Assembly (NCBI GenBank): GCA_903915955.1
Contig: CAIWUU010000110.1
Location: 1 to 41,155 of the forward strand
Reading direction: 5' to 3'
Origin: an uncultured Chlorobiaceae bacterium
GTDB lineage: Bacteria; Bacteroidota; Chlorobiia; Chlorobiales; Chlorobiaceae
DNA length: 41,155 nt
Position numbers and translations under genes: made by a program. How positions within the stretch are numbered: the first letter of the stretch is position 1; every line of letters starts with the position of its first letter. A model generated the notes under the pieces. It saw only the letters and a list, made by a program, of their open reading frames with translations, was not told the origin of the DNA and did not search any database. Below are positions 1-41,155 of the stretch, piece after piece.

Positions 1-331
1 CTTGAACTTGCGCTTATACATTATTTTTCAGGTGCAAGGGTTTTGGGCTATTTCCTCCATTTTCCCTGCACAAATATATGAAAAATATAGATTTAATCAA
101 ATATAAAATATAGCTTTAGCGCTTTTTCAGCAGACCCTAAATAACGTTTTTCGTGCTACGCAGACGTTTGCAGGGGCTTATTGCCTTACGCCCCTGCGGT
201 GGCGACAACAACGTACTATTCGGTCGAGCAATCTGAATAAACACGTCGTCCATACTTTCAAGCCCTGAAATGGCGCAATACTCGGCCTCTATAGGAGTTC
301 TTCCTGGAATTTCAACAAGATCAGTAAACGA
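1..331. other. Gene-poor flank downstream of tRNA-Cys
   Basis: I see no complete gene here. The first 120 bases are AT-rich. An 8-bp inverted repeat (GCAGGGGC at 170-177, GCCCCTGC at 190-197) encloses a 12-base loop and looks like a dispersed repeat. On the minus strand an open frame runs from about 330 to a TAG at 137-139 and reads like protein (for example EIPGRTPIEAEYCAISGLES) but has no credible start. It may be the decayed end of a former gene. No product is assigned. Confidence 0.4.
170..197. repeat. Inverted repeat, 8-bp arms
   Basis: GCAGGGGC and GCCCCTGC are perfect reverse complements around a 12-base spacer. There is no T-run after either arm, so it is not an obvious terminator. 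It lies inside the decayed-looking frame downstream of tRNA-Cys. A dispersed hairpin repeat is possible, but no second copy was recognised in this window. Confidence 0.5.
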
Positions 332-359
332 ACAAAGCCCGCTGAAGTGCGGGCTTTGT
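332..359 (-). terminator. Rho-independent terminator of tRNA-Cys
   Basis: An 11-bp stem (332-342 with 349-359) built around AAAGCCCGC/GCGGGCTTT closes a 6-base loop. On the minus strand it is followed by a T-rich tract. It begins 14 bases past the CCA end of the tRNA, as expected for the end of that transcript. Confidence 0.85.
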
Positions 360-372
360 CACATACGGATTA

Positions 373-446
373 TGGAGGCGAAGAGCGGATTCGAACCGCT
401 GTACAAGGTTTTGCAGACCTCTGCCTAACCACTCGGCCACTTCGCC
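373..446 (-). tRNA. tRNA-Cys (GCA anticodon)
   Basis: Read on the minus strand, a 7-bp acceptor stem (GGCGAAG/CTTCGCC) brackets a D arm with GCCGAGTGGTTAGGC, an anticodon loop CTGCAAA giving anticodon GCA, and a T arm with GGTTCGAATCC. The discriminator base is U, the known cysteine identity element, and CCA is encoded at 375-373. The length is 74 bases including CCA. A Rho-independent terminator follows directly. Confidence 0.97.
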
Positions 447-622
447 ATTTCTGGAATGCAAAAGGTACGACAAAAACTCTTTCTTTACAAATAGTACAAC
501 AATGTTTTTCGCTGACCTGAAATGCATAGTTGCATCCTGGCACCCTGCAACACCGGGCAAACAGCTCAATGAAAAAGCCATATACCCGGATTACAAATCA
601 CCAACGTATCAAGGTTCGCCGT

Positions 623-1780
623 TTATCCTATCTTTTCAGAACCTGAGATAATAGCACGAACCAGCTTCTCAATTGTTGCATCATCCATCAGCACTGGAAT
701 ATTGAGGCAGATACTGCTGCGCAGCATGATGCCGGTTTTTGGCCAGAGCGCTTCAAGATCAGCATCGCGGTAACGGTCGTATTCACCAAGAAGGTGCCCC
801 CATACCCCGGCAAAATGCCAGTCGAGCGCTTCGGGAAGAATCTTGGTGCCAAAACCATGCTCGGTCAGGTGCGCTTCGAACTGCAACGCCGCTTCACGAT
901 CCCGCACCCTGAAAATAAGGGTATCACCCTGGGCGCCAGCCTCATCACTGAATGGCCTGAGGATAATGTTATCGAGATGGCAAATCGCATCCTTGATTTT
1001 CTTCTTGTTCTCCCTTGATCTCGACAGAATCGTCTCAATCTTTGCAAGCTGTGCAAGACCGATTGCAGCCGTGACTTCGCTCAAACGCATGTTCAACCCT
1101 TTGGCTCTTCTGGGATCTTTGCCTCTTGGAAGACCGGGGATGTGCATGTGACCATGGTCCGAAAACTCGGCGGCACGGTCATAGATCTCCTTGTCGTTGG
1201 TAACAATAATGCCACCTTCACCGGTATGAAGCGTCTTGCCAGCATCAAAGGAGAAAGAGGCTACACTGCCAAAGGTTCCGAGCTTCTGCCCCTTGTAGCT
1301 TGCTCCAAGCGCCTGTGCGGCATCTTCAATCAGTACAAGAGCATGCTTCTTGCAAAGCGCAGCAAGCTCGGCCATTTTCGGTGCAGCCCACATTGGAATA
1401 ACAACCACCGCTTTTGTGGCCGGTGTAATGGCTTTCTCAACCTCCAGAGGATCGAGGTGATACGTTTCATCCAGCTCAACCGGAACCGGAATTGCGCCAA
1501 GAGCACTGATAGCTTCTATAGGCGCAATAAACGTCCATGCTGTGGTGATAACCTCATCACCGGGACCAATCCCAGCTCCTGCAAGTGCGCAGTGAATTGC
1601 TGCAGTACCAGAGGAGACTGCATGGGCATACTTGACACCCATCCATGCTGCAAATTTCTCTTCAAACTCTCTTGCCTTGTAGTTACCACCGCCATAACGG
1701 TACAAGTTTACCTTTTCACGGCTGAAAAGCTCCTGAATTTCAGCCAGCTCTTCCCGCCCTATGAGTTCCGCTCCCGCCAT
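623..1780 (-). CDS. DegT/DnrJ/EryC1/StrS-family sugar aminotransferase, KdnA-like
   Basis: This is a PLP-dependent aminotransferase of the fold-type I DegT family, which adds an amino group to a keto or aldehyde sugar. The 385-residue length is normal. The PLP lysine is K182 in the SFDAGKTLHTGEGG motif, and D153 in IEDAAQ should contact the cofactor nitrogen. From memory, several stretches (FSDHGH near residue 207; GLNMRLSEVTAAIGLAQL near 228) resemble KdnA, the Shewanella enzyme that makes 8-amino-Kdo, more than the usual UDP-sugar aminotransferases. The gene lies 18 bases after an iron-type alcohol dehydrogenase, as expected for a KdnB/KdnA oxidise-then-aminate pair. It is the last gene of the minus-strand sugar cluster. 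The family call is firm; the substrate is inferred. Confidence 0.85.
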   Translation of the reverse strand: MAGAELIGREELAEIQELFSREKVNLYRYGGGNYKAREFEEKFAAWMGVKYAHAVSSGTAAIHCALAGAGIGPGDEVITTAWTFIAPIEAISALGAIPVPVELDETYHLDPLEVEKAITPATKAVVVIPMWAAPKMAELAALCKKHALVLIEDAAQALGASYKGQKLGTFGSVASFSFDAGKTLHTGEGGIIVTNDKEIYDRAAEFSDHGHMHIPGLPRGKDPRRAKGLNMRLSEVTAAIGLAQLAKIETILSRSRENKKKIKDAICHLDNIILRPFSDEAGAQGDTLIFRVRDREAALQFEAHLTEHGFGTKILPEALDWHFAGVWGHLLGEYDRYRDADLEALWPKTGIMLRSSICLNIPVLMDDATIEKLVRAIISGSEKIG

Positions 1781-1798
1781 AATATCTTTCCCGTTCGT

Positions 1799-2929
1799 TT
1801 AGGTTAATTGAAAAACAACTTTCAGCGCTGACTCCTCGGTAAACTCAACCGGATTACCTGAAAATGATCCCTTCAGTGCTTCCGAAGCATTATGTGCAAA
1901 TTCTGCGGCATTGCCTTTTCCATATCCGTAAGGTGCAAGGTTTGGTATCTGCAACTGCTTGTAGAGATCATCCATCTGTTCAAGCAACTCTTCTGTAGCC
2001 TCTTTTGGTGAAGGAGTTGAGTGCATCGGGTTGAGGATGGCATACTTTTCATAGCCATGAAGATGGTTGTAGCGCATCACCTCTTTGAGAAAGATCGCTC
2101 CTGCCATTCCATGAGGAACGCGGTGCTTGACGCCGAGATAGTAGGCAAAACCGTTGGTAGGGCCATCACCGGAGTTCATAAGGGCCGCAGTGCCGCAAAC
2201 ACTGCCAATGGCAAGGTCAAGCCGCGACTCTGCCCTGTCGAGCTGATTCTGTTGCAAGGCATAAAAAGTGCGCTGGAATCCTTCAACGGAAAAAATTCTG
2301 CTCAGTGCAGTATGCTTGATCGAACCAAAACTGTCCACGCAGTGCACAAGGCTGTCCATGGCTGACGCAATCACACTCTCAATCGGAGCGGTCATGGAGA
2401 GTTGTGGATCAATAACTGCTTTTTTGGGGAAATTCTTGCGGCTGTTGATCCCAAGTTTGCGCCCCTCCGCCTCGTCAATAAAAACTGCATTATAGCTCAC
2501 TTCAGCGCCACTGCCCAGCAGCGACGGCACTGTGACAAGCGGCAGCGGGTCGTTCACCCCGGAAGGAAACCCTTTGAGCGAAAGAGCTGGAACATTGTTG
2601 GTCATGAGCAGGGCAACGCCCTTGCCAAGATCAAGCGTACTGCCTCCACCTATGGCAACAATCACGTCTGGCATATTGCCCCTGAAAAATTCTGCCACAT
2701 TTTCGAGATGGGCGTAAGTCGGCTCCCCGGAAAATTCGTTGCAATAGAGCACCGCATTGGTATATCCCGAGGTAAGGCTCTTCAGTACATCCTGAAAATA
2801 GTGGCTGCTGGCAACATTGGCATCATAAATGATACCGGGTTTCTGCGCCGATATCTGGGCCAGATGTTCTTTCAGATTCAGTGCTTCGTTAACCCCGATA
2901 ACAAGATCGGTGGATAAAAAGAAATTCAT
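1799..2929 (-). CDS. Iron-containing alcohol dehydrogenase family protein, possibly KdnB-like
   Basis: This 376-residue protein belongs to the group III metal-dependent alcohol dehydrogenases. The dinucleotide-binding GGGS motif is at about 94-97. Metal ligands are visible as D192 and H196 (AMDSLVH) and H273 (VPHG), with further histidines near 289. It should oxidise a primary alcohol to an aldehyde with NAD(P). Sitting directly before a KdnA-like aminotransferase, it could supply an oxidised sugar for transamination, like KdnB acting on C8 of Kdo. A link to glycerol or phosphonate metabolism is less likely because no companion genes for those are present. The gaps to its neighbours are only 24 and 18 bases, supporting one transcript. 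Confidence 0.82.
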   Translation of the reverse strand: MNFFLSTDLVIGVNEALNLKEHLAQISAQKPGIIYDANVASSHYFQDVLKSLTSGYTNAVLYCNEFSGEPTYAHLENVAEFFRGNMPDVIVAIGGGSTLDLGKGVALLMTNNVPALSLKGFPSGVNDPLPLVTVPSLLGSGAEVSYNAVFIDEAEGRKLGINSRKNFPKKAVIDPQLSMTAPIESVIASAMDSLVHCVDSFGSIKHTALSRIFSVEGFQRTFYALQQNQLDRAESRLDLAIGSVCGTAALMNSGDGPTNGFAYYLGVKHRVPHGMAGAIFLKEVMRYNHLHGYEKYAILNPMHSTPSPKEATEELLEQMDDLYKQLQIPNLAPYGYGKGNAAEFAHNASEALKGSFSGNPVEFTEESALKVVFQLT

Positions 2930-2953
2930 AACAACAGTGATCTAAGGGTTCTG

Positions 2954-3655
2954 TTAGTTTTCCTCCTGATTTGCCAGGTTTTTTTTATAAAGGTAGTACT
3001 CAATTAAATCTATTTCATCGATAGTATCAATCTCCCATGTCTGCCAAAATTCCATTTCATAAGCGGAGAGCTTTTCGCCTATCCTGTTGTTGAAGGTGGC
3101 AAGAGTTTCGGGCGTAAAAATATAGATTGAGCCGTTCTCGATGAACTGAGTTGGCCGATCCTGACGCATTCCCCGATTGCGATAATCAAAGTTCACACTT
3201 GCCCACTTCCCTTCACGCGATTCCCACAAAGTGAGATCATCAGCTTTCGTCACCGAGATCAGAGAATCAGCCCCTTCACGACGAAAAACCTCTACGGCAG
3301 CATCGATATCACCAGCTCTTCGCAATGGCGAGGTTGCCTGCAAGAAGACAACCGTGCTTACAGGCATCTCATACTCCACTTCAATAACGCCAAGAGCATG
3401 AAAGATGGCCGATTCGGAACTCGCCTTGTCACCGGAAAGTTCCGGTGGACGAACTATCACTTCAGCTTCGTACTCTCTGGCAACAGCAGCAATCATCGGG
3501 CTATCTGTTGAAACAAAAACTTTGTCGATCGAGGAAGAGGCTAATGCCTGCTGAATCGTCCATGCAAGCAGCGGTTTTCCGGCTACGGGACAGATATTTT
3601 TCTCTTTCAGCCCTTTTGAGCCGCCTCGGGCAGGAATTATTGCTACAGTATGCAT
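2954..3655 (-). CDS. NeuA-type acylneuraminate (CMP-sugar) cytidylyltransferase family protein
   Basis: This 233-residue nucleotidyltransferase starts with the signature [14 protein letters not shown] at residues 7-20, typical of CMP-sialic/CMP-nonulosonate synthetases. It transfers CMP from CTP to an acidic keto-sugar. The KdsB signature for CMP-Kdo synthase differs (PARYxSTRLPGKPL type), so this is the NeuA branch. FVSTDS near residue 47 and TSPLRR near 109 are further family motifs. It lies in the cluster before the dehydrogenase/aminotransferase pair, so the activated sugar may be an aminated acidic sugar, which is an inference. No NeuB-type condensing enzyme is seen in this window. Confidence 0.88.
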
Positions 3656-3676
3656 AGAGTAAACGTTACGTTTTGT

Positions 3677-4633
3677 TCAACCATACACCACCTGCCGACA
3701 GACATCCGCAATCATTCTGGCTGCGGAATTATTCTGGAGAGGTGTCAGCGACTTTAATACATCAGAATCCAGCCCACAATAGACCTCCTTGTTCAAGGCT
3801 GAACCTACAAAAATTGTCGATGAAAACTGCGCAATCAGCATTCGTGAATTGGCAATCATCTCCTCTGTTTTGCCCTCACTGAAAACAAGACTATCCGGAG
3901 CATAGCGCTCTATCTCTTTTATTGCCCTTTCGGCATTTTCATTGGGATGAAGCTTGAAAATCAGTTGATGCACTCCTGCCATCTCCAGATACTTCTCAAT
4001 ATTTTTCCGGCGATTCTCGTAGATAAAGGTTTCACGATTATCTGATGTACAGACAAGCACATAATCATGGTATGGGAAATCATTCTGAAGATACTTCGCG
4101 CAGTTGTCGAAATTTGGAATGCTGGTCACTTCTATTTTTGCGGGGTTTATTCCCTTGCTGATAAAAAGATCGCGGTACCCTTCACTGGCAACGCAAAACT
4201 TTTCATAAGCATCGGATAATCCGGTTGTAGCTGTACCAGCAATCCAGCGAGGCACCCACTGAAAGTTCCGGGCAAGATGGTAGAGAACAGTTTCGGGCTC
4301 TGTCATCCCCTCTTGTACCAGAACTATTTTTTTACTTCGGATATGCTTTGGCACAATAAGATCTGTACAGGTTACCACAAGATCATAAGCATGCAAAAAA
4401 CCACCGATATCAAGCTGGAGATGATTAGAACGAAGATACTCAAGGGTGCGATCCGATCTTTTTTTGCCCATGATAGTAAATTCAAGCATCCCAAGATCAC
4501 TGGCAGTACCAAGGAGACCGTCGCTGAAAAAGGGTGAAAAATACTGATCATACTCGGTCAACCACCCTGCAATCTGGTGCATCTGGGTGGTCTGATTCAT
4601 GGAACCACAGATAAATAAAATTTTCTTCTTCAT
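3677..4633 (-). CDS. GT-B-like glycosyl/glycerophosphotransferase family protein
   Basis: The 318-residue protein has an N-terminal Rossmann-like strand (KKKILFICGSMN) and a C-terminal half with FKLHPNE near residue 225 followed by LIAQFSSTIFVGSAL near 280. This arrangement is seen in CDP-glycerol glycerophosphotransferase-like, polysialyltransferase-like and UDP-GlcNAc 2-epimerase-like GT-B proteins. It probably transfers the activated sugar made by its neighbours to a surface glycan. The start overlaps the stop of the upstream membrane protein by four bases (ATGA), so the two are likely translationally coupled. I cannot name the exact family. Confidence 0.6.
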   Translation of the reverse strand: MKKKILFICGSMNQTTQMHQIAGWLTEYDQYFSPFFSDGLLGTASDLGMLEFTIMGKKRSDRTLEYLRSNHLQLDIGGFLHAYDLVVTCTDLIVPKHIRSKKIVLVQEGMTEPETVLYHLARNFQWVPRWIAGTATTGLSDAYEKFCVASEGYRDLFISKGINPAKIEVTSIPNFDNCAKYLQNDFPYHDYVLVCTSDNRETFIYENRRKNIEKYLEMAGVHQLIFKLHPNENAERAIKEIERYAPDSLVFSEGKTEEMIANSRMLIAQFSSTIFVGSALNKEVYCGLDSDVLKSLTPLQNNSAARMIADVCRQVVYG

Positions 4634-5694
4634 GATTCTCCAGGGCTGACAACTTCTGCATCATGCAGATGGACTCCCGAAAAAAACATCACTCCGTACC
4701 CTGTGGCATACCAGAACACCTCTTTTAAACGCCTTAACAGCACAAAAGCCCCGCCGTAAGCAAGGACATCAGGCATACCAAGCGCCTGAAAAAAAGCCAG
4801 ATAACCAAGATCCTGTACACCAAGTCCTGAAGGGATGAAAAAAAAGAGGGTACGAAGCATAGTAAGGGCTATATCAATGGTGAGCACTTCCAAAAAAGTG
4901 ATATTGATACCGAGAAGTCTCAATATCGTATAACTCTCAATTGCAAGGGTTGACCAGGCAAAAAGATAGATAACCAATACAGGCAGCAGCCTGCTGACAT
5001 AAGTACCTCTGTAACTCTTCAACTCCTCGTCGGTGTCAAAAAAGCCCGACTCTTTTATAAGCAACCACGCCTTAACTTTTTTGAAGGGCACAAGCATCAG
5101 GAGCCTGTGTACATTCCGGGCAGCCTGTCCATTAAGAAGCAATACAAGGAGAAAGAAAAAGAGCAAAAATACCACAAGGCCAGTTGCAATAAGAATATAT
5201 CCGAGCCCTTCAAACCCCAGCATCTTGAGAGAAACTGACTGCAGCAGTGAAAAACCTGCTATCGAACCAATAATGGTATAAATACCCTGGGCCAAACCAA
5301 GCATAAGCTTCCGAACAGCAACGCTTGCAACACCTGAAGGAATTGCAATGCCCATAAACCGGTTACAGAGATAAGGGCGCAAAGGTTCTCCGACAGCAAC
5401 ACCTGCCGGGAGTGTCATGGAGACAGTTTCAGCAATAACCTGTATTTTCAGAAGCTTGAAAAAGGGTATAGCCCTGATGCTCCTGGGAAAAACCTTTGTC
5501 CATGCAAAGGTCTCGATCAAATGAAGCGCAAGAAAAGGCAAAACGATCAACAGCGACGATAACCCTATCAATGAGATCAACTCAGCCGAGCGCTTAAGGT
5601 CGAGCTGGCTGAAAAGCCAAACAATCAGGATGATGCCAAGACCAAGGCCAACATAGCCTGCCCAAGGAAGACTGGATTTCTTCGTCGTCTGCAT
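4630..5694 (-). CDS. Flippase-like integral membrane protein (LPG synthase TM / UPF0104 family)
   Basis: This 354-residue protein has roughly seven to eight hydrophobic segments, beginning near residues 13-30 and 40-58, with the last near 330. The pattern, with TLPAGVAVGEPLRPYL near residue 95 and IPSGLGVQDLGY near 292, matches the lysylphosphatidylglycerol synthase transmembrane region family (YbhN-like). Members are often annotated as flippase-like and occur in polysaccharide and lipid clusters. There is no cytosolic aminoacyltransferase domain, so it is not a full MprF. As first gene of the minus-strand cluster it may move a lipid-linked product across the membrane, which is an inference from context. 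Confidence 0.8.
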   Translation of the reverse strand: MQTTKKSSLPWAGYVGLGLGIILIVWLFSQLDLKRSAELISLIGLSSLLIVLPFLALHLIETFAWTKVFPRSIRAIPFFKLLKIQVIAETVSMTLPAGVAVGEPLRPYLCNRFMGIAIPSGVASVAVRKLMLGLAQGIYTIIGSIAGFSLLQSVSLKMLGFEGLGYILIATGLVVFLLFFFLLVLLLNGQAARNVHRLLMLVPFKKVKAWLLIKESGFFDTDEELKSYRGTYVSRLLPVLVIYLFAWSTLAIESYTILRLLGINITFLEVLTIDIALTMLRTLFFFIPSGLGVQDLGYLAFFQALGMPDVLAYGGAFVLLRRLKEVFWYATGYGVMFFSGVHLHDAEVVSPGES

Positions 5695-5978
5695 GAAAAA
5701 TGTGGAAACACAGGTTTTTTGGCACTATCACCGACCATCCCTTCGGATGCTAATATAAAAATTCCCTACGTTAATAAAGGACCGAAGTAGCAGAGCCTCG
5801 TAACATTACACTGCTCGAGTGTACCGCAGAATATAATGCCATTCCATTTTATACCATTATGTTATTATTATATTGAGCTTAGCGAAGTTCAGAACTGCTT
5901 TTTTTGATGGGTTGAGGAGCTGAAAACCTTTTTTGCAAAAAAAGAGCAGAGTCTCCTATACTCTAACATCTTGCGCTT
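5695..5978. promoter_or_regulatory. Divergent intergenic region, presumed promoters
   Basis: This 284-bp gap separates two divergently read units, the minus-strand sugar cluster and the plus-strand acyl-CoA synthetase, so it must hold both promoters. It is AT-rich. A TATATT sequence on the minus strand about 60 bases before the membrane-protein gene could be a -10 element. A small inverted repeat, ACACT-GCTCG-AGTGT, lies near 5807-5821. No gene is visible. Confidence 0.35.
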
Positions 5979-7811
5979 ATGGGACTTATCAATCCAGCAT
6001 TTCAAACACTGCCAGAACTTTTTTCCTCAGTGTTCACCAATTACAGGACAAATGATTCGAAATTTCCATTTGCAAGAAAAATCAACGGGAAATATGAGTC
6101 CATAACATATCATGCATTTGAGGAGGACGTACGAACTTTTGCTGCATTTCTGAAACACAGCGGGATAAACTCAAAAGAGAGGGTAGCTATCCTTTCTGAA
6201 AACAGACCGGGTTGGTATCTTGCTGATATGGCAATCCTCAACCTCGGTGCAATAAATGTTCCCCTCTACCCCTCCCTTCCGGCAAACCAGATTGAATATA
6301 TTCTCAATAACAGCAGCGCAAAGGCTATTGTGGTCTCAAATACGCTGCAGCTTGGCAAAATACTCTCAATTTGTCAAAACCTCCCGGAGTTAACCCTTAT
6401 CGTGGTCATGAACAGACTTGATGAGCCGATGGAGCAGGCCATTGACCTGAACCAGGCAAAGGCCGAAGGAAAGAGAGTACTTGCCGAAAAGCCCTGGATC
6501 CTCGATGGCACTTTTGTGGAACCAGATGATATTGCGACTATCATCTACACATCCGGGACAACAGGAGTTCCGAAAGGGGTTATGCTGACGCACCGAAATA
6601 TCTGTGAAAACGTCAAATCCTGTTCATCAGTTATCCGACTTGATGATTCTGATTGCGGCCTCTCTTTTCTTCCCCTCTCCCACGCTTATGAACGCACCGG
6701 TGGTTATTACCTTCTGTTCGCATGTGGGGCAAGCATTTATATGGCGGAGAGCGTTGAGACGATCACACTGAACATGACAGAAGCTCGTCCTACCATCATG
6801 TTTACGGTACCAAGGCTCTTTGATCGAATCAAAACCGGTATTCTCAAGCAGATTTCAAAAGAGAGCACCATAAAGCAGAAAATATTTTACTGGGCTCTGA
6901 CAACGGGCGAAAAATACCATCTGGCAATCAAGGAGAAAGGAATAGCTCCACAACTACTGACTATCCAGCATACACTTGCAGGCAAGCTTGTTTATAACAA
7001 AATTAAAAGCACTTTCGGTGGAAGACTGAGATATTTTGTTTCGGGTGGGGCCGCCCTGCCTAAAAAAGTTGGTGAGTTTTTCCAGGCTCTCGATATAAGC
7101 ATCCTGGAGGGATTTGGACTTACTGAAACAGCACCAGTAACCCATGTAAACCGACCGGGTAAAATCAAATACGGAACCGTTGGTCGAGCAGTTGACAAGG
7201 TTGAAGTCATGATTGCACCTGATGGCGAAATACTACTGAAGGGCCCAAATATCATGAAAGGGTACTGGAATGATGAAGAGGGCACCCGCGAAGTTATCAA
7301 AGATGGCTGGTTTCACTCTGGAGACATTGGTGAAATTGATCGAGATGGCTATTTAAAGATAACCGACCGCAAAAAGCATATTATAGTCACCTCAGGTGGA
7401 AAAAATATTACCCCGATGCCCATTGAGGACATGATCTCCGAAAGTCCTTATGTCGATCAAGTCATTGTCATCGGTGAAAAACGCCCATTTTTGATTGCTC
7501 TGATTGTGCCTGAATTCATCAAGCTCAAAGAATTTGCCGCGAATGCAAACATTAATTTCTCTACAAATAAAGAGTTGATCGAAGAAAAAAGAGTATTGGA
7601 AATTTACGACAGGTTAATGCAAACTGTTTCACGACAACTGGCAACCCATGAAAAGGTGCGCAAGTTTCTATTGGTCGATACCGCATTCAGCATTGAGAAC
7701 GATCAAGTTACTCCAACGCTGAAACTCAAGCGAAAGGTAATCTCTACAAAGTATGCAGCAGAGATTGACAAGCTTTATAATGCCCTCAACATGGTCTATA
7801 ACACGGAGTAG
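5979..7811 (+). CDS. Long-chain acyl-CoA synthetase (AMP-binding)
   Basis: This 610-residue protein activates a fatty acid to acyl-AMP and then acyl-CoA. The P-loop [11 protein letters not shown] is at residues 190-200. [11 protein letters not shown] near 375 and [23 protein letters not shown] near 445 are the adenylate-forming motifs, and the C-terminal lysine region is present. Length and motifs fit the FadD15/long-chain ligase branch, which has a long insertion-free C-terminal domain. It stands alone, convergent with mutY (11-bp gap). I see no clear ribosome-binding site before the ATG. Substrate chain length cannot be read from the sequence. Confidence 0.92.
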
Positions 7812-7822
7812 CGTTTATGAAA

Positions 7823-8662
7823 TCATATAGGTCGTGCCCCCTTTATCTTCAAACTGGTGAGGGTGCTCGTAGAAGTACTCTCACTACATTCGATCAGCCC
7901 TTCCTGCATAAGCTCTCTGATAATTTCATCAAGCTTCCAGGGGCAATCAACATATTTCTCTTCGATCTCTTGAAGGAACAACTCCTCCGATTGAACAAGC
8001 TGCTTGATGAGCTGACCCCGGTACCATCGTTTTGAACCCTGAAACTTTGACTGCCTGGTCAAAGGACGAATTCCAGTCTTTTTGCTGGTAAGCGTAAGAG
8101 AACCGTAATCCATCAAGGCGTTATGCCACTGACGACTTTGTCCCAAAGGAAGCAATGTATCAGCAACCTCTTGCAGTCTGGCCGCAGAAATAGTTTCAGG
8201 AAGAGAGAATTCATGAATAATGATTCGACGGATATTGGTATCAACTGCGGCTACATCATGATTGTCAGCAAATACGGGAATAGAGCGACAAGTGTACTCC
8301 CCTATGCCAGGTAGTTTTTTCAGGAGTTCGGGCTGTGATGGCACAACTCCTCCGTAACATTCTGTGATGATGGAGGCACACTGATGCAAACGGACTGCTC
8401 TGGAATTATAGCCCAATCCACTCCAGAGAGCAAGAATCTCTCGTAATGGTGCTGCTGAAAGGTGTGAAATATCGGGGAAATTTTGAAGCCAGGCTTCAAA
8501 TCTCGGAACCACCCGCTCCGCCTGCGTCTGCTGTAACATGACCTCACTGATCAGAACAGCATACCTGTCTGTAGTCTCCCGCCAGGGAAATACCCTTTTA
8601 TTCTGCCGATAAAAATTAAAAACTTTTTCGCGAAAGAGTTCAATATCCTTTACCTGCATCAT
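7823..8662 (-). CDS. A/G-specific adenine glycosylase (MutY-like) lacking the 4Fe-4S cysteines
   Basis: The 279-residue protein carries the HhH-GPD glycosylase domain. The catalytic glutamate is E40 in SEVMLQQTQ, the helix-hairpin-helix is LPGIGEYTC near 117-125, and the catalytic aspartate is D141 in AVDTNIRR. MutY removes adenine opposite 8-oxoguanine. After LMDYGSL (183-189), where MutY normally has C-x6-C-x2-C-x5-C, there is no cysteine at all. The C-terminal MutT-like domain of about 120 residues is also missing. This resembles known clusterless MutY/Nth-like variants. It lies 75 bases after rplS on the same strand. Whether it still discriminates 8-oxoG is open. Confidence 0.85.
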   Translation of the reverse strand: MMQVKDIELFREKVFNFYRQNKRVFPWRETTDRYAVLISEVMLQQTQAERVVPRFEAWLQNFPDISHLSAAPLREILALWSGLGYNSRAVRLHQCASIITECYGGVVPSQPELLKKLPGIGEYTCRSIPVFADNHDVAAVDTNIRRIIIHEFSLPETISAARLQEVADTLLPLGQSRQWHNALMDYGSLTLTSKKTGIRPLTRQSKFQGSKRWYRGQLIKQLVQSEELFLQEIEEKYVDCPWKLDEIIRELMQEGLIECSESTSTSTLTSLKIKGARPI

Positions 8663-8689
8663 CGTTTCGGAAAAAAATCAGACCAAGTG

Positions 8690-8725
8690 GATGAAAACCC
8701 GACAGTGCTGACACATATCGGGTAT
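8690..8725 (-). terminator. Possible weak terminator after rplS
   Basis: On the minus strand ACCCGA and TCGGGT form a 6-bp stem around a loop of about 15 bases, followed by a short T-run (GGGTTTTC). It sits between rplS and mutY and could partly separate the glycosylase gene from the ribosomal operon. The stem is short and the loop long, so this is tentative. Confidence 0.35.
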
Positions 8726-8737
8726 ACCAACTACAAC

Positions 8738-9100
8738 TCAGACCTTCTCCACAATCTTCCGTTCCTTAACTTTCAATGCAGCTTTACCCGTACGTTTACG
8801 CAAGTAGAAAAGTTTTGCCCTTCTTGCCTTGCCATGTTTGACAACGGTAACACTTTCGATGTTAGGTGAATTGACCGGAATAATCCTCTCAACACCCACA
8901 CCGTGAGAAATTTTGCGAACCGTGATGGTCTTGTTCCCACCAGCTCCTCTGTCGCTGATAACTACACCCTCATAAGCCTGAAGCCTCTCCTTCTCACCTT
9001 CAATAACCTTCAACTGTATCTTGACGGTATCACCTGGCCTGATTTCCGGAAAATCGGTAACCGCCTGAGTGGCTTCAACTAACCTGATTAACTGATCCAT
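8738..9100 (-). CDS. rplS: 50S ribosomal protein L19
   Basis: This 120-residue protein matches L19 throughout: [20 protein letters not shown] near 20-38, [13 protein letters not shown] near 40-52, and a conserved basic tail ([18 protein letters not shown]). L19 sits at the 30S/50S interface of the ribosome. It is the last ribosomal gene of the ffh-rpsP-rimM-trmD-rplS operon, 18 bases after trmD. Length is normal. Confidence 0.98.
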
Positions 9101-9118
9101 GACAACAACTTATTTACA

Positions 9119-9832
9119 TTATTTTTTTCTGAATTCTTCATATTCAACTTCGGCAATCATATCCGGCCTGCGTTGCCTTGTCCGTTCAAGAGCATTTTCA
9201 TGACGCCACTGTTCAATCTTTCCATGATGACCTGTCAGTAGTATCTCAGGAACTTTCATTCCTCTGAACTCTGCAGGTCGAGTGTAATAGACCGAATCAA
9301 GGAGGCCTGTCTGAAAAGAATCGGTCAAAGCCGACTCACTATCACCAAGAACACCCGGTATCACCCGTACAAGCGCATCCATAAGAAGCAACGCCGGTAT
9401 CTCTCCACCTGAAACGACAACATCACCGATAGATAGCTCCATAGTAACCAGATTCTGCCTTATCCGTTCATCTATAGCCTTGTAATGACCACAGAGAATA
9501 ATCAGATTGCGCATCCTTGAAAGCCTGTTTGCCATCGGCTGCTGAAACAACTCTCCATCTGGAGAAAGAAAAATAACAGCATCATACTCTCTTTCAGCCT
9601 TCAATAATTCAACACAAGCGAAGACTGGCTCTGGCCGGAGTACCATACCAGCGCCACCCCCGTAAGGAGAATCATCAACCTGTTTGTACCTGCCAAGCCC
9701 ATAATCATGCAAGTTATGGAGATGAATCTCCGCATACTGTTTCCTGCGAGCAATACCCAACAGTCCATTGTCAAGCGGCGAATCAAAAAAACCGGGAATG
9801 ACGGAAATAACATCAATCCTTATTGCATCCAT
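9119..9832 (-). CDS. trmD: tRNA (guanine-37-N1)-methyltransferase
   Basis: TrmD places m1G at position 37 of tRNAs that read CNN codons, using SAM, and prevents frameshifting. The 237-residue protein has the trefoil-knot SPOUT motifs: [17 protein letters not shown] near 52-68, [14 protein letters not shown] near 110-123, and [20 protein letters not shown] near 133-152. It lies between rimM and rplS in the conventional order. The start codon is ATG. Confidence 0.98.
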
Positions 9833-9873
9833 GACTTAAAGAGGCTTCAACAGACTCTACCGGCAAAACCTAT

Positions 9874-10377
9874 TTACAGAAACTCATCAACTCTCGGGAT
9901 AACTATAAACTTTTCACCAAGATTGAACTCTTCAACAAACTCATCTATGGCTGGCAACAGCACCTTTTTCCCGCCAACCTGCACTTCATAAACTTCGTGT
10001 GCAGGCATTCTGATCACGTTGGTCACCATACCAACCTCGCTGCGATGACGGTCAAGAACCTTCATGCCAATAATTTCATGCAGATAAGCACGATTCTTTG
10101 GCTGTGGCAAAAGTTGGTCTGCTGCAACAAACAAGCTCCAGCCAATAAGCAACTCAGCCCTCTCAACAGTATCAACCCCATCAAAGAACAGCCAGGCAAA
10201 ACCTGCGGAAAGCGCCACCTTATTTACCCTTAACCGTTCGACTAAATCGATGGACTTCCCAGCAAAATACTCTCGACGCGACAAAAAGCTCTCAGGGAAA
10301 TCGGTAACGATCTCCACCTTAACCTCACCCTGCAAGCCTCTCGGCTTGAGAATGAGACCTGTTTGATAGAGTTCCAC
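9874..10377 (-). CDS. rimM: 16S rRNA processing protein RimM (GTG start)
   Basis: RimM binds S19 and helps mature the 30S head. The body contains TGLILKPRGLQGEVKV at the N-terminus and the PRC-barrel end with GGKKVLLPAIDEFVEEFN. A longer open frame extends to 10512 but runs back into rpsP and adds residues unlike RimM. I chose the GTG at 10377, which gives VELYQTG, the usual family start, with a GAGG ribosome-binding site five bases upstream. That leaves 167 residues, a normal size. The gene lies 23 bases after rpsP. Confidence 0.93.
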   Translation of the reverse strand: MELYQTGLILKPRGLQGEVKVEIVTDFPESFLSRREYFAGKSIDLVERLRVNKVALSAGFAWLFFDGVDTVERAELLIGWSLFVAADQLLPQPKNRAYLHEIIGMKVLDRHRSEVGMVTNVIRMPAHEVYEVQVGGKKVLLPAIDEFVEEFNLGEKFIVIPRVDEFL

Positions 10378-10400
10378 CTTGACCTCACTAAAAAAAATAG

Positions 10401-10811
10401 TTAAGCCTCGCCACCGGTAGCAGCTTTCGCTTCTGCCTCTTTTTTGGCACTGCGGCGACGTGACTTCACCATAAGACCCTTCTTGCGTCGTGCAATCTGA
10501 CGCTCCTGCCACTTTTCCATCTCAGCCGAAATTTCAGCTTCGCTACGTCCCATGCTCTTGAGTCTCAGTTCATAGAGCAATCCAGTGGTACGAATGAGGC
10601 TGTTAACGGTTGCTGTCGGTTGTGCACCTGTCTGCATCCAGTAAGCGATGCGATCTTTTTTAATCGTAACAGTGTGAGGTTTCGCTGTAGGCTGATAATG
10701 GCCAACAACTTCCAGAAATTTACCATCCCTCGGCGAACGTGCATCGGCCACGACAATCTGGTATACTGGCAATTTTTTTCTTCCTGCTCTTTTCAGTCTG
10801 ATCTTTACCAA
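10401..10811 (-). CDS. rpsP: 30S ribosomal protein S16 (TTG start)
   Basis: The N-terminus [20 protein letters not shown] and the following [13 protein letters not shown] are diagnostic of S16. At 136 residues it is longer than the 80-90 residue core, with a lysine/arginine/alanine-rich tail after about residue 95, as known in Bacteroidetes/Chlorobi S16 proteins. The start is a TTG at 10811, since the family reads MVKIRLKR and no ATG is in the right place. No strong ribosome-binding site precedes it. It follows ffh by 51 bases. Confidence 0.96.
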
Positions 10812-10862
10812 GGCTTAAATATTTTATGAGTTAATGTTTACTGGTAACAGTTCGAATATAAT

Positions 10863-12212
10863 CTATCGTTTTAAAAACTTCTCAAGTGCAAGATTCTGTG
10901 AAGTTATCTTTCTGCCTGACTGCGAAAGCTTTGAAACTGAACGCATCATCTTCTTCATCTCCCCAAACTGCTTGAGCAGGAGATTAACCTCCTGGACTTT
11001 TGTTCCGCTGCCACGCGCAATGCGCTGACGACGACTTCCATTAATAATATCAGGACTACTTTTCTCCTGCTTTGTCATTGAATTGATCATTGCCTCAATG
11101 GGCTTAAAGTCAAGATTTTCAAGATCCTGCTTTGGCACCATCTTGTTAAGGCCTGGCACCATCTCAATCAGACCCTGAATAGAGCCCATCTTTTTGAGCT
11201 GCTGCAACTGGTCGAAAAAGTCGTTGAGATCAAACTCATTCCTCATCAACTTTTTCTGCATCTCGACAGCTTTCTCAAGATCGAGATTTTCCTGGGCTTT
11301 TTCAACAAAACTTACAATATCACCCATACCCAGAATCCTCTGGGCCATACGATCAGGGTAAAAGATATCAAGATCATCAACCTTTTCACCGATACTGATA
11401 AATTTTATCGGCTTCTCGACAACCTGGCGGATAGAGAGCGCTGCGCCACCCCTTGAGTCACCATCAAGCTTGGTGAGCACCACACCATCAAAATCAAGCT
11501 GGTCATTGAAGGCTTTGGCAGTATTAACTGCCTCCTGACCCATCATGGAGTCAACAACAAAAAGAAGTTCGTCCGGCTTAAGCGCATTTTTCAGTGCCTC
11601 AGCCTCAGCCATCATTTTGTGATCAATCTGCAAGCGTCCTGCCGTATCAAGAATAAGAACATCCCTGGCAGAAGAGCGGGCAAACTCCAATCCCTGCAAA
11701 GCCGCCTGCATGGCATCCTGCTCCTCAATGGCAAAAACAGGAACATCTATTTGCGCACCAAGAGCTTTAAGCTGGTCAATCGCAGCAGGGCGATAGACAT
11801 CAGCAGCGACAAGCAACGGATTTTTTCCACTTTTTTTCAGACGCAGGGCAAGTTTTGCACAGAAGGTTGTCTTTCCGGAACCTTGCAAACCGGCAACCAT
11901 AATAATTGCAGGAAGTTTTTTTGGAGAAAGGTTCAATGGCTTCTGCTCTCCACCCATCAGATCGGTCAGTTCGTCATAAACGATTTTCACAATCATCTGC
12001 GCAGGAGAGACGCTTTTGATAACCTGCTCTCCAAGAGACTTCTCTCTTATATCTTCGATTAATTTCTTTGCTACCTTATAGTTAACATCAGCACCAAGCA
12101 AAGCTCGCTTGATATCCCGCATAGCGAGGCCAATATTAATCTCATTAATAGTGGCTTGTCCTGCCAGTTTTTTAAAGGTGGCCTCTAATTTATCACTTAA
12201 ACTATCGAACAT
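10863..12212 (-). CDS. ffh: Signal recognition particle protein Ffh
   Basis: Ffh is the GTPase of the signal recognition particle. It binds SRP RNA and signal peptides and docks with FtsY. The 449-residue protein shows the N domain, G1 GLQGSGKTT near 108-116, the DTAGR motif near 189, TKLDGD near 247-252, and an M domain with a conserved [12 protein letters not shown] segment near 392-403. It heads the minus-strand translation operon; the 162-bp gap to the divergent heptose kinase gene should contain its promoter. No SRP RNA gene was seen nearby. Confidence 0.98.
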
Positions 12213-12374
12213 TGGTTCCCGCTTTTTTCATATAAAGCTTAAAAATGCTTAGCTTTAATTATAACAAAAATTAGCAAAAAATACAATGATAGATTCATAT
12301 CTTCGCTGCTGCTGAGGTTTTTGTTATTATTTTTTTACTTACGGGAGAAAAACCGCATAACGAAACAAAAGATT
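12213..12374. promoter_or_regulatory. Divergent AT-rich intergenic region (ffh / heptose kinase)
   Basis: This gap lies between the ATG of ffh on the minus strand and the chosen ATG of the kinase on the plus strand. It is AT-rich with several T and A tracts and presumably carries both promoters. I cannot fix -35/-10 boxes with confidence. Confidence 0.3.
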
Positions 12375-13358
12375 ATGAGTAACAACTCCATAGAAAATAT
12401 CCTGCACTCTTTTCGCAGCAAGCGAATTGCCATCATTGGCGACATTATGCTTGACAACTATATTTTCGGCCATGTCTCCCGTATTTCACCGGAATATCCG
12501 GTTCCTGTTGTTGATGTCACCCACGAGGATCACCGGCTGGGAGGAGCTGCAAATGTTGCGCTCAACACTCTCGCGCTCGGTGCCAAAACCATGTTGATTG
12601 GTATTACCGGCGCTGACCACAACAGGGATGTACTCCTTGAACTTTTCCGCAATCGAGGCCTTGCAACCGAAGGATTGATCTGCGATCCCTCCAGACCGAC
12701 TACCTCCAAAACAAGAATCCTGTCGCAAAACCATCATATAACGAGGGTTGACGTTGAAAGCAGGAAAAAAATTGATGTTGACATTGAACGAAAGATTTTC
12801 GATTCTTTTACATCGGTTATCAACTCAATTGATGCTCTCATCCTCGAAGACTACAACAAGGGGCTTCTCAGCGCAACTCTCATTCAGCAAATTATTGCTT
12901 CAGCAAAAGTCCATAATATCCCAGTGCTTGTCGACCCAAAACATCAGAATTTTTTTGCCTATAAAGGATGTACAGTGTTTAAGCCTAATCTTTCGGAAAT
13001 GGCTGCAGCACTCGGCATCTTGCTCCAGAACAACAATGCGGAGGTTGAGGAGGCGTGTCGCCTGCTCCAGGAAAAAATTCAGGCTGACACCATTATTGTA
13101 ACAAGAAGCGACAAGGGCATGACCATTTATAACGGTTCATTTACCCATATTCCGGCAACCTCCCTTGAGGTTGCCGATGTATCAGGAGCCGGAGACACCG
13201 TTATCGGGACTCTGGCGCTCGGCGTGGCGGCAGGCATCGATATTGTGATGAATTCGACAATAGCTAACCTTGCAGCCGCCACTGTCTGTCAGGAGGTGGG
13301 TGCCGTTCCAGTCAAATCCGAAAAACTCCTCAAGGCGTATCGGGATCATCTTCAATAA
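12375..13358 (+). CDS. rfaE1: D-glycero-beta-D-manno-heptose-7-phosphate kinase (PfkB family)
   Basis: This is the kinase half of the ADP-heptose pathway, acting on heptose-7-phosphate for lipopolysaccharide inner core. The 327-residue protein has the PfkB/ribokinase fold: [11 protein letters not shown] near 22-32, [13 protein letters not shown] near 36-48, GGAANVALN near 56-64, and the anion-hole motif [11 protein letters not shown] near 274-284 with its catalytic aspartate. The nucleotidyltransferase domain of bifunctional HldE is absent, so a separate partner would be needed. I chose ATG 12375 (MSNNSIE) over an upstream in-frame start, because the extra residues are not typical. Its end overlaps the convergent START-domain gene by 29 bases. 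Confidence 0.88.
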
Positions 13359-13968
13359 TTGAGATATACTGCTCCAGCTCTTTTGGCCACGGTGGATTAT
13401 ATGAGGTGTCCTTCAGGAGAGTTCTAAGGTTGTTCAGTGAATAAAATGGCACTTCGAACAGCCCCGCATTACTGACAGGTGCTGGCACATCCTTGCCCGG
13501 ATCAAGATGCATCACAAAGGTGACATGAACGACACCATGGCCATGCTGGGTAAAAACCCATATCCCCGTTGCATGTTGAACCCGGTGATACTTCGGATTA
13601 AGCGGCAAATAATCCGGTTCCTCCTTCATGGTAAGCGCAATGGCATTCTCCCCCGCCGACACCATCCAGGAACGCATGATCACCTCTCTCTGTTGCAGCG
13701 GCCATGGAGTATCAATGACCTGACGCATAACAAACTCGGTATCATCGTTTTTTTCAAGTACCTCCATTTCTGCCAGATGATGAACCCAGCGATTGAAGTT
13801 TGCCATGTCGTGAAAAAGACTGATCAATTTTTTCAACGATACCTGTAACTCAAGTTCTCCCTTGAAGCCATAAATATCTGAGCCGCTTACCCTGGAAGAA
13901 AAAATCTTGATCCCTTTATGTTCAACACGAAACTCCCAGTTCCCATTCAGGATTGATGCCACATCCAT
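13330..13968 (-). CDS. START-domain (SRPBCC superfamily) lipid-binding-like protein 1
   Basis: This 212-residue protein is built of one START-like helix-grip domain, a fold that binds lipids or other hydrophobic ligands. Markers are [18 protein letters not shown] near 53-70 and [15 protein letters not shown] near 85-99; the PWP...RE motif is typical of bacterial START proteins. No signal peptide is seen, so it is probably cytoplasmic. It follows a related gene on the same strand after about 50 bases, and the two seem to be paralogues. Ligand unknown. The stop overlaps the convergent heptose kinase gene. Confidence 0.8.
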
Positions 13969-14019
13969 GCTCTCTATTGTTATCTACTTATTGAGCCAAC
14001 CGCCAGTAAATTAAAAAAA

Positions 14020-14676
14020 TCAATCTGTTACAAACTTTTCATAATGCTGGATAACATCTTTGGCTGATTTTTTAAACGGAGCATCAACTGGAGTTCTGTA
14101 CTTCTCCTTTTTGACCATTTCACGCAAATTGACCAAAGTATGGTAAGGAGTATCAATTACTGCAATATTAGCAAGCCATGAAGGAATCTCTCCGCCGGGT
14201 TCGATGTGGAGACGAAAAACAACCCTGCACTGATTCTCTGAGATGGGAATAATATTCCAGGCACCTTCAAGTTCGGGCACACGAACATACTTGTCGTTTT
14301 TTGGGATAAAGTTTGGTAAACATTCAAGTTTGATAAAAATCTCAGATGTTTCAGGATCAAGATATCCTTGTGATTTGGTTATGATTTCACGATCTGAAAC
14401 AGGCCAGGGAGCACTGACAAGCTGATACACAACTCGCCCCTCATTTTCTGACAACTCCTGCAGTACCCGCATCTCCCTGGTTTTCCAGACCCACTCAGTG
14501 GCCACGTCAACATCATACAACAGGCTCAACACTGCATGTTGAGGAGCATCAATAGTCGCAACAGCAACAAATGAGAGAAAATCCGAACTTGGAACAGGAC
14601 AGGTAAATATTTTCAGCCAGTCATTATTGAAACGCAATGAGCAGGATGCATTATTAATCTTTTCAAGAATCGACAT
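14020..14676 (-). CDS. START-domain (SRPBCC superfamily) lipid-binding-like protein 2
   Basis: This is a second START-like protein of 218 residues. [19 protein letters not shown] followed by [15 protein letters not shown] lines up with the matching block of its neighbour at 13330-13968, supporting a duplication. I chose ATG 14676 (MSILEKI), since the longer frame begins with a TTG inside the upstream protease gene and adds an unconvincing hydrophobic stretch. It lies about 50 bases after the Prc-type protease. Ligand and role are unknown. Confidence 0.78.
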
Positions 14677-14725
14677 GACGGCAACATTTAATAGTGTTAA
14701 TAAAAAGTAGTAATGACAAAAGCTC

Positions 14726-16378
14726 TCAAGGGCGGCCAACCGGCACCGTCATCGCAATTCTGACAATTGGATCTGTGCTCCTTACGGTAAACCTGATCTG
14801 TCCATCCGCACCAAAAAGCTGATGAGCAAGTTTTGATTTTACAGCGTATGCAATATATTTTCTCTCACGGTTAAAACCATCCCGATCAAAGGCAATTTTC
14901 TTGGCCTTGCAGTTTTTTATGATGAGCTCTTCAAAGCTCATCTCTTCAGAATATCGATCAATAAACGGCTCCAGAGAGCCACGAAAACCCTGAACCAGAC
15001 TCTTTGGGTTATCAAGAAGCTTTCGAGCAATATCATCAAAAATGCCTGCCTGAACCAGCTCCTGATAAAAGGAGGAGTACCTCTCCCCCGTCACCCAGAA
15101 ATCAGGAATAATTCCTCCCGCATCCCTCAGCGCTGCCAGCTTGGTATTCCCCTTATCGTTGCCTTTAATGGAGCTAAGCAGAAGAGGTAGAGAAGAGGTC
15201 TTATAAACAGAGACCTCCCGGTTTTTGAGATACAACAAACTATCAGGATTGGAGAAAAGCCTCTGCGGCTGAATAGTTGTCAGTGCCTCATTATAATAGT
15301 GCTCACGACCAGCAATACCCTTGCGATAAACTCTCTGGATCTGCCTGCCTGAAGGAGTATAGTAACGAGAAACCGTCAGACGGATTGCTGAGCCATCAGC
15401 AAACGGAAGTTGACGTTGCACGAGCCCTTTGCCGAAAGAGAGCTCACCAACAACGACCGCTCTCTTGTTGTCTTGCAACGCTCCTGCAAGAATCTCTGAT
15501 GCAGAGGCACTTCCTTTATCGACAAGCACAATAACCTCTCCTTTTTCATAACCATCTCCGGATTTTGCTACATAACGCTCATTTTCTGTACCACCTCTGC
15601 GGCTTTTGGTATAAACGATCAGCTCTCCCTCAGTCAGAAACTCATCGGCAACCTCTACAGCCTGTTCAAGAAAACCTCCAGGATTTCCGCGCAGATCAAT
15701 GACAAGCCGACCCATACCCTGATTTTTTAGAAGGGCAAGTGCCCGGCGGAACTCTTCAGCGGTTGTCGCAATAAAACGACTCAATCGAATATACCCTGAA
15801 CGATGGTCAAGCATAAAAGCAGCATCAATACTTGATGTCGATATTTTCCCCCTTGTCACCACAAAATTCAGAAGCTTGCCACTGAGAGGCCTGAAAACGT
15901 TCAAGCTTACTTTTGTTCCCTGCTTCCCCCTTAGCTTTCGGAGCACCTCCTGCCGGGTAATCCCAACCGCAGAAACAGAGTCGATAGCAAGGATGCGGTC
16001 ACCGGGAGAAATTCCGGCGGCTGCACTCGGTCCTCCAGAAAGGGGGGTGACAACAAGCAGTGTATCGCTTACAACATCAAACTCGATTCCTATGCCATCA
16101 AAATTACCATCGAACTCAGCCTGAGAGTATGATACCTTTTCAGGCTCAAGATAAACCGTATGAGGATCGAGATACTCTGCCATTCCCTGAATACCTGCAC
16201 CCAGAAGACTGTCGCCGTTAACCTCATCCACATAAAGCTCCTTCATCAAATTATAGGCTTCAAGGATTTTCTTCTGATCATCAAGCCTGCCATCCCTGCT
16301 TCCATTGAGCCTGCTTCCGAGAAAAACACCAAAAACAAGCACAACAAGCATCATGACAATGGTCAGTATTCGGGACAT
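14726..16378 (-). CDS. C-terminal processing peptidase (S41 family, PDZ)
   Basis: This 550-residue Prc/CtpA-type serine protease is anchored or exported by an N-terminal hydrophobic segment (residues 3-22). A PDZ domain spans about 95-165 ([20 protein letters not shown]). The peptidase domain holds the catalytic serine S292 in GSASASEI and lysine K317 in SFGKG, 25 residues apart as in E. coli Tsp. The C-terminal extension past about residue 390 is longer than in minimal CtpA. It should trim or degrade periplasmic proteins. It leads a minus-strand unit with two START-domain genes; a shared envelope role is possible but unproven. Confidence 0.92.
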
Positions 16379-17046
16379 GGAGCTTGGGTTAGTTTCCAGT
16401 GATTAAAGCACAATTGATTCTTGACACGGAATGACAGTTTACCTATCGCCGGTCAAAAACACAAAAAACATTGTGCTTTCAACAAACCAACCCTTTACAA
16501 GGCATTGATAAATATTAAAATAAATGGATGCTTGTCTGGAATAATAAGATAAAATTAGATAAATAAAAACGCCATAAAATAACAAATAACAATATTTTAT
16601 ATGCAATAAAAGAGCAAAAAAATAAATAATTACAAATCGTTTATATACATAATAAAATAATCTGATAGGTACAATAATCAAAAATTAATAACACAATAAA
16701 ATTCTAATTACGAAGATTCTATAAAGAAATATTAAACTATAAAGAAACATAATAACAGTAAAAATAAAATTATTAATACAGCAAGTAATAAAATTAGAAA
16801 AGAAAATTATACGCTCAATTAAAATTGAAATAAATAAATAAATACAGAGCAATATAATGCAACTAAACATAGTAATACTTGAAAAAGTATTAAAATTATG
16901 CGGAGTATTATAAATAGTTAAAAACATAAAATTCACATTATCGCAAACACTATATTTAGTTTAAATAAAACAACTTATATTATATTATCTAAAGTTTTTT
17001 TTAGATTATTACAGCGCAATTAACGTGAGGTAATCTTTAAATTTTT

Positions 17047-17093
17047 AATATTAATATACTCGCTCCATAAAATGGCGTATACTTATTAATATT
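17047..17093. repeat. Inverted repeat AATATTAATA/TATTAATATT
   Basis: Perfect 10-bp arms at 17047-17056 and 17084-17093 flank a 27-base centre that can itself pair imperfectly (CCAT AAA ATGG). It could form a cruciform or an RNA hairpin. The AT-only arms mean chance occurrence in this biased region must be considered. Confidence 0.5.
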
Positions 17094-17121
17094 GTAGTGA
17101 TATTTTTTTAAATAAAAAGTA

Positions 17122-17174
17122 AATCAATCATATCATTATCTCTTAACCACAGAGAAACAATAATATGATTGATT
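17122..17174. repeat. Nested inverted repeat, 12-bp outer arms
   Basis: AATCAATCATAT (17122-17133) is the exact reverse complement of ATATGATTGATT (17163-17174). Inside, TCTCT (17139-17143) and AGAGA (17151-17155) form a second stem around TAACCAC. The nested arrangement is stronger than expected for simple AT richness. It may be an RNA structure, a protein site or a relic mobile-element end. Confidence 0.55.
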
Positions 17175-17224
17175 ATTATTTTGATTTTAAATCAGGAATT
17201 TGTAATTATTACTGCGGAATTATC

Positions 17225-17253
17225 ATAAAAGATACAACTACTGTATCTTTTAT
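17225..17253 (-). terminator. Terminator after the RidA-family gene
   Basis: A 12-bp perfect stem (17225-17236 with 17242-17253, core AAAAGATACA/TGTATCTTTT) closes a 5-base loop, with a T-rich 3' arm on either strand. It begins 7 bases past the stop of the minus-strand RidA gene and fits a Rho-independent terminator. Confidence 0.75.
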
Positions 17254-17259
17254 TAATAG

Positions 17260-17739
17260 TTATTGAATAGGAAATTTACACTGCACAATAAGTTCTATTT
17301 CAAGACTTGCGTTGAGTGGTAACTCAGCAACTCCAATAGCACTTCGGGCATGAAAACCTTTATCTTCAAAGAGTTTATGAAGTAATGAAGATGCGCCATT
17401 AGCAACCATATGCTGACTCGAAAAGAGATGATCAGTAGCGACATAAACGGTGAGCTTGACAATTCGCTCAATGCTCGAAAGTGTTCCTGTCAACGATTTA
17501 ATAGCAGCAAGCCCATTGAGAAGAGCAATCCTTGACGCATAGATAGCATCTTCCATGTTGGCATCATTGACCTTGCCCCGCCCTCCCGGCTCTATCAATT
17601 TCCCATCCTGAAGAGGAAGCTGACCGGAGGTAAACACGAGGTTGCCCGTTCGAATAGCGGGAGAATAAAGACCTGCCACAGTTGGCAACTGAGGAAGAAT
17701 GAAACCTTCCTTGATAATTTTTTCTTCAATAATGCCCAT
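17260..17739 (-). CDS. RidA/YjgF family protein
   Basis: This 159-residue protein is of the longer RidA-like type. Family motifs include GNLVFTSGQLPLQDGKL near 32-48, YASRIALLNGLAAIKS near 67-82 and RSAIGVAELPLNASLEIELIV near 134-154. RidA enzymes hydrolyse reactive enamine/imine intermediates formed by PLP enzymes. The arginine in the RSAIGVAELP block matches the usual active-site arginine. The gene reads away from the thiamine operon at 17865, and RidA has known physiological links to thiamine synthesis in enterics. Substrate is inferred. Confidence 0.88.
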   Translation of the reverse strand: MGIIEEKIIKEGFILPQLPTVAGLYSPAIRTGNLVFTSGQLPLQDGKLIEPGGRGKVNDANMEDAIYASRIALLNGLAAIKSLTGTLSSIERIVKLTVYVATDHLFSSQHMVANGASSLLHKLFEDKGFHARSAIGVAELPLNASLEIELIVQCKFPIQ

Positions 17740-17864
17740 AAAAAAGGTTTGAAATGTTAAAAAAAGGGCAGTTAATAAAGAAAAAAAACACCCGAAACCC
17801 TGGTTGTTGCGTTTGCGATTAAAATTATTTATAGTCAGTGAGAAATCAAAGCATTTTGATCACA

Positions 17865-18515
17865 ATGGAACAGAGCGCACGACATGTATCACCGCTTCCG
17901 CGAATCTATTTGATCAGCAGCGGAGAGGAAGATCCTGCTCATAACGGCATAAAAATCAGCAAGCAGCTCAATCTCCTCCCCCGCTCACTCAATTGTATTA
18001 TACAGATTCGGGAGAAGCAGCTCAATGCACGCCAGCTTTTAACGCTGGCGCTGAAAGCTCGGGAGTTTGATCTTCCAGAAGGCACACTCCTCTTTATCAA
18101 TGAACGAGTGGATATTGCCCTGGCAGCCTCTCTTGACGGAGTTCACCTGCCAGAAAGCGCCTGTGGGCCCGACAAACTTCGCCCTTTTGCTCCGAAATTA
18201 AGATTTGGGTGTAGCGTACACTCCATGGAATCACTTCGTATCGCTGAAGAGTCAGGGGCAAATTACATTCTTTTTAGCCCTGTTTTTGAGACTCCTTCAA
18301 AACGAAAATATGGGGCACCCCAGGGTCTTGAAAAACTTGGCGAGATATGCAGAACAACCACCCTTCCCGTCTTTGCTCTTGGTGGCATAACTCCAGAAAA
18401 CGCACCATACTGCATGGCAGAAGGCGCTTATGGAATAGCCGCTCTTTCAATTTTTCAGGATATTGAACGATTCGTTGACACCCTTGAACACTTTCACCAG
18501 ATTGTCTCTTCATGA
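17865..18515 (+). CDS. ThiE/TenI-family thiamine-pathway protein
   Basis: This TIM-barrel protein of about 216 residues contains INERVDIALAASLDGVHLP, FGCSVHSMES, FSPVFETPSKRKYGAPQGLE and FALGGITPENA. SVHS and VFET are features I recall from TenI, the thiazole tautomerase, while the surrounding pattern is shared with ThiE. TenI's FGH before VFET is FSP here, so the role is uncertain. A GTG at 17838 would add nine residues; I prefer the ATG at 17865. The stop overlaps the next gene (ATGA), giving an operon with a true ThiE and ThiD. No TPP riboswitch consensus was seen upstream. Confidence 0.75.
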   Translation: MEQSARHVSPLPRIYLISSGEEDPAHNGIKISKQLNLLPRSLNCIIQIREKQLNARQLLTLALKAREFDLPEGTLLFINERVDIALAASLDGVHLPESACGPDKLRPFAPKLRFGCSVHSMESLRIAEESGANYILFSPVFETPSKRKYGAPQGLEKLGEICRTTTLPVFALGGITPENAPYCMAEGAYGIAALSIFQDIERFVDTLEHFHQIVSS

Positions 18516-19135
18516 TTCCCTCTTCCCCCTTTCTCTGTGTCATAACCGATGAGGCGCTCTGCCCTGTTTCACTGGCAGAAGAGGCGCTTAAAGGTGGAGC
18601 TGCCATGATTCAGCTCAGGCATAAAAAAGCTTCCGGAAGCCAGCTTTTCTCATGGGCTGTTGCAATCCACAAGCGCTGCCAGCAATACAAGGCACTCTGC
18701 ATCATTAATGACCGCGTTGACATTGCCATGGCAAGCAATGCAAACGGAGTACACCTTGGCCAGCAGGATATGCCTGCTGCTGCTGCCCGAAAAATTATGG
18801 GGAATAACTTTATTATAGGGGTATCAACCTCCTCGGTAGAGGAGGCAATTCAGGCTGAAAAGGATGGGGCAGACTATATTGGATTCGGCCATATCTATCC
18901 GACCTTATCAAAAGAGAAAAACAGCCCGCCACTTGGTATAGAAACTCTCAGGAAGGTCGCCACCCTTACCTCCTTGCCGATCGTTGCAATTGGTGGAATA
19001 AACCAGAAAAATGCAGCATTGATCATCTCCAGCGGAGCCTCTGGTGTGGCAGTAATTGCAGCAGTCAGCCGGACAGATGATCCATCTTCCGCCACCGTCA
19101 AGCTTGTATGCGCAATAAACGGGAAAAAACAGTGA
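18512..19135 (+). CDS. thiE: Thiamine-phosphate synthase ThiE
   Basis: ThiE joins hydroxymethylpyrimidine pyrophosphate and thiazole phosphate into thiamine phosphate. The 207-residue protein shows MIQLRHK near 31-37 (substrate binding), INDRVDIAMASNANGVHLGQQDMP near 64-87, GVSTSSVEEA, IYPTLSKEK near 128-136 (phosphate-contacting region) and AIGGINQKNA. It starts inside the previous gene's stop and ends inside the start of thiD, so all three are probably translationally coupled. Confidence 0.9.
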   Translation: MIPSSPFLCVITDEALCPVSLAEEALKGGAAMIQLRHKKASGSQLFSWAVAIHKRCQQYKALCIINDRVDIAMASNANGVHLGQQDMPAAAARKIMGNNFIIGVSTSSVEEAIQAEKDGADYIGFGHIYPTLSKEKNSPPLGIETLRKVATLTSLPIVAIGGINQKNAALIISSGASGVAVIAAVSRTDDPSSATVKLVCAINGKKQ

Positions 19136-19944
19136 AGAAATATACAACCGTTCTCACCATCGCTGGCTCTGACGGCTCTGGTGGAGCAGGAATACAGGCA
19201 GATATCAAAACCTATGCCGCCCTGGAGTGTTATGGATTATCGGTTATAACCGCCCTGACAGCGCAAAATACCCTTGGGGTCAACACCGTTTACCCTCTTG
19301 CAGCAACATGCGTCACAGAGCAGTTTAAGGCCATTGTTTCTGACATTGCAATAGACGCTGTTAAAATCGGAATGCTGGGAAACGCGGCTATTATTAAAGC
19401 TGTTGCCGCTTTGCTGAATGGGCTGAAAGGAGATCCACCCATTATCCTGGACACCATTCTCAGCTCTTCAAGCGGAACAATGCTCCTTCCTCTGGAGGCA
19501 ATCGACCTTCTGAAGAGCGAACTCTTCCCGCTTGCATCACTGATTACCCCAAACCTGCCGGAAGCCGCCTTACTAACAGGCGCAAAACATCTTCCTGCAA
19601 CACCAGAGGCTATTGAAGAGAGCGCACTGAAACTACTCGAAATTGGAGCTAATGCAGTACTCATAAAGGGAGGGCACAGTGAAGAAAACGAGTGCCGCGA
19701 CTGCCTGTTGCACAATAATCGTTATCACTGGTTCAGCTCAAAAAAAATCATGACCCGCAATACCCACGGCACAGGATGTACCCTCTCCTCAGCCATAGCC
19801 GCATTCATGGCAAGAGGAGAAAAAACAGAAAATGCTGTTAAAAAAGCCAAAACCTATCTCGAAGAAGCCCTGCAGGCTGGAGCATACTACCAACTCGGGA
19901 ACGGAAACGGCCCACTTCATCATTGTTACAGGCTCTGGAGATGA
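19132..19944 (+). CDS. thiD: Hydroxymethylpyrimidine/phosphomethylpyrimidine kinase ThiD (GTG start)
   Basis: ThiD phosphorylates HMP to HMP-P and HMP-PP for ThiE. The ribokinase-fold protein has TIAGSDGSGGAGIQADIKT near 9-27, KIGMLG near 79-84 and the catalytic anion hole NTHGTGCTLSSAIAA near 209-223. An ATG at 19108 lies inside thiE; I favour the GTG at 19132, which overlaps the thiE stop (GTGA), follows a GGGA-rich stretch and gives 270 residues. It ends one base from the convergent ugd stop. Confidence 0.92.
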   Translation: MKKYTTVLTIAGSDGSGGAGIQADIKTYAALECYGLSVITALTAQNTLGVNTVYPLAATCVTEQFKAIVSDIAIDAVKIGMLGNAAIIKAVAALLNGLKGDPPIILDTILSSSSGTMLLPLEAIDLLKSELFPLASLITPNLPEAALLTGAKHLPATPEAIEESALKLLEIGANAVLIKGGHSEENECRDCLLHNNRYHWFSSKKIMTRNTHGTGCTLSSAIAAFMARGEKTENAVKKAKTYLEEALQAGAYYQLGNGNGPLHHCYRLWR

Positions 19945-19945
19945 G

Positions 19946-21283
19946 TTAGAGCGCTCCCCTGGAGCGACGGCCTATAGAGTAGTAAGTGAATCCTGAATTT
20001 TCCATAAATTCAGGGTTATAGATATTCCGACCATCAAAAACAACCGGATGGCTCAGCTCTTTCTTGATCATATCGAAATCGGGACTACGAAAAACAAGCC
20101 ATTCGGTCAGGACAACAAGAGCATTGGAACCACTCACAGCATCCTCCGGGCTTGATGCAAAAATAATTTCATCACACTCACCGTAAATCCTGCGTGCCTC
20201 ATCCATGGCTACCGGATCAAAGACTCGCACCCTTGCACCTTCTTTCAGTAGCTCTTCAATCACCCTGCGACTCGGAGCTTCCCGCATATCATCGGTATTA
20301 GGTTTGAAAGCAAGCCCCCATAATGCAAATACCTTGCCCTCAATATTTTCACTGAAATGGCCTTTTATCTTTTTAACCATGGAGCTCTTCTGGTCATGAT
20401 TCACCGCCTCGACCGCCTGCAGAATTCTTGAATGGTAGCCATACTTGTGTGCTGTTCTTTCAAGCGCCTGAACATCTTTTGGAAAACAGGAGCCCCCATA
20501 ACCAACGCCAGGGTAAATGAACGAAAATCCAATCCTCGAATCAGAGCCTATACCCTTTCTCACGGCCTCAACATCTGCACCGACCCGTTCAGCAATATTG
20601 GCAATCTCGTTCATGAAGCTTATTTTTGTGGCAAGCATGGCGTTTGCCGCATACTTGGTCAACTCTGCAGAACGAATATCCATGGCAATAAACCGCTCAT
20701 GGCTACGATTGAAGGGAGAATAAAGAAAACGCAACAGCTCTTTGGTACGAGGATCATCGATGCCAACAATTATCCGTTCAGGTTTCATAAAGTCATTGAC
20801 AGCATCGCCCTCCTTGAGAAACTCAGGGTTCGAAACTACGTCAAAGTCAACGGAAACATTCCTCTCAGAAAGAACCGAACCTATTTTTTCTCTTACCAAG
20901 TCCGCCGTACCTACCGGCACTGTTGACTTGTTAATAACAATCCGGTACTCCTGCATGTACCTGCCAATACTTTCTGCAACGCTAAGGACATGGCGTAAAT
21001 CTGCCGAACCATCTTCATCAGGAGGAGTGCCAACGGCTATCATCTGGTAAAGTCCAAACTCAACTCCTTGACGAATATCTGTTGTAAAATTCAGCCTCCC
21101 CGCTCGAAAATTATCCATAACAATCTCATCCAGACCAGGCTCATGGATAGGAATCCTGCCCTCTTTGAGATTATCAATCTTCTGCTGGTCGATATCGACG
21201 CAAAGCACATCATTACCCACCTCTGCAAAGCACGCACCAGTAACAAGCCCTACATACCCGGATCCAAATATGGTTATCTTCAT
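19946..21283 (-). CDS. ugd: UDP-glucose 6-dehydrogenase
   Basis: This enzyme oxidises UDP-glucose to UDP-glucuronate with two NAD+, supplying acidic sugars for surface glycans. The 445-residue protein has an N-terminal Rossmann motif ([19 protein letters not shown], residues 5-23), NKSTVPVGT near 118-126, and the catalytic cysteine C266 in [10 protein letters not shown]. The C-terminal domain begins [19 protein letters not shown] near 320. Length is normal. It stands upstream of a lipoprotein and a hydrolase on other frames but has its own ATG; the 16-bp gap to the upstream gene suggests co-transcription. Confidence 0.97.
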
Positions 21284-21299
21284 GTTTACCCAGTTATTT

Positions 21300-22148
21300 C
21301 TATTCAGTAACTATCACCAGACAGCGAGATTTCTGCCAGAACGCATTTTCATCCCGGATAAGAAGCAGTGAAGATGTTTTGCCCCCAACAAGCTCGTAAG
21401 AACCTACGGTATGTGGTGTTACAATTTTGAGACTTTTGACAGGCCTGTCAAAAAAAAGATCTCTCGTCTCCATCATATCAACCTTTTTAAAAAGCTTGAC
21501 GTTAAAATCAGAAGCAAGGCGATACTCACTGCCGAACAGTTTTTCAAAAGGATTTACCGGAAGAAGAATACCCTTTGAAAGCAGTTCACTGAAGGTACCA
21601 GAAATGTAGTAAGCCGTATAAAGCTGAGCCTCCTGATCCTGAATGTATTCATCGAGAACATCCACAGTCGCTAAAAGTGAAGAGAGCTGCTTGTTCAGTC
21701 TCTGAACATTGCCCTTAAGCGCATTGACTTCGCCATCTTTGGTGTTGATTGCAAGTTGTAGCTCTGAAATGATCCGGTCAAGAGATTCGACACGATAAGC
21801 GGAGGATCTGTTCTCCTCCTCAAGCTTGCGGACAAGATTTTTGCTCGCTACTAACGTAGAATCAATAAATCGGATACTTTCGGCAATATCCTTGCCAATC
21901 TGTTCCACATTCTGACTATCCTTTCCCTCGATTCCCGAAGAGAGACGTTCAACAACCGCCTCTTTTTGTTGGATACGTCCAAGATTTTTCTGCACCTGAG
22001 CAAGAATCGCCATCATCGATTCAATATGCTGTTGCTGCGGATCAAGCTTTTGCCTCTCAGAAGTACATGAAGAGAGAAGCAGCAGGACAGCAACAAAAAC
22101 AACTCCGGCAAGCCTGAATCGGCTATCCCTTAAAGCCATTGAATCCAT
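21300..22148 (-). CDS. Predicted coiled-coil lipoprotein
   Basis: This 282-residue protein of unknown function has a signal peptide ending in a lipobox LLLSSC with the lipidated cysteine at about residue 28. Residues from about 35 to 165 are rich in heptad-like charged and hydrophobic residues, predicting a long coiled coil ([38 protein letters not shown]). The C-terminal part is mixed beta. An alternative ATG three codons later is possible. Its start overlaps the upstream lipase-like gene by 19 bases. It probably sits in the envelope as a tether or scaffold, but no name can be given. Confidence 0.7.
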
Positions 22149-22834
22149 TGTTCAACCCCCTCTTTTGTGCCATACCATCGGGTAAGCGGTGTTGGAAGAT
22201 GTTCTGCATCTGAAATAGTAACATTTTCAGCGCCATCAAGAAAACAGCTTTTCGCCGGAACAATACCATCACCGGCAACATTGCCATCATCAAGAACGCC
22301 TTCATAAAACTTGAAACAGGCTTTTTCGACAAAACTCCCATGAAAATTGCCAAAATACTTATCGCTGACGACAGAAACAACTGGACAACGATCAAAAAAT
22401 TCCGGACGAAGATGGGTAAAGATAAAATCTGTCTTTATCCTTGCATAATACTCATGAGTATGAAATGGAGTTCCGAGAGTAATCAGTTTACCGACACGCC
22501 GTCCAGGATGGTACGCATCCCCTTGAAAAGGTTGTTCAAGCAGATAGACCATTGCCACCGTACCTCCCCCGCTATGTGCCACAAGCGTTACCGGTTCCCC
22601 TGGAAATTTAAGCCCCATCTCCCTCACAGTACGATCAACTATTTTCATGACCCTATTTGTGGATCTCTCTGGTGAAGGAGGAAATCCAATCCAGTCAACA
22701 AGTGAGACCGGCGCAATTGCGACTCTCTCTGTTGAAATATACCCTGCAATCGCAGCTTTCATGGAATCATACAGGCTGTCCCAGAAAAGAACTCCAGGAA
22801 TAATCACTACGGGATTCTTTGAAACCTCAATCAT
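22130..22834 (-). CDS. Alpha/beta hydrolase, lipase/esterase-like
   Basis: This 234-residue hydrolase shows the oxyanion strand [13 protein letters not shown] near 8-20, a nucleophile elbow [11 protein letters not shown] with S88, and probable triad partners D189 (AGDGIVP) and H212 (SDAEHLPTP). The pattern is close to plant/cyanobacterial PGAP1- and lipase-type proteins. No signal peptide is visible, so it is probably cytosolic. Substrate unknown; a lipid ester is the likeliest. The stop lies within the downstream lipoprotein gene, so the two are likely co-translated. Confidence 0.78.
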
Positions 22835-22874
22835 GATGGTGCAGTAACGATCTCCTATTGAAAAACTTATGGTA

Positions 22875-24386
22875 TCAAGACCATTTTTTCAGCAACTCAA
22901 CAAGCAAGCCAACTCCAAAACCTGTCCCGCCATTAACCTTGCCGCCACCCTTCGGCGTAAAGGAGGGGCCTGCAATATCAATATGCGCCCATTTGGTATG
23001 ACCGTCGATGAATTTCTCAAGGAATTTTGCAGCGGTTACCGATCCTGCACCACGGCCTCCTGTATTACTTACATCAGCGATATCAGACTTTATCTGCTCA
23101 TCATAAAGATCCCAAAGCGGCATCCGCCATACCTTCTCTCCTGACTGCTCTCCAGCCTGAAAAATTTCATCAGCGAGGGTATCATTATTACTGAAAAGAC
23201 CAGCGACTGAATAACCAAGTGCAACAATACAAGCTCCCGTCAGCGTCGCCACATCAACAATCACATCAGGCTGATACTTTTCTTTACCATAAGTGAGAGC
23301 ATCAGCCAGAATCAACCGGCCTTCCGCATCAGTATTACCAACCTCAACAGTTATTCCTGAGTAGGTAGTAATAACATCTCCGGGCTGCTGAGCCGTTCCG
23401 CTCGGCATATTGTCTGTGGCCGGAATCAACCCGATAACATGCAGGGGAAGCTTGAGACGGGCAGCAGCCTCCACTGCCCCCAAAACACTGGCCGCACCCG
23501 ACATATCAGACTTCATCTCCCCCATATTTTCAGAAGGCTTGATAGAGATGCCACCGGAATCGAAGGTAACCCCTTTTCCAACAAGCGCAACAACCGACTT
23601 GCTTTTCCCTTTGGGCTTGTATTCAAGCACCGTGAAGGTTGGCGGATGATCGCTACCCTTGTTGACCGCAAGTAGCCCACCCATCCCAAGAGACTCTATC
23701 TCCTTTTTATGGAAGACCTTTACATCATACCCATATTTTTTCCCCGACTCCTCCGCTGCTTTTGCAATATCATCAGCATTCAGATAATTTCCAGGAAGAT
23801 TGACCAGATCCCTTGCCGTTTTTTTGCATGAACCAACAACCTTTCCATCAGCAACACCTTTTTCAGCCTCCTCAAACACCTCTGATGGAACAACCACAAA
23901 AAGTTCAGCAATCTTCTTCGACTTCCCGGCCTGATTCTTTTTGTCCAGCTTGTCACTTTTCAGGCGATCAAATCGGTAGGAACCAAAATAACAGCCTTCG
24001 ACAAGTGTCGCAGCAAGTGTTGCAACACTTTGCCCCATAGCAGAAGCAAGCGCCTCAAATCCAGAACAGTCAACCGCCACCTTTTTACACTTCAATTCGA
24101 CAGCTTTCGATCCAAGAGCAATTGCTGCCTTGCGCCAATCCTCAAGTTTTTTCCCCTCTCCTGTACCAAGCAAAACGATCCTTGCAGCAGAAGAGTCCCT
24201 GCTTCCACCATATAACACAACAGCCTCCCCAGCCTCAGCCTTGAAATCGCTCAGAACCTGTACTTCAATTCCAAAAGCCGACAGTACCTTTTCCCCCTCA
24301 TTTTTTAACTCAACACTACGTAACGGCAATACAAGAAGATCGGTACCAAGACTCTGAAAATCACTTTTTGTTACAATTATTTTCAT
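22875..24386 (-). CDS. pepA: Leucyl aminopeptidase (M17)
   Basis: This cytosolic, usually hexameric, dinuclear-metal aminopeptidase removes N-terminal residues from peptides. The signature [14 protein letters not shown] is near residues 348-361, and [16 protein letters not shown] near 269-284 contains metal ligands and the catalytic lysine. It has about 503 residues, a normal length. A frame three codons longer starts with TTG; the ATG at 24386 giving MKIIVTKSD is more likely. It is 40 bases downstream-side from the lipase-like gene and may be transcribed with it. Confidence 0.96.
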
Positions 24387-24427
24387 GGGAAGCAATAATC
24401 GATGTTAAACGTAATAAAATATAATCG

Positions 24428-25480
24428 TTATGATTGTTTAAGAAACAACCTCACATCTTCGAGTAAAATCTTCTGTGCTTTGTCAGAAGAAAACTGAAAG
24501 AGACACCCGGCAGCATTCATGTGGCCACCACCACCATATTTTTTAGCGAGCTGGTTGACATAGATAGCCCCGCGTGACCTGAAACTTGCCTTGGTTCTGC
24601 CATCCTGCATCTCGACCATCAGCACCGCTATACGCACCGAAGGAACACTCAAAAGATATTGGATTATGAGATCGGTGTCAAACAATTTACTCTCAGTTGA
24701 CTTTATCATATCCTGCGATATAAAGAGCCAGGAAATTTCACCATTATCAAGGATGGTAATAGCGCTCAGGGCTGCACCCAAAAGTTTCAGCGCATTGGAT
24801 GTCAAAGAGTTATAGATCCTGTCATATATTTCGGAAGAATCAGCGCCCTTGCTCACGAGATCCCCAGCAAGCTGATAAACATAGGGAGTTGTTTTAGGAA
24901 ACCTGAACGAACCCGTATCCGTCATAACCGCGACATACAGCGCTTCAGCAACCTCCGGAGTAAAGAGATTGCGTCCCACCCGCTCCTGAAGCGCATAGAT
25001 CAGGCCATAAACCAACTCCCCAGTGGACGATGCGTAATTCTCACACACCATAACATCCGTAAAATCATCAGGTTCAAGATGATGATCGACACAAACAAGT
25101 TTCAGACTGCCAAGCTCCTTCGAAAAACCAACGTGAGGCCAAAGAGAGCCCATCCTGTCACGTAAATTAGCATCAAGGAGTACAACAACATCACAAATCG
25201 AGAGCTCCTGAATCGCCTCCTCACTCTTGTTGTCAAAAAGAGCTATAGGATATAAGCGCTTTAGAAACTGATAGTTCGGAGGGACTTCAGTCGGATTGAC
25301 AACAGAGACCTCCTTACCAAGTGACTTGAGCACAAGGGCAAGGGCAACCTCACTGCCAAGCCCGTCACCATCAGAATTTTCATGGGTTGTCAGAACAAAT
25401 TGCTCACCATCAAGCAGCACATCAATGACCGGAGACCACTCCTCGGTATTAAGCGTCCGACCATACTCTGATATTATCAT
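24428..25480 (-). CDS. DHH/DHHA1 phosphoesterase (NrnA-like nanoRNase/pAp phosphatase)
   Basis: This 350-residue protein has the DHH-superfamily motifs: HENSDGDGLGSEVALAL near 34-50, VVLLDAN near 93-99, CVDHHLEPDDF near 130-140, and the DHHA1 motif GGGGHMNAAGC near 318-328. Such enzymes hydrolyse short oligoribonucleotides, pAp or cyclic dinucleotide products with manganese. It is the first gene of the minus-strand pepA unit, divergent from rlmN. Which substrate it prefers cannot be told from sequence. Confidence 0.9.
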   Translation of the reverse strand: MIISEYGRTLNTEEWSPVIDVLLDGEQFVLTTHENSDGDGLGSEVALALVLKSLGKEVSVVNPTEVPPNYQFLKRLYPIALFDNKSEEAIQELSICDVVVLLDANLRDRMGSLWPHVGFSKELGSLKLVCVDHHLEPDDFTDVMVCENYASSTGELVYGLIYALQERVGRNLFTPEVAEALYVAVMTDTGSFRFPKTTPYVYQLAGDLVSKGADSSEIYDRIYNSLTSNALKLLGAALSAITILDNGEISWLFISQDMIKSTESKLFDTDLIIQYLLSVPSVRIAVLMVEMQDGRTKASFRSRGAIYVNQLAKKYGGGGHMNAAGCLFQFSSDKAQKILLEDVRLFLKQS

Positions 25481-25500
25481 TAGTTAGATATAACTTTTAT

Positions 25501-25529
25501 AAAGCATAAAATGCAATTTATGCTTTTTT
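25501..25529 (+). terminator. Hairpin with T-run ahead of rlmN
   Basis: AAAGCATAAA (25501-25510) pairs perfectly with TTTATGCTTT (25517-25526) around ATGCAA, with the T-run continuing to 25529. It has intrinsic-terminator geometry on the plus strand, but it lies between divergent genes, where no upstream plus-strand gene needs a stop. It could be a leader attenuator of rlmN or block antisense reading into nrnA. Confidence 0.5.
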
Positions 25530-25595
25530 CCCCGTATTATATAAAGATTAGGGTATGCCTTGCTTTTTTCCATAAACAACACCACCTCCGTTTCA

Positions 25596-26681
25596 ATGAC
25601 CACCCCGCTGCCAAACATCATGGATCTGACGCTCAAAGAAATTCAGCAAGCAATGATTACACTGGGAGAGCCCTCATTCCGGGCAGCACAGATACACCAG
25701 TGGCTGTTCAGCCACCACGCGCCAAGCTTCGACACTATGACCATTATGAGTCTTGCCTTACGCAAAAAGCTTTCAGAAACCTTCACCATCATTCGTCCGG
25801 CGATTGTTGAACACCATGAAAGTATCGAGGAAACATGCGACCACCCCACAGAAAAGATTCTGCTGAAACTCCCCGATAACAACATGATTGAAAGTGTTCT
25901 CATTCCTTCGGCAGAACGAATGACCGCATGCGTCTCATCACAGGCTGGATGCCCTTTTCAATGCTCTTTCTGTGCAACAGGCACAATGGGGCTACGCCGA
26001 AATCTCAGCGCAGGAGAGATTGCCGGACAAGTCTACGCCCTCAACAATCTGATCGAACAAAAAGAGTCCGGGCAAACCATAACCAACATTGTTTTCATGG
26101 GAATGGGAGAGCCACTACTGAACACGGACAACGTTATTGAAGCCATCGAAACCCTATGCTCACGAAATTACCGCTTCTCTCTTTCGCAAAAAAGAGTAAC
26201 AATTTCAACCGTAGGAGTAATTCCTGAAATTCAGCGACTCGGAAAATCTGGCATGAAGACAAAACTTGCCGTATCGCTTCATTCCGCCGATCAACAGAAA
26301 CGAGAATCGCTCATGCCAATTGCCGCCAGACAATATCCACTTAAAGATCTCGGAAAATCACTCTCGGAATACACTTCGATAACGGGGATGCCAGTAACCA
26401 TTGTCTATATGCTGCTCAAAGGAGTCAATGACTCTCTGGAAGACGCAAAGTTGCTTGCAAGGTTTTCAAGAAGCTTTTTATGCAAAATAAATTTGATTGA
26501 TTACAATTCAATCATTAATATAGGCTTCATGCCCGTTAATAATGCTACAAGAGACCTTTTCCGGGAATACCTCGTCAATGCAGGGCTTTATGTTACGATC
26601 AGAAAAAGTTACGGAACAACCATTAATGCTGCGTGTGGCCAACTCGTAACAACTGCAATCCAATGCAATAAACCGCAATAA
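25596..26681 (+). CDS. rlmN: 23S rRNA/tRNA (adenine-2503/37-C2)-methyltransferase RlmN
   Basis: RlmN is a radical SAM enzyme that methylates C2 of A2503 in 23S rRNA and A37 in some tRNAs. The cluster-binding motif is CPFQCSFC (C-x3-C-x2-C) near residues 116-123, after CVSSQAG. Other matches are NIVFMGMGEPLLN, ISTVGV and AVSLHSA. The C-terminal cysteine needed for methyl transfer is in INAACGQL. The start is uncertain: a TTG frame opens at 25560, with ATGs at 25596 and 25620. I chose 25596 (361 residues). No clear ribosome-binding site is present. Confidence 0.95.
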   Translation: MTTPLPNIMDLTLKEIQQAMITLGEPSFRAAQIHQWLFSHHAPSFDTMTIMSLALRKKLSETFTIIRPAIVEHHESIEETCDHPTEKILLKLPDNNMIESVLIPSAERMTACVSSQAGCPFQCSFCATGTMGLRRNLSAGEIAGQVYALNNLIEQKESGQTITNIVFMGMGEPLLNTDNVIEAIETLCSRNYRFSLSQKRVTISTVGVIPEIQRLGKSGMKTKLAVSLHSADQQKRESLMPIAARQYPLKDLGKSLSEYTSITGMPVTIVYMLLKGVNDSLEDAKLLARFSRSFLCKINLIDYNSIINIGFMPVNNATRDLFREYLVNAGLYVTIRKSYGTTINAACGQLVTTAIQCNKPQ

Positions 26682-26702
26682 TCTTTAACAGTTTCCACAA
26701 CT

Positions 26703-28150
<1,448 letters not shown>

Positions 28151-28180
28151 AAATCCATAGTAAAGCTCTATCAATGTATT

Positions 28181-28215
28181 AAAAAGTCAGTGCCCTGAAG
28201 GGTACTGACTTTTTT
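28181..28215 (+). terminator. Rho-independent terminator after adk
   Basis: AAAAAGTCAGTGCCC and GGGTACTGACTTTTTT form a long, nearly perfect stem with a TGAA loop and a T-run. It stands between adk and priA and ends the rlmN/adk-side transcript. The priA ATG follows within about 12 bases, so priA must use a promoter overlapping or upstream of the hairpin, or rely on readthrough. Confidence 0.88.
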
Positions 28216-28226
28216 CATTTACTACC

Positions 28227-30659
28227 ATGTTTGCACTGACGGTATCAGAAAAAATTTTCAGAGGGGAGCCGTTTGTTATCAAGCTCCCTGATACGCTGAA
28301 TGACGACATCAAGGCAGGATGTATGGTACTGCTCTCGGTTAAAAATGGAAATGGACGCGTTTCGATTGGCTATATTTTAGCCCTTTTCACCGAAGATAAG
28401 GGAGAGAGTTCGAACATAGAGATATATGACCTCCTTTACAGCGGACGACCTGTCCTGAACCAGGAACTTCTGCAGCTTACCGGGTGGATGGCCGACTACT
28501 ATCTTACCAGGAGAATCGATACGCTGATCTCTGCCCTGCCTGCAGCAGTGAGGACAACCGTTCATGATATTGTTGAAATGACAGGGTTTGCACTGCATGC
28601 AGAAGCCCCCAAAATTATCAATACCTCACTTCGACGCTCAATCATAAAGATGATAAGTGCAGAAAAAAGGCTTACTCTTCCACAACTTCAGCGTCGACTT
28701 GGTAAAAAACAGCTCTATCGCACCCTTGCTGAACTCGAGCGTGGAGGATATCTTCTGCTTTCAAAAAAAATTTCCTCAAGAAAACCGAAACAGAAACTCG
28801 CCTACCGCAACATCCACCCATTGCCGACCGAACTCCATGAGAACCTGAAAATCTCCCCGAAACAGCTCGAGGCATTAAAAGTAATGACCGATCTGCATCC
28901 CGAATACGCTTTCCCTGAAACCATTGGCGCCTCCAGAGAGACATTGAACACTCTTGTAAATAAAGGGTTAACTGAAAAAATTCTTGTTGAGATAACAAGC
29001 AATTTTTCAACCGGCTTTGCAGAAAAAAAACAATCGCCAAAAATCCTGACGGAGTTACAAAAAAAAGCACTTGAGCAGCTCCGGTACTCTTTTGAAGAAC
29101 AAAAGTACCACACCTTTCTCCTGCACGGCGTTACAGGCAGTGGTAAAACACTGGTGTATATAGAATTTCTGAAAACAGTTCTTGCCGCTGGCAAGACGGC
29201 AATTGTGCTGGTGCCTGAAATAGCCCTGACACCACAAACGGCCAGCCGCTTTTGTGAACATTTTCATGATGAAATCACCATCATGCACAGCGCCATGAGT
29301 GACCAGGAAAAATATGATGGCTGGCAAAGCCTCCAGCAGGGAAAAACAAAAATTGCCCTTGGGGCCCGATCGACCATTTTCGCTCCTCTCGAAAACCTTG
29401 GTGCAATCATTGTTGATGAGGAGCACGACGGAGCCTATAAACAAGACCGCAATCCCCGCTACAATGCGCGGGATACGGCTGTCATGAGAGCAATGCTCAA
29501 CAAGGCGATCTGCGTACTCGGCTCGGCCACACCTTCATTCGAATCTTACCATAACGCACGAACCGGTAAATATACCCTTCTCAATCTGCTCGAACGGGTC
29601 GATGGTGCAACCATGCCAGTGATACGTCTTGTCTGGATGAGAGAGAGTCCAAAGGCCTCAGCATCAATTTCGGAGCTGCTTTACCGGCAGATCGCCCTTC
29701 GTCTTGAACGAGACGAGCAGATTATTCTCCTGCAGAACAGGCGCGGGTTTGCCGGAAGCATCTTTTGCCTGACCTGTGGTCATATCCCCCTCTGCAAGTT
29801 TTGCAACATTCCCCTTGTCTACCATGCCGCCCAAAAACATCTCCGCTGTCACTACTGTGGCCATATTGAACACTACACGGCATCATGCAAGATATGTGCA
29901 TCAACAGAGCTTTTTTTTAAAAGCAGTGGCACTGAGCGGATCGAAGAGGAGCTGCAAACGCTTTTCCCTGAAGAGAAAATTCTCAGGATGGATGTCGATA
30001 CAACGACCACAAAAGGCTCCCACGGACGAATTCTGAAAGAGTTTCACGATCGCAAAGCCCGAATCCTGCTCGGTACCCAGATGGTAGCCAAAGGGCTCGA
30101 TTTCCCCGCCGTTACCCTTGTTGGAGTTCTTATGGCAGATATCGGACTTAATATCCCCGACTTCAGGGCCTCAGAACGGGTCTTTTCGTTACTCACGCAG
30201 GTGGCTGGACGCGCTGGACGCGCCGCAATGCCTGGTGAAGTCTATCTGCAAGTATACAACAAGGAGAGCGATGTCTTCAACGCCATTCTGCAGGGTAGTT
30301 ATGAAAAGTTCTTTCTACAGGAGAGTGCTACAAGAGCGGAACTACACTACCCGCCCGCATCCCGTCTCATAAAATTTGAATGCACCGCAGAGGATGAAAA
30401 AGAGGCTGAAACCGCCGCACTTTACTGCAAAGAGAGCCTGGCAAAACACCTTCCGGCAGAGAGCGGAACCATTCTTGGCCCGGCACCTGCAGGCATCGCA
30501 AAAATAAGAAATCGCTACCGCTACCACGTGCTCGTTAAACTTGTAACAGGAAAACTCTCTTCACTGTTTATCAAACAGATGAGCGACGACATAACTGCAC
30601 GCTTCCGCTCCTCAGGGCTCATTTTCATGATTGATGTTGATCCTCAAAACCTGATGTAG
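28227..30659 (+). CDS. priA: Primosomal protein N' (replication restart helicase PriA)
   Basis: PriA recognises stalled forks and reloads the replisome. The 810-residue protein has an N-terminal DNA-binding part (about 1-260), Walker A HGVTGSGKT near 300-308, the DEEHDGAYKQ Walker B box near 397, and helicase motif VAGRAGRA near 660. Paired zinc-binding cysteines run from CLTCGH near 513 to CKICAS near 556. Length is typical. Immediately upstream is the adk terminator. Confidence 0.97.
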   Translation: MFALTVSEKIFRGEPFVIKLPDTLNDDIKAGCMVLLSVKNGNGRVSIGYILALFTEDKGESSNIEIYDLLYSGRPVLNQELLQLTGWMADYYLTRRIDTLISALPAAVRTTVHDIVEMTGFALHAEAPKIINTSLRRSIIKMISAEKRLTLPQLQRRLGKKQLYRTLAELERGGYLLLSKKISSRKPKQKLAYRNIHPLPTELHENLKISPKQLEALKVMTDLHPEYAFPETIGASRETLNTLVNKGLTEKILVEITSNFSTGFAEKKQSPKILTELQKKALEQLRYSFEEQKYHTFLLHGVTGSGKTLVYIEFLKTVLAAGKTAIVLVPEIALTPQTASRFCEHFHDEITIMHSAMSDQEKYDGWQSLQQGKTKIALGARSTIFAPLENLGAIIVDEEHDGAYKQDRNPRYNARDTAVMRAMLNKAICVLGSATPSFESYHNARTGKYTLLNLLERVDGATMPVIRLVWMRESPKASASISELLYRQIALRLERDEQIILLQNRRGFAGSIFCLTCGHIPLCKFCNIPLVYHAAQKHLRCHYCGHIEHYTASCKICASTELFFKSSGTERIEEELQTLFPEEKILRMDVDTTTTKGSHGRILKEFHDRKARILLGTQMVAKGLDFPAVTLVGVLMADIGLNIPDFRASERVFSLLTQVAGRAGRAAMPGEVYLQVYNKESDVFNAILQGSYEKFFLQESATRAELHYPPASRLIKFECTAEDEKEAETAALYCKESLAKHLPAESGTILGPAPAGIAKIRNRYRYHVLVKLVTGKLSSLFIKQMSDDITARFRSSGLIFMIDVDPQNLM

Positions 30660-30852
30660 AAAAAGTTGCTGCCACTGAAGCAGAGAGGATTATTGAACTT
30701 CAATAAATTACTGTAAATTATAAACCATTACCCTGTGGCAGAGCCTCAGAGTCTGCGTTCATGTTTGGGAATTGCTTAACGAAGCAAAGCTTTGAGGAAT
30801 GTGTCATAGAGCGATTCAATGCTTTATAACAACGAGATAAAGGATAAAGGAC
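30660..30852 (+). promoter_or_regulatory. Regulatory region and leader of the DUF2589 cluster
   Basis: This 193-bp gap precedes the DUF2589 genes. It contains a perfect 17-bp palindrome (30691-30707) and a potential RNA structure (30744-30797). A purine-rich AAAGGATAAAGGA stretch immediately before the ATG at 30853 is one of the better ribosome-binding sites in the window. I could not place -35/-10 boxes firmly. Confidence 0.5.
30691..30707. promoter_or_regulatory. 17-bp perfect palindrome (operator-like)
   Basis: TTATTGAA, a single C, then TTCAATAA: arms of eight with a one-base centre, the usual geometry for a dimeric regulator site. It lies 146 bases before the first DUF2589 gene and 32 after priA. 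It has too few GC pairs and too small a centre to be a convincing terminator. Confidence 0.5.
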
Positions 30853-31482
30853 ATGGCTGATACTCTTACAGCTTCTGGCGAAATCCCTGGCGCAGCTTCA
30901 GAGATCTCCCTTTCGCAGGCAATCCTTGCGCCATTGGATGCTCTCTTCAAAGCTCAGGTGCATTCGGCGCGAAGTTTCCTCAATCTTCTGCTCCAGATTG
31001 GTTATCCGCACGTACAGCTTGATAAAGATGGCAACCCGGATAAAGAGCAATTACAGTCGAAAACCTGTTATACCCAGGATTTCGATTATACCGACGATGA
31101 AGGGCATAGCGTCACCATTTCAATGCCATCACTTGCGCTGATTCCTATTGCTCCATTGAGCATAGACAACGCAAGTTTCAAATTCAATTTTAACGTGCAG
31201 AGTACATCATCCCATTCCCAGATTCAAAGTTCAGAAGATGGCGTTACCGATCAAGAAGAGAGTTTTGCCAAGAATAAGCGTCCATGGTATCTCGTTGACG
31301 AGCCAAAAAGTTTCAAAGGCACAGTAGCTCCCTCAGCAAATGAGAGTTCTTCATCCTCACAAAGTCAATCAAGCATGATTAATATTGAAATTACCCTCTC
31401 CAAACAGCCGCTCCCTTCCGGTCTCGATAAATTGCTGACTGCGCTGCAACAATCGACCAAAATCATAGATCGTGGCAAGTAA
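30853..31482 (+). CDS. DUF2589 domain-containing protein 1
   Basis: This 209-residue protein of unknown function matches the DUF2589 pattern. An N-terminal amphipathic helical block (ISLSQAILAPLDALFKAQ near 20-37) is followed by strands ending VTISMPSLALIPIAPLSIDN near 77-96. A polar, serine-rich stretch near 161-175 precedes a C-terminal motif INIEITLSKQPLPSGLDKLL. The second DUF2589 protein repeats the same order. There is no signal peptide or membrane helix. It has a good purine-rich ribosome-binding site and leads a three-gene plus-strand cluster. Biochemical role unknown. Confidence 0.8.
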   Translation: MADTLTASGEIPGAASEISLSQAILAPLDALFKAQVHSARSFLNLLLQIGYPHVQLDKDGNPDKEQLQSKTCYTQDFDYTDDEGHSVTISMPSLALIPIAPLSIDNASFKFNFNVQSTSSHSQIQSSEDGVTDQEESFAKNKRPWYLVDEPKSFKGTVAPSANESSSSSQSQSSMINIEITLSKQPLPSGLDKLLTALQQSTKIIDRGK

Positions 31483-31542
31483 CAACAGCCGAACAACATG
31501 AAAACTGGCACTGCAGATTCCAACCATTAAACATGAAATAAT

Positions 31543-32136
31543 ATGGCAAGCACAACTCTTACCGATATTGGAGTTCAGGCTCTTCCCCTTGAATTCATTA
31601 TCTCTGCACCGTTACTCGGAGTCATCAACGCACAGAAAATTGCCGCCCAGGCAACGCTTGATTTTATAAACACCTTCAAAGATCAAACCGTCGAATTGAA
31701 CACCACCAGCACCACTGCTGGTCAGACATCAACTATCTCGGTGAAAGCACCACTGCTTGCCATGATTCCGGTGCCCCACCTTCGGATTGATTCATTTACC
31801 ACACATTTCAAGTATGAGATAAGCCAGGTTGCAAGCGAGAAAAAAAACAGGGAAATGGGGGGCAGCGCTGAGGCCGGAACAACCGGATTATGGTCTAATT
31901 TTGTCAATGCCTCCCTCAAGGGTAATGTTTCAAGCCAGTCCTCCTCAGAATCGGTCATGAACCGCAGTGGAGTTCTCGAAATCACCGTCAACGCCAGTGA
32001 AGCTCCCATTCCTGAAGGTCTTGCAAGGATGCTTAACCTTTTGGGTAAAACAATTCCCGCTGAGCTTCCTCTCAACACAACTCCAGCAGAGCCATCCGTA
32101 TCTCCCGAACAAGAACCCGCAGAAAACAAGGGATGA
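31543..32136 (+). CDS. DUF2589 domain-containing protein 2
   Basis: A 197-residue paralogue of its neighbour: helical start (LPLEFIISAPLLGVINAQ near 15-32), then VKAPLLAMIPVPHLRIDS near 67-84, matching the SMPSLALIPIAPLSIDN block of protein 1. The C-terminal motif LEITVNASEAPIPEGLARML aligns with the end of protein 1. A proline/glutamate-rich tail follows. It is cytosolic by appearance. Its stop overlaps the start of the third gene (ATGA). The 60-bp gap to the first gene has no terminator. Confidence 0.8.
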   Translation: MASTTLTDIGVQALPLEFIISAPLLGVINAQKIAAQATLDFINTFKDQTVELNTTSTTAGQTSTISVKAPLLAMIPVPHLRIDSFTTHFKYEISQVASEKKNREMGGSAEAGTTGLWSNFVNASLKGNVSSQSSSESVMNRSGVLEITVNASEAPIPEGLARMLNLLGKTIPAELPLNTTPAEPSVSPEQEPAENKG

Positions 32137-32549
32137 AAACGACTTACCTGACACTGCAGCAGATCAGCGAAAGAGTTCTTTCGGAACTTTTGCTTTCAAG
32201 AACAGATTTTCTGCTGCTTCAGGCCCAGGTATGGAAGAACATCAATGATGCCGCAAAAGAGAGCGGCGTTTTTGTACAACCCAATACTCTTGACCTTGGC
32301 CGCACGACATTTGAGTTTTGCATTGCCCGCAAAATTCCGAATTTTACGGAAAAGGTCATAAACTTTTTTCGAAAATCTGCCAATAAAAAGCCGCATTTCA
32401 GACTTTGTGACCATCAGAACAAAGAGGGGATAAAAGTGACAATCTCCATCTGTCCACAATCAGAAAAGGAGTGCAGCCCGGAGATCAGAACAGAACCTGA
32501 AATGACATCAAAACCGGATGAGACATACGTGGCTGGTTTGGATATATGA
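32133..32549 (+). CDS. Small protein translationally coupled to DUF2589 pair
   Basis: I do not recognise this 138-residue protein. It opens with a helical segment ([20 protein letters not shown]) and continues with mixed strands to GIKVTISICPQSEKE, an arrangement loosely like the DUF2589 proteins but without their MIP-type motif. The acidic tail is probably disordered. It starts inside the stop of the second DUF2589 gene, so equal production is likely. It ends 10 bases from a convergent phosphoesterase gene. Confidence 0.65.
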   Translation: MKTTYLTLQQISERVLSELLLSRTDFLLLQAQVWKNINDAAKESGVFVQPNTLDLGRTTFEFCIARKIPNFTEKVINFFRKSANKKPHFRLCDHQNKEGIKVTISICPQSEKECSPEIRTEPEMTSKPDETYVAGLDI

Positions 32550-32558
32550 CGGTTCAGC

Positions 32559-33635
32559 TCAAGCAAGAAGACGAATGCGGGAAAAAACATAGTCAAGCGA
32601 GTCCTCATTCAGAACCACCCGTGAGAAGCCTGTCGAACCGAGCTCCGTTGGCTGGTTATTACGGTCACTGGTAAACTTGCGACTCTGTTTGCCGTTGTAC
32701 CAATAGACCAGCCGAATCTTGTTTCCCTCAATTTCGAGAGCGGTAATACCTCGCTTGCCAATAGTGCAACCAGAGTTGAAAATACTTGGGATAGTGATCG
32801 TATTGTACCGACCACTTCGCAATCCTATTTTCTTGCCCTTCGTGTAACAAGCCTCAAGTTCAATTTTCAGTGAAGCAATGGTCTGCTCAATAAAGGCGCG
32901 ATACTCACCCTCGGCTGTTGGATAGGCACGGCAAAGCTCCTCAATTCTGAAGTTCAGCAAATCAACCTTTGAGAGTGATTCAAACAGCGACCTGTGGGTA
33001 TGCCCAATTATAGAGACAATTTTGGCCTGGTTTGAAAATTCATAAATCGACTTCTCAATGGCAAAGCGTCGAGGGCTGTTGTATGCTTTGGAAAAATTCC
33101 TGATGCCGACAGGTTTTGCTATGTAGCGGATAAAAAAAATAATAGCTCGGCTGACCATCGGATAGGTCTCCCACAACAGCTCCGATGCCTGATGACCATG
33201 AAAAAGCAGAAGAGTTTCATTGCCATAATGAAACTTCAAAGAATTAACCATTGAAGAGGCAAGCCTGTACTCCCTCTCCTCCATCAACGCGGCATCATGG
33301 TTGCCATAGGTTTTCAACAAAAAGCCATTCAACTCAAACTTGAGAAACAGATCATACAACTCCCCCCATTCAGAGACAATACTGTCAAGAGGGAATTTGA
33401 AAAGTTCTTCGATATCACCATTCAAAACAAGACTATATTTTTCAGGCAAATAGTAGCTGCCAAGCATGGTTCTGACCAGTTCAGCATTGCGCTTGAACTC
33501 GTCGCGTCGCCCTCCATTACCCATGTGCAGATCACTGAGAATGAGTACTTTCGACGAAGAATCAAGAGTAATTGGCTTTGCTGTTTTCAGCAGATGCTCA
33601 AGATAAGGGTGTTTCTTGTTATGATGAAGCCTCAT
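32559..33635 (-). CDS. Calcineurin-like metallophosphoesterase
   Basis: This 358-residue protein holds all five metallophosphoesterase blocks: SDLHMG near 33-38, NGDIEE near 72-77, YGNHD near 110-114, FHGH near 146-149, and IIGHTHR near 209-215. Together these bind two metals. Substrate could be a nucleotide, lipid pyrophosphate or phosphoprotein and is not readable. There is no signal peptide. It faces the DUF2589 cluster tail-to-tail, so it shares no promoter with it. Confidence 0.85.
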   Translation of the reverse strand: MRLHHNKKHPYLEHLLKTAKPITLDSSSKVLILSDLHMGNGGRRDEFKRNAELVRTMLGSYYLPEKYSLVLNGDIEELFKFPLDSIVSEWGELYDLFLKFELNGFLLKTYGNHDAALMEEREYRLASSMVNSLKFHYGNETLLLFHGHQASELLWETYPMVSRAIIFFIRYIAKPVGIRNFSKAYNSPRRFAIEKSIYEFSNQAKIVSIIGHTHRSLFESLSKVDLLNFRIEELCRAYPTAEGEYRAFIEQTIASLKIELEACYTKGKKIGLRSGRYNTITIPSIFNSGCTIGKRGITALEIEGNKIRLVYWYNGKQSRKFTSDRNNQPTELGSTGFSRVVLNEDSLDYVFSRIRLLA

Positions 33636-33848
33636 AGTATTGCAGCCGTGCGTATCAACCTCTGTAAAGATTTGTTGCCGCTCCGGAGCGGATTCTCTTT
33701 TGTGATATACTTAAAAAAAGTAAGCTCCGCAAGAATAAGACTAATAGAACGTTACGATATGAGCCATTCCCTTTTCCGATTGTCCAAATAAATAGCTTAC
33801 TTGCAGAACATAGCCTTTTGTTAAACGCAACAACCATATCCCGCACTC
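33636..33848. promoter_or_regulatory. Divergent intergenic region (phosphoesterase / trmH)
   Basis: This 213-bp gap carries promoters for both flanking genes. It contains a perfect 14-bp palindrome, CCGCTCCGGAGCGG, at 33678-33691, 43 bases before the phosphoesterase ATG, followed on the plus strand by a T-rich stretch. A 67-codon minus-strand frame here has no family features and is not annotated. Confidence 0.35.
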
Positions 33849-34523
33849 TTGATTTCACCAGAACGATTCCGGAAAATCCATACCATGCTGCGTCATCGCC
33901 AACCCGACCTTACCGTGGTGATGGACAATGTGAACAAAGCACACAACCTGTCGGCAATAATCAGAAGCTGTGACTGCGTCGGCATAGGCGAAATTCATGC
34001 AATTTCATACCGTAAATCCATCTACACCGAGCAGAATGCTGCGGCTGGCACAAGCAAGTGGATCACCATGAACCTCTATCCTGACGTAGAGAGCGCTTAC
34101 GAAAAACTGTCGACATCAGGAATGCAGATCATCGTGGCAACAAACGGTGAAAAGTGCGAAGATTTCAGAAGCGTCGACTATACACTCCCCACTGCTCTCG
34201 TCGTAGGGGCTGAGTGGGATGGAATATCGGAAAAGGCCATCAAAGGAGCAGACCACGCCATTACCATACCAATGCTTGGTATGGGCGAATCACTGAATGT
34301 ATCGGTAGCTACCGCCGTTATTCTTTTTGAGGCACAACGCCAAAGATCGCTGAAGGGAATGTACAATCAACCCCTACTCAAGCCAGAGACTCTTGAAAAG
34401 ATGCTCTTTGAGCTTGCCTATCCACGTCTCAGCCGGGAACTGCGTGAAAAAGAGCTCCCCTATCCACCTCTCGATGAACAGGGGCACTTAACCGACAGCT
34501 CTTATTCCGGAATCACTGAATGA
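33849..34523 (+). CDS. trmH: tRNA (guanosine-18-2'-O)-methyltransferase TrmH (TTG start)
   Basis: TrmH is a SPOUT (SpoU) methyltransferase that makes Gm18 in tRNA. The 224-residue protein aligns by eye with E. coli TrmH from the first residues (PERFRKIHTMLRHRQPDLTV) through NKAHNLSAIIRSCDCVG, IIVATNGEK, GAEWDGIS and IPMLGMGESLNVSVATAVILFEAQRQR. The N-terminal alignment supports the TTG start at 33849 over an internal ATG at 33885. Its last 22 bases overlap the convergent ybeY. Confidence 0.94.
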   Translation: MISPERFRKIHTMLRHRQPDLTVVMDNVNKAHNLSAIIRSCDCVGIGEIHAISYRKSIYTEQNAAAGTSKWITMNLYPDVESAYEKLSTSGMQIIVATNGEKCEDFRSVDYTLPTALVVGAEWDGISEKAIKGADHAITIPMLGMGESLNVSVATAVILFEAQRQRSLKGMYNQPLLKPETLEKMLFELAYPRLSRELREKELPYPPLDEQGHLTDSSYSGITE

Positions 34524-34927
34524 TAGTACTGGAGATAAAAAGCCTCCTTTTCCTCCATCAGCGCCCGATCTTCCGGCGTCTGATCGTCGTAACCAATAAG
34601 ATGCAGCGCTGAATGAAAGGTTACCCGGAGAAGCTCATCCTGAAAATCAACGTTAAACTTTGCGGCATTTTCTTTGACCACATCAAGTGAAATATAAAAC
34701 TCTCCATCAACCTCACTCCCCTTGTTGTAACGAAAGGTGATGGTGTCGGTCGGATAATCGTGCTCAAGAAACTCGCGATTGATACGCTGAATCATCTTGT
34801 TACCGCAATAGACACCAACAACCGATTCAACAGTATAACCCTCATGCTCCAAAACCAGCAGCACTGCCTTTTCAAGCAACTCTTCCGGGATTTCCCTTTT
34901 TGTAGAGTTGTAAATCTCCAGCATCAT
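34502..34927 (-). CDS. ybeY: Endoribonuclease YbeY
   Basis: YbeY takes part in 16S rRNA 3'-end maturation and ribosome quality control. The 141-residue protein has INREFLEHDYPTDTITF near 48-64 and the metal motif FHSALHLIGYDD near 108-119. The usual H-x3-H-x5-H is H-x3-H-x5-D here: the third ligand is aspartate, which I also recall in Bacteroidetes homologues. The start overlaps the stop of hflX. Confidence 0.93.
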   Translation of the reverse strand: MMLEIYNSTKREIPEELLEKAVLLVLEHEGYTVESVVGVYCGNKMIQRINREFLEHDYPTDTITFRYNKGSEVDGEFYISLDVVKENAAKFNVDFQDELLRVTFHSALHLIGYDDQTPEDRALMEEKEAFYLQYYHSVIPE

Positions 34928-36213
34928 GATGAAATTGGTTGTGATGAGTTGATAAGGGCATCAATATGTTTAAGCTGGTTGTTCCTCACCCTGAAGGTCA
35001 GCTCAACCTCTTCATCAACATGTTTCTTGTCGATCACTTCGGTATGCTCGTACAAATAAGTAATCAGCTTGTAATTGGAGACATGGATGCTGATATGGCG
35101 TTCTGTGTACTCACGCGCCACCTGCTGGCCAATCATCTCCTTGAGCAATGAAATATTGATTCCCCGTACAGCGGAGATACATACCGCTTCGGGATATTTT
35201 TCGCCAAGCTCCCGCAACTGCGCAGGATCATGGAGAGCATCAATTTTGTTGAACACCTCAATAATGTTGTCGTGGGTAACACCGATCTCTTTCAGCGTGT
35301 CACGCACCACGGTCATCTGCTCCTCAAAACCTGGATGGCTGACATCGACCACATGAAGCAGAAAATCGGCCTGCAACACCTCATCAAGAGTTGATTTAAA
35401 ACTCTCCACAAGAGTATGCGGCAATTTGCGGATAAAACCTACCGTATCCGACAACAGCACAAGCTTGTTGATATTGAGCTCAAGACGCCGGGTCTTGGTG
35501 TCGAGCGTCGCGAAGAGCCTGTTTTCAGCAAAGGCCTCAGCCTCAGGGCAAAGGACGTTCATCAGAGTGGATTTACCCGCATTGGTGTACCCCACAAGGG
35601 ATACCCGCTGCACCGTCTGGCGACTGCGAGTCTGGGTATCATGCTGCAAAGCAACCTCTTTCAGCTTTTTTTTCAGCAGGGAGATACGGTTACGAACCAG
35701 ACGCCGATCAGTCTCAATCTGGGTCTCACCCGGCCCCTTGTTGCCAATACCTCCCTTCTGCTTCGAGAGATGAGTCCACTTTCCAGAGAGACGGGGAAGC
35801 ATATACTCAAGCTGCGCAAGCTCCACCTGCATTTTGGCCTGCGCCGACTGAGCCCTGATGGCAAAGATTTGCAAAATCAGACCGGTACGATCAATAACCT
35901 TGCACCCCAGAGCCTGTTCAAGGTTTCTGGCCTGTGCCGGCGAAAGATCATCATCAAAAATCACAAGATCTATCTCGTGCTCCTTGACGAACGCAACAAG
36001 CTCCTCAACCTTACCCTTCCCTATACAATAGGCGGGATCACGCAACTTCCGGTCCTGGATAAACGAATCCACCACATCTGCGCCAGCCGTATCGGCAAGA
36101 AAAGCAAGTTCATCAAGATACTCCTCAACCAGTGATCGAGGTGTTTCGGGGGGGGAACAAAGGCCGACAAGAAAAGCCTTTTCCCTTTTATTTTCAGGAT
36201 TGACAGTATTCAA
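34924..36213 (-). CDS. hflX: Ribosome-splitting GTPase HflX (TTG start)
   Basis: HflX binds and splits stalled 50S/70S ribosomes under stress. The 429-residue protein has the HflX N-terminal domain (AFLVGLCSPPETPRS; VIFDDDLSPAQARNLE near 90-105), a glycine-rich linker (SKQKGGIGNKGPGETQIETD), G1 VGYTNAGKST near 216-225, G3 DTVGFIRKLP near 264-273 and NKID near 339-342. The start appears to be TTG, as no ATG precedes the conserved block. It is followed without gap by ybeY. Confidence 0.96.
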   Translation of the reverse strand: MNTVNPENKREKAFLVGLCSPPETPRSLVEEYLDELAFLADTAGADVVDSFIQDRKLRDPAYCIGKGKVEELVAFVKEHEIDLVIFDDDLSPAQARNLEQALGCKVIDRTGLILQIFAIRAQSAQAKMQVELAQLEYMLPRLSGKWTHLSKQKGGIGNKGPGETQIETDRRLVRNRISLLKKKLKEVALQHDTQTRSRQTVQRVSLVGYTNAGKSTLMNVLCPEAEAFAENRLFATLDTKTRRLELNINKLVLLSDTVGFIRKLPHTLVESFKSTLDEVLQADFLLHVVDVSHPGFEEQMTVVRDTLKEIGVTHDNIIEVFNKIDALHDPAQLRELGEKYPEAVCISAVRGINISLLKEMIGQQVAREYTERHISIHVSNYKLITYLYEHTEVIDKKHVDEEVELTFRVRNNQLKHIDALINSSQPISS

Positions 36214-36423
36214 CAGAGCAGTAAATAAATTAACTAAGGAAATGAAATAACGATCTGCAACATGGCATGTTGCTATATTACAACCATTGTTTTATCTTGG
36301 CGGTTCATCACCGGATCATAGTTTAACCTTTTAAAAATGTACACTTTTTTGCTTTCACCCCCATACCATAGAAAGCGAATAAAGCTGTAATGATCCAAAC
36401 TGGCAAATAGAAGCGCATAGCAG
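36214..36423. promoter_or_regulatory. Divergent intergenic region (hflX / crtB) with operator-like palindrome
   Basis: This gap of 210 bp must carry the promoters of hflX and crtB. A 17-bp perfect palindrome, GCAACATG-G-CATGTTGC, is at 36257-36273. A TATATT sequence begins directly after it and could be a -10 box. No gene is present. Confidence 0.5.
36257..36273. promoter_or_regulatory. 17-bp perfect palindrome
   Basis: Two perfect 8-base arms with a one-base centre lie 44 bases upstream of the hflX start and 151 before crtB. The sequence is mixed in base composition, so chance is unlikely. It is a plausible binding site for a dimeric repressor or activator. Confidence 0.55.
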
Positions 36424-37347
36424 ATGAATCAGAACGATAGCCGGAACTCTGCTGAACAAGAGAGGGAAAAGCTGATAACGCTTGAAGATGCTTATGCATA
36501 CTGCCGCAACATCTCAAAAAAGCACGCCAAAACATTCTACCTCGCAAGCCGGTTTTTGCCTAAAAAACAGCAAAAACCAATTTTTGCCATTTACGCACTG
36601 TTGCGCACTGTTGATGATGTGGTCGATACGGCAGAGGAGAAACTGGAACAGGGGCTTATCACCAGAGAAGAGATCAGCCGGATGCTTGAGAGCTGGAAAA
36701 CCAAACTCAAGGCCTGCTATGCCGGACATGTTGAGAACGATCCTATCATGATGGCTTGGCATGACACGCTCAAAAGCTACACGATTCCCATAGAGCTTCC
36801 GCTTGATTTAATGGATGGTGTGGCTATGGATATTGAGTTCAAGCCATTTGAGACGTTTGACGAACTCTACGTTTATTGCTATAAAGTTGCCTCTGTTGTT
36901 GGGCTGATAACTGCAGAAATTTTCGGCTACAGCAACAAAGAGGCCCTGCAGCACGCCATTGAGCTCGGCATCGCCATGCAATTGACCAACATCCTGCGCG
37001 ATGTAGGCGAAGATGTCAACCGTGGCAGAATCTATCTCCCTTTGGAAGATCTACGCCGCTTCAACTATTCAAGCGAAGAGTTGATGCAGAAGCGGATGAA
37101 CAGCAACTTTATTGAGCTGATGAAGTTCCAGATCGCAAGAGCAAGGAGCTACTATAGCTCATCGGATAAAGGGATTCCCATGCTTGAACGACACAGCCGC
37201 TTTGGTGTCGCCATCAGCTGCATCAATTACGGCAATATTTTAACCGCCATCGAAGAGAATCGATACGACGTTTTTTCAAAACGGGCATATCGCTCCTTCT
37301 GGCAAAAAATCAGCACCCTGCCAGCCGTGTGGCAGAAAACCCGTTAA
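36424..37347 (+). CDS. crtB: Phytoene synthase (squalene/phytoene synthase family)
   Basis: This enzyme joins two geranylgeranyl diphosphates to phytoene, the first committed carotenoid step; green sulfur bacteria need carotenoids such as chlorobactene or isorenieratene for chlorosomes. The 307-residue protein has [30 protein letters not shown] near 40-69 (first aspartate-rich region) and [20 protein letters not shown] near 187-206 (second). A squalene-type role cannot be excluded by sequence alone. It lies 55 bases before lysS. Confidence 0.9.
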
Positions 37348-37402
37348 GCGTTACAGTTCCGCAGGGTTTGCCCATATTTATTCATACACCGAACTAATCA
37401 CC

Positions 37403-38938
37403 ATGCACAAAGAGAACGAACAGAATAAAAATAGCCAGGAACAGCCACTCCAGATATCATTGAATGACCAGATGCAGCGTCGTCTTGAAGAGCGCCAGCA
37501 ACTGATGGATGCAGGGATCAACCCCTATCCAACCCAATTCGAGGTAACAGACTCTTCTGTGGAAATCATAGCGAACTTCGAAGAAGAGGTTAAAGCTCCG
37601 GTCTCTGTCGCTGGCAGAATCATGACCATAAGAAAGATGGGAAAAGCCTCATTTTTTCATCTTCAGGACTCGACGGGCAGAATCCAGATCTACATGAAAA
37701 AGGATGAGGTTGGTGAGGTTACCTACAACACCTTCAAACTGCTCGACATTGGTGATATCGTTGGTGTCAAGGGTTTTTCCTTCAGAACCAAAACCGGTGA
37801 AATATCGGTCCATGCAGAATCGCTGGAGCTGCTCACCAAATCGCTGCGCCCAATCCCCGTTGCCAAGGAGAAAGAGGTTGATGGAGAGAAGGTTATTTTT
37901 GATGCCTTCAGCGACAAAGAGATGCGCTACCGCCAGCGTTATGTTGACCTGATTGTCAACCCGGAGGTAAAACAGACCTTTATCAAGCGCTCCGCCATTG
38001 TCTCCTCCATGCGCAACTTCTTCACCCGGCAGGGGTGGCTTGAAGTTGAAACCCCTATCCTGCAACCCATCTACGGAGGCGCTGCGGCACGCCCCTTCAC
38101 CACGCACCACAATGCGCTCGACATGCAGCTCTACCTGCGCATTGCCAACGAGCTCTACCTCAAGAGGCTTATTGTTGGAGGTTTTGATGGTGTCTTTGAA
38201 TTCGCCAAAGATTTCCGAAACGAAGGGATCGACCGTTTCCACAACCCGGAATTTACCCAGGTTGAGCTCTATGTTGCCTACAAAGATTACAACTGGATGA
38301 TGAAAATGGTCGAAGAGCTAATCTGCCAGACAGCTCTTGCCGTCAACAAAAGCGACAGCACCATGTTTCTTGGCAATGAGATCAGCCTTAAAACTCCGTT
38401 CAAGCGTCTGAGCATTATCGATTCCATTGCCGAATACACCGGCAAAAATATTGGCGGCCAATCTGAAGAGGAGCTTCGCTACACCGCCAAGGATCTCGGA
38501 CTTGAACTCGATCCACAAATCAGCAGCGGCAAGATAATCGACGAAATTTTCGGTGAATTTGTAGAGCCAAAGCTCATTCAGCCAACCTTCATCACCGACT
38601 ACCCCACCGAAATGTCGCCCCTGGCCAAAGAGCACCCCTCTCAGCCGGGCATCGTCGAACGATTTGAACTCATTGTCGGAGGCAAAGAGGTGTGCAACTC
38701 ATTCTCCGAGCTGAACGACCCCGTCATTCAGCGCGAAAGGCTGGAGTCGCAGGCAAAACTGCGGCAGCGCGGTGACGAAGAGGCGATGATTGTCGACGAA
38801 GACTTTCTCCGCGCCATCGAATACGGTATGCCCCCATGCGCCGGTATCGGCATCGGAATCGACCGGCTGGTGATGATTCTTACCGGTCAGGATTCAATCA
38901 GGGATGTGATTTTCTTTCCACATCTGAAGCCGGAGTAG
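37403..38938 (+). CDS. lysS: Lysyl-tRNA synthetase, class II
   Basis: LysS charges tRNA-Lys. The 511-residue protein has an OB-fold anticodon domain (about 60-170; [21 protein letters not shown]), class II motif 2 [18 protein letters not shown] near 272-289, and motif 3 [14 protein letters not shown] near 483-496. The order and length are standard. It follows crtB on the same strand after a 55-bp gap. Confidence 0.98.
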
Positions 38939-39020
38939 GGATTGGAGTTGTAAGCCAGCATGGATGAGTATCAAAGAGGTGAATCAGCACGTAACTTCCA
39001 ACAAAAACGATACGGTAGAA

Positions 39021-39401
39021 ATGGGACATATTTTTGCTGAAATAAAACTCAGCAACCCCCGCAATCAGTTTTTAACACCCATCGTCACACGGGCGTTGGC
39101 TGATACCGGAGCGTTGATGCTTTGTATACCTGAACATATTGCCATTCAGCTTGAGCTTGAAATGGAGTCAAAGCGCGAAGTTACGGTTGCAGATGGTCGA
39201 TCAATGAATGTCCCTTACGCTGGGCCGATCAAGGTAGAATTTCAGGATCGCTTTTGTTATGTGGGTGCATTGGTATTGGGTGATGAAGTATTGCTCGGCG
39301 CATTACCAATGGAAGATATGGATCTGGTACTCTCACCAGTTCGTCGCGAAGTCACGGTCGATCCCTGCAGTCCCAACATTCCCCACGCAAGAGTGAAATG
39401 A
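39021..39401 (+). CDS. Clan AA (retropepsin-like) aspartic protease
   Basis: This small, single-lobe protein of about 126 residues contains the catalytic ALADTGA motif near residues 24-30, then LCIPEHIAIQLELE and VTVADGRSMNVPYAGPI, and ends near LVLGDEVLLGALPMEDMDLVL, a well-marked bacterial family. It would need to dimerise to form an active site, like retroviral proteases. The frame opens at 38964, but the family starts at the MGHIFAEI methionine, so I place the start at 39021. It is followed by a micro-ORF and toxin-antitoxin genes joined by ATGA overlaps. Its substrate is unknown. Confidence 0.8.
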   Translation: MGHIFAEIKLSNPRNQFLTPIVTRALADTGALMLCIPEHIAIQLELEMESKREVTVADGRSMNVPYAGPIKVEFQDRFCYVGALVLGDEVLLGALPMEDMDLVLSPVRREVTVDPCSPNIPHARVK

Positions 39402-39472
39402 ATAACTGGAAGGCCGCTTTGGCTGATATCTCCCTTGAAAAATATAATCCAATGGATTATATTGATCGATGA
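39398..39472 (+). CDS. 24-residue micro-ORF between protease and toxin
   Basis: An ATG overlapping the protease stop (ATGA at 39398) opens a frame of 24 codons ending in a TGA that overlaps the next gene's ATG (39469). The peptide begins MNNWKAALADI and ends MDYIDR. It matches no family I know. The two four-base overlaps are the main evidence that it is translated; it could instead be a coupling device or a relic. Confidence 0.4.
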   Translation: MNNWKAALADISLEKYNPMDYIDR

Positions 39473-39804
39473 ATATTACAATTGTAGAACTACCGGAATT
39501 CATTCGGAAATCAGAAAAGCTGATGAGCAGTGAGGAGCATGATTTTTTACTCTCTTACCTTGCAACAAACCCAACGGCCGGGATTTTGATTCAGGGAACC
39601 GGAGGTGTTCGAAAATTGAGATGGGCTACAGGGAACAAGGGAAAAAGTGGCAGCACTCGCATCATATACTTTTATCACAATCCTGATATGCCGCTTTTTC
39701 TGTTAACGGCATTCAGTAAAAGTGAGCAAGGGAACCTGACCAAAGCAGAACGAAATGAGCTGGCCGGGCTAACAAAGATTTTAGTTCAAAACTATAAGAG
39801 ATAA
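39469..39804 (+). CDS. RelE/HigB-family toxin
   Basis: This 111-residue protein resembles the RelE/ParE superfamily toxins, especially HigB-type mRNA interferases with the toxin gene first. Marks are ATNPTAGILIQGTGGVRKLRWA near 31-52, STRIIYFYH near 61-69 and LLTAFSKSEQGNLT near 77-90. It would cut mRNA on the ribosome or inhibit another target. An HTH antitoxin follows by two bases. Its start overlaps the micro-ORF stop. Confidence 0.85.
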   Translation: MNITIVELPEFIRKSEKLMSSEEHDFLLSYLATNPTAGILIQGTGGVRKLRWATGNKGKSGSTRIIYFYHNPDMPLFLLTAFSKSEQGNLTKAERNELAGLTKILVQNYKR

Positions 39805-39806
39805 AA

Positions 39807-40094
39807 ATGGATAACGTATTTGAGAGTATAAAAAAGGGATTGGAAGAGGCTGTTGATTATTCAGAGGAAAAAATAGTCAAGGTCAGAGTGTTTCAGCCGG
39901 AACCCGTCAACGTCAAAAGCATCCGGCAGGAAACACTCCTGACGCAAGATGAGTTTGCCTCTGCGTTCGGCATCAGTGTCGCCACACTGAGACATTGGGA
40001 ACGGGGTGACCGCAAACCGCATGGCCCAGCACTGGTTTTGCTGAATCTTGTCAAAAAAGCTCCCGACACTGTATTGCATGTGTTGAACAGTTAA
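39807..40094 (+). CDS. HTH-XRE-type antitoxin (HigA-like)
   Basis: This 95-residue protein has a variable N-terminal part (about 1-38) and a Cro/C1-type helix-turn-helix (TQDEFASAFGISVATLRHWE near 47-66) followed by RGDRKPHGPALVLL. It is the expected antitoxin and autorepressor for the toxin two bases upstream. The toxin-first order is HigBA-like. No clear operator palindrome was found before the operon. Confidence 0.87.
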   Translation: MDNVFESIKKGLEEAVDYSEEKIVKVRVFQPEPVNVKSIRQETLLTQDEFASAFGISVATLRHWERGDRKPHGPALVLLNLVKKAPDTVLHVLNS

Positions 40095-40273
40095 TCGCCT
40101 CACCCCCATCAATTCCTTTTGACTGAGGAATCATCTGGCAGCTTGCCTCCTTGAGAGTGATGATCGTGCCGGGTATTGCACCAAGTTCATCGATTCCTTC
40201 CTGCACTGTGCATTCATATTTTATCCAAAGTCCTGATAACAGTTATTGAAACACCGGATTATCTTGTCGATGA
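40095..40273. other. Non-coding stretch after the toxin-antitoxin pair
   Basis: No ATG-initiated frame of note. On the minus strand an uninterrupted reading (including GIDELGAIPGTIITLKEA) runs into the antitoxin gene but has no good start and no recognised family, so it may be a relic. No terminator is evident. Confidence 0.3.
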
Positions 40274-40512
40274 TTAATCCGATGCCAAAGTACTCTTCAC
40301 GGTCAGTGTGTTCTTAATCTTGGATGGCTTTGGGAATACGCAGGAAATTTGAGTATCCCTTGATTCATTAAGTTCTTGACGTAACGCTTTTTCAGTAACC
40401 AAATCAACGCTGCAACCCAAGAGATCTTCAAGGAAAAAAAGCACGCCAAAATAACGGTTTGAGGTTGCGGCTCCGTCAAAAGCCACAAGAATATCGTGGG
40501 CGACTGCCCGGG
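40274..40512 (-). pseudogene. Degenerate MNT-type nucleotidyltransferase (HEPN/MNT antitoxin remnant)
   Basis: On the minus strand the frame reads HDILVAFDGAATSNRYFGVL and LEDLLGCSVDLVTEKALRQ, which closely fit the C-terminal half of minimal nucleotidyltransferase antitoxins. The N-terminal G-S...D-x-D catalytic motif is damaged (AHDI in place of SDID), and after RQEL the expected end is replaced by unrelated residues, suggesting a frameshift or deletion. No HEPN partner gene is beside it. It is probably dead. Confidence 0.7.
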
Positions 40513-40744
40513 TACTTGCACTCGGGCTTGAGTCCCGTGATGGCTTGTAAGCCCAGCCTTGCGAAAGCCGTACTATTCAATAAATTTCATACCTTGAATA
40601 AGTTATAAAGAGAGATGAAAACAGGGAGTTCCTGTGTCATTTGGTTGCCTTGTGCATCCGTCAACGCAGCTTCCCACCATGGATGTGGCTGCCTTTTTAT
40701 ACATGGCGCAAGGCGACATGATTTAAATTTTACACACGCCCAAA
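40513..40744. other. Non-coding stretch before the nuclease fragment
   Basis: This segment lies between the decayed nucleotidyltransferase and the start of the nuclease-like gene. It should contain the latter's promoter, but no clear box or ribosome-binding site could be picked out. A 67-codon plus-strand frame (40615-40818) has no family features. Confidence 0.3.
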
Positions 40745-41110
40745 ATGACCTTCCAGAGCCTCCTGACCAAATACCGCAACCACTCCTTCTCCGAGCGCGA
40801 CAAGGGCGACCGGTTTGAGCGGCTCATGCAGGCATACCTCAAAACTGACCCCAAGTACGCTTACCGCTTCAGGCATGTCTGGCTCTGGAATGAATTTTCT
40901 GGTCGCAAGGATTTGGGGGGAACCGATACCGGAATAGACCTCGTGGCGATAACCTGGGAAGGCGACTACTGGGCAATTCAATGCAAATGTTTTGATGCTG
41001 CCGCCACCATCGACAAACAGGCGGTCGACTCCTTTCTCTCCACCTCCAGCCGTGAGTTCAAAAACGACAAGCTGCAAACTGAACTTGCTATATTTTCGTG
41101 GACAGGGTAA
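40745..41110 (+). pseudogene. 5' part of a restriction-type PD-(D/E)xK nuclease/helicase gene, interrupted
   Basis: The N-terminus (LLTKYRNHSFSERDKGDRFERLMQ in two parts near 6-29; HVWLWNEF near 44-51) matches large restriction/modification-type proteins that carry an N-terminal nuclease domain before a helicase. The nuclease motif is visible as GGTDTGIDLVA near 58-68 and WAIQCKCF near 76-83. Full-length homologues run to well over 1000 residues, but this frame stops at 121. The match appears to end at LQT near residue 113, where sequence that looks like an insertion-sequence end begins. The fragment is probably non-functional. Confidence 0.7.
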
Positions 41111-41155
41111 GAAGTCATATCTTCAATCCAAAGGAGATATGGGAAATGACAGAGA
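41080..41155 (+). mobile_element. Probable left end of an insertion sequence (IS3-like), truncated by the window
   Basis: From about 41080 the sequence starts TGAACTTGCTATATTTTCGT and leaves the nuclease match. TG-initiated ends are typical of IS3-family elements. A strong ribosome-binding site AAGGAG (41131-41136) is placed correctly before an ATG at 41146 that begins a frame MTE..., as for an OrfA transposase gene. The right end lies outside the window, so neither the inverted repeat nor the target duplication can be checked. Confidence 0.45.

Follow-up and report, generated by a model that had tools for sequence, protein, structure and literature searches.

Three genes lying between priA and a convergent phosphoesterase gene of an uncultured Chlorobiaceae bacterium appear, from sequence comparisons, to be a variant of a DUF2589 gene cluster. 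Two of them encode DUF2589 proteins and the third a small partner, all three are kept under purifying selection, and the whole operon is either present or absent at one genomic site. In other bacteria, DUF2589 genes occur in multigene clusters linked to unrelated genes of endolysin type. Our tentative reading, which we consider quite possible rather than probable, is that DUF2589 proteins, those of the trio included, may form heteromeric modules, either carriers or membrane-active, that serve envelope-active enzymes lacking secretion signals.

The DUF2589 Trio

The window, i.e., the whole stretch of 41,155 nucleotides that was analysed, belongs to a genome (G000) of 2.52 Mb in 201 contigs, whose gene content resembles that of a green sulfur bacterium and in which g1 and g2 are the sole DUF2589 genes. 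The three open reading frames of the trio, g1 (positions 30853-31482, 209 amino acids), g2 (31543-32136, 197 amino acids) and g3 (32133-32549, 138 amino acids), are all located on the forward strand, and the stop codon of g2 overlaps the start codon of g3 in an ATGA sequence (32133-32136, forward strand), as a preliminary description of this DNA had reported. Upstream of the trio is priA (28227-30659, forward strand); downstream, a calcineurin-like phosphoesterase (metallophosphoesterase) gene is transcribed convergently (32559-33635, reverse strand). The segment at positions 30660-32558, between the priA stop (30659) and the phosphoesterase gene, is assigned to no strand. Here and below, gene calls are mechanical open reading frames, which are noisy in GC-rich loci.

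Both g1 and g2 are A-type DUF2589 proteins that match PF11655 over nearly the whole profile, with 63.3 bits for g1 (E 4.5e-17, residues 20-201) and 80.5 bits for g2 (E 2.2e-22, residues 15-169), the curated cut-off being 23 bits. Their homology to each other is supported by hhalign (94%), and the alignment contains the internal block (LALIPIAPLSID in g1, LLAMIPVPHLRID in g2) and the C-terminal motif (PLPSGLDKLL and PIPEGLARML, respectively) that had been noticed earlier as common to these tandem paralogues.

The proteins had been described as lacking signal peptides and, indeed, neither a Sec-type N-terminus nor a clear transmembrane segment was found in g1, g2 or g3: over 19 residues, the Kyte-Doolittle mean peaks at 1.67 (in g2), with lower values in the g1 N-terminus and in g3. 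As can be seen from alignments, A-type proteins start with an amphipathic, very conserved helix (IGGPLxAAxxAQxxAAxxTxxFI), which is only mildly hydrophobic and is followed by a small beta domain. The structure models are of low confidence. The AF2 model of g2 (mean pLDDT 55) contains a helix at residues 16-45, five strands and a helix at residues 158-170; compared with the PDB, it gave no fold match with E below 0.17 and no holin, pore former or carrier. One viral predicted structure that carries no name, A0A516L4Y6, matches this model at 7.5e-5, and a search for solved structures related to DUF2589 found none. Weak PDB and NCBIfam matches of g2 to CsgF (E 0.01-0.5) were judged to be due to chance.

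The 193-bp region between priA and g1 (30660-30852, forward strand), where a ribosome-binding-like sequence, AAGGATAAAGGAC, precedes g1, had been taken for a regulatory region of the trio's own. That idea was abandoned because of weak intergenic conservation (the region aligns badly with its homologue in genome G201), a chance-level number of promoter-like matches with none of σ70 type on the forward strand, and the lack of an Rfam match.

Two other places in the window were recorded in passing. In a stretch of ca. 0.9 kb (16380-17260), flanked by two divergently unrelated genes, the GC content falls to 18-23% versus ca. 46% around it. Between rlmN and adk, a 263-amino-acid protein with no Pfam match (26703-27494), conserved in relatives at 62-97%, is a fast-evolving neighbour of housekeeping genes.

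Conservation and Site Occupancy of the Trio

Among 86 genomes from the bacterial family, three (the window's own, G199 and G201) keep the trio in the same order and at the same site, and in each of them g3 directly follows g1-g2. Identity to the window proteins in G199 and G201, respectively, is 96% and 82% for g1, 93% and 87% for g2, and 91% and 52% for g3, whose position is the same; the g2/g3 overlap is also retained in both genomes (loci L029 and L030). Values of dN/dS are 0.06-0.07 for g1, 0.07-0.09 for g2 and 0.20-0.24 for g3, which indicates purifying selection on all three, and the dS of the trio is similar to that of the flanking priA. It thus follows that the trio consists of coding genes that are being maintained and are as old as their flanks; this includes g3, whose product had been listed earlier as small and unrecognised.

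In genomes G163, G185 and G183, priA and the phosphoesterase gene are separated by only ca. 60-75 bp and the trio is missing; the three genes are thus either all there or all missing. By priA, G163 and G185 are nearer relatives of the window than G201. The simplest interpretation is an old block that has been lost repeatedly, with horizontal replacement as a less economical alternative. An accidental grouping of g3 with g1-g2 would suit the restriction of g3 to three genomes and its evolving faster than g1 and g2; however, g3 is found only where g1-g2 occur, in the same order, and is absent together with them from closer relatives, which makes an accident very improbable. We conclude that g3 is a real partner of g1-g2, in this small clade only; the A-A-g3 order was not seen outside the three genomes.

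Identity of g3

Searches for g3 in Pfam, NCBIfam, PHROG and PADLOC gave nothing of weight, the only PADLOC match being a sub-threshold one to Specificity_I (E 0.017). A profile search of 394 genomes of the phylum retrieved the three orthologues and noise. In its AF2 model, a helix (residues 8-43), two short strands (48-50 and 59-64), a second helix (71-80) and a last strand (99-105) follow one another; the order of elements, in which a long helix at the N-terminus precedes a short hairpin and a final strand, is that of DUF2589 proteins, in a model whose pLDDT of 44 is too poor for a fold search.

Homology of g3 to the A family or to the B family, the partner of DUF2589 proteins in Bacteroidota (see below), was rejected, as the scores were not above those of shuffles, and g3 is not detectably a B or a C protein. 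Against the profile of B', the DUF2589 protein that accompanies A in pseudomonadotal clusters, the hhalign score of g3 beats 293 of 300 column shuffles (7/300 reach it; p ~0.02), and the g3 sequence VQPNTLDLGRTTFEF aligns with the B' motif PxNSLxIKxxxxxF in the expected register. These alignments are only suggestive of homology to B'. In genome G179, the corresponding third gene encodes a clear DUF2589 protein of 151 amino acids (2.5e-14). We regard g3, a small third subunit assigned to no family and possibly a reduced B'-type partner, as a reduced subunit of the DUF2589 type, probable rather than proven.

DUF2589 Clusters in Other Genomes

When the genome collection was scanned with a Bacteroidota-type protein, 204 relatives were retrieved, and 80 loci were kept. 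They come from Bacteroidota and allies (Tenacibaculum, Flavobacterium, Chryseobacterium, Balneolia and Ignavibacteria) and from Gammaproteobacteria (Rheinheimera, Lysobacter and others). In Bacteroidota, a conserved operon was revealed that encodes a DUF2589 protein (A), a protein of ca. 234 amino acids with no Pfam match (B) and a helical protein of ca. 184 amino acids, also with no Pfam match (C). Clustering of neighbours at 91 loci placed A in 82, B in 78 and C in 78 (62 + 16). This A-B-C operon is described here and was not found in the papers searched. It resembles the trio in that a DUF2589 gene is followed by small genes on the same strand, and in the helix-plus-beta architecture of the products; it differs in that the window has two DUF2589 genes, no B and no C.

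The usual form in Pseudomonadota is two tandem DUF2589 genes (B' and A), as in the trio, often accompanied by a conserved D protein of ca. 90 amino acids. In the window, g3 takes the third slot of the operon, which in pseudomonadotal clusters is filled either by D or by a lysin or a further DUF2589 gene; the window contains neither D nor a lysin. The D protein (VRHVERIVIGRYNPN...YHIGFRRKP) was seen beside the pairs at L121, L122, L124, L198-L200, L243, L244 and L248-L252. One member that was scanned had no Pfam match, and we know of no described family to which D belongs.

DUF2589 clusters are rare, being detected in 9 of 148 genomes of a phylum sample and 9 of 398 genomes of Pseudomonadota. 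In sampled clusters with enough DNA, each DUF2589 gene adjoins at least one relative or a B partner. By the earlier criterion, under which lack of a conserved third gene beside DUF2589 genes would make the grouping accidental, the answer is divided: a close relative of g3 occurs beside g1-g2 in three genomes only, yet some third or partner gene (B and C in Bacteroidota, B' and D in Pseudomonadota) is the rule of the family. The near-constant presence of a relative or partner likewise agrees with the cytosolic multi-subunit assembly that had been suggested; the serine-rich stretches invoked for it are present, with no function given to them.

The family as a whole is widespread but patchy, being found in Chlorobiota, Bacteroidota, Pseudomonadota, other bacteria and archaea, and has no assigned function. 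A phage origin was rejected: there was no PHROG match, and phage records were negative except for one unverified 4-kb metagenomic contig, with one match in viral_contigs. The literature searched describes no function for DUF2589 and contains one passing mention, which does not contradict the earlier view that the system is undescribed: in Archaeoglobus, the four DUF2589-related genes AF0414-AF0417 are induced on lactate (PMC3949148).

Several unusual loci were also encountered. L008, L009 and L010 (genomes G129, G015 and G056, of the same genus) share a block of ca. 300-365 bp, 90-92% identical, encoding a protein of ca. 96 amino acids in which nothing of DUF2589 is present but the motif of the N-terminal helix (MEDQFRGLPMADLIGGPLQAACEAQMRLAE...), joined to an unrelated tail; since the context of L008 differs from that of L009 and L010, the block may be a dispersed element or a remnant. 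At L031 (5159-6748, reverse strand), a DUF2589 domain is fused to Big_1-type Ig-like repeats in a protein of 529 amino acids, which suggests an extended or surface-like version. Small zinc-ribbon proteins follow DUF2589 clusters at L253 (5398-6086), L255 (5341-6448), L256 (5018-6165), L035 (9001-9318) and L031 (3081-3314), and two more unassigned small genes come after them at L255 and L256.

Enzyme Genes Beside DUF2589 Clusters

A gene for an endolysin-type peptidoglycan hydrolase was found beside 13 of 59 sampled clusters, on the same strand in every case and within ca. 2 kb; one Chryseobacterium and one Tenacibaculum representative were counted, and these counts are uncorrected for phylogeny. 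As judged by Pfam and PHROGs, the lysins belong to at least seven unrelated families: M15, matching a PHROG endolysin, together with a patatin at 19 Chryseobacterium loci (M15 also at L203); CHAP at Tenacibaculum L041, L042, L043 and L047; Phage_lysozyme GH24 at L199 and L249 and, by similarity, L123; pesticin-type at L250 and L252; GH19 at L198 and L201; N-acetylmuramidase at L122; Amidase_3, with a Tle1-like lipase, at L200; and LysM with a VgrG3-like lysozyme domain at L243. The genes can be tightly packed. The lysin gene overlaps B' by 17 bp at L123, starts 27 bp after B' at L201, and ends 10 bp (L249) or 3 bp (L252) before B'. All seven lysins tested match phage endolysin or tail-lysozyme families. 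The lysins have no evident secretion signals; among the N-termini listed, a hydrophobic start is present only in the M15 protein of L037, upstream of an internal methionine which appears to be the real start.

The hypothesis on lysins arose from the first forty loci, and the remaining 19 clusters (L243-L261), fetched afterwards, repeated the pattern in 4 of 19. Several endolysin families (PHROGs) were present among 148 proximal genes; among 147 distal genes located >1.5 kb away at these loci, a small control, no endolysin appeared in the 25 of 26 PHROG families listed (1e-18). The proximal-distal contrast, modest alone, gave Fisher p values of 0.015 for the first set (6/148) and 0.023 for the second (4/95). 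For a base rate, 35 Phage_lysozyme matches were counted in 99 genomes of one order (ca. 340 Mb). Two of the 35, the best included, adjoin the 8 DUF2589 clusters of these genomes, where ca. 0.005 would be expected (Poisson p ~1e-5, for a lysin family picked after the loci were seen).

In other clusters, a phospholipase, a subtilase or a small His/Cys protein joins or replaces the lysin. A subtilase and a 67-amino-acid protein are located beside 15 clusters, including that of the distant Petrimonas. The His/Cys protein (121-142 amino acids; L034, 8597-9025, and L031, 2631-2996) has conserved, dyad-like IAHG(N) and STC motifs and no Pfam match, and occurs in two of the 86 family genomes (G179 and G151), both times beside DUF2589 genes. 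Two toxin-like genes were also observed: a large toxin-complex-like gene (SpvB/TcdB2-type by eye) adjoins the A-B-C operon at L040 (2622-6818), and a gene annotated with a TcdA/TcdB-type glycosyltransferase domain lies near the DUF2589 pair of a Vibrio plasmid (L121, 1-920).

Not every cluster has such a neighbour. No endolysin, lipase or protease gene is adjacent to the trio in the window, G199 or G201, and most A-B-C clusters (Rheinheimera, Flavobacterium and most Tenacibaculum) have none nearby either. That many clusters stand alone, that transmembrane segments and signals are missing and that Archaeoglobus AF0414-AF0417 respond to a growth substrate (PMC3949148) would all suit an intracellular scaffold or storage structure with no tie to lysis, the lysins being coincidental or regulatory neighbours. 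Same-strand linkage in 13 of 13 cases, sometimes with overlap, to seven or more unrelated lysin families argues against a coincidence, and we consider such a structure unlikely.

The same enzymes could instead be effectors rather than the producer's own lysins, with DUF2589 proteins acting as adaptors that shield antibacterial effectors or load them into an existing injection machine such as type VI secretion. Several are of classic interbacterial types (the Tle1-like lipase and Amidase_3 that share an operon at L200, the VgrG3-like lysozyme at L243, pesticin-type proteins at L250 and L252, and the muramidase), and small periplasmic or lipoprotein-like genes near L122, L243 and L249 are possible immunity genes. 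Yet the flanks examined contain no structural genes of an injection machine, and DUF2589 is present in groups such as Chlorobium, with no such machine seen in the window. An adaptor role of this kind appears rather doubtful.

Still less likely, in our view, is anti-phage defence, in which A and B subunits would sense infection and a patatin, caspase-like protein, subtilase or lysin would kill the cell. The patatin neighbours do score as CBASS-type effector phospholipases (6.5e-61), and patchy presence with a precise empty site is typical of accessory immunity genes. However, endolysins are not usual abortive effectors, the clusters sit among housekeeping genes, and the flank-like dS of the trio indicates vertical inheritance and loss, not rapid turnover. 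None of g1, g2, A, B and the His/Cys protein matched a PADLOC model, g3 and C gave only sub-threshold matches, and the trio was accordingly rejected as a known defence system.

A Possible Carrier for Signal-Less Enzymes

Phage endolysins made without secretion signals need help to reach the cell wall. Since the lysins found here are signal-less in the same way and have a constant DUF2589 partner, we propose a carrier or membrane-active assembly. In the case of the trio, g1, g2 and g3 would be subunits of one heteromeric DUF2589-type assembly, the operon supplying two A-type chains, each with a long amphipathic N-terminal helix and then a small beta domain, and one small third chain. We infer that such assemblies may act in the cytosol as carriers, or as membrane-active partners, of endolysin-type peptidoglycan hydrolases, phospholipases and proteases that attack the envelope, either holding these enzymes or letting them cross the inner membrane. 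The outcome might be a lysis-type release, as in type 10 secretion, or an attack on other cells. For the trio, which has no adjacent enzyme, this role is transferred from its relatives; its cargo, if any, would be encoded elsewhere, or g3 may play a different part.

The closest comparison is with the lysis cluster of Yersinia entomophaga, a type 10 secretion or phage-like lysis cassette under a PhoB-like regulator (PMC10101115). Relatives of the trio share with it a signal-less endolysin, OmpR/PhoB-type regulators adjoining the cluster (L031, L034 and L200) and, as we suspect, a small membrane-active partner. Unlike that cassette, they have no holin with transmembrane helices (1.67 being the Kyte-Doolittle maximum of the trio), spanins were not noticed in them, and the trio has neither an endolysin nor a regulator in the window. 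The trio itself was rejected as a holin-endolysin cassette for want of transmembrane segments and of a lysin in the window, G199 or G201. In a bolder and less likely version of the carrier proposal, DUF2589 clusters would be an undescribed modular envelope-crossing system, in which a conserved set of helix-plus-beta subunits replaces the holin or injection apparatus and handles signal-less hydrolases that are interchangeable (lysins of seven or more unrelated families, phospholipases and proteases). The trio would then be a reduced version of this system, working together either with g3 or with cargo from another locus.

The occurrence of non-homologous lysins in the same neighbourhood across unrelated lineages is a strong pointer to function, since activity, and not ancestry, is all that they have in common. 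The linkage gives DUF2589, a family without a function, a first testable role, which can be addressed by expressing the genes in combinations of two or three.
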